DNA of 64,000 nucleotides, taken from positions 2,976,001 to 3,040,000 of the forward strand of contig NZ_CP043732.1 of assembly GCF_014084045.1 (NCBI RefSeq). Reading direction: 5' to 3'. Positions 1 through 64,000 of this stretch are shown here, in pieces (position 1 is the stretch's first letter; each line of letters starts with the position of its first letter). This DNA comes from Microbacterium esteraromaticum (GTDB lineage: Bacteria > Actinomycetota > Actinomycetes > Actinomycetales > Microbacteriaceae). The position numbers and the translations under genes are program-made. Below the pieces are notes generated by a model. The model had not been told where the DNA came from. It worked only from the letters and a program-made list of their open reading frames with translations, and searched no databases.

Positions 1-1
1 A

Positions 2-196
2 GACTTCGACCTTCCGAACCCCCTCCCCGTCGCATTCGACGTGCGAGACGCCGCCCCGATCTTGGGCGTCGGCGAGAGCACGATGTGGCTCGCCGTCCGC
101 TCGGGCGAGATTCCTTCGATCCGCATCCGAGGGCGCGTGCTCATCCCCACTGTCCCGTTCCTCCGCATGTTCGGCATCGAGCACACGAACGACTGA
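2..196 (+). CDS. Excisionase/MerR-like HTH DNA-binding protein, 5'-truncated by the window edge
   Basis: An open frame enters from the left edge and stops at TGA 194-196, giving 64 visible residues. The visible part reads as a compact winged-helix excisionase-type domain: a DVRDAAPILGVGESTMWLAV helix-turn-helix, then the SGEIPSIRIRGRVLIPT wing in which a small basic loop sits between two strands, as in the HTH_17 family. In integrated elements such proteins act as Xis directionality factors or as early regulators. It lies 28 bases ahead of the Rep-like gene on the same strand, so it is probably the last early-control gene. The start codon is outside the window. Confidence 0.6.
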   Translation, partial: DFDLPNPLPVAFDVRDAAPILGVGESTMWLAVRSGEIPSIRIRGRVLIPTVPFLRMFGIEHTND

Positions 197-224
197 GCGA
201 CCGGCTCGACGGAGGGCGAGAGAC

Positions 225-974
225 GTGGGATTCACGACCTTGGAGCGCATGAAGAGCGCGCTGCTGACGACGACGGTGACGTCGCTCGAACGCGCGGTGC
301 TGCTCGACATGGCTATCGCGGTCGACGATGACGCGCCGCTCTACACCTGGGGTCACGATCGGCTCGCGCTCGCGATCGGCAAGACGCCGGGCACGCCTGC
401 CGCAAAGCAGGCGCTCAGCGTGCGCATCCTCCCTTCGCTGATCTCGAAGGGGCTCATCCGCAAGCGCTCGGCCGCGCATCGCGGGCATCGGGCTGAGTAC
501 GAACTGCTCGTGCTGGGTGACCCAGGAATGGGTAACGGTTCACGCTCGGGAATGGGTAACGGTTTCGACGATGACGTGTCACGCGTGACTCACGGCGAAC
601 ACGGAATGGGTAACGGTTCCGAGGGCGAATGGGTAACGGTTTCAGAGGGAATGGGTAACGCCCAGACCGTTACCCCTCTACCTATCTCTCTACCTCCCTC
701 TCCGACAGGAAAGCGCATCGCACGCGCTGCGCGCCGTCCCAGCGATCGACAGATGGTGTTCGCATCAGACATCGCTCATCTGCTCGACGTCGCGGCTGAG
801 CCTCAGACGAGCGCAGAGGCAGCCGAGTTCATCCGCGAGAACTGGCCCGAGATCGAGCGACGTGCTCACAACGGCGAGCCGTTCGATTGCTCGATCGCTG
901 ATCTATCGCCTGCGACGCGTCGATACGCACGCGAACGCGGGCTGCTGCTGAACGACGAAAGGACGACCGCATGA
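225..974 (+). CDS. Rep-like winged-helix replication protein with internal iterons
   Basis: This 249-residue protein has an N-terminal winged-helix-like region (about residues 15-90, with a LVLGD end), a low-complexity middle (about 100-165) and a helical C-terminal region (about 175-240). The middle repeatedly encodes GMGNG because the DNA there carries five near-identical direct copies of a 14-16 base motif plus one inverted copy (525-675). Origin repeats inside the replication gene are the arrangement of lambda O and its ori. I infer an origin-binding initiator for the element; no helicase or primase domain is visible. The GTG start at 225 follows a purine-rich stretch. Its TGA overlaps the next ATG (ATGA at 971). 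Confidence 0.55.
   Translation: MGFTTLERMKSALLTTTVTSLERAVLLDMAIAVDDDAPLYTWGHDRLALAIGKTPGTPAAKQALSVRILPSLISKGLIRKRSAAHRGHRAEYELLVLGDPGMGNGSRSGMGNGFDDDVSRVTHGEHGMGNGSEGEWVTVSEGMGNAQTVTPLPISLPPSPTGKRIARAARRPSDRQMVFASDIAHLLDVAAEPQTSAEAAEFIRENWPEIERRAHNGEPFDCSIADLSPATRRYARERGLLLNDERTTA
525..710. other. Candidate replication origin: five direct iterons, one inverted copy and a pyrimidine-rich tract
   Basis: GGAATGGGTAACGGTT occurs exactly at 525-540, 549-564 and 603-618; CGAATGGGTAACGGTT is at 626-641; GGAATGGGTAACGC is at 648-661. An inverted core, ACCGTTACCC, is at 666-675. Repeat starts are 24, 54, 23 and 22 bases apart. The 12-bp palindrome GTCACGCGTGAC (578-589) lies between copies two and three. 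The iterons are followed by a C/T-rich, comparatively GC-poor stretch (about 676-708), a plausible unwinding region. Iterons beside an easily melted tract inside an initiator gene are the hallmark of lambdoid origins. Confidence 0.6.
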
Positions 975-1147
975 CCTACTACACACTCGCCGGGCTGCTG
1001 ATGCTCGCGGGCGCGCTCGTCGGATTCGTCGATGTGATCCGCCCGCACCTGCACACCCAGAGCACATCGACCGCGAAAACCGCAGATCAGACAGGTAGGC
1101 GCTTCACTCACCCTGAAGTGCTCGACGAGAGGAAGACCACACGATGA
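971..1147 (+). CDS. Small membrane-associated protein of unknown function
   Basis: The 58-residue product has one hydrophobic segment at residues 4-22 (LAGLLMLAGALVGFVDVI) and a polar C-terminus. The ATG overlaps the stop of the Rep-like gene as ATGA, and its own TGA overlaps the next gene's ATG in the same way, so it sits in a translationally coupled chain. The overlaps and single membrane segment are the only evidence; no family was recognised. Small membrane proteins at this position in phage-like elements are sometimes exclusion factors, but nothing here shows that. Confidence 0.5.
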   Translation: MTYYTLAGLLMLAGALVGFVDVIRPHLHTQSTSTAKTADQTGRRFTHPEVLDERKTTR

Positions 1148-1431
1148 CCACCACACCGACCGGCTCGGCTCTCGAACGTGCCGCCCTCGTCGAGCGCGCT
1201 CGCCGCATCATCTCGACGCCAGAGCGGAACAGTCTGCGCGAGGCCCGTGCTCAGCGCCGACACGCCCTCAGCGGCTACAAGGTCGCGCTCGATCAGATGC
1301 GCCCGCAGCATTACGGCGCGGTCAAGGCGTACGCCGCCGCTCTCAGCGCCGAAGCCGCCGCGAACCGTGCCGAAGCGAACGAACTGCGCGACCTGCTCGC
1401 GGCGATTCTCGGCGTCCGGGAGCAGCGATGA
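1144..1431 (+). CDS. Hypothetical helical protein of the mobile element
   Basis: The 95-residue product is rich in Ala, Arg and Glu and predicted almost entirely helical, with a heptad-like stretch over residues 55-90 that could be a coiled coil. It overlaps the upstream gene by ATGA and the downstream zinc protein by ATGA, so it is co-translated with both. I do not recognise a family. Its place just ahead of the HNH-like and TerS-like genes suggests a DNA-processing or packaging accessory, but that is positional inference only. Confidence 0.5.
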   Translation: MTTTPTGSALERAALVERARRIISTPERNSLREARAQRRHALSGYKVALDQMRPQHYGAVKAYAAALSAEAAANRAEANELRDLLAAILGVREQR

Positions 1432-1871
1432 CCAGCGGCTACAACCGAGTGCACTACCTGCTGCGTCGCGATCGCGGCAGCGCTGTCGGACGCCCGTGCG
1501 TCGTGCCGGGCTGCGCGCGGCTCGCTGACGGCTGGGGACTCGTCGGCGAAGCGACGCATTACGGCGAGAAGGGCGGCGACGGCAAGCCGGTGCGCTGGTC
1601 GACCGATCTGAACGACTATGCGCCGCTCTGCTACAGCCACAACTCGCAGTTGGATCGCGGCGGCGACCTACTGATGTGCCCGCGCGGTCACGTCCGGCTG
1701 ACGTGGGGAGTGACGAGCAACGGGGAGTGCGTCGGCTGTCGACGCGAGCGGCTGCGCGAGCACAAGCGGCGCCTGCGAGCAGACCCCGGATACCGAGCGC
1801 GTGAGAACGCCCAGCGACAGGAACAGCGAAAGCGTCGCGCCGAGCGCGCGAAGAACGGAGAACAACCGTGA
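1428..1871 (+). CDS. Phage-type zinc-finger/HNH-like protein
   Basis: The 147-residue protein contains two cysteine/histidine clusters. The first has PCVVPGC followed by a DYAPLCYSHNSQLD segment, the spacing seen in small actinophage HNH-like zinc proteins. The second is MCPRGH followed by ECVGCRRER. The C-terminal 45 residues are strongly basic. In phages such proteins sit near the terminase and are often annotated as HNH nucleases that assist packaging. Here the gene directly precedes a TerS-like gene with a 4-base overlap, which matches that arrangement. I see the Cys/His pattern but no clear catalytic His-Asn-His triad, so nuclease activity is uncertain. Confidence 0.5.
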   Translation: MTSGYNRVHYLLRRDRGSAVGRPCVVPGCARLADGWGLVGEATHYGEKGGDGKPVRWSTDLNDYAPLCYSHNSQLDRGGDLLMCPRGHVRLTWGVTSNGECVGCRRERLREHKRRLRADPGYRARENAQRQEQRKRRAERAKNGEQP

Positions 1872-2356
1872 CCGAATCCGAGCACGGCGGCGACCGCAAC
1901 AGTGTGCCCGCCCGCTACACAGCCGCGCAGCGCGCGAACGAAGCGCTGCAACTGCGGCTCATGCGCGTCTCGTATCGCGACATCGCGAAGCGGGTCGGCT
2001 ACGCCAACCCCGGCAGCGCGTATCGAGCCGTCGAGCGCGCGCTGAAGGCGCTGCCGAAAGAGAGCGCGAAGGCCTTGCGCGAGCAGGAACTCGAAGCGCT
2101 CGACGTCGCCCAGCGGTCGATCATGCGCATGGTGCTCACCGGGCATCTCGGCGCGATCGACCGGATGCTGCGACTCATGGACGCCCGCGCTCGGCTCGCC
2201 GGGCTGTACGCCGTGCCGGTCGATACCGGCGTCGACGAGTTCAAGGCCGTCCTGAAGGCATGGGCGTCGACGCTCGCGAACGACGTCGACGCCGACGAAG
2301 AACGTCTGGCCCGCACAAGCGGGCAGATCACCGAAGAGAGGAACAACCGTGACTGA
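1868..2356 (+). CDS. Terminase small subunit-like HTH protein
   Basis: The 162-residue protein has an N-terminal helix-turn-helix (about residues 33-63, with VSYRDIAKRVGYANPGSAYR) followed by a long helical region containing LGAIDRMLRLMDARARLAGL. That order, HTH then helices ending in a repeated R-A-R-L-x-G-L signature, matches the small-terminase-like proteins of actinobacteriophages. TerS recognises the packaging site and recruits the large subunit. No large terminase follows in the window. In PICI satellites a self-encoded TerS redirects helper phage packaging, and that would fit here. The alternative is a plain DNA-binding regulator. GTG start with a 4-base overlap to the upstream zinc protein. 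Confidence 0.6.
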   Translation: MTESEHGGDRNSVPARYTAAQRANEALQLRLMRVSYRDIAKRVGYANPGSAYRAVERALKALPKESAKALREQELEALDVAQRSIMRMVLTGHLGAIDRMLRLMDARARLAGLYAVPVDTGVDEFKAVLKAWASTLANDVDADEERLARTSGQITEERNNRD

Positions 2357-3005
2357 CACCACCCGATTCGCTGCCGCCGTGCGCGGCTACCGGGACGAGA
2401 TCACCGCCGCGATGCAGATCAGCGACGACAGCCTGAGCGCTACCGGCCTTGGAGAGCGTCAGCGTGCCGCTGTAGCCGCTGCGCGCGCCCGTCTGCTGTC
2501 TGCGGTGCCGCCGCTGCCGGAAGGCGCTCAGCGCCGCGATGACGTGCTCGCAGGGCTGGGCGCGACGACCGCCGATGCGATCGCCCGCATGCAGCACGAG
2601 CAGGGCAAGGTGCGGGCGCTGCTCGACGCCGGTCGCCCGCTCGGGCAGATCATCGCGAGCGCCGACGACGTGCGTGCGCTCGCGATCGCCGATCTCGTCG
2701 AGACACTGCCGCAGGTGCTCGACTCGAAGAGCGGCGCGGAGATCGTCGCAGAGGTTCGCGGCCTGGTCTTCGACAGGCTCGCCGATCTTGGCGTCGAGGC
2801 CGCTGCGGGCGTGCGCGACGTCGAGCAGAAGAACGCCCCGGCTATCGCCTGGCACCGGGCGATGACCGAGACGGCTGCGGGCAGCGATGCGACGGTCGCA
2901 GCCTGGCAGGACGTCTACCGCGCCGACCCGGAGGGTTACGAGGTCGTGCGCGAGGGCTTCGACGGCCAGGTCGACGAGTGGACGCGTCGCCTCGATCTCG
3001 CGTAG
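2349..3005 (+). CDS. Hypothetical helical protein downstream of TerS-like gene
   Basis: The 218-residue product is acidic and mostly helical, with no cysteines, membrane segments or recognisable motifs. It starts with GTG, overlapping the end of the TerS-like gene by 8 bases, and is the last gene of the first operon, since two hairpins follow. The position corresponds to where phages and satellites place morphogenesis or scaffold-like genes. I do not recognise a family and cannot assign a function. Confidence 0.45.
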   Translation: MTDTTRFAAAVRGYRDEITAAMQISDDSLSATGLGERQRAAVAAARARLLSAVPPLPEGAQRRDDVLAGLGATTADAIARMQHEQGKVRALLDAGRPLGQIIASADDVRALAIADLVETLPQVLDSKSGAEIVAEVRGLVFDRLADLGVEAAAGVRDVEQKNAPAIAWHRAMTETAAGSDATVAAWQDVYRADPEGYEVVREGFDGQVDEWTRRLDLA

Positions 3006-3013
3006 TCGCGAGC

Positions 3014-3081
3014 GGCGTCGTCGTGTCGGTCATCCGCGACGACGCCGAGAGGGGCGGGCGGTCGTATCTCGCCCGCCCCTC
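3014..3081 (+). terminator. Two consecutive hairpins ending the first element operon
   Basis: GGCGTCGTCG (3014-3023) pairs perfectly with CGACGACGCC (3037-3046). Immediately after, GAGGGGCGGGC (3049-3059) pairs with GCCCGCCCCTC (3071-3081), followed by a short T-containing run. They lie between the stop at 3005 and the next start at 3121, so they probably terminate the Rep-to-3005 transcript. Confidence 0.6.
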
Positions 3082-3120
3082 GTTCTCATCACACAAGCAA
3101 CGTTAGGAAGGCACCGGAGC

Positions 3121-3767
3121 ATGAACGCTCACACCGACAACACCGCAGCAGCGCTCGCGGCAGGCGGCATCTGGCCGTGGGCTGCCACGCAGACCGAATG
3201 GGGACGCGACCCCGAGATGTGGCCGGGACTGCTCGAACTCATCCCACAGACAGGCACCGTCTGGTGTGCTGGCGCCGCGACCGGCGAAGAAGCCCTCACG
3301 CTCGCCGCGCGCACCCCCGACACCGTCAAGATCGTCGCGAGCGAACTGCTGCTGCCCGCGCTGAAGGCCGCATGGGAGGGACGCTACCCGCGTCGTATGG
3401 TCGATGCCGCCGTCGAGGCGCGCAAGATCACCGCTGACGAAGCCGACCGCATCTTCGCCGATTACGACGAAGCGGCGACTGGGTGCACGTCGACGAAGCG
3501 ATCAGCGCCCGCATCCGCTGGTGGCCGCACGATCTCGCCGCGCACATGCCGCTGACAGGCATCGACGTCGTGCTCTGCCGGAACGTGCTGCCGACGATCA
3601 CGCGGCAGGATCGGGCGGGCGTTGTCGACCGTCTCGCACAGATGGGCGTGCCTGTCGTCCTCGGCGCATCCGACCTGCTGCACGCGGGTCGCGACTGGCT
3701 GCGACGCTTCACGCCTGCTGGCTCACCGTTCGTGCTTCGCTCGACGCCCTCGCGCCGGAGCGCTTGA
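3121..3767 (+). pseudogene. CheR-type SAM-dependent methyltransferase, frameshifted
   Basis: The first frame (3121 to about 3475) encodes a SAM-binding motif VWCAGAATGEEALTLAA and IVASELLLPALKAAWEGRYP, matching CheR motifs in which GEE and the second acidic strand bind SAM. The protein resumes in the -1 frame with WVHVDEAISARIRWWPHDL and DVVLCRNVLPTITRQDR, the CheR-like CRNVL motif. A single G lost near 3470-3480 would join both halves exactly. The N-terminal CheR helical domain is absent, so this is a catalytic domain alone. Modification of DNA, protein or a small molecule are all possible. It could be a real null allele or a sequencing error; no slippery heptamer suggests programmed shifting. 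Confidence 0.6.
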
Positions 3768-3823
3768 CCGCAAGGGAAGAGAGCACTCGCTCTGATCTGG
3801 GGTTTCTCGACCTGCTGGCACAG

Positions 3824-3836
3824 CGATAGTGCAGTG
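3824..3836. repeat. Inverted 13-bp repeat, left copy
   Basis: CGATAGTGCAGTG here is the exact reverse complement of 7086-7098. Similarity extends to about 20 of 24 positions. The pair brackets the membrane protein, tape-measure and zinc-protein genes. It may be an operator pair or the footprint of a module boundary. Confidence 0.6.
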
Positions 3837-3916
3837 GCACACCTTCCACGCTCTCGTGCGATGCTCGTCCAACCTGACGATGTCCGCTAGCGTCAGGGAT
3901 CACGAAAGGAGGTGCC

Positions 3917-4333
3917 GTGTTCGAACTCATCGTCGCTGGCGTGATTAGCGGAGTGGTCGTGCTCATCATCGCGGGCATCTGGAAACGCCGCGGTGCCCCT
4001 CGTCAATGGGTACAGGAGCAGCACGAGATCGCCACCACGATCGAGCGGAAAGATGCTCGTCAGGAACTGACGGTGCTTCGAGAGCAAGTCCTCGAAGTCG
4101 CTCGTGCTCGCAATGTCGTGATCCCTACGTCGTCCAAGGGCATCAACCCAACCATCGTGACTCGCTCGGATGGGTCAGTGTGGTGCTACTTCAATGACCA
4201 CGCAAGGTATGTGCAAGCCATGCGGGCAGGGCAGGTTCCGCCCACGCGCTCGTCGCGCGGCACGCCCCCCGAACCAGTCTCGCGGTGGACGAGAGAAGCA
4301 CTAGAGCAGTGGCTCGCGGAGAACACTGACTAG
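3917..4333 (+). CDS. Membrane-anchored hypothetical protein
   Basis: The 138-residue product has an N-terminal membrane segment (residues 3-22, ELIVAGVISGVVVLIIAGIW), a charged helical stretch (about 35-65) and a soluble C-terminal part with a DGSVWCYFNDHARYV segment. A strong ribosome site, AGGAGGTG, stands six bases ahead of the GTG start. A CGCTAGCG palindrome lies 30 bases upstream. Base composition is less GC-rich than the chromosomal genes, consistent with acquired DNA. No family was recognised. It opens the second element operon, ahead of the tape-measure gene. Confidence 0.6.
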   Translation: MFELIVAGVISGVVVLIIAGIWKRRGAPRQWVQEQHEIATTIERKDARQELTVLREQVLEVARARNVVIPTSSKGINPTIVTRSDGSVWCYFNDHARYVQAMRAGQVPPTRSSRGTPPEPVSRWTREALEQWLAENTD

Positions 4334-4480
4334 GGCCGAACAGTGCGCCGCGCCGCCCTGAATCCAGACGTCGCGGCGAATGAGCGCTAGCGTGTCACTC
4401 ACTGGCAAACACGCTGGGCCGGAGATCAAAACGCGGGCGCGAACGTCGTACCTGCGCACGATCTCCGGAGGTTCGCCCGC

Positions 4481-6742
4481 ATGGCACTCGATCTGGGCGA
4501 ACTCGTCGCCTTTCTCGATCTCGATACGTCGAAGTTCGACAAGGCGACTGACCGGATGCCGAGCACGCTTAGCGGCAAGACGGCGGCTTTTGGTGCTGCC
4601 GGTCTGGTGCTCGGCGGCGTCGTCGCTGCTGCGATGTCGCAGGGGCTGAGCGACGCACTGTCGTTCGAGGATTCGCTCGCGACGATCTCGGGTAGCCTCG
4701 CGCTCACAGAGGCCGAGAGCGCGCGCGTGGGCGCTGCTGCCGGGCGCGTCTATGCGCAGAACTACGGCGAGTCCGTCGAGCAGGTTCAGAGCGCCGTAGG
4801 CGGTGTTATCACCCAGATCGAGGGCATGGGCGCCGCATCCGATGCCACGGTCGACAAGATGACGGCGAAGGTACTGACCTACGCCGACGCGTTCGGCTTC
4901 GAGACGTCCGAAGCAATCGCGATGGTGCAGCAACTCATGTCGAGCGGACTCGCTGGCAGCGCCGACGAGGCGATGGACTTGATGACCGCGAGCATGCAGC
5001 GCGTTCCTGAAGCGCTGCGCGGCGACATGGCCGACGCCGTCTCGGAGTACGGGCCGCTGCTCGCGCAGATGGGCTTCACCGGCAATCAGGCGTTCGCACT
5101 GCTCGCGTCCGGCGCTGACCAAGGGTCGATTGGCATCGACAAGACCGGCGACTCGCTGAAGGAACTCGGCATCCGCGTCTCTGATCTCGGCGACAGCGGT
5201 GCACAGGACGCGCTCGCAGCGATCGGCCTCAGCGGTGAGGACATGGCGAACCGCATGGCAGCCGGGGGCGAGTCGGCGAAGACGGCACTCGACGAGATCG
5301 TGGCCGGGCTTCAGGGGATCACCGACCCGGCTGCGCAGTCGCAGGCCGCGCTCGCGCTGTTCGGCACACCGCTCGAAGACCTCGGAGTCGCGCAGATTCC
5401 GGGCTTCCTCGGCTCGCTTCAGGGACTCGGCGGCGGCATGGAAGACGTCGCCGGTTCGGCTGACGCGATGGGCGAGAAGATGGGGTCGAGCACCGCGTCG
5501 CAGATGGAGGCGATGAATCGCCAGGTGCAGATCATGATGTCCGACCTGATGTCGGGTCTACTGCCGGTGCTCAATGCCGTCTTCGGGTTCCTCGCTGAGA
5601 ATCCGATGGTGCTTCAGGCCGTCGCGCTCGCGATCGGCGTGCTCGCGCTCGCATTCATCGGCCTGTCTGTCGCGACGTGGGCGGCTAACGCGGCGTTCCT
5701 CGCGTCGCCTATCACGTGGATCATCCTGGCGATCGTCGCGCTCGTCGCCGCGATCATCTGGCTCGTCATGAACTGGGATCAGGTAGTCGCCTGGATCACC
5801 GAAGTGTGGTCGGGATTCATCACGTGGATCGGCGAAGTGATCGACGGTTTCATCGCATGGTGGAACGGCGTCTGGGAGGGCTTCGCGTCGTGGATCGGTC
5901 AGGTGTGGGAGGGGTTCGTCGCCTGGATCGTCGGCGTGTGGTCGGGGTTCGTCGGCTGGCTGATGGGCATCGTGAACGGCATCGTCGGCTGGTGGAACGG
6001 CCTGTGGGCCGGGATCGGCGCATTCTTCACGAGCGTCTGGAACGGCATCGTCTCGTGGGCGACGTCGTTCATCGCCGGATTCATCGCCGGGTGGCAGGGC
6101 ATCTGGAACGGGCTGCTCGGATTCTTCAGCGGCTTGTGGTCGAACATCACGAACGGCATCACGAACGCCTGGAACGGCGCGATGTCGTTCCTGGGGTCGA
6201 TCCCCGGTCGGATCATGGATTTCTTCGGCGGCATCGGCTCGTGGCTGCTGAACGCCGGTAAGGACTTGATTCAGGGGTTCATCGACGGCATCGGCTCGAT
6301 GATCGGCGCGGTCGGCGACGCGATTGGCGGCGTGATGGATTTCGTCGGCGGATTCTTCCCGCACTCGCCCGCGAAGCGCGGTCAGTTCTCGGGGTCGGGC
6401 TGGCGTGCGGTGCTGAACGCTGGCGAAGCGATCTCGGCGCAGTTCGCTCGCGGTCTGCACGGCAGCGACCCGTTCGACGGCTTCGGCGAGGGTCTGCTCG
6501 CGGGCGTCGTCCGGGTGCAGCCGAACTTCGATCAGCGGATGGGCGAACTCGCCGACAGCCCGGCGCTCACCGCTGCGATCAACGCGAAGGCCGCATCGTT
6601 CAGCGACGACTCGACACAGCAGGTCGGCGCACCGATCACCGTCATCTACAACGCCGCAGAGAACCGCTCGCTGAGTTCGGAGGAAGACCTCTTCGCAGCG
6701 CTCGGCTCGGCTCGCGTCACCATCGGCAAGGGCAACCTGTGA
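4481..6742 (+). CDS. Phage tail tape-measure protein
   Basis: This 753-residue protein is a tail tape measure: an N-terminal LGELVAFLDLDTSKFDKA start, a helical N-terminal half with TASMQRVP and SEYGPLLAQMGF (typical of the TP901-type tape-measure domain), two membrane-spanning stretches (about 376-399 and 411-430), and a tryptophan-rich periodic region (about 431-570). Tape measures set tail length and help DNA passage. At about 1.5 angstrom per residue this length predicts a tail near 110 nm. GGAGG precedes the ATG. No tail tube, assembly chaperone or baseplate gene adjoins it, which is abnormal for a phage tail operon and suggests it works inside a helper-encoded tail. Confidence 0.9.
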   Translation: MALDLGELVAFLDLDTSKFDKATDRMPSTLSGKTAAFGAAGLVLGGVVAAAMSQGLSDALSFEDSLATISGSLALTEAESARVGAAAGRVYAQNYGESVEQVQSAVGGVITQIEGMGAASDATVDKMTAKVLTYADAFGFETSEAIAMVQQLMSSGLAGSADEAMDLMTASMQRVPEALRGDMADAVSEYGPLLAQMGFTGNQAFALLASGADQGSIGIDKTGDSLKELGIRVSDLGDSGAQDALAAIGLSGEDMANRMAAGGESAKTALDEIVAGLQGITDPAAQSQAALALFGTPLEDLGVAQIPGFLGSLQGLGGGMEDVAGSADAMGEKMGSSTASQMEAMNRQVQIMMSDLMSGLLPVLNAVFGFLAENPMVLQAVALAIGVLALAFIGLSVATWAANAAFLASPITWIILAIVALVAAIIWLVMNWDQVVAWITEVWSGFITWIGEVIDGFIAWWNGVWEGFASWIGQVWEGFVAWIVGVWSGFVGWLMGIVNGIVGWWNGLWAGIGAFFTSVWNGIVSWATSFIAGFIAGWQGIWNGLLGFFSGLWSNITNGITNAWNGAMSFLGSIPGRIMDFFGGIGSWLLNAGKDLIQGFIDGIGSMIGAVGDAIGGVMDFVGGFFPHSPAKRGQFSGSGWRAVLNAGEAISAQFARGLHGSDPFDGFGEGLLAGVVRVQPNFDQRMGELADSPALTAAINAKAASFSDDSTQQVGAPITVIYNAAENRSLSSEEDLFAALGSARVTIGKGNL

Positions 6743-7083
6743 ACGTGCACCCGGGCGACCGAGTCGCCGTCGACGAGAACGCGCCGCCGCTCACGGATGG
6801 CCAAGAATGGGTCATCCCGTATGGGCGACCGAACGACCGGATGATCGTGCGCACCATCCCCGACGACGCGCCGCCGCTGATCCGCGAAGCGCTGGCGCGT
6901 CGTCGAGTGCAAGTCGTCGACGGCGGGTGCCCGTGCGGCGAGCGGATCGAGTGGCCGGATGCGGCGCCCGGTCGCGGCGAGTTCGTGACCATCGTCGCGA
7001 ACCACCGCCACGACTGCCCTGCCGGTGACGCCGTGTTCCTGCCAGCGATGATCGCGTGGGTTCAGGAGCGCGAGAACCGCTGA
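6739..7083 (+). CDS. Small zinc-binding-type protein after the tape measure
   Basis: The 114-residue protein starts with GTG overlapping the tape-measure TGA (GTGA), so the two are coupled. It has an N-terminal VNVHPGDRVAVDENAPP segment, a basic helix and a C-terminal CPCGERIEW followed by NHRHDCP, a CxC...HxH..C pattern consistent with a zinc site. The position after a tape-measure gene would hold a distal-tail protein in a phage, but size and motifs do not match one. I do not recognise the family. Confidence 0.5.
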   Translation: MNVHPGDRVAVDENAPPLTDGQEWVIPYGRPNDRMIVRTIPDDAPPLIREALARRRVQVVDGGCPCGERIEWPDAAPGRGEFVTIVANHRHDCPAGDAVFLPAMIAWVQERENR

Positions 7084-7085
7084 GT

Positions 7086-7098
7086 CACTGCACTATCG
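7086..7098. repeat. Inverted 13-bp repeat, right copy
   Basis: CACTGCACTATCG is the exact reverse complement of 3824-3836. It lies between the convergent zinc-protein gene (stop 7083) and the cargo operon (stop 7162), so it cannot be a promoter operator for either gene that ends here. Confidence 0.6.
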
Positions 7099-7161
7099 GT
7101 GTGTCAGCAGCCAAGGAAACCGCAGATCAGAGCGGGCGGTCGCATCTCATGGGATGAAGCG

Positions 7162-7653
7162 CTAGCGCGTGGGGATGAACAGGCCGCACGCTTCAGCCAA
7201 CTGGTCGGGCCAGAAGACCGGCTGAAGCGGCGAGGGCTTCCAGCCGGTCGCCTCCTGGATGAATCCGCCCTTGTCGGCTCGGTTCTCGTTCCACAACTTG
7301 TCTTCGACGGGCAGTCGCGTCCACTGGATCGGCTCGCCGGTCGCCACGTCGATCGGCGTCGTGTACGTGTCGAGGAACGTTTCGGGATCGTAGTCGCTGA
7401 GGTTGATTGCGTGCGGTGCCGGTTCGAAGACTTCACCGCCGACGAACCAGGAAATGCGCACTGCGCCCTCGCCCCAGCGCTCTTCGGCTCGCTCGTCGAC
7501 CGGGTAACGCTTGCGCCAGATGCGCCACAGTTCGCGTGCTGACGTGTCGTCGCTGTAGTAGTCGTCACTCACCGGGTCGCCATTGGCCTCCCAGTACAGC
7601 GTCAGATCACCCGTGCGCTCGACGTCGTGACGTCGCAAGTTCCAGGAGTACAT
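7162..7653 (-). CDS. Hypothetical protein, third gene of the cargo operon
   Basis: The 163-residue acidic, aromatic-rich protein has no membrane segment or cysteine cluster. It has a Tyr/Asp-rich stretch (DDYYSDDTSARELWRIWRKR) and a proline-bearing C-terminal half. It follows the 318-residue gene by 27 bases on the same strand and is probably its co-transcribed partner. I recognise no family. Its orientation opposite to the phage-type genes marks it as part of the cargo module, possibly immunity or defence. Confidence 0.45.
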   Translation of the reverse strand: MYSWNLRRHDVERTGDLTLYWEANGDPVSDDYYSDDTSARELWRIWRKRYPVDERAEERWGEGAVRISWFVGGEVFEPAPHAINLSDYDPETFLDTYTTPIDVATGEPIQWTRLPVEDKLWNENRADKGGFIQEATGWKPSPLQPVFWPDQLAEACGLFIPTR

Positions 7654-7680
7654 CGCGGCTCGCTCTCGGCTCGGTTGCGG

Positions 7681-8637
7681 TCAGATCAGCGTGGGAGCAT
7701 CGGGCAGCGGCTCGATCGAGCGCAGCGTGTAGACCTGTCGGCGGCGCGGGTTCGCTCCCTTGCCGACGATCGCCACGACGTCGAACTCAGCACGCACTCG
7801 CTGGTTCGCCGCGTCATGCTGTACAACCTGCTCCATGAGTTCAGGAGTCGGCACCGCTGCTTCGATCGGGCCAGCGCCGTCAGGGGCGAACCAGAGCGCA
7901 CCGATAGACCGCCGCTGCCCGTCGATCGCACCTGAGAGCGTCGTCGTCGTGCTGCTCTCCTGATGCTCATCGAGCACCCGCAGCAGCGCTTTCGCGCCGT
8001 GCGGGCCAACGTGCACCGGCTGGAAGCCGTGCTGCGACCGCAACTCACCCTGGACGTCCCAGTCTTGGGCGTCGATCGCTTTCGCGGCGCGCTTCAGCCC
8101 AGCGTGGGCCTTCTGCGGCAGACGGGCAGCCAGACCAGACAATACGTCGTCGTTCAAGTCGTCGCTGTCGGCCTCAGAACGCGCGAGCAGCACGGCGACC
8201 ATGTCGAGCGACTTTGAGTCGACAGACGGCGTGCGCGTGTTCTGGGCGGTGCGACCCGCAGCCTCTTCGGGCGTCGCTGCGCGCAACACAACACGGACAG
8301 AACCGGGGGCCGGGGCGAGGATGCGAAGAGTCGATGCGCGCCGCTGACGGTCGAGCAGGTGCTTCGCGACCTCTTTCGTTGCGTCGGCGACACCGCGCAC
8401 AAACGCAGCGAAGGACTCGGCGTTCGCCTCGTGGCCGTGCACCGTCTCGCCGTCGAGATGCAGGTCGAGTTCGGACTGCGCACGGTTCGTGAGTTCGAAG
8501 AGGACGTGCCTCAGCGCGTTGTTCTCCGCTGCGAGTGCTTCGAGCGACTGACGCTGAAGACGACTCGCGAAGTCGTCGCCCTCGGCGGCGTGCCAGGCGT
8601 CGCGGAACTCGTCGAGAGCCTGTTCTGTCAGCGTCAT
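7681..8637 (-). CDS. Hypothetical protein partnered with a minimal nucleotidyltransferase
   Basis: The 318-residue protein begins MTLTEQALDEFRDAWHAAEG, with an N-terminal coiled-coil-like helix (about residues 1-60), a central alpha/beta-like region and a C-terminal beta-rich part (about 245-318). Its ATG overlaps the upstream nucleotidyltransferase stop as ATGA, so the two are made together and likely form a complex. A GG-containing ribosome site is visible ahead of the ATG. No family was recognised. In other nucleotidyltransferase pairs the partner is an antitoxin, effector or substrate, but no HEPN motif (R-x4-6-H) was noticed here. Confidence 0.5.
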   Translation of the reverse strand: MTLTEQALDEFRDAWHAAEGDDFASRLQRQSLEALAAENNALRHVLFELTNRAQSELDLHLDGETVHGHEANAESFAAFVRGVADATKEVAKHLLDRQRRASTLRILAPAPGSVRVVLRAATPEEAAGRTAQNTRTPSVDSKSLDMVAVLLARSEADSDDLNDDVLSGLAARLPQKAHAGLKRAAKAIDAQDWDVQGELRSQHGFQPVHVGPHGAKALLRVLDEHQESSTTTTLSGAIDGQRRSIGALWFAPDGAGPIEAAVPTPELMEQVVQHDAANQRVRAEFDVVAIVGKGANPRRRQVYTLRSIEPLPDAPTLI

Positions 8638-9125
8638 GGCTTCACCTCCAAGAAGCCCTTGCGGGTGCCCGTTACCTTGTCGCGGTTCTGGTCGAGCACC
8701 GTAGACCAATGCTCGCGCCAGTAGAGCGTGTTGTCCACGTTGCCGCGAAGGCAGATGAACGCGTCGACCAGACCCGACATCGGCTGCTGGCGGGGTGGCC
8801 CGTTCTTGGTGAACATCGGGTCGAGCCGCTGCTGCTGTTCTTCGGTGAGGTTGTTGAGATCATCCGGCCTGAGCATGACCGTAACATCGACGTCGGACGG
8901 AGCAGCCCACGGCTTGTGCGTGACGAAGCCGCCGTCGACCCAGAACCGGGCATCAGGGATGACGCTGGTGATGATCCCGTGCCAGAGGCGGAACGCGTCG
9001 AAGACGACGCGGCGGCGGTCGCTGAACGGCGCAGCGACGACGAAGCGCTCTTCGATCTCGTCGAGCGTCGCCGCGTGCAGGCCTTGTGGCAGGTACCAAG
9101 CCCCGTCTTCGAAGGCCGGGATCAC
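8634..9125 (-). CDS. Minimal nucleotidyltransferase-like protein (DUF6932-like)
   Basis: The 163-residue protein contains the minimal nucleotidyltransferase signature: GG at residues 65-66, then PSDVDVTVML with Asp78 and Asp80 as the expected metal ligands. That pattern is shared with MNT antitoxins, AbiEii toxins and DUF6932-type proteins, which transfer nucleotides to RNA or protein targets. It starts with GTG (no in-frame ATG upstream), 21 bases below a good -10 element. It leads a three-gene operon in opposite orientation to the phage genes, the usual place for defence or toxin-antitoxin cargo in satellites. Toxin versus antitoxin role cannot be decided from sequence. Confidence 0.6.
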   Translation of the reverse strand: MIPAFEDGAWYLPQGLHAATLDEIEERFVVAAPFSDRRRVVFDAFRLWHGIITSVIPDARFWVDGGFVTHKPWAAPSDVDVTVMLRPDDLNNLTEEQQQRLDPMFTKNGPPRQQPMSGLVDAFICLRGNVDNTLYWREHWSTVLDQNRDKVTGTRKGFLEVKP

Positions 9126-9146
9126 GTGTCGTTCCCCATGCGCGTG

Positions 9147-9152
9147 AGTATA
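9147..9152 (-). promoter_or_regulatory. -10 element (TATACT) of the cargo operon
   Basis: On the minus strand TATACT matches the TANNNT -10 rule well, and would start RNA about 15 bases ahead of the nucleotidyltransferase GTG at 9125. No convincing -35 is visible 16-18 bases upstream. Confidence 0.5.
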
Positions 9153-9437
9153 TCCATCCCGTTCCTCGCTTCGTTGTTCGCATTACGGGAGCATTCGTCG
9201 AGCCGCGCTCGTCGAGATGCCCCGCCCGCGCTAACGCCGAGCACCGGCACCGGCACGGACGAGCGCGCGCTCGGGAACTGGATACCGCGTATGCGATTCT
9301 TCCTATGGCTTGACAGACCTGCTACCGGCGCCCGCGCCTGACGGTTCCTACAGGCGCATCCCCGCGCCTCGCTCGCGGCGGCGGCGTCTCGACGAGCAGC
9401 GCGAGCGCGCGGCGTCGGTGGTGCTCGACGTCGACCG
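9153..9437. other. Stretch without a supported gene
   Basis: Between the cargo promoter and the stop of the membrane protein at 9438 no open frame has a credible start, family or codon use. The plus strand carries an isolated TTGACA near 9311 with no matching -10. The sequence is GC-rich and repetitive near 9370-9420. I see nothing else in it. Confidence 0.4.
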
Positions 9438-10066
9438 TCACGCCTCGCTCGGCGCGGGCGTCTGAAGCATCTGCCCTGTCGACGACGCGAGGAACGCCGC
9501 GCCGCGATCGGGCGCGTCGAGATCGAAACTGAGCGGCGAGCGTCGACTCGTGCCGTCGCCAAGATCGACAGCGCCCCGGAAGCGCCGTCGACTGTGCCCT
9601 CGCGTAAACGCTTCGACCTCCGTAAGCATGTACTCACGCGACGCGCTCGATCCCGGTTCCAAGCGCTGGGGCAACGCCGGATCACCTTTCATCACCCACG
9701 ACCGATTCTTCTCTTCGGACGGTTCACCGACCTCGACGAAGAATCGCTCGATGTCGACAGCGGCTCGCCCGGTATTGCGCGCCGTGATCTTGACGAACAC
9801 GATCGAGTAAAGGACTTGGCTCGGCGGTATTGATGTCGCAGGCCAGCCGCGCTCGCTACGCCGACCCACCCAGGACATGCCGCGTCCCGGGTTCTGCACG
9901 ACGACGTCTATCTCGACGACGACGCGGTGACCGGATCGCACCCACGCGATGATGTTCCAGATCAGCGCGCTTAGACCGACCAGAGCGGCGAAGATCGAGA
10001 TGCAGAGCGCGACGAGCGCGAGGGGATCGACGGTCGGGTCACCGGTTGGTTCAGGTGGGGGGTCAC
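9438..10066 (-). CDS. Membrane-anchored hypothetical protein, start region frameshifted
   Basis: The frame from 9941 to 9438 encodes 167 residues of a beta-rich soluble domain (VVVEIDVVVQNPG..., ARNTGRAAVDIERFFVEVGE). The same frame continues upstream of 9941 through a clear membrane segment (LALVALCISIFAALVGLSAL) and a proline-rich leader, but has no start codon before a stop. Inserting one C into the six-C run (10057-10062, plus-strand G run) would join it to a GTG at 10066, giving an N-terminus of V-T-P-P-P-E-P-T. So the gene probably starts at 10066 with a one-base deletion or sequencing error in a homopolymer. It is the last gene before the attachment site; function is unknown. Confidence 0.45.
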
Positions 10067-10141
10067 GTCGCCGAGACTACCGCGCGACGGCTCATCGGCA
10101 GCGTCGCGCGAGTGGCAACGGTAGGTCAAGCAACGTCAGAT

Positions 10142-10162
10142 CGTTGTGCATTCCGTTGTGCA
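10142..10162. repeat. Tandem CGTTGTGCA copies near the attachment site
   Basis: CGTTGTGCA occurs at 10142-10150 and 10154-10162, a spacing of 12 bases, in a gene-free stretch 120 bases inside the element end. Direct repeats close to a core site are typical of integrase arm-type sites; this role is inference. Confidence 0.4.
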
Positions 10163-10280
10163 CACTGCCCACCATCGACCGGTACGGGGCACTACGGGAT
10201 GCGATGTTCGAGCGCTGGGACGGCTACAGATCAGCACGTCCCAGCACTCGACACCACGCGGCAACATGCCGCGATCGTCA

Positions 10281-10322
10281 TTCACACGGAAGAGGTCGTC
10301 GGTTCGAGTCCGGCATCGCCCA
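10281..10322 (+). other. Attachment site: 3' half of tRNA-Val(CAC)
   Basis: The 42 bases contain anticodon loop TTCACAC (anticodon CAC), anticodon-stem strand GGAAG, variable loop AGGTC, T-arm GTCGG-TTCGAGT-CCGGC and acceptor strand ATCGCCC plus discriminator A. Upstream bases do not fold as the rest of a tRNA, so this is a duplicated 3' half, not a functional gene. Tyrosine integrases commonly use this segment of tRNA genes and duplicate it on integration. The tRNA's own terminator follows at 10329. The complete tRNA-Val(CAC) should lie left of the window. Confidence 0.85.
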
Positions 10323-10328
10323 CACAGA

Positions 10329-10358
10329 GAAGCCCCGTCAGCGCGCTGACGGGGCTTC
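10329..10358 (+). terminator. Terminator originally serving tRNA-Val
   Basis: GAAGCCCCGTCAG (10329-10341) pairs perfectly with CTGACGGGGCTTC (10346-10358) around a four-base CGCG loop. It directly follows the tRNA 3' copy. The remaining bases to 10461 hold no gene. Confidence 0.8.
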
Positions 10359-10461
10359 GTCGTCTGCATCGGCGCATCGAGCCCGGTTCGCAGCCGTAGC
10401 ACACCCGACCGCGAACCGCGCCCCCGTTCACACGGCGGCGCGCAGCGTTCAGGCTGGCCGC

Positions 10462-11792
10462 ATGCTCCACCGCATCGCAGACGACGCTCCCCTTCTCTTC
10501 GTGCACGGCTACGACCTCGGCGCGCGCATCTGGTCGCGGGTTCGCGACAACGCGCGCGCCGCACCCATGCGACTGCTCGGCCATCGGGCTATGTTCGTGC
10601 GCGGCGCGGAGGGCGTGCACGTCTTCTATGACGAGAGCCGCATCGCCCGCAGCGGGGCGATGCCACGTTTCGTGCAGGAGACGCTGTTCGGGCATGGCTC
10701 GGTCCACAGCCTCGATGGCGCCGACCATCGTCACCGCAAGGCAGCCTTCGTGGACGTCGCGTATGAGGGCGAGCAGGCCAGGCGCCTGCATCACGAACTG
10801 GAACGCGAGTGGAGGCGTGAACTCGACGAATGGATCGCCGGAGGCGACCGCACCGCATACGACGCGGCGGTCGGCGCGCTCGGACGCGCCGGAATGGCAT
10901 GGGCGGGCCTTCCGGGGTCGGACGACGCCCGTACGAGGTGGTCGACGAGGCTCGCGCAGATCGTCGACGGCTTCGGTCGCCCCCTCTCCCCTGCCTTCGC
11001 TCTGACGGTCTTCAACCGCCTCTGGTCGGATCGGCGTGGTGCACGACTGATCCGCGACGTGCGCGCGGGTCTGCTGAGCCCACCCGAGGGCACTGCACTG
11101 CACACGTGGGCCTGGCATCGCGCACCCGACGGGCGCCTGCTCCCTGACCGCCTGGCCGGCATCGAGCTGCAGAACAGCATCCGTCCGCTGATCGCGGTCG
11201 CACGCTTCGTCGCCTTCGCCGCCAAGCGTCTGCACGAGAACCCGGAGTGGCGCATGCGCATCCATGCCGAGACCGCACGCAGCGGTCAGCTCGTCGGCGG
11301 GTCGCTCGCCGTGGCGTTCGCACAGGAGGTTCGCCGGACGGCTCTGTTCGTGCCGATGCTGCCGGGGCGCGCGATCACCGACATCCACTTCGACGGTCAG
11401 CATGTGCCTGCCGGGGCCGGGTCGTCATCGACATCCTCGGCACCGATCTCGACGAGTCTTCGTGGGATGACGCCGCTGAGTTCCGCCCCGAGCGGTTCGT
11501 CCACCGGCCCGACTTCGAGGCGATCCCCGCCTTCATCCCGCATGGCGGCGCGGACGTCGAGACGGGGCACCGCTGCCCGGGAGAGAAGCTCGCGATCGCC
11601 GGACTCTCCGCCGCGATCGCCGCCCTCAGCGACCCGCGGGTGCGGATCTCGGCGCACGGTCTCGATGTCGATCGTCGCCGTCTGCCGACCATGCCGTCCT
11701 CCGGAGGGTGCGTACACGCGACCGCCGCCGAACGACGGGAACGACCCGCGACAGCGGGCACGCATGAATACGAGCAGAGGAGCGATCGATGA
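10462..11792 (+). pseudogene. CYP152-type cytochrome P450 peroxygenase, frameshifted
   Basis: The first frame carries the CYP152 (fatty-acid peroxygenase/decarboxylase) N-terminal signatures: FYDESRIARSGAMPRFVQ, TLFGHGSVHSLDGADHRHRK and the following helical core. Near 11413-11416 the frame breaks; the +1 frame resumes with RVVIDILGTDLDESSW, FRPERF and the heme loop GHRCPGEKLAIAG with its cysteine ligand. One G missing from a GGGG run (PAGGRVV expected) would restore a 443-residue protein. CYP152 enzymes use hydrogen peroxide on fatty acids. The stop overlaps the dehydrogenase ATG (ATGA at 11789), so the pair is coupled. A homopolymer sequencing error is quite possible. Confidence 0.8.
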
Positions 11793-13012
11793 AGGCCCTG
11801 ACCTGGCACGGCAAGCGCGACGTCCGCATCGAACAGGTTCCCGATCCGCGCATCCTCGAAGCGACCGACGCGATCATCCGCGTGACGTCCACCGCCATCT
11901 GCGGCTCGGATCTGCACCTCTACGAGCTGCTCGGCCCCTTCCTCGACCGCGGCGACATCCTCGGCCACGAGAGCATGGGCGAGGTCGTCGAGGTCGGCTC
12001 GGCGATCCGCAGCCTCGCGCCAGGCGACCGCGTCGTCATCCCCTTCAACATCGCCTGCGGCACCTGCTGGTTCTGCCTGCGGGGGCTTCAATCGCAGTGC
12101 GAGACCACTCAGGTGCGCGAGCACGGCAGCGGTGCGTCTCTGTTCGGCTATACCAAGCTGTACGGCCAGGTGCCAGGCGGGCAGGCCGAGTATCTGCGCG
12201 TTCCGCTGGCCGACTACAACCACGTGAAGGTCGGGCCCACGCTGCCCGATGAGAGGTATCTGTTCCTCAGCGACATCCTGCCCACCGCCTGGCAGGGCGT
12301 CGAGTACGCGCAGGTACCCGCTGACGGCACCGTCGCGGTGCTGGGGCTCGGTCCGGTCGGGCAGTTCGCGGCCCGCATCGCGCGCACGCGAGGGCACCGG
12401 GTGCTCGCCGTCGACCCGGTTCCCGAGCGGCGGGCCATGGCTGAGCGTCACGGCATCGAGGTTTTCGATCTCGATGCGGACGCGGTCCCCCACCTGCGCG
12501 ATCTCACGGCCGGCCGCGGTCCGGATTCCGTGATCGATGCCGTCGGACTCGAAGCGCACGGCAGCCCCGCGATCTCGCTGATGCATCAGGCTGTCGGTCT
12601 GCTGCCCGATGCCCTGTCCCGCCCGGTTCTCGAGCACGCGGGCGTCGATCGCCTCGCCGCGCTGCATGCGGCGATCGAGCTGGTGCGCCGCGGCGGCACC
12701 GTCTCGGTGAGCGGCGTCTACGCCGGAGACGCCGACATCCTGCCGATGAAGACCCTGTTCGACAAGCAGATCACCATGCGCATGGGCCAGTGCAACGTCA
12801 GGCGCTGGACGGACGAGCTGATGCCTCTCGTCGAGGACGAGGCCGACCCTCTCGGCGTGCTGGATCTGGTCACTCATCGCGCCGCACTCGACGAAGCCCC
12901 TGACCTGTACAGGCTGTTCCAGCAGAAGGAGGACGGCTGCATCAAGGTCGTGCTGAACCCAGACGCACCGCGCTCGGAGCATGCCGCTCGCGAGGTGAGC
13001 GGCGCCCTATGA
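11789..13012 (+). CDS. Zinc-dependent alcohol dehydrogenase (formaldehyde dehydrogenase-like)
   Basis: The 407-residue protein is a medium-chain zinc dehydrogenase. Cys and His ligands of the catalytic zinc are in ICGSDLHLY and GHESMGEVVEVG; the structural zinc lobe is CGTCWFCLRGLQSQC; the NAD-binding motif is VLGLGPVGQFAARIA. The length and the long segment after the Rossmann fold match the glutathione-independent formaldehyde/aldehyde dehydrogenase-like subgroup rather than classic ADH. It is translationally coupled to the P450, so it may oxidise alcohols made by P450 hydroxylation; that pathway is inference. Substrate cannot be read from sequence. Confidence 0.85.
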   Translation: MKALTWHGKRDVRIEQVPDPRILEATDAIIRVTSTAICGSDLHLYELLGPFLDRGDILGHESMGEVVEVGSAIRSLAPGDRVVIPFNIACGTCWFCLRGLQSQCETTQVREHGSGASLFGYTKLYGQVPGGQAEYLRVPLADYNHVKVGPTLPDERYLFLSDILPTAWQGVEYAQVPADGTVAVLGLGPVGQFAARIARTRGHRVLAVDPVPERRAMAERHGIEVFDLDADAVPHLRDLTAGRGPDSVIDAVGLEAHGSPAISLMHQAVGLLPDALSRPVLEHAGVDRLAALHAAIELVRRGGTVSVSGVYAGDADILPMKTLFDKQITMRMGQCNVRRWTDELMPLVEDEADPLGVLDLVTHRAALDEAPDLYRLFQQKEDGCIKVVLNPDAPRSEHAAREVSGAL

Positions 13013-13061
13013 TCGGGGTCATCGGCCGCCGGTCGTCGCGGATCGTGGAAGGACGGCGCGC

Positions 13062-13955
13062 ATGAACGACTCACGCATCGTGATCTCGGGAGCCAGCGGC
13101 CTGATCGGCGGCGCCCTCACCCGATCGCTGCGCTCCGACGGGGTGCGCGTCGTGCACCTCGTGCGTCGTCCCCCACGTCACGGCGATGAGGTCGAGTGGC
13201 TGACGGGCGGCCGCCTCGATCCCGAAGCCCTCGCCGGAGCCGCTGCCGTGGTCAACCTCAACGGGGCGAGCATCGGGCGACTGCCATGGGGGTCGCGGTA
13301 TCGGACGACTCTGCGGGAATCGCGACTGCGCCCGACGGAGCAGCTCGCCGACGCCCTGCTCGAGCTCAGGTCCGAGGCCCCTGCGCTGCTGTCGGCATCG
13401 GCCGTCGGATACTACGGCGACCAGCCCGGTGTGCACCTCGACGAGGCCGCGAGGCCGGGCGACACCTTCCTCGCCCAGGTGTGCGTGCAGTGGGAGCGCG
13501 AGGCGCAGCGCGCCGCCGGCGTGACGCGCGTCGCGCTGCTGCGCACCGCTCCGATCCTGCACCCGGATGCGGTGCTGAAGCCCATGATCGCGCTGACGCG
13601 CGTCGGGCTGGGCGGCCCGCTCGGCTCAGGTCGGCAGGTCTGGCCGTGGATCTCGCTGGACGACGAGGTTCGCGCGATCAGGCACGTCATCGACTCCGAG
13701 CTGCATGGCCCGGTGAATCTCGCGGGCCCGCACCGAGCGACGGCCGGCGGGATCGGGCGCGCCCTGGCATCCCGCCTGCACCGGCCCTACCTCATCCCCG
13801 CGCCGGCCTGGGCGCTGAGGCTGGCACTCGGCCGCCCAGCGGCCGACTCGCTGCTTCTTCCCGATGCCGACGTGTCCCCCGATGCTCTCACCCGCAGTGG
13901 ATTCGAGTTCCGCCACCCCACCGCACCGGATGCCATCGCCGCCGCGATCGGGTGA
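13062..13955 (+). CDS. TIGR01777-type NAD-dependent epimerase (SDR39U1 family)
   Basis: The 297-residue extended short-chain reductase starts with RIVISGASGLIGGALTRSL, the GxxGxxG nucleotide-binding loop, then VVNLNGASIGRLPW and SASAVGYYGDQ (Tyr plus nearby serine), and ends in a DUF1731-like C-terminus with PDALTRSGFEFRHP. These are signatures of the TIGR01777/YfcH/SDR39U1 family, widely conserved and biochemically poorly known. TATGAT 50 bases upstream (about 13009) could be its -10 element. Independent of the P450 operon. Confidence 0.85.
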   Translation: MNDSRIVISGASGLIGGALTRSLRSDGVRVVHLVRRPPRHGDEVEWLTGGRLDPEALAGAAAVVNLNGASIGRLPWGSRYRTTLRESRLRPTEQLADALLELRSEAPALLSASAVGYYGDQPGVHLDEAARPGDTFLAQVCVQWEREAQRAAGVTRVALLRTAPILHPDAVLKPMIALTRVGLGGPLGSGRQVWPWISLDDEVRAIRHVIDSELHGPVNLAGPHRATAGGIGRALASRLHRPYLIPAPAWALRLALGRPAADSLLLPDADVSPDALTRSGFEFRHPTAPDAIAAAIG

Positions 13956-14040
13956 GCGATGGGCCGCACCGCCCGCAGGGCGCCGCAGCAGAGGGACGGC
14001 CGATGAGACGGCCATCACTCTGCTGAGGCACGGTCGATCG

Positions 14041-14427
14041 TCAGGCGCGCGCGGCCGCAGGCACTGCCCGGGCGGGCTGCGGCTCGGAGAAGATCACCAC
14101 GATGATCACCGTGATTCCGACGACGACGTGAGGAACCCACGCGTTCGGCGCTGCCGAGATGAATCCGAACAGCCATGGGGACAGAGCCAGGAACAGGCTC
14201 GCCACCACGTCGAAGGCGAGATGCACGGGCATCGGGATGAGCTTGATCGGACCCCATTCGTAGCTCGTGAGCAGGCTGTAGACGATGAGGCCGATGCCCA
14301 GCACGATGGGGATCACGACGGCGGGACCGCCCATCGCAGCGAATCCGAACAGCCAGGGTGCGGCGATGAGCGCGATTCCGACCAGATAGTCGAGCACGCC
14401 GTGGACTTTGGTGGGGATGAAGCGCAT
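14041..14427 (-). CDS. SPW-repeat membrane protein
   Basis: The 128-residue protein has four hydrophobic segments in two tandem halves, each with an APWLFGF or SPWLFGF motif (residues about 23-29 and 83-89). That is the SPW repeat (PF03779), found in small integral membrane proteins of actinobacteria and proteobacteria. No catalytic residues are evident; function unknown. A GGAGGAAT ribosome site precedes the ATG. It is monocistronic, between the epimerase and the PemK/MazF-like gene. Confidence 0.8.
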   Translation of the reverse strand: MRFIPTKVHGVLDYLVGIALIAAPWLFGFAAMGGPAVVIPIVLGIGLIVYSLLTSYEWGPIKLIPMPVHLAFDVVASLFLALSPWLFGFISAAPNAWVPHVVVGITVIIVVIFSEPQPARAVPAAARA

Positions 14428-14506
14428 GATTCCTCCTTGATCGGTCGAATCGCGGAAGGCGACTCACCGGGGATTCGTCACCCCGGACCGATCGGATTGG
14501 ATGCGT

Positions 14507-15109
14507 TCAGGAGCGCGCCCACCCGTAGCGCTCGATGAGCGCCTGCGCCACGCGGCCGTATCGGGCGGCATCGAGCACGGCCGCCTCGCGGCGCATGCCG
14601 TCGTGGTGCACGCTGTACAGCTGTTCGATGTCGACCCACGACTCGCGTCCCCGAGAATCCCAGTCGCCCGAGCCGATCGCGATGAAGTCGCGGTCACGGT
14701 CATGGGCCTTGCTTGTCATCCGCACGGCGTAGACGCGATCGGCGGCGTGCCGGCCGATGACGAGCACGGGGCGGTCCTTGCCTCGCCCGTCGTTCTCCTC
14801 GTACGGAACCCAGGTCCAGATGATCTCGCCCGAGTCGGGCAGACCGTTGCGGGAGGGCGAGTAGCCGACGCGCACATCCCGGACGCGTTCGGGGTCGGCT
14901 CGTACGGTCTCGGACCCGGGCATCCGCCCCGCAGAGGGTTCGGCATCGCGAGTCGAACGGACGTCGCGCTCGCGCCCATCGCTCCGACCCTCCGGCCGCA
15001 GCGTGGCACGCGGGCGGGGACGGGCCTGCTGCCCGTCCCCGCTGCGTCCCGACAGGACCCTGCCGAGAATGTCTACGACGACCGAGATGATCTTCCTGCT
15101 CGAGCTCAC
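14507..15109 (-). CDS. PemK/MazF-like protein with hydrophobic N-terminus
   Basis: The 200-residue protein begins with a helical hydrophobic stretch (KIISVVVDILGRVL), an Arg-rich linker to about residue 80, then a PemK/MazF fold: GEIIWTWVPYEEN, GRGKDRPVLVIGRH, VYAVRMTSKAHDRD, and a C-terminal WVDIEQLYSV. MazF proteins cleave RNA and usually sit with an antitoxin; none is next to this gene. The GTG overlaps the amtB stop (GTGA), so it is coupled to ammonium transporter translation. The family also contains chromosomal, possibly non-toxic members in actinobacteria. Confidence 0.75.
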   Translation of the reverse strand: MSSSRKIISVVVDILGRVLSGRSGDGQQARPRPRATLRPEGRSDGRERDVRSTRDAEPSAGRMPGSETVRADPERVRDVRVGYSPSRNGLPDSGEIIWTWVPYEENDGRGKDRPVLVIGRHAADRVYAVRMTSKAHDRDRDFIAIGSGDWDSRGRESWVDIEQLYSVHHDGMRREAAVLDAARYGRVAQALIERYGWARS

Positions 15110-16365
15110 CCGCCCACAGTAGCGGGCTGCACCGGCTCGAGCGCGTAGCCCTCCTCGCCGTGCACGGCCAGGTCGACTCCTGCGATCTCGTCCTCGCCGG
15201 TGACGCGGAATCCGATCGTCTTCTCGATCGAGAACCCGATCACATACGCGACGACGAACGAGTAGATCAGCACTCCTCCTGATGCGATCACCTGAACCAC
15301 GAGCAGACGCCAGTCACCGCCGGTGAAGAGTCCCTGTCCGGTGGCGAAGAAGCCCAGGTAGACCGTGCCGATCAGGCCGCCGACGAGGTGCAGACCGACG
15401 ACGTCGAGCGAGTCGTCGAAGCCGAGGCGGAACTTCAGGTCGACCGCGAGTGCGCAGGCGGCCCCCGAGATCGCGCCCAGCAGCAGCGCCCAGCCGGGTG
15501 TCAGGGCGGCGCACGCCGGAGTGATCGCGACGAGTCCTGCGACGAGCCCCGACACGGCGCCGACGGAGGTCGGCTTTCCGACGCGCAGCTTCTCGACGAG
15601 CACCCAGCCCAGGATGCCGGCAGCCGCGGCTCCCAGGGTGTTGATGGCGATCAGGCCGACACCGCCCATGTCCTCCGAGAGCCACTCGGCGCCGGCATTG
15701 AATCCGAACCACCCGAACCAGAGAAGCGCAGCTCCCAGCAGCGTCAGCGGCACGTTGTGCGGCTTGTTCAGCTCGCGCCCGAAGCCGATGCGCTTGCCGA
15801 GCACGATCGCCAGGGCGAGTGCGGCCGCGCCCGCGTTGATGTGCACCGCGGTGCCTCCCGCGTAGTCGATCACGGCGATCCCGCTGTCCTCGCCGAACAG
15901 CGTCGTGCCGAGATGCATGATCCATCCGCCACCCCACACCCAAGCGGCGATCGGGAAGTACCCGAGCGTGCCGAACACGCCGACGAAGATCAGCCACGGC
16001 CCGAAGCGGGCGCGATCGGCGATCGCCCCCGAGATCAGTGCGACCGTGATGATCGCGAACGTCGCGCCGTACGCCACTCCGAGAAGCGCGACGTTGGCGT
16101 CAGGCCCTGCCGCGGCTGCGGCGAGTCCGAGGTCGGCGAACGGGTTGCCGGCGAACTGGGTCGGCGACGAGACGGAGCTCATCGAGAATCCGAACAGCAC
16201 CCACAGCACCGCGATCAGACCGATCGCCCCGAAGCTCATCATCATCATGCTGATCACGCTCTTCGCCCGCACCAGACCGCCGTAGAAGAACGCCACCCCC
16301 GGCGTCATCAGCAGCACGAGCGCGGTCGCGGTGATCACCCACGAGACGTTGCCTGTGGCATCCAT
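15106..16365 (-). CDS. amtB: Ammonium transporter
   Basis: The 419-residue AmtB/MEP/Rh protein has about 11 membrane segments. The two pore histidines are visible: IDYAGGTAVHINAGAAAL for the first and VVGLHLVGGLIGT for the second. It admits ammonium across the cytoplasmic membrane when nitrogen is scarce. No glnK or glnD follows; a PemK/MazF-like gene does, with a 4-base overlap. Two GlnR-box-like sites lie 72 and 103 bases upstream of the start, predicting induction under nitrogen limitation together with glnA. GGAGGAGG precedes the ATG. Confidence 0.95.
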   Translation of the reverse strand: MDATGNVSWVITATALVLLMTPGVAFFYGGLVRAKSVISMMMMSFGAIGLIAVLWVLFGFSMSSVSSPTQFAGNPFADLGLAAAAAGPDANVALLGVAYGATFAIITVALISGAIADRARFGPWLIFVGVFGTLGYFPIAAWVWGGGWIMHLGTTLFGEDSGIAVIDYAGGTAVHINAGAAALALAIVLGKRIGFGRELNKPHNVPLTLLGAALLWFGWFGFNAGAEWLSEDMGGVGLIAINTLGAAAAGILGWVLVEKLRVGKPTSVGAVSGLVAGLVAITPACAALTPGWALLLGAISGAACALAVDLKFRLGFDDSLDVVGLHLVGGLIGTVYLGFFATGQGLFTGGDWRLLVVQVIASGGVLIYSFVVAYVIGFSIEKTIGFRVTGEDEIAGVDLAVHGEEGYALEPVQPATVGG

Positions 16366-16436
16366 ATCGAAACCTCCTCCGTGTGAACGAACGAGGTCAG
16401 TCTGCGCCGGTCATGTTTCCGCCGAACGCGCGCGAT

Positions 16437-16452
16437 GTTGCGGGCACGTTAC
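16437..16452 (-). promoter_or_regulatory. GlnR-box-like site upstream of amtB
   Basis: On the minus strand this reads GTAAC-gtgccc-GCAAC, one mismatch from the actinobacterial GlnR consensus gTnAC-n6-GaAAC. It lies 72 bases upstream of the amtB ATG. Confidence 0.6.
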
Positions 16453-16467
16453 GCGCGGCCCGCTGAT

Positions 16468-16483
16468 GTGACGATCGTGTTAC
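16468..16483 (-). promoter_or_regulatory. Second, weaker GlnR-box-like site upstream of amtB
   Basis: The minus strand reads GTAAC-acgatc-GTCAC, 31 bases upstream of the first site, about three helical turns away. It overlaps the end of zapE. Confidence 0.4.
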
Positions 16484-17529
16484 TCGATGGCCGAATGCGT
16501 CAGCGCATTCAGACGCGAGATCGCCCGAAGGTACTTCTTGCGGTATCCGCCCGCGAGCATCTCGTCGGCGAAGACCTGGTCGAGCGACACCCCGGTCGCG
16601 ACGATCGGCAGCTGCGCGTCGTAGACGCGGTCGACGAACGCGACGAACCGCAGCGCCTCGGACTGGTCCGTCAGAGTGCGCACGTCTCGCAGGCCGACCA
16701 GCGAGAGCCCGTCGATCAGGCGGATGTACCGAGAAGGATGCACCTGGGCGAGGTGATGGATGAGCGCGGCGAACTCGTCGTCGGAGGCGGCACCCGATGC
16801 GGCGGCCCTCTCGGTCGCCTGTGCGTAGCTCGCCTCGTCGGAGACGACTGCGCTGCCGTCGATCGCGCGCTGGCGGTAGTCGACGCCGTCGATGCGCAGC
16901 GTCTCGAAGCTCTCTGACATGGCGTGGATCTCGCGCAGGAAGTCCTGCGCGGCGAAGCGGCCCTCGCCCAGTGCGTTCGGCGGCGTGTTCGATGTCGCCG
17001 CAAGTTTGGTGCCGGACGCGACGAGCTCGCCCAGCAGCCGCGTCATCACCATCGTGTCGCCTGGATCGTCGAGCTCGAACTCATCGATGCAGAGCAGGTC
17101 GGCGCCGCGCAGCAGGTCGACAGTGTTCTTGTACCCGAGCGCGCCGACGAGAGCGGTGTACTCGATGAACGAGCCGAAGTACTTCCGCCGCGCCGGAAGG
17201 GCGTGGTAGACGGATGCCAGCAGGTGGGTCTTGCCGACGCCGAAGCCGCCGTCGAGGTAGACGCCGGGCTTCATGGGCGTCTCCTTCGGCGCGCGGCGGA
17301 AGAACCCGCCCTTCTTCGCCGGGGCGGACGAACCGCCGCCTGCGAAGCGCTGCAGGAGCTGCTTGGTCGCCTCCTGCGAGGGATAGCGGTCGTCGGAGCG
17401 GTAGCTCTCGAAGGTCGCGTCGTCGAACTGCGGTGGCGGGACGAGGCTGGCCAGCATCTCGGTTCCGGTCACGACGGGCGTGCGCTCGGTGAGGTGCACG
17501 ACGCCCGTGCTGATCTGCTGGGTCATCAC
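16480..17529 (-). CDS. zapE: ZapE/AFG1-type cell-division ATPase
   Basis: The 349-residue AAA+ ATPase carries Walker A GGFGVGKTHLLAS, Walker B LLCIDEFELDDPGD, and a YFGSFIEYTALVGALG segment typical of ZapE/AFG1. In Escherichia coli ZapE stabilises or remodels FtsZ; mitochondrial AFG1 relatives act in protein quality control. Length matches bacterial ZapE. It is divergent from the rhodanese gene (start 17654), with about 125 bases between them. Its stop overlaps a possible GlnR site for amtB. Confidence 0.9.
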   Translation of the reverse strand: MMTQQISTGVVHLTERTPVVTGTEMLASLVPPPQFDDATFESYRSDDRYPSQEATKQLLQRFAGGGSSAPAKKGGFFRRAPKETPMKPGVYLDGGFGVGKTHLLASVYHALPARRKYFGSFIEYTALVGALGYKNTVDLLRGADLLCIDEFELDDPGDTMVMTRLLGELVASGTKLAATSNTPPNALGEGRFAAQDFLREIHAMSESFETLRIDGVDYRQRAIDGSAVVSDEASYAQATERAAASGAASDDEFAALIHHLAQVHPSRYIRLIDGLSLVGLRDVRTLTDQSEALRFVAFVDRVYDAQLPIVATGVSLDQVFADEMLAGGYRKKYLRAISRLNALTHSAIE

Positions 17530-17653
17530 GTTCCTGAAGTCATAGTCTTACGATCCTGATGCGGGTGCGCGCCAGGGGATCTATCGTCATAAGGGACGGC
17601 TCAACTTTACGCCGTCGCCCTGCCCACCCGAGCCTGACCCCTGAGGAGCAACC

Positions 17654-18550
17654 GTGGCCGTCGATCACGACACGTCATCCGCCAAGTTCGCCGAGTACGC
17701 CGCACCCGGCCGTCTCGTGACCACCGAGTGGCTGGCCGCCAACCTCGGCACCCCCGGCCTCGTGGTCGTCGAGTCCGATGAGGACGTGCTGCTGTACGAG
17801 ACCGGGCACATCCCCGGTGCGGTGAAGGTCGACTGGCACACCGAGCTCAACGACCCGGTGGTGCGCGATTACGTCGACGGAAAGGGCTTCTCCGAGCTGC
17901 TCAGCCGCAAGGGCATCTCCCGCGACGACACCGTCGTCATCTACGGCGACAAGAACAACTGGTGGGCCGCATACGCCCTCTGGGTCTTCTCGCTGTTCGG
18001 TCACGAGGATGTGCGCCTGCTCGACGGCGGTCGCGACCGCTGGATCGCCGAAGGACGCGAGATCACCACCGACAAGACCGAACGGCCCGCGACGGAGTAT
18101 CCGGTGATCGAGCGCGACGACTCGGTGCTGCGCGCGTACAAGGACGACGTGCTCGCCTTCATCGGCAAGGGGCCGCTCATCGACGTGCGCTCTCCCGAGG
18201 AGTACAACGGCGAGCGGACCACCGCACCGGCGTACCCCGAAGAGGGTAGCCTGCGCGCCGGACACATCCCGACGGCGCAGAGCGTCCCGTGGGGCAAGGC
18301 GGTCGCCGAGGACGGCGGCTTCAAGACCAGGGCCGAGCTCGAGGCGATCTACCGCGACGGCGCCGGCATCAAGGACGGCGACGATGTGATCGCCTACTGC
18401 CGTATCGGTGAGCGCTCGAGCCACACCTGGTTCGTGCTGCAGCACCTGCTCGGCTTCGAGAACGTTCGCAACTACGACGGCTCGTGGACCGAGTGGGGCA
18501 GCGCGGTGCGCGTGCCGATCGTCAGCGGAAGCGAGCCGGGCTCGCTCTGA
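17654..18550 (+). CDS. Thiosulfate sulfurtransferase, two rhodanese domains
   Basis: The 298-residue protein has an inactive N-terminal rhodanese domain (about residues 20-135, [19 protein letters not shown]) and an active C-terminal one (about 165-290) with the loop [15 protein letters not shown] containing the catalytic cysteine. That CRIGxRS/T loop is the thiosulfate/mercaptopyruvate sulfurtransferase signature. GAGGAG precedes the GTG start. A sulfur carrier partner, SufE, follows 37 bases downstream, suggesting persulfide donation to iron-sulfur or thio-cofactor assembly. Confidence 0.9.
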
Positions 18551-18587
18551 GCGTCCCGGCCCGCCACGGGATGGGATGATGGCAGGG

Positions 18588-19019
18588 ATGACTGACACGC
18601 ACGTCCCCGCCGCCCTCGCCGAGTTCCGCGACGAGTTCCTCGAGCTTCCCGAGTCCGACAGACTCGAGCTGCTGCTCGAGTTCGCGAACGAGCTCCCACC
18701 CGTCTCGGACGAGGTGGCGAGCCACCCCGAGATGTGCGAGCGCGTCGCGGAGTGCCAGTCCCCCGTGTACATCTACGTCGAGGTCGCCGACGGCGTCGTC
18801 ACCATGCACGCGACGGCGCCGCCGGAGGCCCCCACCACCCGCGGCTTCGCCAGCATCCTCGTCCAGGGCCTCACCGGCCTGACACCGGACGAGGTGCTCG
18901 CGGTCCCCAGCGACTACCCGCAGAGCATCGGCCTGACGCGCCTCGTCTCGCCGCTGCGGATCGGCGGAATGACCGGGATGCTGATGCGCGCCAAGCGGCA
19001 GGTCGAAGCCAAGCGCTGA
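18588..19019 (+). CDS. SufE-family sulfur acceptor protein
   Basis: The 143-residue protein is SufE-like: LPESDRLELLLEFANELPP, then VAECQSPVYIYVEV, where the cysteine of ECQSPV is the SufE persulfide-accepting residue. It activates cysteine desulfurase and passes sulfur to scaffolds. The paired rhodanese upstream is a frequent actinobacterial arrangement. I chose ATG 18588; in-frame ATGs at 18576 and 18579 are alternatives and none has a decisive ribosome site. It converges with a hydrolase gene whose end carries a short tandem repeat. Confidence 0.85.
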   Translation: MTDTHVPAALAEFRDEFLELPESDRLELLLEFANELPPVSDEVASHPEMCERVAECQSPVYIYVEVADGVVTMHATAPPEAPTTRGFASILVQGLTGLTPDEVLAVPSDYPQSIGLTRLVSPLRIGGMTGMLMRAKRQVEAKR

Positions 19020-19022
19020 CGC

Positions 19023-19066
19023 TGTGCCGTCAGACCAGTCGCTGTGCCGTCAGACCAGTCGCTGTG
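19023..19066. repeat. Tandem 20-bp repeat at the end of the hydrolase gene
   Basis: GTGCCGTCAGACCAGTCGCT occurs twice in tandem (about 19023-19062) and a third copy begins before diverging. The repeat duplicates the last codons and stop of the hydrolase on the minus strand, so the stop is immediately followed by a duplicate of the same end. It looks like a local tandem duplication. Confidence 0.7.
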
Positions 19067-20198
19067 CCGACATCCATTCGGTGATCGCCGCGGACCAGCC
19101 GTCCTGGTCGTAGTTCCAGATCTTCGTGTGTCTCGCAACCCGGAACTCCGGCATGGTCACCAGATCGGGGCGCGCCTCCGCCAGCGCGTGCGACGCGTCG
19201 GCGGGAACGAACCCGTCGTCGTCGCTGTGCAGGATGAGGATCGGCGCGCTGAGCTCCGAGGCCCGGGCGACCATGTCGAGCCGATCGAAGGGGATCGCCT
19301 CCTCGGCGCCGCTGAGACGTGCGAGGAAGGTGTTCTCCAGCGCTCCCATCGCAAGACCGGGCAGCGGCTCGCGCAAGCCCGACTCGCGTGCCTGGAAGCG
19401 CAGCACAGTGCGCCAGTCGACCACGGGCGATTCGAGCACGAGGCCGGCGATGGCATCCCGGTGCCCAGAGGAGACCGCGGTCTGCAGCGCGATCGCGCCA
19501 CCCATCGACCACCCCATCAGCACCACGCGCGTCGCTCCGTGACGGAGGGCGTGACCGATTGCGGCGTCCACGTCGCGCCACTCCGACGTGCCGAGGGCGT
19601 AGCTGCCGCCACGCGAACGCGGCGCCTCGCCGTCGTTGCGGTACGAGACCACGAGGGTGGGCAGCCCGAGGGCGTGCATCACCGGCACCGCGCGCAGGCA
19701 CTCCGAGCGGGTCGTGCCGCGACCGTGCACCTGGATCACCCAGGTCGACGAATCCGCGGGGAAGAGCCATGCAGGGCATGGCCCGGCCGGCGAGCCGATC
19801 AGCACGCTCTCCCAGGGCAGGTGCAGCTCGCTCGGCGTCACGTGGTACCAGCCGCTGAATGCGGCGTCCCGATCGACGCGGGCGCCCGGCTCGATCTGCG
19901 TGAGCAGCTTGCGCCGGACGCTGGTGGCGTCGGCGCTGAGCACCGCACCGAGCTTCACGTATCCATAGGTGCCCGTGGTGAACAGCCCGTACCGGCCCGG
20001 CAGTTCGGTGTCGGGCGTTCGGGCGAGCTCGATCGTCTGGGCGCCCGTGTCGACGGCGAGGATCTTCGTGTCGTTTCGGCGCACGGAGGGCGTGACGACG
20101 CGACGCGCCGTCGCGAGGACGGCAGCTGCGCCGGCTGCGACGCCCGCGGCGACGACAGCAGGGACGGCGAAGGCTACGGCGTGCCTGAGACTCTTCAT
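19050..20198 (-). CDS. Alpha/beta hydrolase with N-terminal membrane anchor
   Basis: The 382-residue protein starts with a signal-anchor segment (VAFAVPAVVAAGVAAGAAAV) followed by a soluble region and an alpha/beta hydrolase fold. The nucleophile elbow is GWSMGGAIALQTA (Ser), the acid is probably in LHSDDDGFVPADAS, and the His is near VARHTKIWN. An earlier VIQVHGRGTTRSE holds the oxyanion region. Membrane-bound serine hydrolases of this kind are common in actinobacteria; substrate unknown. A GGGAGG ribosome site precedes the ATG, and it is divergent from DUF3000 with 25 bases between. Confidence 0.8.
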   Translation of the reverse strand: MKSLRHAVAFAVPAVVAAGVAAGAAAVLATARRVVTPSVRRNDTKILAVDTGAQTIELARTPDTELPGRYGLFTTGTYGYVKLGAVLSADATSVRRKLLTQIEPGARVDRDAAFSGWYHVTPSELHLPWESVLIGSPAGPCPAWLFPADSSTWVIQVHGRGTTRSECLRAVPVMHALGLPTLVVSYRNDGEAPRSRGGSYALGTSEWRDVDAAIGHALRHGATRVVLMGWSMGGAIALQTAVSSGHRDAIAGLVLESPVVDWRTVLRFQARESGLREPLPGLAMGALENTFLARLSGAEEAIPFDRLDMVARASELSAPILILHSDDDGFVPADASHALAEARPDLVTMPEFRVARHTKIWNYDQDGWSAAITEWMSAQRLV

Positions 20199-20211
20199 CG
20201 CCTCCCGACTC

Positions 20212-20217
20212 TAGCCT
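20212..20217 (+). promoter_or_regulatory. -10 element for a leaderless DUF3000 transcript
   Basis: TAGCCT stands exactly six bases before the GTG at 20224, so transcription would start at or next to the start codon. Four other genes in this window have the same layout. Confidence 0.5.
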
Positions 20218-20223
20218 GTCCAC

Positions 20224-20805
20224 GTGAGCGCACACCCGGATGCCGCAGCGCTGTTCGACGCAGCGGCGGCAGAGCTTCGTGAGACGGCGTTCCGCGCCGA
20301 CATCGTCGTGCGGGAGATCCCGTCTCCAGCCGGCCTCGCGCCCTTCGCTCTGGCCCTCGCGGCCGACGTCCGACCGGACGATCACGGCGACTCGGTGTAC
20401 GGCACGGGACGCTTCGTGCTGCTGCACGATCCAGACGAGCCGGATGCCTGGGGCGGAGCGTGGCGCATCGTCGCGTTCGCCCAGGCCCCTCTCGAGCCCG
20501 AGATCGGCACCGACCCTCTGCTCGCGGACGTCGCCTGGTCGTGGCTGGTCGACGCACTGGATTCGCGGAATGCGGGCTATCACTCCCCCTCAGGAACCTC
20601 CACGAAGATGCTCTCGAAGGGCTTCGGAGGGCTTGCCGCCGAAGGCGACGGGGCGCAGATCGAGCTGCGGGCGTCGTGGACACCGGATGCCCCGCTGCGC
20701 CCGCATGTGGAAGCATGGGCGGAGTTGGTCGGGATGCTCGCAGGGCTCCCGCCCGGTTCAGAGGATGTCGCCGTGTTCGGCGCGAGAAAGGGCGGACGTG
20801 GCTGA
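20224..20805 (+). CDS. DUF3000 family protein
   Basis: The 193-residue protein matches DUF3000: REIPSPAGLAPFALAL near the start, GRFVLLHDP, and SPSGTSTKMLSKGFG in the middle. The family occurs in actinobacteria, usually next to an RNase D-like gene, exactly as here (8-base overlap with the next gene). No catalytic residues are known. The arrangement suggests a role in RNA metabolism, but evidence is only neighbourhood. Confidence 0.8.
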   Translation: MSAHPDAAALFDAAAAELRETAFRADIVVREIPSPAGLAPFALALAADVRPDDHGDSVYGTGRFVLLHDPDEPDAWGGAWRIVAFAQAPLEPEIGTDPLLADVAWSWLVDALDSRNAGYHSPSGTSTKMLSKGFGGLAAEGDGAQIELRASWTPDAPLRPHVEAWAELVGMLAGLPPGSEDVAVFGARKGGRG

Positions 20806-21994
20806 GTACTCCGTGATCGAAGACCATGCGGAGTTCGAGATGGCGGCGACGACGCTCGCGCAGGGCACCGGTCCGGTGGCCGTCGACGTGGAGCGTGCAT
20901 CCGGCTTCCGCTACTCCCAGCGCGCGTACCTGGTGCAGGTGTATCGCCGCGGCGCTGGCGTGTTCCTCTTCGATCCGCCGGCGATCGGCGATTTCAGCGA
21001 GCTGCAGGCCGCCATCGGCGATGAGGAGTGGGTGTTCCACGCCGCCAGCCAGGACCTGCCCTCGCTGCGCGAACTCGAACTGGTCCCCTCGCGCATCTTC
21101 GACACCGAGCTCGCCTCACGCCTGCTGGGCAGCGACGGGTTCGGTCTCGCGGCCGTCGTCGAGCACACACTCGGCATCTCGCTCGCCAAGGCCCACTCGG
21201 CGGCCGACTGGTCGACCCGCCCGCTTCCCGCCCCCTGGCTGGAGTACGCCGCACTCGACGTGCTGCATCTGATCGACGTGCGCGATGCGCTCGTGGCGGA
21301 ACTCGCCGCGGCGGGCAAAGCGGAGATCGCCGCGCAGGAGTTCGACGCGACGCTGCATCGCCTGCCGAAGCCGGCGCGCGAGGAGCCCTGGCGGCGGCTC
21401 AGCGGCCTGCACAAGGTGCGAGGCGCCCGTCAGCTCGCCGTCGCGCGCGAGCTGTGGACGGCGCGCGAGGAGTACGCCGAGCAGGTCGACGTCTCCCCCG
21501 GCCGCCTGGTGCCCGATCGCTCGCTGCTCGCTGCTCTGCTCGCCGCCCCGCGCTCGAAGCAGGAGCTCGCCGCGCTCAAGGAGTTCAACGGCCGCGCGAG
21601 CAGGACGCAGCTCGACCGCTGGTGGGCGGCCATCGAACGCGGCCGCACCACGGAGGAGCTGCCGCGGGAGCGGGTGCCGAGCGACGCGCTGCCACCGCCG
21701 CGCGCGTGGGCCGACCGCAATCCCGAGGCCGACCTCCGTCTCAAGGCGGCGCGCCCGGTGGTGGAGGCGCTCGCCGAAGAGCTGCACATGCCGACCGAGA
21801 ACCTGCTCACGCCCGAGCACCTGCGCCGCCTCGCCTGGCAGCCACCAGCTGAGCTCTCAGCGGAGTCTGTTGGCATCGCGCTCGCCGAGCTCGGCGCCCG
21901 CCCGTGGCAGGTTGCGTATACCGCACAGAAGATCGTCGATGCTTTTGTAGAGGGGCCTCAAACGGTCGACGAGGGGTTCCCCACGGCTTCGTAG
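20798..21994 (+). CDS. RNase D-like 3'-5' exonuclease with HRDC domain
   Basis: The 398-residue protein has a DEDD exonuclease domain (about residues 1-190): AVDVERASGFRYSQRAYLVQ with the first acidic pair, FDTELASRLL, and YAALDVLHLIDV, the last carrying the ExoIII tyrosine/aspartate. An HRDC-like domain follows (about 210-290). I chose GTG 20798 because family similarity begins at its AEYSVIEDH and it overlaps the DUF3000 stop. Likely involved in tRNA or stable-RNA 3' processing. Confidence 0.85.
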   Translation: MAEYSVIEDHAEFEMAATTLAQGTGPVAVDVERASGFRYSQRAYLVQVYRRGAGVFLFDPPAIGDFSELQAAIGDEEWVFHAASQDLPSLRELELVPSRIFDTELASRLLGSDGFGLAAVVEHTLGISLAKAHSAADWSTRPLPAPWLEYAALDVLHLIDVRDALVAELAAAGKAEIAAQEFDATLHRLPKPAREEPWRRLSGLHKVRGARQLAVARELWTAREEYAEQVDVSPGRLVPDRSLLAALLAAPRSKQELAALKEFNGRASRTQLDRWWAAIERGRTTEELPRERVPSDALPPPRAWADRNPEADLRLKAARPVVEALAEELHMPTENLLTPEHLRRLAWQPPAELSAESVGIALAELGARPWQVAYTAQKIVDAFVEGPQTVDEGFPTAS

Positions 21995-22068
21995 ATTCGA
22001 TCCAACCGATTCCTGGCGGATAATCCGCGCTCCTAGGCTGGACGAGAACCCCAACCTATGGAGGCAGA

Positions 22069-23274
22069 GTGGCCGAGATCTCGGACGTCTACTTCGTCGA
22101 TGGAGTGCGCACCCCGTTCGGGCGCGCCGGCGAAAAGGGCATGTACTGGAACACACGCGCTGATGACCTCGCCGTGAAGGCGACCATCGGCCTGATGGAG
22201 CGCAACGCCGGCGTGCCGGCCGACCGCATCGACGACGTCGCCATCGCCGCGACCTCGCAGACCGGGGATCAGGGACTCACCCTCGGCCGGTCGGTCGCCA
22301 TCCTGGCAGGGCTTCCGCAGACCGTTCCCGGCCTCGCAGTGGAGCGCATGTGCGCCGGCGCCATGACCAGCGTCACCACGATGGCCGCGTCCATCGGCGT
22401 CGGCATGTACGACTTCGCCCTCGCCGGCGGCGTCGAGCACATGGGCCACCACCCCATCGGCGGCAACGCCGATCCGAACCCGCGCTTCGTCGCCGAGAAG
22501 ATGGTCGACCCGGGCGCGCTCAACATGGGCGTCACCGCAGAGCGCATCTTCGACCGCTTCCCGCACCTGACCAAGGAGCGCTCCGACCGCTTCGGCATGC
22601 TGAGCCAGCACAAGGTGCAGGCCGCGTACGACGCCGGCAAGATCCAGCCCGACCTCGTGTCGGTCGCGATCAAGGGCGCCGATGGCGCGTGGGGGCTCGC
22701 GACGGAGGACGAGGGTCGCCGCCCGCAGACCACGATGGAGGACCTCGCAGCGCTGAAGACGCCGTTCCGTCCGCACGGTCGCGTCACCGCCGGCACATCG
22801 TCTCCGCTCACCGACGGCGCGACGATGTCGCTGCTCGCCGGCGGCGGCGCGGTGAAGGAGTTCGGCCTCACCCCCAAGATGAGGATGGTCTCGTTCGCCT
22901 TCGCCGGTGTGCAGCCCGAGATCATGGGCATCGGTCCGATCCCGTCGACAGAGAAGGCGCTGAAGAAGGCAGGCCTCGACATCTCCGACATCGGTCTGTT
23001 CGAGCTGAACGAGGCCTTCGCCATCCAGGTGATCTCGCTGCTCGACCACTTCGGCATCGCCGACGACGACCCGCGCGTCAACCAGTGGGGAGGCGCCATC
23101 GCACTCGGTCACCCGCTCGCGGCATCCGGCGTCCGTCTGATGATCCAGCTCGCCGCGCAGTTCGCTGAGCGCCCCGACGTGCGCTACGGCCTGACCGCCA
23201 TGTGCGTGGGGCTCGGCCAGGGCGGATCGGTCATCTGGGAGAACCCGTTCTACGACGGCAAGAAGAGGAAGTGA
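22069..23274 (+). CDS. fadA: Acetyl-CoA acyltransferase (thiolase), FadA-type
   Basis: The 401-residue thiolase has the acyl-carrying Cys in ERMCAGAMTSV, the GHPLAASG histidine loop and the C-terminal CVGLGQGGS cysteine. It cleaves 3-ketoacyl-CoA in beta-oxidation. The start is GTG at 22069, preceded by TGGAGGC. TAGGCT near 22034 could be its -10. It is the first gene of a two-gene fatty-acid operon with the multifunctional FadB-like gene five bases downstream. Confidence 0.9.
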   Translation: MAEISDVYFVDGVRTPFGRAGEKGMYWNTRADDLAVKATIGLMERNAGVPADRIDDVAIAATSQTGDQGLTLGRSVAILAGLPQTVPGLAVERMCAGAMTSVTTMAASIGVGMYDFALAGGVEHMGHHPIGGNADPNPRFVAEKMVDPGALNMGVTAERIFDRFPHLTKERSDRFGMLSQHKVQAAYDAGKIQPDLVSVAIKGADGAWGLATEDEGRRPQTTMEDLAALKTPFRPHGRVTAGTSSPLTDGATMSLLAGGGAVKEFGLTPKMRMVSFAFAGVQPEIMGIGPIPSTEKALKKAGLDISDIGLFELNEAFAIQVISLLDHFGIADDDPRVNQWGGAIALGHPLAASGVRLMIQLAAQFAERPDVRYGLTAMCVGLGQGGSVIWENPFYDGKKRK

Positions 23275-23279
23275 CCCCG

Positions 23280-25439
23280 ATGGCTGACACGATCAACGAG
23301 CAGTACGCAGGCGTCGACTTCTCGCCGCTCTCCGCTCTCGCCGACGGCGAGGTCATCACGCACTCCCCCGTGCGCGACATCCGTCTCGCCTCGGGCAGGG
23401 TGCTCGCCCTCATCACCCTCGACAACGGGCGCGACCACACCCGGCCGAACACCCTGGGGCCGGCGACGCTCACCGAGCTCGGCGAGACTCTCGACGCGCT
23501 GAAGGCGCGCGCGGCGTCCGGCGAGATCCACGCGGTCGGCATCACCGGCAAGCAGTACATCCTCGCTGCCGGCGCCGACCTCTCCGATATCAGCAGGGTC
23601 GGATCGAAGGACAACGCCCGTCTGATCGCACAGCTCGGGCACAAGGTCATCGGCTCGCTGTCCGAGCTGGGCGTGCCGTCGTTCGCCTTCGTCAACGGCC
23701 TCGCACTCGGCGGCGGCATGGAGATCGCGCTGAACTCCACCTACCGCACGGTCGACGCGTCGGCGGCGGCGCTGGCCCTGCCCGAGGTCTTCCTCGGAAT
23801 CATCCCCGGCTGGGGTGGCGCCTACCTCGTGCCGAATCTGATCGGCATCGAGAAGGCCCTCGAGGTGGTCATCTCGAACCCGCTCAAGCAGAACCGCATG
23901 CTCAAGCCGCAGCAGGCATTCGAGCTCGGGCTGATGGACGCGATCTTCCCGGCGGCGAACTTCCTCGAGAACTCGCTCGCCTGGGCCGACGCTGTGCTCG
24001 GCGGGCGCAAGGTCGAACGCAAGAACGAGCCGGGCAAGATCGAGCGCACCGTCAAGTGGCCGATCGCGATCAAGATGGCCCGAGGGATGCTCGAGTCGAA
24101 GATCGGCACCGTGCCGAAGTCGCCGTACGTCGCACTCGACCTGCTCGAGAAGGCGAGGAGCGGGACCAAGGCCGAGGGCTTCGCCCGCGAGGACGAGGCT
24201 CTCGCCGAGCTCGTCACCGGTGACCAGTTCGCCGCGTCGATGTACGCCTTCGACCTCGTGCAGAAGCGCGCGAAGCGCCCTGTCGGTGCTCCCGACAAGA
24301 CGCTGGCGAAGAAGGTCACCAAGGTCGGCATCATCGGCGCGGGCCTCATGGCCAGCCAGTTCGCCCTGCTCTTCGTGCGCAAGCTGCAGGTGCCGGTGCT
24401 CATCACCGACCTGGACCAGGCGCGCGTCGACAAGGGCGTGGCGTACATCCACGACGAGATCGGCAAGCTCGAGGCGAAGGGACGCCTCGACGGCGACACC
24501 GCCAACAAGCTGCGCTCGCTGGTGACAGGGACGACAGACAAGAGCCAGTACGCCGACTGCGACTTCGTGATCGAGGCCGTGTTCGAGGAGGTCGGGGTCA
24601 AGCAGCAGGTGTTCGGCGAGATCGAGAAGATCGTCGCCGAGGACGCGATCCTCGCCACCAACACCTCGTCGCTGTCCGTCGAGGAGATCGGCTCGAAGCT
24701 CGCCAATCCCGAGCGTCTTGTCGGCTTCCACTTCTTCAACCCGGTCGCCGTCATGCCGCTCATCGAGATCGTGAAGACCCCGCACACCTCGGAAGCGGCG
24801 CTGTCGACGGCGTTCGTCGTGGCGAAGGGCCTCGGCAAGAACGCCGTGCTGACCGCGGACGCCCCAGGGTTCGTCGTCAACCGGCTGCTCGCCAAGGTCA
24901 TGGGCGAAGCCGCCCGCGCCGTGTACGAAGGCACTCCGGTGGCGGATGTCGAGAAGGCCTTCGCTCCACTCGGCCTGCCGATGGGACCGTTCCAGCTGAT
25001 CGACCTCGTCGGCTGGAAGGTCGCGGCGCACGTGCAGGACACGATGGTGCGCCACTTCCCCGAGCGGTTCTACGCGAACGAGAACTTCCACGCTCTCGCC
25101 GAGCTGGACGCGGTCGTCGAGAAGGACAAGGGCGGACGGGTGACCGGATGGACCAAGGGCGCCGAGAAGGCTCTCAAGGGCCACGTCGACAGCTCGCCGG
25201 CATCCGCCGAGACGATCCTGCAGCGCGTTCAGGACGGACTCGCCCAGGAGATCCGGCTCATGCTGGACGAGGGCGTCGTCCCCGAGGTCGAGGACATCGA
25301 CCTCTGCCTGATCCTCGGAGCCGGCTGGCCGTTCATCGACGGGGGCGCATCGCCCTACCTCGATCGAGAGGGCGCGTCCGAGCGCACGTTCGGCGCGACG
25401 TTCCACAACCCGCCGATCCGCGGGGTCGCGCACAGCTGA
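23280..25439 (+). CDS. fadB: Trifunctional-type fatty-acid oxidation protein (enoyl-CoA hydratase/3-hydroxyacyl-CoA dehydrogenase)
   Basis: The 719-residue protein has an N-terminal crotonase domain (about residues 30-230; oxyanion loops AAGADLSDIS and ALGGGMEIAL, acidic residue near LPEVFLGIIPGWGG) and a 3-hydroxyacyl-CoA dehydrogenase domain (about 345-640; GIIGAGLMASQF for NAD, HFFNPVAVMPLIEIV with catalytic His). It performs the middle two steps of beta-oxidation. I chose ATG 23280 because family homology starts there, five bases after the fadA stop. A UUCG hairpin terminator follows at 25451. Confidence 0.95.
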   Translation: MADTINEQYAGVDFSPLSALADGEVITHSPVRDIRLASGRVLALITLDNGRDHTRPNTLGPATLTELGETLDALKARAASGEIHAVGITGKQYILAAGADLSDISRVGSKDNARLIAQLGHKVIGSLSELGVPSFAFVNGLALGGGMEIALNSTYRTVDASAAALALPEVFLGIIPGWGGAYLVPNLIGIEKALEVVISNPLKQNRMLKPQQAFELGLMDAIFPAANFLENSLAWADAVLGGRKVERKNEPGKIERTVKWPIAIKMARGMLESKIGTVPKSPYVALDLLEKARSGTKAEGFAREDEALAELVTGDQFAASMYAFDLVQKRAKRPVGAPDKTLAKKVTKVGIIGAGLMASQFALLFVRKLQVPVLITDLDQARVDKGVAYIHDEIGKLEAKGRLDGDTANKLRSLVTGTTDKSQYADCDFVIEAVFEEVGVKQQVFGEIEKIVAEDAILATNTSSLSVEEIGSKLANPERLVGFHFFNPVAVMPLIEIVKTPHTSEAALSTAFVVAKGLGKNAVLTADAPGFVVNRLLAKVMGEAARAVYEGTPVADVEKAFAPLGLPMGPFQLIDLVGWKVAAHVQDTMVRHFPERFYANENFHALAELDAVVEKDKGGRVTGWTKGAEKALKGHVDSSPASAETILQRVQDGLAQEIRLMLDEGVVPEVEDIDLCLILGAGWPFIDGGASPYLDREGASERTFGATFHNPPIRGVAHS

Positions 25440-25450
25440 AGCTCGTGCAG

Positions 25451-25478
25451 AGGGGCCGTGCCTTCGGGCGCGGCCCCT
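25451..25478 (+). terminator. Terminator of the fadAB operon
   Basis: AGGGGCCGTGCC (25451-25462) pairs with GGCGCGGCCCCT (25467-25478), with one T-G wobble, around a TTCG tetraloop, followed by TTCTC. Confidence 0.8.
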
Positions 25479-25579
25479 TCTCGTGCCGGCGTGGAACAGT
25501 CGACCAACAGCGGGTGAACACCCTCTGCGATCGGGCGGAATCGGGGTTCTGCATGCGGGTGGGGCGGCACGATGGTGGC

Positions 25580-26275
25580 ATGGACATGATCCTCACGATG
25601 ATGGGTGGGAAGGGCATGTCGGGTCTGCTCAAGACCGGCACGGCGATTCTCACCGTGCTGCTCGTCGTTCCGGCTCTGCTGCGGCTCTTCGTCGTGACGG
25701 TGGACGAGGGCTGGGCGGCCATCCGCACCCGCAACGGCAAGCCGATCATCCGCAACCGCCCTCAGCGGCGGCCGTCACGCGCCGGGGGCGCTGTCGGCGA
25801 GGTCGTGGTGCTGCATCCCGGCAGCCACGGAGCGTTCCCCCTGTTCTACTGGTACAAGCTGGTCGATGTGCGCTGCCGCGCGACGGACCTGCCCGTGCGC
25901 GAGATGACAGGCGCGAACGGCCGGCAGCACCGCGTCCATGCATCGTTCGAATGGCGTCCGGTCCCGAGCGGACGCGATCTGCGTGTGTTCGAGCTCGACG
26001 TGGTCAACGTCAAGGAGCGCGCTTCGAACATCGTGGGCGCAGCTCTGCGCGACATCGTCCGCGGACTGGATGCGAACGATCTGCCGCACAATGACGAGCT
26101 CAGCACTCGGGTGCTCACGGCCTGCTCCGACGACGTGCGCCGGGCCTGCGGTGTCGAGGTGGTGCGGGTGATGATCACCGGCGACGCGTTGACCGACGGC
26201 TACCTGCTGGCCGGAGCGCTGCGCGAGAGCGAGCGCGCATCGTCGGGCATCGCCGCTCTGCACGCGCTGAACTGA
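25580..26275 (+). CDS. SPFH/band-7-like membrane protein
   Basis: The 231-residue product has one N-terminal membrane segment (TGTAILTVLLVVPALLRLFV) followed by a beta-rich, charged domain with VDVRCRATDLPVREMTGANG and a helical end. The single anchor plus V-D-x-R and repeated beta pattern resemble SPFH/band-7 proteins, though shorter than most stomatins. I place the start at ATG 25580; an in-frame ATG at 25553 is possible. It converges with the lipid kinase, with only six bases between stops. Confidence 0.55.
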   Translation: MDMILTMMGGKGMSGLLKTGTAILTVLLVVPALLRLFVVTVDEGWAAIRTRNGKPIIRNRPQRRPSRAGGAVGEVVVLHPGSHGAFPLFYWYKLVDVRCRATDLPVREMTGANGRQHRVHASFEWRPVPSGRDLRVFELDVVNVKERASNIVGAALRDIVRGLDANDLPHNDELSTRVLTACSDDVRRACGVEVVRVMITGDALTDGYLLAGALRESERASSGIAALHALN

Positions 26276-26281
26276 GATCGC

Positions 26282-27187
26282 TCAGCGTCTCGGCAGCATG
26301 ATCTCGAGCGCCCCGGGTCGGATGCCGATCTCGCACTCCAGCGAGCCGATGCGCTCGCCGTCGGCGTACGCGACCAGGTCGGGAGCGGACACGCGGATGC
26401 GCGTGCAGCGCAGGTGACGGACCTCAGGGCGCGTGAGATGAGCGCCCCGCAGCAGCAGCGGGAACAGTCGCAGCAGCCGGGTCCTGCTGAGAGGCGCCAC
26501 GTGCACGGCTTCGAGCAATCCGTCGTCGGGGCGCGCGTCCGCGCACATCGGCATGCCTCCCCCGTAGCTCGCCGTGTTGCCCACCGCCAGCAGCGTTCCC
26601 GGCATGACCTCCGGCTCGCCGCCGTCGATCGAGACGTGGAACCGGGTCGGCCGCAGGCGCAGCAGCTCGATCACCAGGGCGAGGTGGTACCGCATCCGGC
26701 CGCTGGGCCGCCTGAGGATGTTCGTGCGCTCGCTCACCTTCGCATCGAAGCCCATCGCCGCCACCGTGAGGAAGACCCGCACGCGCCCATCGGATTCGAG
26801 GGTCCCGAGGTCGATCCGACGCGGGATGCCCGACAGCACGGCCCGCGCGGCCTCCGCCGGCCGCACGTCGGCGATGCCGAGGCCGCGCGCGAGATCGTCG
26901 CCGGTCCCGGCCGGCACGAGGGCGACGGGAATGTCGGCATCGGCCAGCAGATCGACGATCCCCGCGAGAGTGCCATCGCCTCCGACGACGACCGCGCCGT
27001 CCCAGTCCTGCTGCAGCGACTCCCCCACGAGGTCGCGGGCGCGGCCGGTGGTCTCGCCCACCACGGCGTGCACGCGGGCGCCTGACGCCCGCAGAGCTTC
27101 GGCGGCGTCGGCACCGGCGCCCTCACCCCTGCCCTTGCCGGAATGCGGGTTGATGACGAGCAGGATGCGCGGCGACGATCCGCCCAT
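26282..27187 (-). CDS. Diacylglycerol kinase-family lipid kinase (YegS-like)
   Basis: The 301-residue protein has the DAGK catalytic fold: LLVINPHSGKGRGEG, the nucleotide loop VVGGDGTLAGIVDLL, and VPAGTGDDLARGLGI. The C-terminal half has GNTASYGGGMPMCADARPDD and ends with the IRPGALEIMLP strand. It phosphorylates a membrane lipid such as diacylglycerol or a related alcohol. It is the downstream gene of dxs on the same strand, 10 bases after it. A second lipid kinase is at 60015. Confidence 0.85.
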   Translation of the reverse strand: MGGSSPRILLVINPHSGKGRGEGAGADAAEALRASGARVHAVVGETTGRARDLVGESLQQDWDGAVVVGGDGTLAGIVDLLADADIPVALVPAGTGDDLARGLGIADVRPAEAARAVLSGIPRRIDLGTLESDGRVRVFLTVAAMGFDAKVSERTNILRRPSGRMRYHLALVIELLRLRPTRFHVSIDGGEPEVMPGTLLAVGNTASYGGGMPMCADARPDDGLLEAVHVAPLSRTRLLRLFPLLLRGAHLTRPEVRHLRCTRIRVSAPDLVAYADGERIGSLECEIGIRPGALEIMLPRR

Positions 27188-27197
27188 GTCGGTCGGC

Positions 27198-29141
27198 TCA
27201 GCGGGTCTCGTGCAGCGGGAGCTCGATCGCCCCGGTCTGTCCCGGCGCCTTGGCGACGGGGATGCGGGTTCCGCCCACCTGCGCGATGACGTCGGCTGTG
27301 ATCTTCTCGACCGTCAGCCCCGCGTCCTCCAGGATCTCCTCGCGCGATGCATGCTCGAGGAACTCGTCCGGCAGGCCCAGCTCGTCCACGCCCGTGTCGA
27401 TGCCGGCCTCGCGCAGCACCTGTCGGACGCGGGTGCCGATGCCGCCGGCACGGATGCCGTCCTCCAGGGTGATCACGAGGCGGTGGCGCGCCGCCAGCGA
27501 GACGACCGACGCCTGCACGGGCACCGCCCAGCGCGGATCGATGACGGTCGCTCCGATCCCGCGCCCACGGAGGCGCTCTGCGATCTCGACGGCCATCTCG
27601 GCGAACGAGCCGATGGCGACGATCAGGACGTCCTCCTCGTCACCCCTGGCCAGCACGTCCGTGCCGTCTGAGAGCCGCTCGACCGCCGTGATGGGGTCGG
27701 GAACCTCGCCCTTGGGGTAGCGGATGACGGTGGGCGCGTCATCGATCGCGACGGCTTCGGCGAGAGCCTCGTGCAGACGCTCGGCGTCTCGCGGCGCGGC
27801 GATCCGGATGCCGGGCACCATCTGCAGCATCGCCAGATCCCACACGCCGTGGTGACTCGGGCCGTCGGGCCCTGTCACACCGGCGCGGTCGAGCACGAAC
27901 GTGACGCCGGAGCGGTGCAGAGCCACGTCCATCAGCACCTGATCGAACGCGCGGTTCATGAACGTCGCGTAGATCGCCACGACCGGATGCAGCCCCCCGA
28001 ACGCGAGCCCTGCCGCGGAGGCGACCGCATGCTGCTCCGCGATGCCCACGTCGTAGACGCGATCGGGGAATCGCTCGGCGAAAGCGGCGAGGCCGGTCGG
28101 GCGGAGCATCGCGGCGGTCATGGCGATGACCTTCTCGTCCCGGCCGCCGATCTCGACGAGAGCGTCTGAGAACACGGAGGTCCAGGACGTGCCGGAGGAC
28201 GACGACAGCGCCCCGCCGGTCTTCGGGTCGATGCGTCCGACGGCATGGAACTGGTCGGCCACATCGTCGAGAGCTGGTTGGTAGCCGCGGCCCTTCTCGG
28301 TGATCGCGTGAACGATGACGGGCGCGCCGTAGTCCTTGGCGTAGCGCAGGGTCTCGATCAAGGCGCCCACGTCGTGTCCGTCGACCGGTCCGAGGTACTT
28401 GATGTCGAGGTTGGAATACAGCGCCACGTTGTTCGTGAACCGCGAGAGGAAGCCGTGCGTGCCGCCGCGCACTCCGCGGAACACGGCACGACCGAGCGGG
28501 CCGAAGGCGCGGAAGAGCCGGTCGGATTTGCGGTGCATCTCGCGGTACACGCCGGCCGTGCGCACGCGGTTCAGGTACCGCGACATGCCGCCGATCGTCG
28601 GCGCATACGAGCGCCCGTTGTCGTTCACGACGATGATCAGGTTTCGCTCGTTGTCGTCGCTGATGTTGTTCAGCGCCTCCCAGGTCATCCCGCCGGTGAG
28701 GGCGCCGTCGCCGACCACGGCGACGACGTGGCGGTCTGCGCGCCCCGTCGCGGTGAGCGCACGCGAGATGCCGTCGGCCCAGCTGAGCGAGCTCGACGCG
28801 TGCGAGGACTCGACCACGTCGTGCACGCTCTCGGCGCGCTGCGGGTACCCGGCCAGGCCGCCACGCGAGCGAAGGTTCGAGAAGTCCTGACGTCCTGTGA
28901 GCAGCTTGTGCACGTACGACTGGTGCCCGGTGTCGAAGATGATCGGGTCATCCGGAGAGGAGAAGACCCGGTGCAGCGCGATCGTCAGCTCGACGACGCC
29001 GAGATTCGGCCCGAGGTGCCCGCCCGTGCGGGCCACGTTCTCGACGAGGAAGGCCCGGATCTCGGCGGCCAGCTCGACCAGTTCTCCGCTGGAGAGTCGA
29101 TCGAGGTCTCGGGGGCCGGTGATACTCGGCAGGATCGGCAT
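27198..29141 (-). CDS. dxs: 1-Deoxy-D-xylulose-5-phosphate synthase
   Basis: The 647-residue enzyme starts the non-mevalonate isoprenoid pathway from pyruvate and glyceraldehyde-3-phosphate. Thiamine diphosphate binding is visible in VVGDGALTGGMTWEALNN, an early catalytic histidine region in DTGHQSYVHKLLTGR, and a transketolase-like domain with VGIAEQHAVASAAGLA. Length is full. The gene stands alone with the lipid kinase below it; GGAGGAG precedes the ATG. Confidence 0.97.
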   Translation of the reverse strand: MPILPSITGPRDLDRLSSGELVELAAEIRAFLVENVARTGGHLGPNLGVVELTIALHRVFSSPDDPIIFDTGHQSYVHKLLTGRQDFSNLRSRGGLAGYPQRAESVHDVVESSHASSSLSWADGISRALTATGRADRHVVAVVGDGALTGGMTWEALNNISDDNERNLIIVVNDNGRSYAPTIGGMSRYLNRVRTAGVYREMHRKSDRLFRAFGPLGRAVFRGVRGGTHGFLSRFTNNVALYSNLDIKYLGPVDGHDVGALIETLRYAKDYGAPVIVHAITEKGRGYQPALDDVADQFHAVGRIDPKTGGALSSSSGTSWTSVFSDALVEIGGRDEKVIAMTAAMLRPTGLAAFAERFPDRVYDVGIAEQHAVASAAGLAFGGLHPVVAIYATFMNRAFDQVLMDVALHRSGVTFVLDRAGVTGPDGPSHHGVWDLAMLQMVPGIRIAAPRDAERLHEALAEAVAIDDAPTVIRYPKGEVPDPITAVERLSDGTDVLARGDEEDVLIVAIGSFAEMAVEIAERLRGRGIGATVIDPRWAVPVQASVVSLAARHRLVITLEDGIRAGGIGTRVRQVLREAGIDTGVDELGLPDEFLEHASREEILEDAGLTVEKITADVIAQVGGTRIPVAKAPGQTGAIELPLHETR

Positions 29142-29363
29142 GGACGCTCCTCCGCGACTCGACGATGGCGCGGCCGGAGGGCTCGCGCGAATCCCTCCAG
29201 TCTATCGCCGCGCGGCTGCGTGTTCGGCGCGCGGCGGGCTGCGGGCGCGCCGAACGGCCCGGGACCGCGGTCATTGTCCACCGCTGCGGCGGCGACCGCA
29301 TCCACGGGACGCTCTGTTCAGCCGCACGCCATTCGGCACCGGGACCGGCTCGCCGCAAAGCGA

Positions 29364-29396
29364 GCGCCCCGCCCGGGAACAACCCGGGCGGGGCGC
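29364..29396. terminator. Terminator between acnA and dxs
   Basis: GCGCCCCGCCCGGG (29364-29377) pairs perfectly with CCCGGGCGGGGCGC (29383-29396) around AACAA: a 14-bp stem just downstream of the acnA stop. Confidence 0.85.
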
Positions 29397-29409
29397 GTCA
29401 CGATGTGCG

Positions 29410-32244
<2,835 letters not shown>

Positions 32245-32369
32245 GAATCCGTCTCCTTCTGATCGGATGGGAGCGACAGGCGCTTCCATCTTGCTCGCCG
32301 AGTGAGCGCCACGGCTAGCAAGGTTGGCCTTACCAGTCTGCGTCGGGCGATCGCTCGATGGAATGAGCA

Positions 32370-32393
32370 ATTTATCTTGACGTCAAGATAAAT
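32370..32393. promoter_or_regulatory. Perfect 24-bp palindrome at the acnA promoter
   Basis: ATTTATCTTGAC followed by its exact reverse complement GTCAAGATAAAT, in a chromosome averaging far higher GC. On the minus strand it contains TTGACG in a plausible -35 position. It lies 126 bases upstream of the acnA GTG and 15 bases beyond the DUF3159 stop. It looks like a dimeric repressor operator. The regulator is not identified in this window. Confidence 0.75.
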
Positions 32394-32407
32394 CTAGCAG
32401 AACGGAA

Positions 32408-33172
32408 TCACTCGGGTTCCTCTTCGGCGCGTCGGTAGAGCGCGCGGACCACGAGCCAGGTGACCGCGACCATGGGTGCGAACAGCGGCAGCCCCATGAC
32501 CAGCTTGAGGGTGCCGAGCAGAGTCACCTGATCGGTGAGGTAGAGCGGCAGCTGCACCGACAGCCGCAGCAGGAAGAGGGCGCCCCATGCCAGCCCCAGC
32601 CAGAAGAAGGCGCGGCGCTTGCGGCGGTCGGCTCGCCACGCGAGGCCCTCCCCCATCAGGAAGCCGACGGCCAGCCCGATGATCGACCACCCGACGAGGG
32701 CGGCGACCACCATCACGGTGCCGTACAGCGCGTTCGTGATGAGCCCGGGCACGAAGTTGTCGGCCCCGCGTCCCGTCCACAGCGCGAGCGCCGCGGCGGC
32801 GGCCGCCGCGACGAGACCGCCGAGCGCTGCCGACGGAGGCGACTTCTGAGCGAGGCGGATGATCGTGAACAGCGCCGCGACCCCGACCGACACCCCGAGC
32901 GAGAGCAGCAGGGGCTCAGGGCGGATGGTGAACAACACCACGAATGCGAGGCTCGGCAGCACCGACTCGATGATCCCTCGCCAGCCGCCCATCGCGGTCC
33001 ACACGATCCGCTGGGTGCTCTCGCCCGTCTCCGCGCTGAGTCCGGCCCGGCGTGCGGCGCCGCCGAGAGCGGCGCCGATCATCTCGGCCGCGGAGGCGTC
33101 GCCCTGTCCTGCCGCTCCGACCGGCTCCTCCGGCGGGCGCTGCGCGCCTTCGCGGTCGTCGGCGTGGGTCAC
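32408..33172 (-). CDS. DUF3159 membrane protein
   Basis: The 254-residue protein has a polar N-terminus and about six membrane segments in two blocks (about residues 75-165 and 185-245), with RRKRRAFFWLGLAWGALFLLR between. It matches DUF3159, an actinobacterial family next to DUF3710 and dut, as here. It overlaps DUF3710 by ATGA. No enzymatic motif. Confidence 0.85.
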   Translation of the reverse strand: MTHADDREGAQRPPEEPVGAAGQGDASAAEMIGAALGGAARRAGLSAETGESTQRIVWTAMGGWRGIIESVLPSLAFVVLFTIRPEPLLLSLGVSVGVAALFTIIRLAQKSPPSAALGGLVAAAAAAALALWTGRGADNFVPGLITNALYGTVMVVAALVGWSIIGLAVGFLMGEGLAWRADRRKRRAFFWLGLAWGALFLLRLSVQLPLYLTDQVTLLGTLKLVMGLPLFAPMVAVTWLVVRALYRRAEEEPE

Positions 33173-33762
33173 GCCGAGCCCGGCGTGGTGGGCATCTTGA
33201 GAGGGATGAGGTCGCGAGGCGGCATCGGAGATCCGCCGCGCACGACGACGATCGAGCGGAACAGGTCCTCGACCTGCTCGGCGGCGGCCGGATCGGATGC
33301 CGCGTCGCCGCCGATGACCCCGCGCAGGAACCAGCGAGGGCCGTCGATGCCGACGAAGCGGGCCAGCCGCATGCCGGAGCCCTCGGCGGCGGTCGCGGGC
33401 ACTTCGGCCAGAAGCTCCTTGCCGAGCGGGCCCTCGCGCTCCTCGACGCGACCGCCCTGCGTGCGGATCTGATCGCGCAGCTGCACTCGGGTCTCATCCC
33501 ACAGACCGCGGGTGCGCGGCGCGGCGAAGGGCTGCACCTGCAGCGAGGAGCCTGCGTAGTCGAGGCCGACGGCCACGATCCTCTTGCTCTGCTCCTCCAC
33601 CTCGAGGCGCAGATTCAGTCCCTCGCGGGGCAGCACCTTGATGCCGCCGAGGTCGATGTAGGGACGAACCGGGTTCGCCTCGCTGTCGTCGAACGGGCCC
33701 GCGGCCGCGCGATCGGCCGGTGCGGACTTCAGCGTGGGTGTGGGTTCGATCTCTTCAGTCAT
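33169..33762 (-). CDS. DUF3710 protein
   Basis: The 197-residue soluble protein has the DUF3710 pattern: YIDLGGIKVLPREGLNLRLE, QPFAAPRTRGLWDETR, and PRWFLRGVIGG. The family co-occurs with dut and DUF3159 in actinobacteria; function unknown. It overlaps both neighbours by four bases, so the three genes are translated as a coupled unit. Confidence 0.85.
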   Translation of the reverse strand: MTEEIEPTPTLKSAPADRAAAGPFDDSEANPVRPYIDLGGIKVLPREGLNLRLEVEEQSKRIVAVGLDYAGSSLQVQPFAAPRTRGLWDETRVQLRDQIRTQGGRVEEREGPLGKELLAEVPATAAEGSGMRLARFVGIDGPRWFLRGVIGGDAASDPAAAEQVEDLFRSIVVVRGGSPMPPRDLIPLKMPTTPGSA

Positions 33763-34208
33763 TCGCTCTTTCCCTGGGTGTAGCCGGTCGACCCGAATCC
33801 GCCATCGCCGCGCACGCTCTCGGGCAGCTCGTCGACGGGCTCGAAGCGGGCCTGGACGACCGGCATCACGATCAGCTGCGCGATCCGGTCGCCGACGGCC
33901 ACATCGTACGCTTCCCTGCTGTCGGTGTTCAGCAGGCTCACCTTGATCTCGCCGCGGTAGCCGGCGTCGACGGTGCCGGGCGAGTTCACAACGGTGATGC
34001 CGTGCTTCGCAGCCAGGCCGCTGCGAGGGACGACGAAGGCCGCATGGCCCTCGGGCAGCGCGATCCGCACGCCCGTGGGCACAAGGGCCCGCTCACCGGG
34101 CTCCAGGCGCACGGCCTCGGTCGAGACGAGATCGGCCCCGGCATCGCCGGGGTGCGCGTAGAACGGGACGTTCGCGGAGATAATGGGAACCGCAACGGAA
34201 TGAGTCAC
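33759..34208 (-). CDS. dut: dUTP diphosphatase
   Basis: The 149-residue trimeric dUTPase hydrolyses dUTP to dUMP, keeping uracil out of DNA. The conserved motifs are visible: AHPGDAGADLVS, PRSGLAAKHGITVVN (uracil loop), GTVDAGYRGEI, and the glycine-rich C-terminal RGDGGFGSTGY. It leads the dut-DUF3710-DUF3159 operon. The start is GTG at 34208, only three bases from the divergent DUF3093 frame. Confidence 0.97.
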   Translation of the reverse strand: MTHSVAVPIISANVPFYAHPGDAGADLVSTEAVRLEPGERALVPTGVRIALPEGHAAFVVPRSGLAAKHGITVVNSPGTVDAGYRGEIKVSLLNTDSREAYDVAVGDRIAQLIVMPVVQARFEPVDELPESVRGDGGFGSTGYTQGKSE

Positions 34209-34211
34209 CCC

Positions 34212-34694
34212 ATGAGGCTAATGCAGAACACCCGCCCCGACACGCGAGAGACCTACCGCGAGCGGCTCGCCCCCGGGCTGTGGCTTCTCGTCACGATCGC
34301 GCTGGCGGGTCCGATGGTCTCGCTCGTGCTCACCCCGCTCGACGCGAGTCTCGCCCTGATGGTCGGCGCCGTGGTCTCGCTCGTGCTGGTCGCTGCCAGC
34401 GTCGTCCTGTCCCCCACCGTCCGCGTGTCGGATGGCGTGCTGTATGCGGGACGCGCGCATATCGATGCGACCTGGCTCGGCGATCCCCAGGACTTCATCG
34501 GCGAGGAGGCCAGAGCCCGGCGCACCCATCAGATCGCCAGAGACGGGTGGAACCTGCTGCGCGGAGGCGTCGACGGCGTCGTCGTGGTGCCCGTCACGGA
34601 TCCCGATGACCCGGTGAGCAGCTGGACGCTGTCGTCCCGCACCCCCGACAGGCTCGCGGCGGCGATCCGCTCCGCGCGCGCCGAGCGCGGCTGA
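34212..34694 (+). CDS. DUF3093 membrane protein
   Basis: The protein has two adjacent membrane segments (WLLVTIALAGPMVSLVL and LMVGAVVSLVLVAASVVL) and a soluble domain with VSDGVLYAGRAHIDATWLG and WTLSSRTPDRLAAAI, matching DUF3093. Starts at 34200, 34212 and 34221 are all possible; the first would overlap the divergent dut start. A GATAAT at 34178-34183 lies within dut and could be the promoter, implying the regulatory region is inside the neighbouring coding sequence. Confidence 0.8.
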   Translation: MRLMQNTRPDTRETYRERLAPGLWLLVTIALAGPMVSLVLTPLDASLALMVGAVVSLVLVAASVVLSPTVRVSDGVLYAGRAHIDATWLGDPQDFIGEEARARRTHQIARDGWNLLRGGVDGVVVVPVTDPDDPVSSWTLSSRTPDRLAAAIRSARAERG

Positions 34695-34713
34695 TCCGAC
34701 GCCGAGACGCAGA

Positions 34714-34744
34714 ACGCGCCCCGAACCATGTGGCCGGGGCGCGT
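34714..34744. terminator. Bidirectional terminator between DUF3093 and DUF4193
   Basis: ACGCGCCCCG (34714-34723) pairs perfectly with CGGGGCGCGT (34735-34744) between convergent genes. Confidence 0.75.
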
Positions 34745-34755
34745 GCGTGTCGAGG

Positions 34756-35049
34756 TCAGGCGGCGCATTCCTTGCAGATGGGGCCGTCCGCGCCGTCGTG
34801 ATCGAGCTGCGAGCGGTGCTTCACGAGGAAGCAGCTCATGCAGGTGAACTCGTCCTGCTGCGCGGGCAGCACCACGACGTCGAGCTCCATATCGGAGAGG
34901 TCAGCGCCGGGGAGCTCGAAACCGGTGGGGTTGTCTGAGTCCTCGACGTCGCCGGCGCCGGACTGGCTGCTCGGCACGCGCTCCTTGAGGGCTTCGATCG
35001 ACTCGGAGTCGTCTTCGCTCTTGCGAGGGGCGTCGTAATCGGTTGCCAT
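34756..35049 (-). CDS. DUF4193 zinc-ribbon protein
   Basis: The 97-residue acidic protein ends in a zinc ribbon, CMSCFLVKHRSQL and CKEC (C-x2-C twice). It matches DUF4193, an actinobacterial family often near sepH and dut. I place the start at ATG 35049 because the longer frame upstream is not family sequence. Divergent from sepH, with 212 bases between. Confidence 0.85.
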   Translation of the reverse strand: MATDYDAPRKSEDDSESIEALKERVPSSQSGAGDVEDSDNPTGFELPGADLSDMELDVVVLPAQQDEFTCMSCFLVKHRSQLDHDGADGPICKECAA

Positions 35050-35261
35050 GCGGTGATTCTCCACTTCCGCGGTGCGTGGGTGTGTCTGGTGGGGGGATCC
35101 GATTTCGGGTGATCGGCGGGCCATAGTTTGCACGACTGCGCCTCTTTTCGCAAATGCCTCTCGGCCCGCACAGGAAAACTCGCGGCACGCCCGCGATATT
35201 CCCCGCCCGATCAGGGTGCGCGTGACACCATGAACGCACATCCCATCAGAGGGGCATTGGC

Positions 35262-36284
35262 ATGGAAAACGTCACCATCGTCGGAACGGAAGCAGGAGTC
35301 CTCGTCCTCGCGACCGAGTCGGGCCAGCGCTTCGCGCTCCCCATCGACGACGTCCTGCACCGCGAGGTGCGTCGAGCGACCCGCGAGGCGGAACCCGCCC
35401 CGGCGCGTCTCGCCGCGAGCCCGCGCGACATCCAGGCGCAGATCCGCGCCGGCCTGTCCGCCGCCGAGGTCGCCGCCCTGCTCGGAGTGAGCGAGTCCGA
35501 CGTGGCCCGCTTCGAAGGTCCCGTGCTGGCCGAGCGCGAGCACATCGTCAACCAGGCCCTCGCGGTCCCGGTGCTGATCGGCAGCGACGTCGAGCCCGAC
35601 GCGCAGCCCACCTTCGGAACGGCCGTCCGCGCGAAGCTCGCCGACCTCGCAGCGACCGAAGAGCGATGGGCCAGCTGGAAGGACGAGGCGGGCTGGACGG
35701 TCAAGCTCGAGTTCACGGCCAACGAGGTCGCCCACGACGCGCGGTGGTCATTCGATCCGCGCCGAAGCACCCTGTCGCCGATCAACGCCGATGCCACGCA
35801 GCTCTCCCGTCAGGGCTCCCTGCCCGAAGGGCTCATCCCGCGCCTGCGCGCCGTCGAGGCCGAGCGCGTCTCCCCCTACAAGGACGACAGCCGCTTCGAC
35901 TCGGGTGCGTTCGGTCCTCGGCTGCTTCCGCAGCCGGAGGAGACCGGCGACGCGCCCGCGAGCGAGCACTCGAGCGCTGCGGTTCAGGATGCAGCCGCCC
36001 GCCGAGCTCCCGATGAGCACCGGACGAGCTCGGAGACAGCCGATCTCCTCGAGGCGCTGCGCCGTCGGCGAGGGCAGCGGGAGTCGGCCCCGCTCTTCAA
36101 CGATGGCGAGGACGACGAGCCGTCGCCCATCGCTCTGTTCGACGCACTCGACGAGCCGGAGGACGAACCGGCTACGAAGTCGCCCCCCGAGCCGCCGACC
36201 GAACAGTCCGGTGGTCGCCGCAAGCGCCGCAACGCGATGCCCTCGTGGGATGAGATCGTGTTCGGAGCGCGTACGGATGAGTGA
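35262..36284 (+). CDS. sepH: Septation protein SepH
   Basis: The 340-residue protein has the SepH/DUF3071 N-terminal domain with a helix-turn-helix (GLSAAEVAALLGVSESDVAR) and a long, acidic, disordered C-terminal tail. In Streptomyces SepH binds FtsZ and stimulates its assembly. The tail ends in a basic RRKRRNAMPSWDEIVFG. It is followed by a family-specific short repeat rather than a clear terminator. Confidence 0.9.
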   Translation: MENVTIVGTEAGVLVLATESGQRFALPIDDVLHREVRRATREAEPAPARLAASPRDIQAQIRAGLSAAEVAALLGVSESDVARFEGPVLAEREHIVNQALAVPVLIGSDVEPDAQPTFGTAVRAKLADLAATEERWASWKDEAGWTVKLEFTANEVAHDARWSFDPRRSTLSPINADATQLSRQGSLPEGLIPRLRAVEAERVSPYKDDSRFDSGAFGPRLLPQPEETGDAPASEHSSAAVQDAAARRAPDEHRTSSETADLLEALRRRRGQRESAPLFNDGEDDEPSPIALFDALDEPEDEPATKSPPEPPTEQSGGRRKRRNAMPSWDEIVFGARTDE

Positions 36285-36376
36285 TTCGGTCGCAATCGAC
36301 GTCGGTCCACGTGCACTGACCGGTTCCTGAGCGAGCGCCAGCGAGACGAAGGGCGGAGCGCGTACGGATGAGTGAT
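36260..36376. repeat. Direct repeat and Microbacterium-type dispersed element after sepH
   Basis: CGGAGCGCGTACGGATGAGT occurs at the sepH end (about 36263-36282) and again at about 36355-36374. Between them lies GGTTCCTGAGCGAGCGCCAG with following CGAGACGAAGGG, a motif I recall as dispersed in Microbacterium genomes. The repeat looks like a duplicated insertion footprint around a REP-like element. Confidence 0.5.
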
Positions 36377-37503
36377 CAGCGGCGGAAGGCGCCCATCCTG
36401 ATGAAGGGCACCCGCCACTCCTCCGGCGTCAGCGCACCGTGCTGACCGATCATCCCCCGGCCTCGCTGATCCTCGGCTTCGGCGTCGTAGAGCGCCACGT
36501 TGCCGCGCGCGATCGCCAGCATGTCGCCGATGCGCTCGCGCACCGCATCCGAGACCACCGGGCCGAACAGACCCGCGTCGATCGCCTCTGAGCGGCTCAG
36601 CACATCGGCCGCTCCCTGGAGGTCGCGTCGCCAGCGCGCCAGCAGTCCCGCCTGATCGACGTCCGGTTCGGCGTACACATGGAGCATGCGCGGCTCGCCG
36701 CCGATGTGCCGGATGCCGTCGTGCCACCCGCCAGCGGCATCGAGCACGAGCTGACGGTGGTGGGGGACGTCGATCATCCCGTGATCGGCGGTCACCAGGA
36801 CGCCCACGCCGTCGGGGACGGTCTGCGAGAGCGCGGCATCCACGTCCTCGAGGGCGGCCACCCACTCGGCGGAGTCGACGCCGTGACGGTGGCCTGCCTT
36901 GTCGACCTCGGGGAGGTAGCAGTAGACGAGCGCGCCGTCGTTCGCGTCTGCGAGCTCCCAGGCCAGCTCCACGCGCTCGGCCGCGCTGCGCGCCGCGTGG
37001 AACGCGGCTCCCCGAAGCGTCGCACCCGAGAACCCGCTTCCCGCGTAGGCCGGGATGCCTACCGCGAACGCCGGATGCCCGATGGCCTCGGCCCGCTCGA
37101 AGAGGGTCGCGCTCCCCTGCCACTGCAGCGGGTCGATCCCGCCTTCCTCCCAGCCGCTCAGCAGGTTCACGAGCGAATCCGTCCGGGTGTCCCGCACCCG
37201 GTACCCGACCAGTCCGTGCACTCCGGGTGCGGCTCCCGTGAGCAGGCTCGTCAGCGCCGCCGCCGTGGTCGTCGGGAACACCGACCCCGCGACGTCCTTC
37301 CTGGCCATCGCCGATGACAGCGTGCGCGCGTGCCCGGCGTGCGATCGCAGCGGCAGCGCACCGAGCCCGTCCACGACCACGAGGACGACGGATCTGACCG
37401 CCGGGAGGTCGGCGGAGCCGCTCCCCAGCGCAGCGAGCAGCTGGGGCGCCACCCCGCTGATGTTCCGCGTCGAATCAAGGCTGGTCGGTAGGATGAGAGG
37501 CAT
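36376..37503 (-). CDS. Alkaline-phosphatase-fold phosphodiesterase (nucleotide pyrophosphatase-like)
   Basis: The 375-residue protein has an alkaline-phosphatase superfamily core: VVLVVVDGLGALPL (metal ligand Asp), SVFPTTTAAALTSLLTG with the nucleophilic Thr, LPEVDKAGHRHG and VTADHGMIDVPHH supplying further metal ligands. This is the nucleotide pyrophosphatase/phosphodiesterase pattern. I chose ATG 37503; the longer frame upstream overlaps parC's neighbourhood. Substrate unknown. Confidence 0.85.
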   Translation of the reverse strand: MPLILPTSLDSTRNISGVAPQLLAALGSGSADLPAVRSVVLVVVDGLGALPLRSHAGHARTLSSAMARKDVAGSVFPTTTAAALTSLLTGAAPGVHGLVGYRVRDTRTDSLVNLLSGWEEGGIDPLQWQGSATLFERAEAIGHPAFAVGIPAYAGSGFSGATLRGAAFHAARSAAERVELAWELADANDGALVYCYLPEVDKAGHRHGVDSAEWVAALEDVDAALSQTVPDGVGVLVTADHGMIDVPHHRQLVLDAAGGWHDGIRHIGGEPRMLHVYAEPDVDQAGLLARWRRDLQGAADVLSRSEAIDAGLFGPVVSDAVRERIGDMLAIARGNVALYDAEAEDQRGRGMIGQHGALTPEEWRVPFIRMGAFRR

Positions 37504-37586
37504 CCGGGTCAGTCTCGCACAGGTGACCCGACGCACCGCGCCAGAGCGCCGTCGCGAGTCCGCCCCGAGCGACCAGCAGGAAGCCC

Positions 37587-40025
<2,439 letters not shown>

Positions 40026-40041
40026 TCGCCGGGAGGGGTCG

Positions 40042-40497
40042 TCAACTCCCCGGTCGACACATCCACACGTCGACTCCGTCGTCGTGATCGACGACGAAGC
40101 CGTGACGCTCGTAGAGCCGCTGCGCCGCCGAGCCGACCAGCACCTGAAGACGTACGGGAGCGGTGATCCTGGCCAGAACCTCGGTCAGCACGATCGTGCC
40201 GATGCCTCGTCCCTGGAAGCGCTCATCGAGGTAGAACATCTCCGGCCACACCAGATCCCCCTCCGGCCGGAGCGTGATGGTGCCGGCGGTATCGGCGCCG
40301 ACGACGATCATGTGCGTGTGTCGCGGTGAGAAGTGCTCGAGCACGCGGGCCCTGGATCTCCCGTCGTCCCAGCCGACCAACCGCTCCAGGTCCGCGCGGA
40401 GCACACGACTCTTGAGATCCACCACATGATCGACGTCGTCGGATGTCGCGGGCCGCAGACGCACCTCTGCGTGCCGGGTCGGACGAGGACCGGTCAC
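40042..40497 (-). CDS. GNAT-family N-acetyltransferase
   Basis: The 151-residue protein has the GNAT motif A: YLDERFQGRGIGTIVLTE, with the R/Q-x-x-G-x-G/A acetyl-CoA loop, and RLYERHGFVV near the C-terminus. The GTG start at 40497 overlaps the parE stop by GTGA. Small acetyltransferases in this position occur in related genomes; substrate unknown. Convergent with parC. Confidence 0.85.
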   Translation of the reverse strand: MTGPRPTRHAEVRLRPATSDDVDHVVDLKSRVLRADLERLVGWDDGRSRARVLEHFSPRHTHMIVVGADTAGTITLRPEGDLVWPEMFYLDERFQGRGIGTIVLTEVLARITAPVRLQVLVGSAAQRLYERHGFVVDHDDGVDVWMCRPGS

Positions 40498-42614
40498 GCG
40501 TCGATGGACTCCCGGCTGAGCCGGTCGCTGGAGCTCATGATGAACTCGCGGCGAGGCGCCACCTCGCTGCCCATCAGCAGCTCGAAGGTGCGCACGGCGG
40601 CATCGGCCGACTCTGCATCCTCGATCGTGACGCGACGCAGCAGACGCCCGGACTTCTCCATGGTCGTGTTGGCCAGCTGATCGGCATCCATCTCGCCGAG
40701 GCCCTTGTAGCGCTGGATCGGATCCTGCCAGCGCTTGCCGGCCTTCTGCAGCTTCGCGAGCAGAGCGTGCAGCTCGGCCTCGGAGTAGGTGTAGATGGTC
40801 TCGTTCGGCTTGGAGCCCGGGTTCATCACGATCACGCGGTGCAGGGGCGGCACGGCCGAATAGACCCGTCCGGCCTCCACGAGCGGCCGCATGTAGCGGA
40901 AGAAGAGGGTGAGCAGCAGAGTGCGGATGTGCGCACCGTCGACGTCGGCGTCGCTCATCAGGATCACCTTGCCGTAGCGGGCGGCCGAGAGATCGAACGA
41001 GCGGCCCGAGCCGGCGCCGATGGTCGTGATGATCGCCGCGCACTCGGCGTTGCCGAGCATGTCGCTGATCGACGCCTTCTGCACGTTGAGGATCTTGCCG
41101 CGGATGGGCAGCAGGGCCTGGAACTCGCTGTTGCGCGCATGGCGGGCGGTGCCGAGGGCGGAATCGCCCTCGACGATGAACAGCTCGCTCTGTTCGAAGT
41201 CGTTCGATCTGCAGTCGACGAGCTTCGCCGGCAGCGACGACGACTCGAGAGCCGTCTTGCGTCGCTGGGTCTCCTTGTGCGCCCGCGCCGACACGCGCGC
41301 CTTCATCTCGGAGACGATCTTGTCGAGCAGCATCGACGCCTGGTTCTTGTCGTCGCGCTTGTTCGATGCGAACCGCTCGGCGAGCTGCTTTCGCACCACC
41401 TGGGCGACGATCGTGCGCACGGCCGGAGTGCCGAGCACCTCCTTCGTCTGGCCCTCGAACTGCGGTTCGGGCACCGTCACCGTGAGCACGGCGGTGAGGC
41501 CGGCGAGCACGTCGTCCTTCTCGAGCTTGTCGTTGCCGACCTTCAGCCGACGCGCGTTCTGCTCGACCTGACCGCGCAGGGTCTTCAGCAGCTCCTGCTC
41601 GAAGCCCTGCTGGTGGGTGCCGCCCTTGGGCGTGGCGATGATGTTGACGAACGAGCGGACCGTGGTGTCATAGCCGGTGCCCCAGCGCAGCGCGAGGTCG
41701 ACCTCGCACTCGCGCTCGACCTCAGTGGCCTTCATGTGCCCGTCGGGCTGCAGCACGGGCACCGTCTCCGTGAAACGGCCGCTGCCCTGTATGCGCCACG
41801 TGTCCGTCACGGGGGCATCGGATGCCAGGAACTCGACGAACTCGGAGATGCCGCCCTCGTAGAGGTATGAGGTGACCTTCGGCCCGGCGGGTGCATCGCC
41901 CTCGCCTGCGGGGGCAGCGCTCGGACGCTCGTCGCGGATCTCGAGCTCCAGCCCGGGGACGAGGAACGCCGTCTGACGCGCGCGCGTCTCGAGCTCGGGC
42001 AGCTGGAACGCGGCGTCCTTCGTGAAGATCTGCCGGTCGGCCCAATAGCGCACACGCGTGCCGGTGACGCCCTTGGCGACCTTGCCGACGATGCGCAGCT
42101 CGCTGCGCTGCTCGAAGGGAGTGAACGGGGCATCCGGCCGCGGCTCGCCATCGTCGGCGAAGACCCCGGGCTCGCCACGATGGAACGACATCGCGTAGGT
42201 CTTGCCACCGCGGTCGACCTCGACGTCGAGGCGCTCCGAGAGCGCGTTGACGACCGACGCGCCGACGCCGTGCAGGCCGCCGGATGCCGCATACGAGCCG
42301 CCGCCGAACTTGCCGCCCGCATGCAGCTTGGTGTACACCACCTCGACGCCGGTGAGTCCGGTGCGCGGCTCGACGTCGACGGGGACGCCCCGACCTCGGT
42401 CGGTCACCTCGACGCTGCCGTCGTCATGCAGCGTGATGTCGATCTTCGAGCCGTTGCCTGCGACGGCCTCGTCGACGGCGTTGTCGATGATCTCCCACAG
42501 GCAGTGCATGAGCCCTGGCGAGCCGTTCGAGCCGATGTACATGCCCGGACGCTTGCGCACGGCCTCGAGGCCCTCGAGAACCTGGAGATGGTGGGCGGAG
42601 TACTCGGCAGTCAC
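40494..42614 (-). CDS. parE: DNA topoisomerase IV subunit B
   Basis: The 706-residue ATPase subunit carries EIIDNAVDEAVAG (Mg-binding Glu/Asn), SGGLHGVGASVVNALS (ATP lid), and in the TOPRIM domain EGDSALGTARHAR and ILMSDADVDGAHIRTLLL. It pairs with parC. A TAGAAT -10 eight bases before the GTG suggests a leaderless transcript. Confidence 0.88.
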   Translation of the reverse strand: MTAEYSAHHLQVLEGLEAVRKRPGMYIGSNGSPGLMHCLWEIIDNAVDEAVAGNGSKIDITLHDDGSVEVTDRGRGVPVDVEPRTGLTGVEVVYTKLHAGGKFGGGSYAASGGLHGVGASVVNALSERLDVEVDRGGKTYAMSFHRGEPGVFADDGEPRPDAPFTPFEQRSELRIVGKVAKGVTGTRVRYWADRQIFTKDAAFQLPELETRARQTAFLVPGLELEIRDERPSAAPAGEGDAPAGPKVTSYLYEGGISEFVEFLASDAPVTDTWRIQGSGRFTETVPVLQPDGHMKATEVERECEVDLALRWGTGYDTTVRSFVNIIATPKGGTHQQGFEQELLKTLRGQVEQNARRLKVGNDKLEKDDVLAGLTAVLTVTVPEPQFEGQTKEVLGTPAVRTIVAQVVRKQLAERFASNKRDDKNQASMLLDKIVSEMKARVSARAHKETQRRKTALESSSLPAKLVDCRSNDFEQSELFIVEGDSALGTARHARNSEFQALLPIRGKILNVQKASISDMLGNAECAAIITTIGAGSGRSFDLSAARYGKVILMSDADVDGAHIRTLLLTLFFRYMRPLVEAGRVYSAVPPLHRVIVMNPGSKPNETIYTYSEAELHALLAKLQKAGKRWQDPIQRYKGLGEMDADQLANTTMEKSGRLLRRVTIEDAESADAAVRTFELLMGSEVAPRREFIMSSSDRLSRESIDA

Positions 42615-42622
42615 AATGATCG

Positions 42623-42628
42623 ATTCTA
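42623..42628 (-). promoter_or_regulatory. -10 element close to the parE start
   Basis: TAGAAT on the minus strand stands eight bases before GTG 42614, placing the transcription start at or near the start codon. Confidence 0.4.
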
Positions 42629-42795
42629 TTTCGGGTCTGACGCGGGCCCGGACCGCGACACTCCCTCTGCGGCAAGGGCAGGCGCCGCGCGTACGCGCTC
42701 AGCGAAACACGCCGTGATCCGGGCATGCGCACAGGTTGCGCGTGGTTGTATTGAGCACGATCTTCAAAGGATCTGACCGCTGAGGAGGCACCGAG

Positions 42796-43005
42796 ATGAA
42801 CGCTACGACTGAGCGCGAGACCGTCGAGTACCGCCTCACCGCGATGGACCGCTGCGACTCCTGCGGGGCGCAGGCGTACATCGCCGCCGAGGTCAACGGC
42901 ACCGAGATGCTGTTCTGCGCACACCACGGACGCAAGTACGAGGAGAAGCTGCGCGCCGTCGCCACGTCGTGGCACGACGAGACCGCCCGCCTCATCGAGG
43001 CCTGA
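42796..43005 (+). CDS. DUF7455 zinc-ribbon protein
   Basis: The 69-residue protein contains MDRCDSCGAQAYI and LFCAHHGRKYEEKL, a C-x2-C plus C-x2-H zinc site, matching DUF7455. Small proteins of this kind sit near parE in actinobacteria. GAGGAGG precedes the ATG. It converges with alrA, with five bases between stops. Function unknown. Confidence 0.85.
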   Translation: MNATTERETVEYRLTAMDRCDSCGAQAYIAAEVNGTEMLFCAHHGRKYEEKLRAVATSWHDETARLIEA

Positions 43006-43010
43006 GCGGA

Positions 43011-44045
43011 TCAGTCGATCACGACGCGCCGCACGGCGGGAGTGAGCCGGGTGATGATCTCCTCGCCGACCGTGTCCACGCGTTCGGCGAGAGCGGTGGC
43101 ATCCGGCTCGCCCGCCGAGCCCGGCCCGAAGAGCACCACGCGCTGACCGACTTCGGCGCCCTCCCAGGAGGCGACGGTCATGCTGGCTCCGTCGATCCGG
43201 AGGACGGGTCGTGTGCCGCCCGGCGTCGCGATCTCCGCTCCGCGCAGTATCGAGGGCAGGCCATGGAAGGCCCCGATGCCGACGCGGACCGCATCGGCAT
43301 CGACCTGCTCGACCGGCGCGGTGAGCCGCGCGATCAGGCTGAGGCCGTCGAGCGGCGGCCCGTCGGCCGACCGGATGCCGTAGCAGAACGCGCCGATACG
43401 GCTGAGCGAGCCGCGCAGTTCCGGGCGCCACCATGCCGCCGCTGACGCTGTCAGGTGCAGCACTTCCGGTGAGCCGCCCGCGTCGACGAGCTGCGCGACG
43501 GCATCGAGGAACACGTGCTGTGCGGTGTCGTCCTCGGCGTCGCTCGCCTCGGCGAGATGGCTCCATACGCCCGCCACCGCCACCGTGCCGCTGCGCTCGG
43601 CTGCGAGGGCGGTCATGACGGCCTCTCGCCACTGCTCAGGACGGAAGCCGTTGCGATGCAGACCTGTGTCGATCTTGAGATGCACGCGCACGCGGGCGCC
43701 CGCTCTCCCGGCTTCGACGATCACGTCGTCGAGGTAGGCGGCCGACCCCACACCGAGGTCGATGTCCGAGGCGATCGCCTCCGCGATCTCCGCACGAGGG
43801 GACGTGGCCCAGGCGTACACCCGCTGATCGGTGAGCGCGCGGATGCGCAGCGCCGTCGCGATGTCGTAGCCGCCGAACCAGGTGACGCCGGCGGCCGCCG
43901 CCTCGGGAACCGACCAGTCGATGCCCAGTCCGTACGCGTCGTCCTTCATCACGAGCAGCAGCTCGGACGGCGCCAGTCGCCGCTGCACCGCGGAGATGTT
44001 GCGGCGGAAGGCACTGCGCGAGATCTCGAGGACGGGTCCTGTCAT
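43011..44045 (-). CDS. Alanine racemase-like barrel subunit lacking the catalytic Tyr (AlrA half)
   Basis: The 344-residue protein has a complete PLP barrel of alanine racemase: PLP lysine K34 in LLVMKDDAYGLG, K124 and R131 in HLKIDTGLHRNGF, H163 in GVWSHLAEAS, S201 and R216 near LTASAAAWW and SRIGAFCYGI. In the C-terminal domain, however, the 20-25 residue segment that should hold the catalytic tyrosine (S-Y-G, Tyr265 of Geobacillus Alr) is missing, and the following Met-Asp pair is replaced by GASMTV. Tyr265 normally acts from the other subunit. The upstream gene supplies that domain. The ATG overlaps that gene's stop (ATGA), so I start at 44045, not the GTG at 44054. Confidence 0.9.
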   Translation of the reverse strand: MTGPVLEISRSAFRRNISAVQRRLAPSELLLVMKDDAYGLGIDWSVPEAAAAGVTWFGGYDIATALRIRALTDQRVYAWATSPRAEIAEAIASDIDLGVGSAAYLDDVIVEAGRAGARVRVHLKIDTGLHRNGFRPEQWREAVMTALAAERSGTVAVAGVWSHLAEASDAEDDTAQHVFLDAVAQLVDAGGSPEVLHLTASAAAWWRPELRGSLSRIGAFCYGIRSADGPPLDGLSLIARLTAPVEQVDADAVRVGIGAFHGLPSILRGAEIATPGGTRPVLRIDGASMTVASWEGAEVGQRVVLFGPGSAGEPDATALAERVDTVGEEIITRLTPAVRRVVID

Positions 44046-44734
44046 GCGATCCACTCCCGCTGTCCGTGCCGGCCGATGACCACGGCCATCTCCATCGCCG
44101 ACAGGCCGCTCACGTCCGACCAGCGCGCCAGCGCTTCACGCGCGCCGCCGGTGCCGCCGAAGTACGTCACGGGCGCGCCGTCTTCGGCATCCCCGCCCTC
44201 CAGGTCGACCACGCACACGTCCATCGCGATGCGACCGACGACGGGCAGCATCGCGTCGCCCACCTGCACCCGCACTCGGTTGCCCAGTGCCCTGAGGATG
44301 CCCTGGGCGTAGCCGCCCGTGACGAGGGCGACGCGCGTGTCCTCCGTCGCACGATGCGTGTATCCGTACGAGACGGCCTCTCCGGCGCGCAGCGGCTTGG
44401 TCGAGAGCACGCGTCCCTGCAGGCGCATCACCGGATCGACGGCCGAGGCACCGGAGGCGTCAGGGATCCCGAAGAGGGCGGACGGATCGACGTCGGCGGT
44501 ACCGGAGAGATGGATGCGCATCCCCGACGCGGCCGACTCGTCGACCGCGTCGGCGTCGACGATCACGTCGGTGATGCCGACGCCGGCCAGGATGCGCGCC
44601 GTCTCAGCGGCACCGTGACCGAAAGCGTCATGGCGCAGGTCGACGAGCGACCCCGGCGCGACGAGCGCCTGCGCGGATCGCTCGAGCGCTCCCCGCGAGA
44701 GGAGCACCCGTGGCAGTGCACTGCTGAATCCCAT
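44042..44734 (-). CDS. Alanine racemase-like Tyr-domain subunit without PLP lysine (AlrB half)
   Basis: The 230-residue protein has a remnant N-terminus (VDLRHDAFGHG, where the PLP lysine is Arg34) but lacks most of the barrel, jumping to a complete racemase C-terminal domain: catalytic Tyr123 in AVSYGYTHRA, Tyr142 in GGYAQG, Met171-Asp172 in GRIAMDVCVVD. These are exactly the residues missing from the next gene. In alanine racemase the active site is built from Lys of one subunit and Tyr of its partner, so the two proteins together could form one complete site. A reduced paralogue serving as a stabiliser is the main alternative. Confidence 0.9.
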   Translation of the reverse strand: MGFSSALPRVLLSRGALERSAQALVAPGSLVDLRHDAFGHGAAETARILAGVGITDVIVDADAVDESAASGMRIHLSGTADVDPSALFGIPDASGASAVDPVMRLQGRVLSTKPLRAGEAVSYGYTHRATEDTRVALVTGGYAQGILRALGNRVRVQVGDAMLPVVGRIAMDVCVVDLEGGDAEDGAPVTYFGGTGGAREALARWSDVSGLSAMEMAVVIGRHGQREWIA

Positions 44735-44749
44735 GACGCTCTCCGGCTC

Positions 44750-45502
44750 TCAGAGCTGAATGGTCTTGAAGCCCTTGTCGTGGATGAACCGCTCGATCGC
44801 GTCCCTGGCGCCCTTCGCGTACTCGTCGAACGCATTCGCCGTCGCGCCGGGGAGGTCGAGCCCGCGCCGGGCGGCGACGGTGGCGACGAGCACGTCCGCA
44901 AGCGCGGGATTGAGCGGCAGCACCGGGCCCTGCACGTTGCCGGCGAAGGCGTTGCGATGGCGGACGAGCTCACCACGGCCGTCGCCTCGCGAGAAGCTGC
45001 CCCGCCCGGCGACCACGGTGCCGTATGCGACGGCCTCGTCGGCCAGCGTCCACTCTGAGGCGTGATCCTCGAAGCCGACCACGTTCGCATCCGGGGTGCG
45101 GACCGTGATGTAGCCGACCCGGCGGTCGCGCGTGCGGGCGACCCGGTACGGCATCACGCCCAGACCGGCGACGCTCTCGCCGTCGGTGAGGTCGATTCTC
45201 TCGCCGAGCAGCTCGGCAGAGCCGCCGACGGCGAACAGCGTGCGATCGTCGCCGATGAACGAACGCAGCTCATCGGCGCGGGCGAGGAAGTCGGCGTGCA
45301 CACCGCGCAGCGCCGAGAGCGGGCCGTTGCCGATCACCACGATGTCGGTGCTCGCGGGCAGCTGCTCGCCGACCCCGACATGCGTGGTCGTCGAGGCGAT
45401 CCCCCTGGCTCTGAGACGCTCCTCGAGGGTGCGCACGTTGCCGCGGTCGCCTGTGATGCCGAGCTCGGCGGGGTACAGCTGAGCGATGCTGATCTCGGTC
45501 AT
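44750..45502 (-). CDS. gatD: GatD-like glutamine amidotransferase subunit lacking the catalytic Cys and His
   Basis: The 250-residue protein is GatD by fold and context: IAQLYPAELGITGDRGNVRT, VVGFEDHASEW and NVQGPVLPLNPALADV. GatD normally has a catalytic Cys in an I-C-G-G-Y-Q-F-L-G loop and a His in G-T-Y-L-H-G-P. Here the first reads FAVGGSAELLG (Val92) and the second NVQGPVLPLNP (Gln191). Both members of the Cys-His dyad are therefore replaced, so it should not release ammonia from glutamine. The scaffold is otherwise intact. It overlaps murT by four bases and is followed 15 bases later by the racemase halves. Confidence 0.9.
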   Translation of the reverse strand: MTEISIAQLYPAELGITGDRGNVRTLEERLRARGIASTTTHVGVGEQLPASTDIVVIGNGPLSALRGVHADFLARADELRSFIGDDRTLFAVGGSAELLGERIDLTDGESVAGLGVMPYRVARTRDRRVGYITVRTPDANVVGFEDHASEWTLADEAVAYGTVVAGRGSFSRGDGRGELVRHRNAFAGNVQGPVLPLNPALADVLVATVAARRGLDLPGATANAFDEYAKGARDAIERFIHDKGFKTIQL

Positions 45503-46818
45503 CGGCGTGCCACCTCCTGGTCGCCGTATCCGAGGATGCGACGGCCGATCATCATCAGCTCGTAGTTGACGAACCACGTCTGCTTGCCGGCCCCGGTCTC
45601 GGGGAACGAGCGCATGATCTCCACGGCCTTCTCCATGTCGGGCTCGACCGTGCCGATCTCGACGCCCGCGTACGCGAGCGCCAGTGCGAGCTGGTGCGCC
45701 TTGTCGCCCGTGACCACGTCGACGCGAGGAAGCGCCGCGAAATCGACGTCGTACAGCCACGAGACGTCCGGCGTCCCCTCATCGATGGCGATCAGGGCTC
45801 GTTCGGGAGTGCCATCGAGAGCGTCCAGGTTCATCTGGATGCTGGGGCCGTTCTTGAACATGACGAACTCGACCTGCTCGCCCGCCGGGTCGCGGCGCAG
45901 CGGGATGACCTCGCCGCGGCCGTAGGCGGGTGCCATGCTCACGAAGCCGGCCGCAGCGCGGTCGACGTCGAACTCGGCGCCGAGCACCCCCGATGCCACG
46001 GCCAGGGCGGCAGCGGCATCGGCGGCGTAGTGCAGACCTCTCGCAGGAAGCGTGATGCGGGCGTCCGCTCCCCCGACGTTCACGACGACCTCGCGGCCGG
46101 AGACCTCTCGCACCTCGGAGAAGGCGTCGCGCTCGATGATGCCGGCGGTACCGCTGCGGGTGTCCACTGCATTGGCGAGGCCGTGCGCCGACGACGCGAC
46201 GATGTCGGATGCGACCCCGAAGAACGTCACCGGGGCGCGCATCGCGTCGACATCGATCTTCGACAGGTACGGGTCGTCGCGGTTGATCACGACATGCGCC
46301 GAGGCGCGCTTCGACGCCTCCAGCATCATGTCGGCGACGCGCTCGGTCTCGTAGAACCGGTACAGCTGATCGACCTGCACGTTCAGCGACAGGATCACCG
46401 ACGGCGAGAGCCGGTCGGCGAGGTCGGCTGCAAAGCCCTCATCGATCTCGAGCACGGCGACGTCCGCCCGGATGCGGCCGGTGAGGGTCGCGTCCGCGAG
46501 CAGCGCACTGGTCACTCCTTGCGGCAGGTTGGCGCCGGTCGGGTTGGTGAAGACCCTCAGCCCGTGAGCACGCAGCACCTCGCTGACCATGTGCGTCGTC
46601 GTGGTCTTGCCGTTGGAGCCGAGCACGAACACCACGCCGTAGCGGAACTGGTCGGCGAGCGTCGGCAGCAGCGACGGGGCGAGACGATTCGTGAGGTAGC
46701 CCGGGAATGCGGATCCTCCCCCGCGCAGACGGGTCGCGAAACGCGCGAGCTTGCCCGCCAGCACGGGGAGGACGTACCGCAGGCCGGCCGAGCGCGCCTG
46801 GGGTGCCGTCGACGTCAT
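45499..46818 (-). CDS. murT: MurT-like Mur ligase lacking the zinc ribbon
   Basis: The 439-residue protein has a Mur ligase ATP loop, [13 protein letters not shown] with K71, [16 protein letters not shown], a [15 protein letters not shown] segment equivalent to the N-x-Y-N-A-L-A-A region, and a DUF1727 C-terminus with [12 protein letters not shown]. Family members carry a four-cysteine zinc ribbon in the middle domain; this protein has no cysteine at all. The KNPAG motif is altered to KNGPS. MurT with GatD normally amidates the alpha-carboxyl of D-Glu2 of lipid II. Here the ligase may activate that carboxyl but use another amine. It overlaps the sigA stop (ATGA). Confidence 0.9.
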
Positions 46819-48068
46819 TCGAGGTAGTCCCGCAGCGACTGCGAACGGCTCGGGTGACGCAGCTTCGCCATGGTCTTCGACTCGATCTGGCGGATGCGCT
46901 CGCGTGTGACTCCGAACGTGTCGCCGATCTGGTCGAGGGTCTTGGGCTGGCCGTCGCCGAGGCCGAAGCGCATCCGGATCACGCCGGCCTCGCGCTCGGA
47001 CAGCGAGTCGAGCAGCTGCTCGAGCTGTCGCTGCAGCATGGTGAAGCCCACGGCGTCGGCGGGCACGACGGCCTCGGTGTCCTCGATGAGGTCACCGAAC
47101 TCGCTGTCGCCGTCCTCGCCGAGCGGGGTGTGCAGCGAGATCGGCTCTCGACCGTACTTCTGCACCTCCACGACCTTCTCGGGGGTCATGTCCAGCTCGC
47201 GCGAGAGCTCCTCGGGAGTGGGCTCGCGGCCCAGGTCCTGCAGCATCTGGCGCTGCACTCGGGCCAGCTTGTTGATGACCTCGACCATGTGCACCGGAAT
47301 GCGGATGGTGCGGGCCTGGTCGGCCATGGCACGGGTGATCGCCTGGCGGATCCACCACGTGGCGTAGGTCGAGAACTTGAAGCCCTTGGTGTAGTCGAAC
47401 TTCTCCACCGCGCGGATCAGGCCGAGGTTTCCCTCCTGGATCAGGTCCAGGAACTGCATGCCGCGACCGGTGTAGCGCTTGGCGAGCGAGACGACGAGAC
47501 GGAGGTTGGCGCCGAGCAGGTGGCTCTTCGCGCGCTGGCCGTCGCGGGCGACCCACTGCAGGTCGAGTCCGAGCTGGCTCGACTTCTCCGCAGCCGACAT
47601 GGTCGACAGCTTCTCCTCGGCGAACAGACCGGCCTCGATGCGCATCGCGAGCTCGACCTCTTCGGCCGCGTTGAGCAGTGCGACCTTTCCGATCTGCTTG
47701 AGGTAGTCCTTGACCGGGTCGGCGGTCGCGCCGGTGATCTGGGTGGAGTAGACGGGGACGTCGTCCTCGTCCTTCGATGTCAGGACGATGGCGCCCGTCG
47801 GCAGCGGCTCGGTGAAGGCGGGCTTCTTGTCGCCCTCCTCGTCATCGGCATCCTCGGTCTCGACGACGACGTCCTCGGCCTCGGCGGCCTCATCGTCCTT
47901 CTTCGCCGTGCGACGGGCGGGGGCCTTCTTCGCGGCGGCCTTCGCCGGCGCCTTGGCAGCCTTCTTCGGCGTCGCCTCGGCAGCGTCGATCGTCTCGGCC
48001 TCGGCGGCCTCGGTCGCGGCGGCGGTCTGCTTGGTCGTCCGGGATTTCTTGCTCGTGGCAGGAGTCAC
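46815..48068 (-). CDS. sigA: Principal RNA polymerase sigma factor, RpoD/SigA
   Basis: The 417-residue sigma-70 protein has a lysine/alanine-rich N-terminus (about residues 1-100), then regions 1.2 to 4: [46 protein letters not shown], the region 2.4 [14 protein letters not shown], region 3 [15 protein letters not shown], and region 4.2 [21 protein letters not shown]. It directs housekeeping transcription. The GTG start at 48068 is preceded by GAAAGG. Its stop overlaps murT, so it is in one coupled operon with cell-wall genes. A GATAAT -10-like hexamer (48179-48184, minus strand) is a weak promoter candidate. Confidence 0.97.
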
Positions 48069-48233
48069 GTTTCGCCTTTCACGGAGCGGTGCACACGCTC
48101 CGAGCCATTTCGGACACTAGTAAGACCCTTGTCAAGTCCATCCGCGAGGAATGTCTGTTGACAACGGGTCGAGCATCCATTATCACACACACCGGCGCCG
48201 GGTTCCTCCGATTCGCCGGATCCGCTCGTCCGG

Positions 48234-49160
48234 TCAGCGCTGCTTGTCGTCGTCGCCGGGCCTGCGGGTCGCGAGATAGCGCTCGAGCTCGGCGGCGAGC
48301 TCGTCAGCGCTGGGCAGATCGCGCTCGTCGAAGCCTCCCTTGTCGCCGGTGTCGTCGCGACCGGCCATGTACGCGTCGTAGCGCTGCTCGAGTCCGTGCA
48401 GCATCTGCATCAGCTCATCGCTGCCCTGCACCTGTTCGGCGACGCGGGCGTGGAACTCCTCGCCTCGTTCGTGCACGGCATCCATGCGCAGCACCAGCCC
48501 GGTGCCCGCCATCAGCTTGTCTGCGGCGGCGATGACGGTGTCGGGATACTCGGTGTCTGCGAGGTAGTGCGGCACCAGCAGCACGAAGCCGGCCACGCGC
48601 ACGTCGCTCTCGATCAGGCGGAACTCGAGCAGGTGCGCCGCCGTCGCCGGCACCTGCGTGCGCGGACGCCACACCGAGTGCACCGCGGTGAGGTCGCGGC
48701 GGTTGCCGCTGACGGTCGCCCCGAGCGGACGGGTGTGCGGGACGGGCATGGCGATCGAGTGCACCCAGGTGACCCCCGCCACCTGGAAGGCCTCGACGAA
48801 GTCGACCACCGCACGGGCGAAGGCGTTCCAGGCGAAGTCGGGCTCGTAGCCGGAGAGAAGGAGGAACTGCTGGCCGAGCGCATCGTGCGCGAGCGACAGC
48901 TCCAGTCGGGAGGGCCGGTACTCGGTGAGGTGGTCTTGGTCGAAGAGCATGATCGGCCGACGCGCACGGTAGTCGAGAAGCACATCGTTGTCGAAGACGA
49001 TCAGCGGGCTCGGCTCGGTCGTCGCGTTCAGGTGCTCGATGAGCCCGGCGACGGCGCTTCCCGCATCGGTGAAGCCGGTGAGCAGGATGACCAGGGGCAG
49101 GCCGGTCGGCACGTCCGGGGCCCCGGGAACCGACTCGAAGAGGTCTGCAGGTGACGGCAT
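48234..49160 (-). CDS. PAC2-family protein
   Basis: The 308-residue protein matches PAC2: PLVILLTGFTDAGSAVAGLIEHL near the start, RPIMLFDQDHLTEYRP, and VAGVTWVHSIAMPVPHTRP. PAC2 domains are known from proteasome-assembly chaperones; in actinobacteria this family is widespread and uncharacterised. TAGCAT six bases before the ATG suggests a leaderless transcript, though GGAGG is also present in the spacer. Confidence 0.85.
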   Translation of the reverse strand: MPSPADLFESVPGAPDVPTGLPLVILLTGFTDAGSAVAGLIEHLNATTEPSPLIVFDNDVLLDYRARRPIMLFDQDHLTEYRPSRLELSLAHDALGQQFLLLSGYEPDFAWNAFARAVVDFVEAFQVAGVTWVHSIAMPVPHTRPLGATVSGNRRDLTAVHSVWRPRTQVPATAAHLLEFRLIESDVRVAGFVLLVPHYLADTEYPDTVIAAADKLMAGTGLVLRMDAVHERGEEFHARVAEQVQGSDELMQMLHGLEQRYDAYMAGRDDTGDKGGFDERDLPSADELAAELERYLATRRPGDDDKQR

Positions 49161-49166
49161 GCCTCC

Positions 49167-49172
49167 ATGCTA
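49167..49172 (-). promoter_or_regulatory. -10 element for a leaderless PAC2 transcript
   Basis: TAGCAT on the minus strand is six bases from the ATG at 49160. Confidence 0.45.
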
Positions 49173-49259
49173 CGAGTCGCACCCGCGGGCAGGGCGGTGA
49201 GGTGCATGCTCACAGCGAACACGGCACGGCGCCCTCGTCTCGGCAGCGGCCGCCGTCCA

Positions 49260-49265
49260 TAGGAT
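49260..49265 (+). promoter_or_regulatory. -10 element for a leaderless pepA transcript
   Basis: TAGGAT is exactly six bases before the ATG at 49272; the spacer is GGAGGC. Confidence 0.45.
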
Positions 49266-49271
49266 GGAGGC

Positions 49272-50747
49272 ATGACGCTTCCCGTGATCTCTCACACGAC
49301 CGATCCGTTCCCCGGAGGCACTGCAGACGCCGCGGTGCTCGTCATCCCCGATCCCTCCTCCTCTGCCGACGCACTCAGCGGCTTCGAGGGACTTGCCGAC
49401 ACCCTGGCAGGAATCGGGTACAAGGGAACCGCCTCCGCCTACACGCGCGTGCATGTTCCGACAGTGACGTCGCTGCCGCTCGCCGTCGTCAGCGCAGGCG
49501 GGCAGCCGGATGCAGCATCCGTGCGCGACGCCGTGGCCACGGCCGTCCGCTCGCTGACCGGGTTCTCGACGGTGGCCGTCGGCTTCGCAGGCGACCTCGA
49601 CGCACACGTCGACGCCGCCGCGGAAGGCGCGCTGCTGGGCGGGTACCGCTTCGACGACTACCGCTCGGCGAAGAAGCCCTCCCGCGCCGACGCGATCGTG
49701 CTGCATGCGACGGAGACCTCCGACGACGCCCTCGATCACGCCCGGACGGTCGCCGAGGCCGTCGCGCTCGTCAAGGATCTCGTCTCGGTGCCGGCCGAAT
49801 GGCAGAGCCCCGCGCAGCTCGCCGAGGAAGCTGCGAAGGCAGTCGCCGACCTGCCCATCGAGATCGAGGTGCTCGACGAGACGCAGCTCGAGGAGCAGGG
49901 CTACGGCGGCATCCTCGGCGTCGGCCGGGGCTCCGATCGCCCGCCGCGGCTGGTGCGCCTGGAGTACTCCCCCGCCGAAGCGGTGCGTCACATCGCCCTC
50001 GTGGGCAAGGGCATCACCTTCGACACCGGCGGGCTCTCGCTCAAGCCCGCGACCGGAATGGTCGGCATGAAGTTCGACATGGCGGGCGCAGCAACCTCGC
50101 TGGCCGCGATCCGCGCCATCGCCGCCCTCGGTCTTCCCGTGCGCGTGACCGCGTTCCTGTGCATCGCGGACAACATGCCGTCCGGCCGCGCGACCCGCCC
50201 CGGCGACGTGCTGCGCATGCTCGACGGCCAGACCGTCGAGGTGCTCAACACCGATGCCGAGGGGCGCCTGGTGATGGCGGACGGGCTGGTCGCCGCGAGC
50301 CGCGAGAATCCCGACGTGATCATCGACGTCGCCACCCTCACCGGCGCGATCATCGTCGCGCTGGGGATGCGCCACACCGGGGTCATGGGCGACGACGACG
50401 CCGTAGCCGAGTACCTCGCCGCCGCGGAGTCGGTCGGCGAGGACGCGTGGGCGCTGCCTCTCCCGGCGTTCATGGAGGAGAGCCTCGATTCGCAGATCGC
50501 CGACATGATCAACGCGAACATGGGCGACCGCTCCGGGGGGTCGCTGTTCGCCGGTCTGTTCCTGCGCCGCTTCGTCGGTCGCACGTCGGATGCCGAGGAT
50601 GCACCGCGCATCCCGTGGGTCCACCTCGACATCGCCGGCTCGAGCGAGCACAAGGGCGCTCCGTACGGGTTCACGGAGAAGGGTCCGACCGGCGCCGCCG
50701 TGCGCTCCCTGATCGCCTTCGCACGAGCATCGGTCAAGGAGTCCTGA
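49272..50747 (+). CDS. pepA: Leucyl aminopeptidase
   Basis: The 491-residue M17 metallopeptidase has KGITFDTGGLSLKPATGM (metal-binding Lys/Asp), FDMAGAATSL and the signature NTDAEGRLVMADGL. It removes N-terminal residues from peptides with two bound metals. Its stop overlaps the lpd start (TGATG at 50745), coupling them. TAGGAT six bases ahead suggests a leaderless start. Confidence 0.95.
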   Translation: MTLPVISHTTDPFPGGTADAAVLVIPDPSSSADALSGFEGLADTLAGIGYKGTASAYTRVHVPTVTSLPLAVVSAGGQPDAASVRDAVATAVRSLTGFSTVAVGFAGDLDAHVDAAAEGALLGGYRFDDYRSAKKPSRADAIVLHATETSDDALDHARTVAEAVALVKDLVSVPAEWQSPAQLAEEAAKAVADLPIEIEVLDETQLEEQGYGGILGVGRGSDRPPRLVRLEYSPAEAVRHIALVGKGITFDTGGLSLKPATGMVGMKFDMAGAATSLAAIRAIAALGLPVRVTAFLCIADNMPSGRATRPGDVLRMLDGQTVEVLNTDAEGRLVMADGLVAASRENPDVIIDVATLTGAIIVALGMRHTGVMGDDDAVAEYLAAAESVGEDAWALPLPAFMEESLDSQIADMINANMGDRSGGSLFAGLFLRRFVGRTSDAEDAPRIPWVHLDIAGSSEHKGAPYGFTEKGPTGAAVRSLIAFARASVKES

Positions 50748-52120
50748 TGGCGACGCATGAGTTCGACCTGGTCATCCTCGGCGGGGGCAGCGGCGGATAT
50801 GCGGCTGCGCTGCGCGCCAGCGAGCTGGGCAAGAAGGTCGTCCTGATCGAGAAGGACAAGGTCGGCGGCACCTGCCTGCACCGCGGCTGCATCCCCACCA
50901 AGGCGCTGCTGCACGCGGCGGAGGTGGCCGACCACGTGCGATCGGCGGCGTCGGTCGGGGTCACGGCGACGCTCGAGGCCGTCGACGCGTCCGGCGTCCG
51001 CGCGTACCGTGAGGGCATCGTGGCGAAGAAGTTCAAGGGTCTCGAGGGCCTGATCAAGGCCCGCGGCATCACGACCGTGGCCGGTGAGGGCCGCCTCGAC
51101 CCCGATCGCTCGGTCGTCGTCGGCGACGACCGCTACGTCGGTGTCGACGTCATCCTGGCGACGGGCTCGTACAGCCGCTCGCTGCCCGGCATCGAGATCG
51201 GCGGGCGCATCCTCACCAGCGAGCACGCCCTCGCGCTCGACGAGGTGCCCGGCAGCGTGATCATCCTCGGCGGCGGTGTCATCGGCGTCGAGTTCGCCAG
51301 CGTGTGGAAGTCCTTCGGCGCCGAGGTCACGATCGTCGAGGCGCTGCCGCACCTCGTTCCGAACGAGGACATCGCCCTCAGCAAGGGTCTGGAGCGCGCC
51401 TTCCGGCGACGCGGCATCACGTACTCGCTCGGCACCCGTTTCGAGAAGGCCGAACAGAATGACAACCAGGTCACCGTGACGCTCGAGGACGGCAAGAGCT
51501 TCACCGCCGACTACCTGCTCGTCGCCGTCGGCCGCGGCCCTGCCACGGCCGGCCTCGGATTCGAGGAGGCCGGTGTCGGTCTCGAGCGCGGATTCGTGAC
51601 GGTCGACGAGCAGCTGCGCACGGCCGTTCCCGGCGTGTGGGCCGTCGGCGACATCGTGCCGGGTCTGCAGCTCGCGCACCGCGGCTTCCTGCAGGGCATC
51701 GCCGTCGCCGAGCGCATCGCCGGCATGGACGTCCCGACGCCGCCCGAGTCGCAGATCCCGCGGGTGACGTACTGCAGCCCCGAGGTGGCGTCGGTCGGCA
51801 TCACCGAGGAAGCCGCCGTGGCCGCTCACGGTGCAGACGCCGTGGTCTCGTACGAGTACAACCTCGCCGGCAACGGCAAGAGCGAGATCATCGGCACCGG
51901 CGGCACCGTGAAGGTCGTGCGCCGCAAGGACGGCCCCGTTCTCGGCGTGCACATGCTCGGCGACCGGGTCGGCGAGCTGATCACCGAGGGGCAGCTCGCG
52001 GTCGCGTGGGAGGCGCACCCCGAAGACATCGCGCCCCTCATCCACGCGCATCCCACGCAGAGCGAGGCACTGGGCGAGGCTTTCCTCGCACTCGCCGGAA
52101 AACCGCTGCACGCCCTGTAG
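50747..52120 (+). CDS. lpd: Dihydrolipoyl dehydrogenase
   Basis: The 457-residue E3 enzyme has the FAD motif VILGGGSGGYAAALRA, the disulfide GGTCLHRGCIPTKALLH, the NAD motif ILGGGVIGVEFASVW and the C-terminal HAHPTQSEALGEAF His-Glu pair. It reoxidises lipoamide of 2-oxo acid dehydrogenases. It lies directly ahead of the E2 gene sucB. Confidence 0.95.
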   Translation: MATHEFDLVILGGGSGGYAAALRASELGKKVVLIEKDKVGGTCLHRGCIPTKALLHAAEVADHVRSAASVGVTATLEAVDASGVRAYREGIVAKKFKGLEGLIKARGITTVAGEGRLDPDRSVVVGDDRYVGVDVILATGSYSRSLPGIEIGGRILTSEHALALDEVPGSVIILGGGVIGVEFASVWKSFGAEVTIVEALPHLVPNEDIALSKGLERAFRRRGITYSLGTRFEKAEQNDNQVTVTLEDGKSFTADYLLVAVGRGPATAGLGFEEAGVGLERGFVTVDEQLRTAVPGVWAVGDIVPGLQLAHRGFLQGIAVAERIAGMDVPTPPESQIPRVTYCSPEVASVGITEEAAVAAHGADAVVSYEYNLAGNGKSEIIGTGGTVKVVRRKDGPVLGVHMLGDRVGELITEGQLAVAWEAHPEDIAPLIHAHPTQSEALGEAFLALAGKPLHAL

Positions 52121-52192
52121 GAACGCACCAATATCCGTAGACGCCCAGGTCACTAAGCTTGGGGCAACACAAATTTCTGAAGGAGACTCGAC

Positions 52193-53941
52193 ATGAGCAC
52201 AGCCGTGGTCCTTCCCGCACTCGGGGAGAGCGTCACCGAGGGCACGGTCACTCGCTGGCTGAAGCAGGTCGGCGACACAGTGCAGGCCGACGAGGGCCTG
52301 CTGGAGATCTCGACCGACAAGGTCGACACCGAGATCCCGTCCCCCGTCAGCGGTGTCATCGAGGAGATCCTCGTCGCCGAGGACGAGACCGTCGAGGTCG
52401 GCGCGCTGCTCGCGCGCATCGGCGACGGCAGCGGCGCGGCGTCGGGCGGAGAAGCACCCGCCGCAGAGGAGCCGGCCGCAGAGGCTGCTCCGGCCGCAGA
52501 GGCACCGGCTGCCGAGGCGCCGGCTGCGCAGGCACCGGCAGCACAGGAGACCCCTGCTGCGGAGGCGGCACCGGCAGCGGCCGCATCCGGCGATGCCACC
52601 GACGTCGTCCTCCCCGAGCTGGGTGAGAGCGTCACCGAGGGCACCGTGACCCGCTGGCTGAAGCAGGTCGGCGACGATGTCGCAGTCGACGAGGCGCTGC
52701 TCGAGATCTCGACCGACAAGGTCGACACCGAGATCCCGTCGCCCGTCGCGGGAAAGCTGCAGGAGATCCTGGCGGCCGAGGACGAGACCGTCGAGGTCGG
52801 CGCCGTGCTGGCACGCATCGGCTCCGGAGCACCGGCGGCCGCACCCGCCGCCGAGGCTCCCGCTCCGGCTCCGGCCGCCGAGGCTCCGGCTCCGGCCGCC
52901 GAGGCAGCCGCTCCGGCACCCGCTCCCGCCGCTCCGGCTCCCGCCGCTGAGGCTCCTGCTGCTCCGGCCGCTCCGGCTCCCGCCGCGGCCCCGGCCGCTC
53001 CCGCTCCGGCCGCGGAGGCACCCGCTGCCGACTCGGACTCGCTGTACGTCACGCCGCTCGTGCGCCGCCTGGCCAGCCAGCAGGGCATCGACCTGTCGAC
53101 GATCACCGGCACCGGCGTCGGCGGACGCATCCGCAAGGAGGACGTCCTCAAGGCCGCCGAGTCGAAGTCGCAGGCTCCCGCCGCCGAGGCGGCCGCTCCG
53201 GCAGCGGCGCCGCTGGAGGTCTCGCCCCTGCGCGGCACCACCCAGAAGATGTCGCGTCTGCGCAAGGTCGTCGCCGAGCGCGCTGTCGCCTCGATGCAGC
53301 AGACCGCTCAGCTCACCACCTTCGTCGAGGTGGACGTCACGAAGCTCGCGGCGTTCCGCAACGCGAAGAAGGACGAGTTCAACCAGAAGACGGGCGCGAA
53401 GCTGTCGTTCCTGCCGTTCTTCACCCTTGCGGCCGCCGAGGCGCTGCAGGCCTTCCCGATCATCAACTCGACCGTCGACGGCGACTCGATCGTCTACCCG
53501 GCGACCGAGAACATCTCGATCGCGGTCGACACCGAGCGCGGCCTGCTCACCCCGGTCGTGCGCGATGCGGGCACGAAGAACATCGCCCAGCTGGCTCAGG
53601 AGATCGCCGATCTCGCGGCGCGCACCCGCGACAACAAGCTGAAGCCGGACGAGCTCGCAGGCGGCACCTTCACGGTGACCAACACGGGTTCGCGCGGCGC
53701 GCTGTTCGACACGCCTCTGGTGTTCCTGCCTCAGTCGGCGATCCTCGGCACCGGCGTCGTCTTCAAGCGCCCCGGCGTGGTCACCGTCGACGGAGTGGAT
53801 GCCATCGCCGTCCGCTCGTACGTCTACCTGGCGATCTCGTACGACCACCGCACGATCGATGGCGCGGACGCGGCTCGCTTCCTCGGCGCGATCAAGACCC
53901 GCCTCGAGTCGGCGGAGTTCGCTGCGAACCTCGGGATCTGA
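52193..53941 (+). CDS. sucB: 2-Oxoglutarate dehydrogenase E2 (dihydrolipoyl succinyltransferase), two lipoyl domains
   Basis: The 582-residue E2 has two tandem lipoyl domains (about residues 1-80 and 130-210), each with EISTDKVDTEIPSP carrying the lipoyl lysine, separated and followed by Ala-Pro-rich linkers. A peripheral-subunit-binding domain follows (about 285-320, TPLVRRLASQQGIDLST) and the catalytic domain ends with YDHRTIDGADAARFL. GAAGGAGA precedes the ATG. It works with lpd upstream; no E1 is in the window. Actinobacterial annotations often call this SucB. Confidence 0.93.
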   Translation: MSTAVVLPALGESVTEGTVTRWLKQVGDTVQADEGLLEISTDKVDTEIPSPVSGVIEEILVAEDETVEVGALLARIGDGSGAASGGEAPAAEEPAAEAAPAAEAPAAEAPAAQAPAAQETPAAEAAPAAAASGDATDVVLPELGESVTEGTVTRWLKQVGDDVAVDEALLEISTDKVDTEIPSPVAGKLQEILAAEDETVEVGAVLARIGSGAPAAAPAAEAPAPAPAAEAPAPAAEAAAPAPAPAAPAPAAEAPAAPAAPAPAAAPAAPAPAAEAPAADSDSLYVTPLVRRLASQQGIDLSTITGTGVGGRIRKEDVLKAAESKSQAPAAEAAAPAAAPLEVSPLRGTTQKMSRLRKVVAERAVASMQQTAQLTTFVEVDVTKLAAFRNAKKDEFNQKTGAKLSFLPFFTLAAAEALQAFPIINSTVDGDSIVYPATENISIAVDTERGLLTPVVRDAGTKNIAQLAQEIADLAARTRDNKLKPDELAGGTFTVTNTGSRGALFDTPLVFLPQSAILGTGVVFKRPGVVTVDGVDAIAVRSYVYLAISYDHRTIDGADAARFLGAIKTRLESAEFAANLGI

Positions 53942-53947
53942 CCCCGC

Positions 53948-55312
53948 TCAGCCCCGATCCGATGGCTGGTCCGCGACGTCGTACACGTCGCGGACCAGCC
54001 ATCCGTCTTCGTGGGCGACGAGCACGAGCATCTGCTCGCCTCGCTGCCCTGACGCCCCCAGGCGCAGCACGCTGACGTCGCCATAGTCCTCGACGGCCGT
54101 GATCGTCCGGCCCTCGCCCGCGCCGGCGAGGCGCTCCTGCACGAGAGCCCCTGCCCCGTCGACGACCGAGTCCGCGCATGCCGCATCTCCCTGGTCCGCG
54201 CAGTCGGCGATCGCTGCGAGGAGCACGGCGGCGTGCTGCTGCGCGGAGCCGTCCGTGACCGCATCAGCCTCCGCACCTGACGACGGGTGAGCGTTCTTCT
54301 GCGTCGGCACCCCCTCCGACGTGCGGGACTCGGCGCTCGCATCCTGAGTCCCCTGGTCGACGGTCGCCTCATCGGCGACGCGCTCGGACGCCGATGAGTC
54401 CTGCTCTGACGACGGCCACAGCAGGCCGCCGATGAGCACGACGCCCGCAACGGCCCCGCCGGCCAGCAGCATCCTGCCCCTCCCCGCACGCGCGGGAGTC
54501 GCAGAGACCCGATCCGCAGCGGGCGCGTCGACGTGCCCTCGGCGTGCCCGCCGATCGCCGATCGTCTCGCGCAGCCGCATCGCCAGCTCGAATGCGCGCT
54601 GCCCCGCCTGTCGCAGACGGTCGCGCGGAGCGGCCGGCGACTGCGCGTCGCCCGGCAGCCGCACCAGGTGCGCCTCGATCGCCGCAACTCGCTCGGGAGC
54701 GAACGCCTCACGCAGCAGCGGCTTCGGTGCGGCGAGATCGGTCAGCTCGCGCTCCCACTGCTCGAGGGAGCGACGCACGACCCGCGGGTCCCCTGCGGCG
54801 GTGGCGACGCGGGCGAGCAGGCGGTCCATCGCGCGGTCCGCACAGCCCTCGCGCAGCCGGGCGATGAGGGCCACGGCAGACTCTGAGCACCCTGCGCCCT
54901 CGCCCGGCGCGAACAGCGGACGGGCGTCGTCGGTCAGCCACCACTGGCCTGCCACCGCCCGGTCCCCCACCTCGACGATCCCGCGCAGCATGCTGCCGAC
55001 CAGTGTCACCGTCTCCCCCGTCGACAGCCCCGTCTCCCCGACGGCACGACGGCCGAGGAACGCCTCGACGCGGTCCGCGCACCACGGGAGCAGAGCATCG
55101 TGGCCGTCGGATCTGCGAAGCACGTCGCCCACTCCGGCGACGTGCTCAGCCCCCGCGAAGGCCCAGAGCACCTCCGGCACCGATTCGGCGGGCACGCGCA
55201 CCGCTCGCCGCTCGCCGTCGGTGATCAGCTCGCCGGGGTACGCGGACTCCCGTGGGTCGAGCAGCCGGATCCCGCGATGCGCCTCCGGCGCCAGCACTGC
55301 CGTCTCATCCAT
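53948..55312 (-). CDS. Membrane-anchored hypothetical protein
   Basis: The 454-residue protein has a cytoplasmic N-terminal region (about 1-270) with a coiled-helical stretch, one membrane segment (about 282-300, MLLAGGAVAGVVLIGGLLW), a Ser/Thr/Glu-rich linker and an external C-terminal domain (about 380-445, QMLVLVAHEDGWLVRDVY). The acidic, low-complexity linker and terminal domain suggest a surface or regulatory role, but no family was recognised. Convergent with sucB, six bases between stops. Confidence 0.65.
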   Translation of the reverse strand: MDETAVLAPEAHRGIRLLDPRESAYPGELITDGERRAVRVPAESVPEVLWAFAGAEHVAGVGDVLRRSDGHDALLPWCADRVEAFLGRRAVGETGLSTGETVTLVGSMLRGIVEVGDRAVAGQWWLTDDARPLFAPGEGAGCSESAVALIARLREGCADRAMDRLLARVATAAGDPRVVRRSLEQWERELTDLAAPKPLLREAFAPERVAAIEAHLVRLPGDAQSPAAPRDRLRQAGQRAFELAMRLRETIGDRRARRGHVDAPAADRVSATPARAGRGRMLLAGGAVAGVVLIGGLLWPSSEQDSSASERVADEATVDQGTQDASAESRTSEGVPTQKNAHPSSGAEADAVTDGSAQQHAAVLLAAIADCADQGDAACADSVVDGAGALVQERLAGAGEGRTITAVEDYGDVSVLRLGASGQRGEQMLVLVAHEDGWLVRDVYDVADQPSDRG

Positions 55313-55421
55313 CCGACCATCTCAGCGCTCGGCGACGACCGCTGGGCCTGGAATCCGCGGTCTGGGGACGGAATGGGCCGTTCGGGCTGCTGTGCAGGAA
55401 GAACGTGCATCACGGAATCGG

Positions 55422-55427
55422 TAGGCT
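55422..55427 (+). promoter_or_regulatory. -10 element for a leaderless DUF4191 transcript
   Basis: TAGGCT is exactly six bases before the ATG at 55434. Confidence 0.5.
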
Positions 55428-55433
55428 GTACGC

Positions 55434-56144
55434 ATGGCAAAGAGTGCTCCCGTCACCGAGAAGCGGCCCGGCTTCTTCTCGCAGATCCGTTCCCTGTTCC
55501 GTTTCACGCGGGACGTGTACGGCTGGCTGCCGTGGGCGCAGATCGCCATTCTCATCGCGGGTGTGCTGATCGGTCTGATCATCGGCTACCTCATCAGCGG
55601 CGCCTCTGTGCTCGGCCTCATCCTCTGGGGCTTCACCGGCCTCATGTTCGGTGTTCTCGGCGCGATGTTCCTGATGACGCGTCTGTCGACCAAGGCCATG
55701 TACGCCAAGATCGACGGGATGCCCGGAGCCAGCGGCCACGTGCTGAGCACCAGCCTCGGGCGCAGCTGGTCGGCATCCGACACCCCTGTCGGGATCAACC
55801 CGAAGACGCAGGAGGCCGTCTACCGCGTGGTCGGCCGCGGCGGCATCGTCATCGTCGGCGAGGGAGCCCGCGGTCGCCTGACCCGGCTCGTGAACGAGGA
55901 GCGCCAGAAGGCGCAGCGCGTCGCCCACGGCGTGCCGGTCACGGTCCTCTATGTCGGACACGGTGACGACGACGTCGCCATCGCCGACCTGTCGAAGACC
56001 ATCAAGAAGCTTCCGAAGGCGATCGACAAGGCCACGATGGCGGCGGTCATCCGCCGCGTCGAGTCGGTGTCGCAGTCGCTGTCGTCGCTGCCGATCCCTA
56101 AGGGCATCGACCCGACGCGCGTGCGCTCTCAGCGGCCTCGCTGA
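55434..56144 (+). CDS. DUF4191 membrane protein
   Basis: The 236-residue protein has two adjacent N-terminal membrane segments (AQIAILIAGVLIGLIIGYLI and ILWGFTGLMFGVLGAMFL) and a soluble C-terminal domain with AVYRVVGRGGIVIVGEG and LTRLVNEERQKAQRV. It matches DUF4191 of actinobacteria, whose function is unknown. It is flanked by an 18-bp perfect terminator toward rimK. Confidence 0.85.
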   Translation: MAKSAPVTEKRPGFFSQIRSLFRFTRDVYGWLPWAQIAILIAGVLIGLIIGYLISGASVLGLILWGFTGLMFGVLGAMFLMTRLSTKAMYAKIDGMPGASGHVLSTSLGRSWSASDTPVGINPKTQEAVYRVVGRGGIVIVGEGARGRLTRLVNEERQKAQRVAHGVPVTVLYVGHGDDDVAIADLSKTIKKLPKAIDKATMAAVIRRVESVSQSLSSLPIPKGIDPTRVRSQRPR

Positions 56145-56162
56145 TCCCGCACCGCGCGCATT

Positions 56163-56203
56163 CGACAGACGGCTCCTCTCATCCCGAGAGGAGCCGTCTG
56201 TCG
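56163..56203. terminator. Bidirectional 18-bp perfect-stem terminator
   Basis: CGACAGACGGCTCCTCTC (56163-56180) pairs perfectly with GAGAGGAGCCGTCTGTCG (56186-56203) around a 5-base loop, between convergent DUF4191 and rimK. Confidence 0.9.
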
Positions 56204-56207
56204 CATC

Positions 56208-57395
56208 TCACTCTCCCAGGGGCTCCTTGGGCAGCCGGCGAACGCGCGGTCGCCGGCGACGCTTCTCCGGGATCATGGAGCGCATCTCCTCGAGCTTGCC
56301 GAAGCACAGCAGACGATCCTCGGCCTCGAGCACCACGTGCTTGCGCGGATTCGGGATCACGCTGACGCCTCGATGCAGGGTCAGCACGGTGATGTCCCGG
56401 TCCCACAGCCCCAGATCTCCGAGCTTCATGCCGACCTGCTCGGCGCCGGAGTGGATGAGCAGCTCGGCGACGCCGTAGCCCGTCGAAACGCTGAGGCGCT
56501 GACGGATGTCGATGTCGGGGAAGGCGACCTGATTCGCGATGTAGTCGATGATGGCGCCGGCGACGTCGAGCTTCGTCGCGGCCTCGATGCCCTGAAGGCC
56601 GGGCGACGAGTTGACCTCCATGACCAGAGGTCCGTCGTCGCTCTCGAGCATGTCGACGCCGGCGACGCGCAGCCCCATGATCTGCGCCGAGCGGACGGCC
56701 GTCTGCTCGTACACCGGGTCGAGGGTGACCGGCTCGACCCGTCCGCCGCGGTGCACGTTCGAGCGGAACTCGTCGCCGTCCGCGACACGGCGCATGGCGG
56801 CCACGACGCGGTCGCCGACCACGAGGGCGCGGATGTCGCGCCCTCGACTCTCGGCGATGAATTTCTGGATGAGCACGTTCTGCTTGGTCGAGTGCAGGGT
56901 CTCGATGATGGCCTCGGCGACCTTGACCTGCGGGGCGAGGATCACGCCGATGCCCTGGGTGCCCTCGAGCAGCTTGATCACGACGGGAGCCCCGCCGACG
57001 CGCTCGATGGCGGGACGCACGTCGGCACGGTTGCGCACGAATGCGGTCGCGGGCATGGCGATGTTGTGCCTCGAGAGGATCTGATTCGCGCGCAGCTTGT
57101 CGCGCGCGCTGGAGATGCCGTTCGCCGTGTTCGGCGTGTACACGTCCATCTGCTCGAACTGGCGCACGACAGCGGTGCCGAAGTACGTGATCGAGTTGCC
57201 GATGCGGGGCAGGATCGCGTCGTAGTCGCTGAGCTGCTTGCCGCGGAAGAACAGGTCAGGTGCGTCAGCGGTGAGATCGATCGCGAAGCGCAGGGTGTTC
57301 AGCACCTTCACGTTGTGTCCGCGCTGCTGCGCGGCGGCACGAAGTCGCTGCGTCGAGTACGAGTGCGGGGCGCGCGAGAGGACGGCGATCTTCAC
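56208..57395 (-). CDS. rimK: RimK-type ATP-grasp ligase fused to a TrkA_C-like domain
   Basis: The 395-residue protein is RimK over residues 1-300: RLRAAAQQRGHNVKVLN, KLLEGTQGIGVILAP and GVDMLESDDGPLVMEVNSSPG (ATP-grasp Mg ligands). After it, residues about 310-385 add a beta-rich module with GYGVAELLIHSGAEQVGM and WDRDITVLTLHRGVSVIPNP that resembles a TrkA C-terminal (RCK_C) ligand domain. RimK-type enzymes add glutamate or related residues to protein C-termini. The divergent protease gene starts 25 bases away. Confidence 0.85.
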   Translation of the reverse strand: MKIAVLSRAPHSYSTQRLRAAAQQRGHNVKVLNTLRFAIDLTADAPDLFFRGKQLSDYDAILPRIGNSITYFGTAVVRQFEQMDVYTPNTANGISSARDKLRANQILSRHNIAMPATAFVRNRADVRPAIERVGGAPVVIKLLEGTQGIGVILAPQVKVAEAIIETLHSTKQNVLIQKFIAESRGRDIRALVVGDRVVAAMRRVADGDEFRSNVHRGGRVEPVTLDPVYEQTAVRSAQIMGLRVAGVDMLESDDGPLVMEVNSSPGLQGIEAATKLDVAGAIIDYIANQVAFPDIDIRQRLSVSTGYGVAELLIHSGAEQVGMKLGDLGLWDRDITVLTLHRGVSVIPNPRKHVVLEAEDRLLCFGKLEEMRSMIPEKRRRRPRVRRLPKEPLGE

Positions 57396-57420
57396 AGATG
57401 TTTCCTGCCAGGATGTAGGA

Positions 57421-57897
57421 GTGACACGGTCCTCTCATTCAAACACGTCCACGGGTTGGCGAGAGTGGGTCGGGCTTCCGGATCTTGGGATCGACTGGCT
57501 CAAGGCCAAGATCGACACCGGCGCCCGCACATCCTCGCTGCACGCCTTCGACGTCGTCGAGTTCGACCGCGACGACGAGGAGTGGGTGCGCTTCACCGTG
57601 TACCCCTGGCAGGACAGCACCGATGACGCCGTGATCCACGAGGCACGGGTGCACGACCGCCGCGCCGTGCGCAGCTCGTCCGGTCACACCGAGCATCGGA
57701 TCGTGGTCACGATGCCCGTGCGACTGGTCGGTCGTGACGTGGATGCCGAGATCACCCTCACCAACCGGGATGAGATGGGATTCCGGATGCTGATCGGCCG
57801 CGAGGCGCTGAGGCAGGGGTTCCTCGTGGATCCCGCCCGGTCTTTCCTCGGCGGTCGAGCGCCGCGCGAGATGCGCCAGCGCAACCGCGGACGCTGA
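57421..57897 (+). CDS. RimB-like retropepsin-fold zinc protease
   Basis: The 158-residue protein has WLKAKIDTGARTSSLHA, the single-domain aspartic/retropepsin signature (Asp-Thr-Gly) of the ATP-dependent zinc protease family (DUF785). These genes often pair with RimK and are thought to process its products. GTG start at 57421, 25 bases from the divergent rimK. Confidence 0.8.
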   Translation: MTRSSHSNTSTGWREWVGLPDLGIDWLKAKIDTGARTSSLHAFDVVEFDRDDEEWVRFTVYPWQDSTDDAVIHEARVHDRRAVRSSSGHTEHRIVVTMPVRLVGRDVDAEITLTNRDEMGFRMLIGREALRQGFLVDPARSFLGGRAPREMRQRNRGR

Positions 57898-57929
57898 CTC
57901 CGTCGACGACGCCGACTCGGCGCTGACGC

Positions 57930-58346
57930 CTACGAGCGGACCAGCACCGTGCCGGCGAGCTTGTCGTGCAGGCCACGCTGATCGGCATCCCAGATCACGG
58001 CCGGAATGACGAAGACCAGCAGCAGGGTCCGCACGACCGGTCGCCACAGGCCCACCCAGGCGCCGTCCACTCGCTGCACGCGCATGCCGAGCATCCGGTG
58101 CCCGGGGCTGCCGTTCGCCGTCGCCAGGAACACGACCTGCAGCACGGCGAACACCATCATCGGCGCGAACTGCCGCCAGCCGGCCTCGGCGGGCAGCTCG
58201 AGCGGGTCGTACCCCAGAAAGCCCATCGCGATGACGGTGGCCGCGAAGTAGTCGATCAGCAGGGCCCAGATCCGACGGGCGGGGCGGGCGATGCTCCCCG
58301 GTCCCGAGACGGGCAGTCCGAGGCGTTCGCCGGGGTAGTCACTCAC
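57930..58346 (-). CDS. RDD-family membrane protein
   Basis: The 138-residue protein has [18 protein letters not shown], with the RDD Arg/Asp pair, and later membrane segments plus [16 protein letters not shown] proteins are small membrane proteins of mostly unknown transport role. GTG start preceded by TAGGCT at six bases. Confidence 0.85.
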
Positions 58347-58352
58347 CCGTCC

Positions 58353-58358
58353 AGCCTA
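58353..58358 (-). promoter_or_regulatory. -10 element for a leaderless RDD transcript
   Basis: TAGGCT on the minus strand is six bases from the GTG at 58346. Confidence 0.45.
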
Positions 58359-58368
58359 TCGAGCGGCT

Positions 58369-58384
58369 GTAACATGCCCGAAAC
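58369..58384 (+). promoter_or_regulatory. GlnR box upstream of glnA
   Basis: GTAAC-atgccc-GAAAC matches the GlnR consensus gTnAC-n6-GaAAC exactly, 79 bases upstream of the glnA ATG. Confidence 0.8.
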
Positions 58385-58463
58385 ACAGCGGACACGACGG
58401 GGAAATCCCGCGCGCATATTCTGCGTAAGGTTGATGCAACCGATACCCGATCAGGAGTCGTAC

Positions 58464-59888
<1,425 letters not shown>

Positions 59889-59914
59889 TCCCACCGCCGC
59901 CGATCCGGCGCTCT

Positions 59915-59979
59915 GAGAAGCCACTTCCTTCGCGAGAGACCACGTCTGAACGTGTTCCTCGTGCGGGAAGTGGTTTCTC
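59915..59979. terminator. Long interrupted hairpin after glnA
   Basis: GAGAAGCCACTTCC (59915-59928) pairs with GGAAGTGGTTTCTC (59966-59979), with further inner pairing. It probably terminates glnA and the convergent lipid kinase; the size also resembles a dispersed palindromic repeat. Confidence 0.6.
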
Positions 59980-60014
59980 GCGTGAGAGACCCGGCACTGC
60001 GGGGGCGCGTCGTG

Positions 60015-60950
60015 TCAGCAGAGGACGCGCAAGGCTCCCGGCTGCACGCGCACGGCGAGCGTCGAGATCTCGCCCGCCTCTTCGCCGTCGATCTCGAAGG
60101 GCACCGGGCTGGGCAGGGTGACGGCGATCTCCTGCCCCGTCAGGTGCTGCGCGAAGTCGATGCTGACGGTCTCGTCGTCGCCGCCGAGCAGCCGACGGAT
60201 GCCGTTGTCCCAGACCACCGTGCGCAGCGTCTGCATCCACTGGGTGACGTTCTCGGCGCTGATGAGCAGCAGATCCAGGCGCCCGTCGTCGACCACCGCA
60301 TCGGGCAGCAGGGTGACGCCGCCCTGGATGTCGCCGCAGTTGCCGATGAGCAGCGTGTGCCCGCTGAGCGTCTGCTCCTCGCCGTCGTCGAGCGTGATGT
60401 GGAAGTCGACCGTCTCCGACGCCGTCACCGCGCGTCCCATGGCCGCCACGTACGCGAGCCACCCTGCCTTGTCCTTGAGGTCGTCGTCGGTCTCGGCGAG
60501 CATGTGCGCATCGAGGCCGAATCCGACCATGACAAGGAACCCGGTCTCGGTCTCGGCGTCGTCGGTGCGGGTCCAGCCCATGTCGATTCGGCGCTCATTG
60601 CCGGCGGCGATCACATTCAGCGCCTTGGGGATGCTGCCGAGCGGGATGCCGAGGTTGCGGGCCAGCAGGTTCCCTGTGCCCTGGGGGACGATGCCGAGGG
60701 CCGGCGCCTGCTCCCCCGCCGAGGCGAGGACCTCGGCCACCGTGCGCACCGTGCCGTCACCGCCGACGGCGAGGACGACATCGCAGTCCGCGCGCACCGC
60801 CTCGGTGGCCATCGCACGACCCGGATCGTCGGCAGCCGTCTCCCACCACATGAGCTCGGTGTCCTCGGGGACCGCCGCTGTCACCGCATCCCGAAGCGCG
60901 TCGCCGTCGATCTTGGTCGGATTCCAGACGATTCCGAAACGCTGAGCCAT
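60015..60950 (-). CDS. Diacylglycerol kinase-family lipid kinase
   Basis: The 311-residue protein has VLAVGGDGTVRTVAEVL and VPQGTGNLLARNLGI, the ATP loop and second lipid-kinase loop, a DDDLKDKAGWLAYVAAM helical stretch and a C-terminal FEIDGEEAGEISTLAVRV. It is a second YegS-like lipid kinase in the window; the N-terminal half reads RFGIVWNPTKID. GGGGGAG precedes the ATG. Convergent with glnA. Confidence 0.85.
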   Translation of the reverse strand: MAQRFGIVWNPTKIDGDALRDAVTAAVPEDTELMWWETAADDPGRAMATEAVRADCDVVLAVGGDGTVRTVAEVLASAGEQAPALGIVPQGTGNLLARNLGIPLGSIPKALNVIAAGNERRIDMGWTRTDDAETETGFLVMVGFGLDAHMLAETDDDLKDKAGWLAYVAAMGRAVTASETVDFHITLDDGEEQTLSGHTLLIGNCGDIQGGVTLLPDAVVDDGRLDLLLISAENVTQWMQTLRTVVWDNGIRRLLGGDDETVSIDFAQHLTGQEIAVTLPSPVPFEIDGEEAGEISTLAVRVQPGALRVLC

Positions 60951-60978
60951 CGTGCTCCCCCTCCGCCTCGGCTGATGA

Positions 60979-63957
60979 TCAGCCGTAGAAATGCTTCTCG
61001 AACACCCTTCGCGCCCGTCGCGTGACCCGGAGATAGTCCTCTTCGAGCACGGTCGCAGCGCGGTCAGGATATCCCAGAAGTCGCCCGACGCCGTCGAGCT
61101 CTCGGATCTCGGCGGGCAGCACGTCCTTCGTCTGCCCCGTCAGCAGCGTCATCGCCGAACGCAGCCGGCTGGCGAGCACCCACGCCTCGCGCAGCCTCTC
61201 GGCGTCGTCCGCAGGTATCAGGTCCGCCAGCACCGCGGCATCCAGCGCCTGCAGTGTCGACGTCGTGCGAAGATCGGGCACCCGGTGGCCGTGCTGCAGC
61301 TGCAGCACCTGCACCATCCACTCGACATCACTGAGGGTGCCGGGCCCGAGCTTGAGGTGCCGTCGCGGATCGGCGCCCTGCGGCAGCCGCTCCCCCTCGA
61401 CACGGGCCTTGATGCGCTTGATCTCGCGCACATCCTGAAGCGACACGCTCTCTGGGTAGCGGATGCTGTCGGCGAGCTCGGTGAAGCGGGCGATCAGCTT
61501 CACGCTGCCCGCGATGCCACGCGCACGCAGCAGCGCCTGGGCCTCCCATGACAGCGACCAGCGCCGGTAGTACTGCGTATACGCCTCGATCGTCCGCACG
61601 ATCGGCCCGTTGCGTCCCTCCGGGCGCAGATCGGCGTCGAGCTCCAGCGGCACGCGCTGGTCGGCGAGATGCTCGCGCAGGCCCGCGACGATCTTCGCCG
61701 CATACTGCTGGGCGCGCTGCGGGTCGACGCCGTTCGGGTCGTAGATGAACAGCACGTCGGCATCGGAGCCGAAGCCGAGCTCCGCCCCGCCGAAGCGGCC
61801 CATGGCGATGATCGAGAAGTCCATCGCGTCGTCCTCCGGCGGCACGATCTCGCGCCGCACCGCGCGCAGCGCCGCCTGGATGGTCGCCTCCGTGATCTCG
61901 GTGAGCGCCCTCGCCATCTCGTCGACGCCGAACTGATCGAGCACGGCGGCCATCGCGGTGCGCAGCAGCTCGCGCCGTCGCAGCGCCCGCACCGCCCGCA
62001 GGGCGGCCTTCGTGGTCGCGTGCCGCGTCTGGATCGCGCGGGCCTCTTCGTCCAGTGCGGCGCCGCCGCGCGGGCGGAGCGCGGACGGCGCGTCCAGCCA
62101 TGCCACGGACTCGGGGATCCACTCCATCAGCTCCCCGACGTACCGCGAGCTCGAGAGCAGGCGGGTCAGCCGCTCGGCGGCGCCGGATGAGTCGCGCAGC
62201 ATCCCCAGGAACCAGTGCGTGTCCCCGAGCCGCTCGCTGATCCGCCGGAAGGCGATCAGGCCGTAGTCGGGATCGCTGCCGTCGGCGAACCAGCGCAGCA
62301 TCACGGGCATGAGGTGCTTCTGGATGGTCGCCTTGCGGCTGAGGCCCGATGTCAGTGCTGCGATGTGACGCAGTGCGCCCGCGGGGTCGCGGAACCCGAT
62401 GGCGGCCAGGCGGGATCCGGCCTGCGATGTCGAGAGCGTGCGCTCCTCGGCCGGCAGCGAGGCGACGGCCGACAGCATCGGGCGATAGAACAGGCGCACG
62501 TGCTGATCGCGCACCGCACGCCGCACATCGTCCCAGACGGCCTGGAGACCCGAGGCGCTGTCGGCCAGCGCGGTGGCGCGGGCCAGGCGGCGCATGCCCT
62601 CGTCATCGCGCGGCATGAGGTGCGTCCTGGTGAGGTCGTGCAGCTGCAGGCGATGCTCGAGTAGACGCAGGATGCGGTACTGCTCACCGAACGCGCTCGC
62701 CTCCGCGCGCCCAATGTAGCCGCCCTCGACCAGGGCGTCGAGCGACTCGAGGGTGCCCCGTGTGCGGATGCTCTCGTCTGTGAGCCCGTGCACGAGCTGC
62801 AGCAGCTGCACGGTGAACTCGATGTCGCGCAACCCGCCGGGCCCGAGCTTGATCTGGAAGGGCACGTCATCGGCGGGGATGTGGTCGGTGACGCGCTCGC
62901 GCATGCGCTGCACGCTCTCGACGAAGTCCTCTCGCTCGGCGCTCGTCCACACCTTGGGCTGGACGGCCGCGATGTAGTCGGCGCCGAGAGCGGCGTCCCC
63001 GGCGAGCGGACGGGCCTTGAGCAGGGCCTGGAACTCCCAGCTCTTGGCCCAGCGATCGTAATACGCGAGATGGGACGCCAGGGAGCGCACCAGCGCGCCC
63101 TGCTTGCCCTCCGGCCGCAGCGCCGCGTCCACCTCCCACAGTGGCGGTTCGATGTCGATCCCGCTCAGCGCGGTCATGGTCTCGCGCGCCAATCTGGTCG
63201 CGATGTCGATCGCCTTGGCCTCGGAGATCACGGCTTCGTCGGCGGTTCCGGCGACGAAGATCACATCGACGTCGCTGAGGTAGTTCAGCTCACGCGCACC
63301 TGCCTTGCCCATCCCGATGATCGCCAGGCGGGTCGCAGCGATCTCGTCCCTGGTGCCGGCGCGACCCGTCTCGGCGACGGTCGTGCGCGCGACCGCCAGG
63401 GCTGCGTCGAGCGCGGCCGCCGCCGCGTCCGCGAGAGCGGCGGAGACGTCGGCTATCGCCGCGGTGCCCGACTCCTGAGCGAGATCCGCTGCCGCGATCT
63501 CACTCAAGCAGCATCGGTAGGCGACGCGGAGCGCCCTCACCGGATCCGCAGCGCGCGCGAAGCCTGCGTCCGCGTCGACCGCGGTCAGCATCCGTGCGGT
63601 CAGCTCGGCAGCGTCCGGCAGATCCGTTCGCCGCAGCATGTCGGCGCGCAGGTGGAGAGGATGTCGCTCGAAGAAGGCCCCGAGCGCGCGGGACGCCCCG
63701 AACAGGCGCCACGCCGCCTCCCTCGCCGCTGGCTCCGAGAGCACAGCCGTGACCCGCGCCGCATCGCGGCGCGCGACGTTGACCAGGCCGCGCACAGCGG
63801 CATCCGGATCCGCCGCGATCATGCCGTCAGCGAGGTCGACGCGCTCGAGCCCTGTCAGCTCGGCTAGTTCGGTGAGGTCGGCCGACGCAGCGGTCAGCTC
63901 GACGAAGCCGAGCCGCGCGAGCGCGGACAGCGACACGGACGCATCAGGACGCGCCAT
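60979..63957 (-). CDS. glnE: Bifunctional glutamine-synthetase adenylyltransferase/adenylyl-removing enzyme
   Basis: The 992-residue protein has two nucleotidyltransferase domains: the N-terminal adenylyl-removing domain with LNYLSDVDVIFVAG and RPEGKQGALVRSL, and the C-terminal adenylylating domain with ELGFGSDADVLFIYD and LRPEGRNGPIVRT. It adds and removes AMP on the GlnA tyrosine in response to PII/glutamine signals. Position next to glnA supports that function. A second glutamine synthetase gene may follow, since only its end is in the window. Confidence 0.97.
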   Translation of the reverse strand: MARPDASVSLSALARLGFVELTAASADLTELAELTGLERVDLADGMIAADPDAAVRGLVNVARRDAARVTAVLSEPAAREAAWRLFGASRALGAFFERHPLHLRADMLRRTDLPDAAELTARMLTAVDADAGFARAADPVRALRVAYRCCLSEIAAADLAQESGTAAIADVSAALADAAAAALDAALAVARTTVAETGRAGTRDEIAATRLAIIGMGKAGARELNYLSDVDVIFVAGTADEAVISEAKAIDIATRLARETMTALSGIDIEPPLWEVDAALRPEGKQGALVRSLASHLAYYDRWAKSWEFQALLKARPLAGDAALGADYIAAVQPKVWTSAEREDFVESVQRMRERVTDHIPADDVPFQIKLGPGGLRDIEFTVQLLQLVHGLTDESIRTRGTLESLDALVEGGYIGRAEASAFGEQYRILRLLEHRLQLHDLTRTHLMPRDDEGMRRLARATALADSASGLQAVWDDVRRAVRDQHVRLFYRPMLSAVASLPAEERTLSTSQAGSRLAAIGFRDPAGALRHIAALTSGLSRKATIQKHLMPVMLRWFADGSDPDYGLIAFRRISERLGDTHWFLGMLRDSSGAAERLTRLLSSSRYVGELMEWIPESVAWLDAPSALRPRGGAALDEEARAIQTRHATTKAALRAVRALRRRELLRTAMAAVLDQFGVDEMARALTEITEATIQAALRAVRREIVPPEDDAMDFSIIAMGRFGGAELGFGSDADVLFIYDPNGVDPQRAQQYAAKIVAGLREHLADQRVPLELDADLRPEGRNGPIVRTIEAYTQYYRRWSLSWEAQALLRARGIAGSVKLIARFTELADSIRYPESVSLQDVREIKRIKARVEGERLPQGADPRRHLKLGPGTLSDVEWMVQVLQLQHGHRVPDLRTTSTLQALDAAVLADLIPADDAERLREAWVLASRLRSAMTLLTGQTKDVLPAEIRELDGVGRLLGYPDRAATVLEEDYLRVTRRARRVFEKHFYG

Positions 63958-63966
63958 CGCCGCGCC

Positions 63967-64000
63967 TCAGAGCAGCCCGAGGTTGCTCTTGAGCTCGAAC
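63967..64000 (-). CDS. End of a gene upstream of glnE, possibly a second glutamine synthetase (partial)
   Basis: Only the stop and ten codons are visible (FELKSNLGLL then TGA). The frame is open to the window edge. In other actinobacteria glnE lies between glnA1 and glnA2, so this may be glnA2, but the fragment is too short to show it. Confidence 0.35.
   Translation of the reverse strand, partial: FELKSNLGLL

Follow-up and report, generated by a model that had tools for sequence, protein, structure and literature searches.

Overlapping genes in Microbacterium and its relatives divide a putative racemase between two proteins, with sequence and distribution pointing to wall D-ornithine

The window analysed here is a stretch of 64,000 nucleotides from Microbacterium esteraromaticum, and on its minus strand rpoD, murT, gatD, alrB, alrA and then parE form a row. 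The murT and gatD homologues were recognised with Pfam; the names rpoD and parE, like that of tsaE below, were assigned by eye from the sequence and not through a family search. The features are:

46815..48068, minus strand: rpoD (sigma factor), named by eye; one border of a conserved interval
45499..46818, minus strand: murT homologue (Mur ligase; Pfam), with zero Cys and hence without the zinc-ribbon cysteines
44750..45502, minus strand: gatD homologue (Pfam), with the glutaminase Cys replaced by Gly
44042..44734, minus strand: alrB, 230 aa; three beta-alpha barrel units plus a C-terminal domain; carries the Tyr265-type base
44633..44635, minus strand: codon of AlrB Arg34, at the PLP-lysine position
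44366..44368, minus strand: codon of AlrB Tyr123, equivalent of the catalytic Tyr265
44219..44224, minus strand: codons of AlrB Met171-Asp172, equivalents of Met312-Asp313
44042..44045, minus strand: 4-nt ATGA overlap of the alrB stop and the alrA start
43011..44045, minus strand: alrA, 344 aa; PLP barrel intact and carrying Lys34; C-domain truncated, the Tyr265 segment missing
43944..43946, minus strand: codon of AlrA Lys34, the PLP lysine, equal to Lys39 of B. stearothermophilus Alr
43062..43064, minus strand: codon of AlrA Glu328, at the Tyr354 gate position
40494..42614, minus strand: parE/gyrB-type topoisomerase subunit, identified by eye; closes the conserved interval on the opposite side

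A sequence-only reading of this DNA had proposed that the two overlapping genes encode complementary halves of an alanine racemase, and this description stood: both genes are present on the minus strand, and the Pfam N and C domains are split between their products. AlrA contains a complete Ala_racemase_N domain (148.5 bits) and a weak, incomplete C-domain (24.9 bits against a cut-off of 25), and AlrB contains a complete Ala_racemase_C domain (96.6 bits) and gave no N-domain match in Pfam up to E = 1. The two domains of the superfamily (PF01168 and PF00842) are thus found in AlrA and AlrB between them, and neither protein reaches the 168-bit cut-off of the NCBIfam equivalog TIGR00492 (AlrA 105.7 bits, AlrB 88.8 bits). 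The combination of Lys39 and Tyr265 in one chain that marks an alanine racemase occurs in neither product, AlrA having only the Lys and AlrB only the Tyr. The start of AlrA is most likely the ATG at 44045, giving 344 aa, and not the GTG at 44054, because the 4-nt stop/start overlap recurs in 80 of 91 pair loci (duplicates included).

The closest alignments of AlrA are with Streptomyces alanine racemases, and those of AlrB with the C-terminal region of the enzymes from M. tuberculosis and E. coli. The predicted folds of both match Alr structures: the AlphaFold model of AlrA (pLDDT 94.9) fits S. lavendulae Alr with a TM of 0.95 over the query, and in that of AlrB (pLDDT 92.8, pTM 0.88) 224 of the 230 residues superpose on M. 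tuberculosis alanine racemase at 2.1 A, the central part of the barrel being absent. Lys34 and Glu328 of AlrA and Arg34, Tyr123, Met171 and Asp172 of AlrB were confirmed by eye against the DNA. The earlier account of AlrB, that it keeps the latter residues and has lost most of the barrel, held with the correction that three beta-alpha barrel units are retained beside the C-domain. A missed frameshift in one normal alr was excluded because AlrA and AlrB each possess N- and C-terminal parts of their own and because the arrangement recurs across many genera. A search of the same genome for a separate complete alr, which the earlier reading had suggested, found one at G000:C1:2029735-2030799, with a tsaE-like gene (named by eye) after it.

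In solved alanine racemases the active site is composed of the N-domain of one subunit and the C-domain of the other, and Tyr265', Tyr284', Arg290' and Met312' are contributed by the partner subunit (excerpts of PMC3245724 and PMC3485190). We compared these positions in 72 distinct AlrA/AlrB pairs from many Microbacteriaceae genera, which were selected by similarity and adjacency with no residue filter; an earlier count with the same pattern in 87 AlrA and 78 AlrB had sorted the proteins by Lys39 and Tyr265 themselves and was partly circular, and was therefore repeated on the 72 unfiltered pairs. On the AlrA side Lys39 and Tyr43 are present in all 72, Arg136 in 71, and Lys129, His166 and Arg219 in 70 each, the misses being gaps and one Gln (His166 is absent in L032 and L151), and Tyr265 is found in none, Arg290 in two and Met312 in one, which bears out the earlier claim that AlrA keeps its lysine and is without the catalytic Tyr segment and the Met-Asp pair. 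On the AlrB side Tyr265, Arg290 and Met312 are present in 72 of 72, Arg309 and Asp313 in 70, and the Tyr284 position is occupied by Tyr (67) or Phe (5). The PLP-lysine position of AlrB never holds Lys (62 Arg, 5 Ala, 2 Ser, 1 Thr, 1 Glu and 1 gap). The cut between AlrA and AlrB runs along the border known to separate the two subunits at the alanine racemase site.

With its complete barrel and all the tested PLP contacts kept, AlrA might be an active PLP enzyme alone, either a racemase with another second base or a catalyst of another reaction, and AlrB a non-catalytic stabilising or regulatory subunit. We consider this very unlikely, since AlrB keeps the catalytic partner residues in every one of the 72 pairs and a mere stabiliser would need no Tyr265, Arg290 or Met312.

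Relatives of the pair survive in several other states. In two genomes of one genus (G179 and G126) AlrB has a full-length but dead barrel in which Asp replaces the PLP lysine. Curtobacterium, Herbiconiux and Subtercola have unsplit AlrA-like proteins, with both Lys and Tyr, in tandem with alr, and these stand within or beside the AlrA clades of the tree. The full-length tandem of Curtobacterium was considered as another heterodimer and rejected, both copies having Lys and Tyr; it was kept as the unsplit state. All three sampled genomes of a further genus (G073, G136 and G188) have a single ORF beside tsaE with the Lys in its first half and the Tyr in its second, and this long ORF, an AlrA-type half fused to an AlrB-type half, occupies the ordinary place of alr (L308, L309 and L310). 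In addition to this ORF, G073 and G188 have an ordinary split pair and other genes of the alr type.

The three Agreia genomes sampled (G077, G140 and G192, the sequences of the last being identical to those of the named A. bicolorata record from which L134 comes) each encode two strong Ala_racemase_N proteins, with one weak third match in G140. Both strong proteins lack the Tyr265 segment and each has its own AlrB-type neighbour, making two split pairs, and no full-length alr was found in any of the three. Pair 2 stands before tsaE, in the ordinary alr place (L277, L278 and L281), with the barrel protein first and the AlrB-type protein second. Its barrel protein clusters with the ordinary alr from Subtercola (support 100/96), and its AlrB falls into a group (96/94, inner branches not resolved) that also contains three other paralogues and the unsplit AlrA-like proteins found in Herbiconiux and Subtercola. 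Pair 2 looks like a tandem of the Herbiconiux/Subtercola type from which complementary parts were lost. It is a second, independent split of ordinary alr. A D-amino-acid transaminase above the TIGR01121 cut-off was found in none of nine genomes that included the three of Agreia (best 63.5 bits versus 277.45).

The AlrB with a dead barrel, the unsplit AlrA-like paralogues, the second split and the natural fusion together argue for an obligate functional pair. The partition of the catalytic bases in the 72 distinct pairs, the independent split, the fusion and the finding of no full-length alr in any sampled Agreia genome also support, at the level of sequence, the earlier proposal of one active site per AlrA:AlrB heterodimer. 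It might be asked whether a duplicated alr is simply breaking down without function, AlrA and AlrB each being without parts of the parent enzyme and one Microbacterium genome, G364, having a stop inside its second match. This is scarcely credible, and we rejected it on the grounds of conservation: the frames are open, the catalytic bases invariant and the 4-nt overlap conserved in many genera, and the sampled Agreia genomes have no other alanine racemase.

The obligate pair would adopt the geometry of the alanine racemase homodimer with one active site instead of two, and we infer its interface from the sequences. AlrA would bind PLP through Lys34 and give the whole barrel side of the site, and AlrB would give the partner side, with Tyr123, Tyr142, Arg148, Arg168 and Met171. 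Neither protein would be expected to work as a homodimer, because most of the AlrB barrel and the Tyr segment of AlrA are gone.

Alanine racemase is both a textbook example of a homodimer and a target for drugs. AlrAB has in common with Alr (PF01168 plus PF00842, fold-type III) the fold, the PLP lysine, Arg219, His166 and a tyrosine contributed by the partner across the subunit boundary; Alr, however, has two sites and all residues in one chain, whereas AlrAB would be two proteins with one site, and its Tyr354 is replaced by Glu or Asp. The serine palmitoyltransferase LCB1/LCB2 resembles AlrAB as a PLP heterodimer with an interfacial site and with one homologous subunit that has lost the PLP lysine, but it is of fold type I, catalyses a different reaction, has two full-length subunits and is eukaryotic. 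No split or heterodimeric alanine racemase was described among the open-licence PMC papers listed, as judged by titles and the starts of abstracts. With each protein keeping only its half, and with an intermediate, unsplit relatives, a further split and a fusion all surviving today, the family amounts to a natural experiment on shared active sites.

The earlier reading had also suggested a search for co-occurring pairs in Microbacteriaceae, and these were found in many genera: in a search of 199 genomes from which 30 loci were fetched, 26 loci held AlrB with an adjacent AlrA (the window's own included) and the remaining four held full-length or fused forms. Within Microbacterium, where genomes were classed by E value, AlrB was matched in 167 of 198 with an E of 2.1e-21 or lower, 30 matched only at the level of ordinary alr (E 1e-14 to 3e-19) and one gave none. 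One of the 30, G364, carries the pair, so that it is present in 168 of the 198 genomes and absent in 29, with one undecided. Among 44 genomes of named loci, 18 have the pair and 26 have none. An order-wide search at a stringent threshold (E of 1e-57), in which no more than 10 candidates per genome were scored, hit nine of 297 genomes, all of them Microbacterium; at this setting the result is not proof of absence elsewhere. On a ParE tree of 31 genomes, absence of the pair requires four changes, two of them forced by well-supported branches, and therefore was not a single event. A record titled Stenotrophomonas maltophilia P13 (L101) has a contig encoding rpoD and a ParE of Microbacterium type, 88 percent identical to the query; the assembly is probably contaminated.

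The diamino acid of Microbacterium species is D-Orn, L-Lys or DAB, and M. testaceum and M. indicum have D-Orn by a clade statement (excerpt of PMC10757982); the pair is present in both. Published exceptions to the diamino acid of their clades are M. radiodurans, with D-Orn, and M. enclense and M. gubbeenense, of the Lys type. M. schleiferi, listed with Orn in a table of PMC10978784, has the pair, but outside the rpoD-parE interval, and M. invictum, given with Lys in the same source and matched to G211 by identical Alr, lacks it. M. oxydans, which belongs to a clade with D-Orn, has an AlrB protein. The pair is absent from G234 (M. lacticum), G373 (M. dextranolyticum) and G244 (M. flavum, 99 percent), which are L-Lys species or members of an L-Lys clade. 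It is present in M. yannicii, M. jejuense, M. kyungheense, M. resistens and M. murale (its locus only), and M. esteraromaticum has an AlrB protein; these six are D-Orn species or members of a D-Orn clade. For M. aoyamense, which has the pair, and for M. suwonense and M. soli, which have AlrB proteins, our search found no diamino acid. Where a chemotype is obtainable, then, the pair follows D-ornithine in Microbacterium, a correlation that draws on a small sample, five species with a published chemotype, which are related and so do not count as independent cases. The pair offers a testable gene for an old chemotaxonomic character, as the candidate enzyme behind the D-ornithine that separates D-Orn-wall from L-Lys-wall Microbacterium.

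Agromyces and Plantibacter have DAB walls. The four Agromyces, four Cryobacterium and one Plantibacter genomes searched have no pair, and a second Alr-type gene is found in only one of these nine (G413). DAB walls are described for Cryobacterium as well (excerpt of PMC7033078). Because these DAB-wall genomes are without the pair, and only one of nine has a second Alr-type gene, D-DAB can be made otherwise; AlrAB is not the sole source of wall D-diamino acids. Curtobacterium, whose walls contain D-Orn, uses the unsplit version instead of the pair.

In all 40 pair loci that were fetched with both borders, the pair lies inside the rpoD-parE interval and beside a ligase module. The 86 loci fetched with both borders, some of them chosen for holding AlrB, with some genomes recurring and the borderless M. 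schleiferi pair locus not included, comprise 55 with a MurT homologue, 26 with a CofE-like gene, none with both and five with neither. Where murT-gatD is replaced, CofE-like (PF01996) and ATPgrasp_ST (PF14397) genes stand in its place (for example L113:3295-7842 and L098:7770-9567). An all-or-none murT-gatD-alrB-alrA module was considered and dropped because many pair-bearing Microbacterium are without MurT and have the CofE-like and ATP-grasp genes instead. Such a module had been suggested by the 30 Microbacterium genomes without a strong AlrB match, of which 29 are also without MurT, the thirtieth being G364, a carrier of the pair.

Both subunits of the MurT-GatD lipid II amidotransferase (PDB 6gs2, 7q8e, 6fqb and 9sq9) have homologues beside alrB, but the neighbouring GatD homologue differs in having no catalytic Cys: in the 60 rows compared, the window and 59 others (duplicates included), the glutaminase Cys is never present and the position holds 47 Gly, 11 Ala and 2 His. 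The MurT homologues have zero to two Cys in 58 of 60 rows and six or seven in the other two. The two proteins may possibly be a re-used bridge ligase: a ligase that no longer takes ammonia from glutamine and that adjoins a putative diamino-acid racemase leads to the hypothesis that it attaches the bridge amino acid.

Alr is strict for alanine because Tyr265' and Tyr354 lie close together; in lysine and broad-specificity racemases, position 354 is occupied by Thr or Ala (excerpt of PMC3485190). The AlrA of the window has at this position, as Glu328, neither the gate Tyr of alanine racemase nor the small residue of Lyr and Bar, and across the 72 distinct pairs AlrA has Glu in 51, Asp in 17, Ser in one and a gap in three. 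The 72 distinct full-length proteins have Tyr in 57; eight AlrA-like ones among them have Glu (6) or Asp (2), and the other seven His (4), Ala (2) or Gln (1). Tyr354 is also found in pair 2 of all three Agreia genomes and in the fusion protein of G136. An acid at 354 would suit a side-chain ammonium, and the Glu (or Asp) of AlrA is proposed to hold that of a diamino acid. Agreia walls are described as having L-DAB linked to D-Orn, and Subtercola walls as having DAB (excerpt of PMC5945732); the pair-1 AlrA of Agreia has Glu at 354 and the AlrA-like protein of Subtercola has Asp. Lyr and Bar likewise have the Alr fold with the gate Tyr354 replaced and access to diamino acids (PMC3485190), but their replacement is Thr or Ala and their Lys and Tyr are in one protein, and AlrAB differs in both respects.

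A real heterodimer might instead be a second alanine racemase, serving as a backup or for a separate D-Ala pool. The sequence relatives found are chiefly alanine racemases, and Agreia pair 2, with its Tyr354, probably is one; the ordinary pair, however, carries an acidic residue, Glu or Asp, at the position of the alanine gate in 68 of the 72 distinct AlrA (1 Ser, 3 gaps), adjoins a peptidoglycan-type ligase module and shares its genome with an intact alr, and we regard this alternative as unlikely. Of the two products that the earlier reading had left open, D-Ala or a D-diamino acid, the latter is favoured by the Glu or Asp at 354, the intact separate alr and the link with D-ornithine walls.

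We therefore think it probable that AlrA and AlrB form an obligate heterodimeric racemase for D-ornithine, and elsewhere perhaps for D-2,4-diaminobutyrate, that serves B-type peptidoglycan; the complementary and conserved sequences, the gene overlap, the distribution and the gene context are observed, and from them we infer complex, activity, substrate and pathway alike. AlrAB would interconvert L- and D-ornithine in Microbacterium, and the Asp forms perhaps 2,4-diaminobutyrate; the D-diamino acid would then enter the interpeptide bridge of B-type peptidoglycan, attached by the neighbouring ligase module. These findings suggest that many soil and plant bacteria related to Microbacterium carry a racemase split over two overlapping genes, with sequence and distribution pointing to wall D-ornithine.

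A wider reading, which we put forward tentatively and hold a little short of probable, is that the rpoD-parE interval of Microbacteriaceae is a locus for the B-type peptidoglycan bridge. A one-site heterodimeric racemase would make D-ornithine (Glu gate) or D-2,4-diaminobutyrate (Asp gate), and either a MurT-GatD with a dead glutaminase or an unrelated module of CofE-like and ATP-grasp proteins would use the bridge amino acid in place of ammonia and couple it to the D-Glu alpha-carboxyl; the racemase would have arisen by duplication of alr and complementary loss, at least twice.

A further full-length Alr paralogue, with His at the gate position, was seen in records of Okibacterium, Microbacterium, Leifsonia and Homoserinibacter (L249, L250, L251 and L274).
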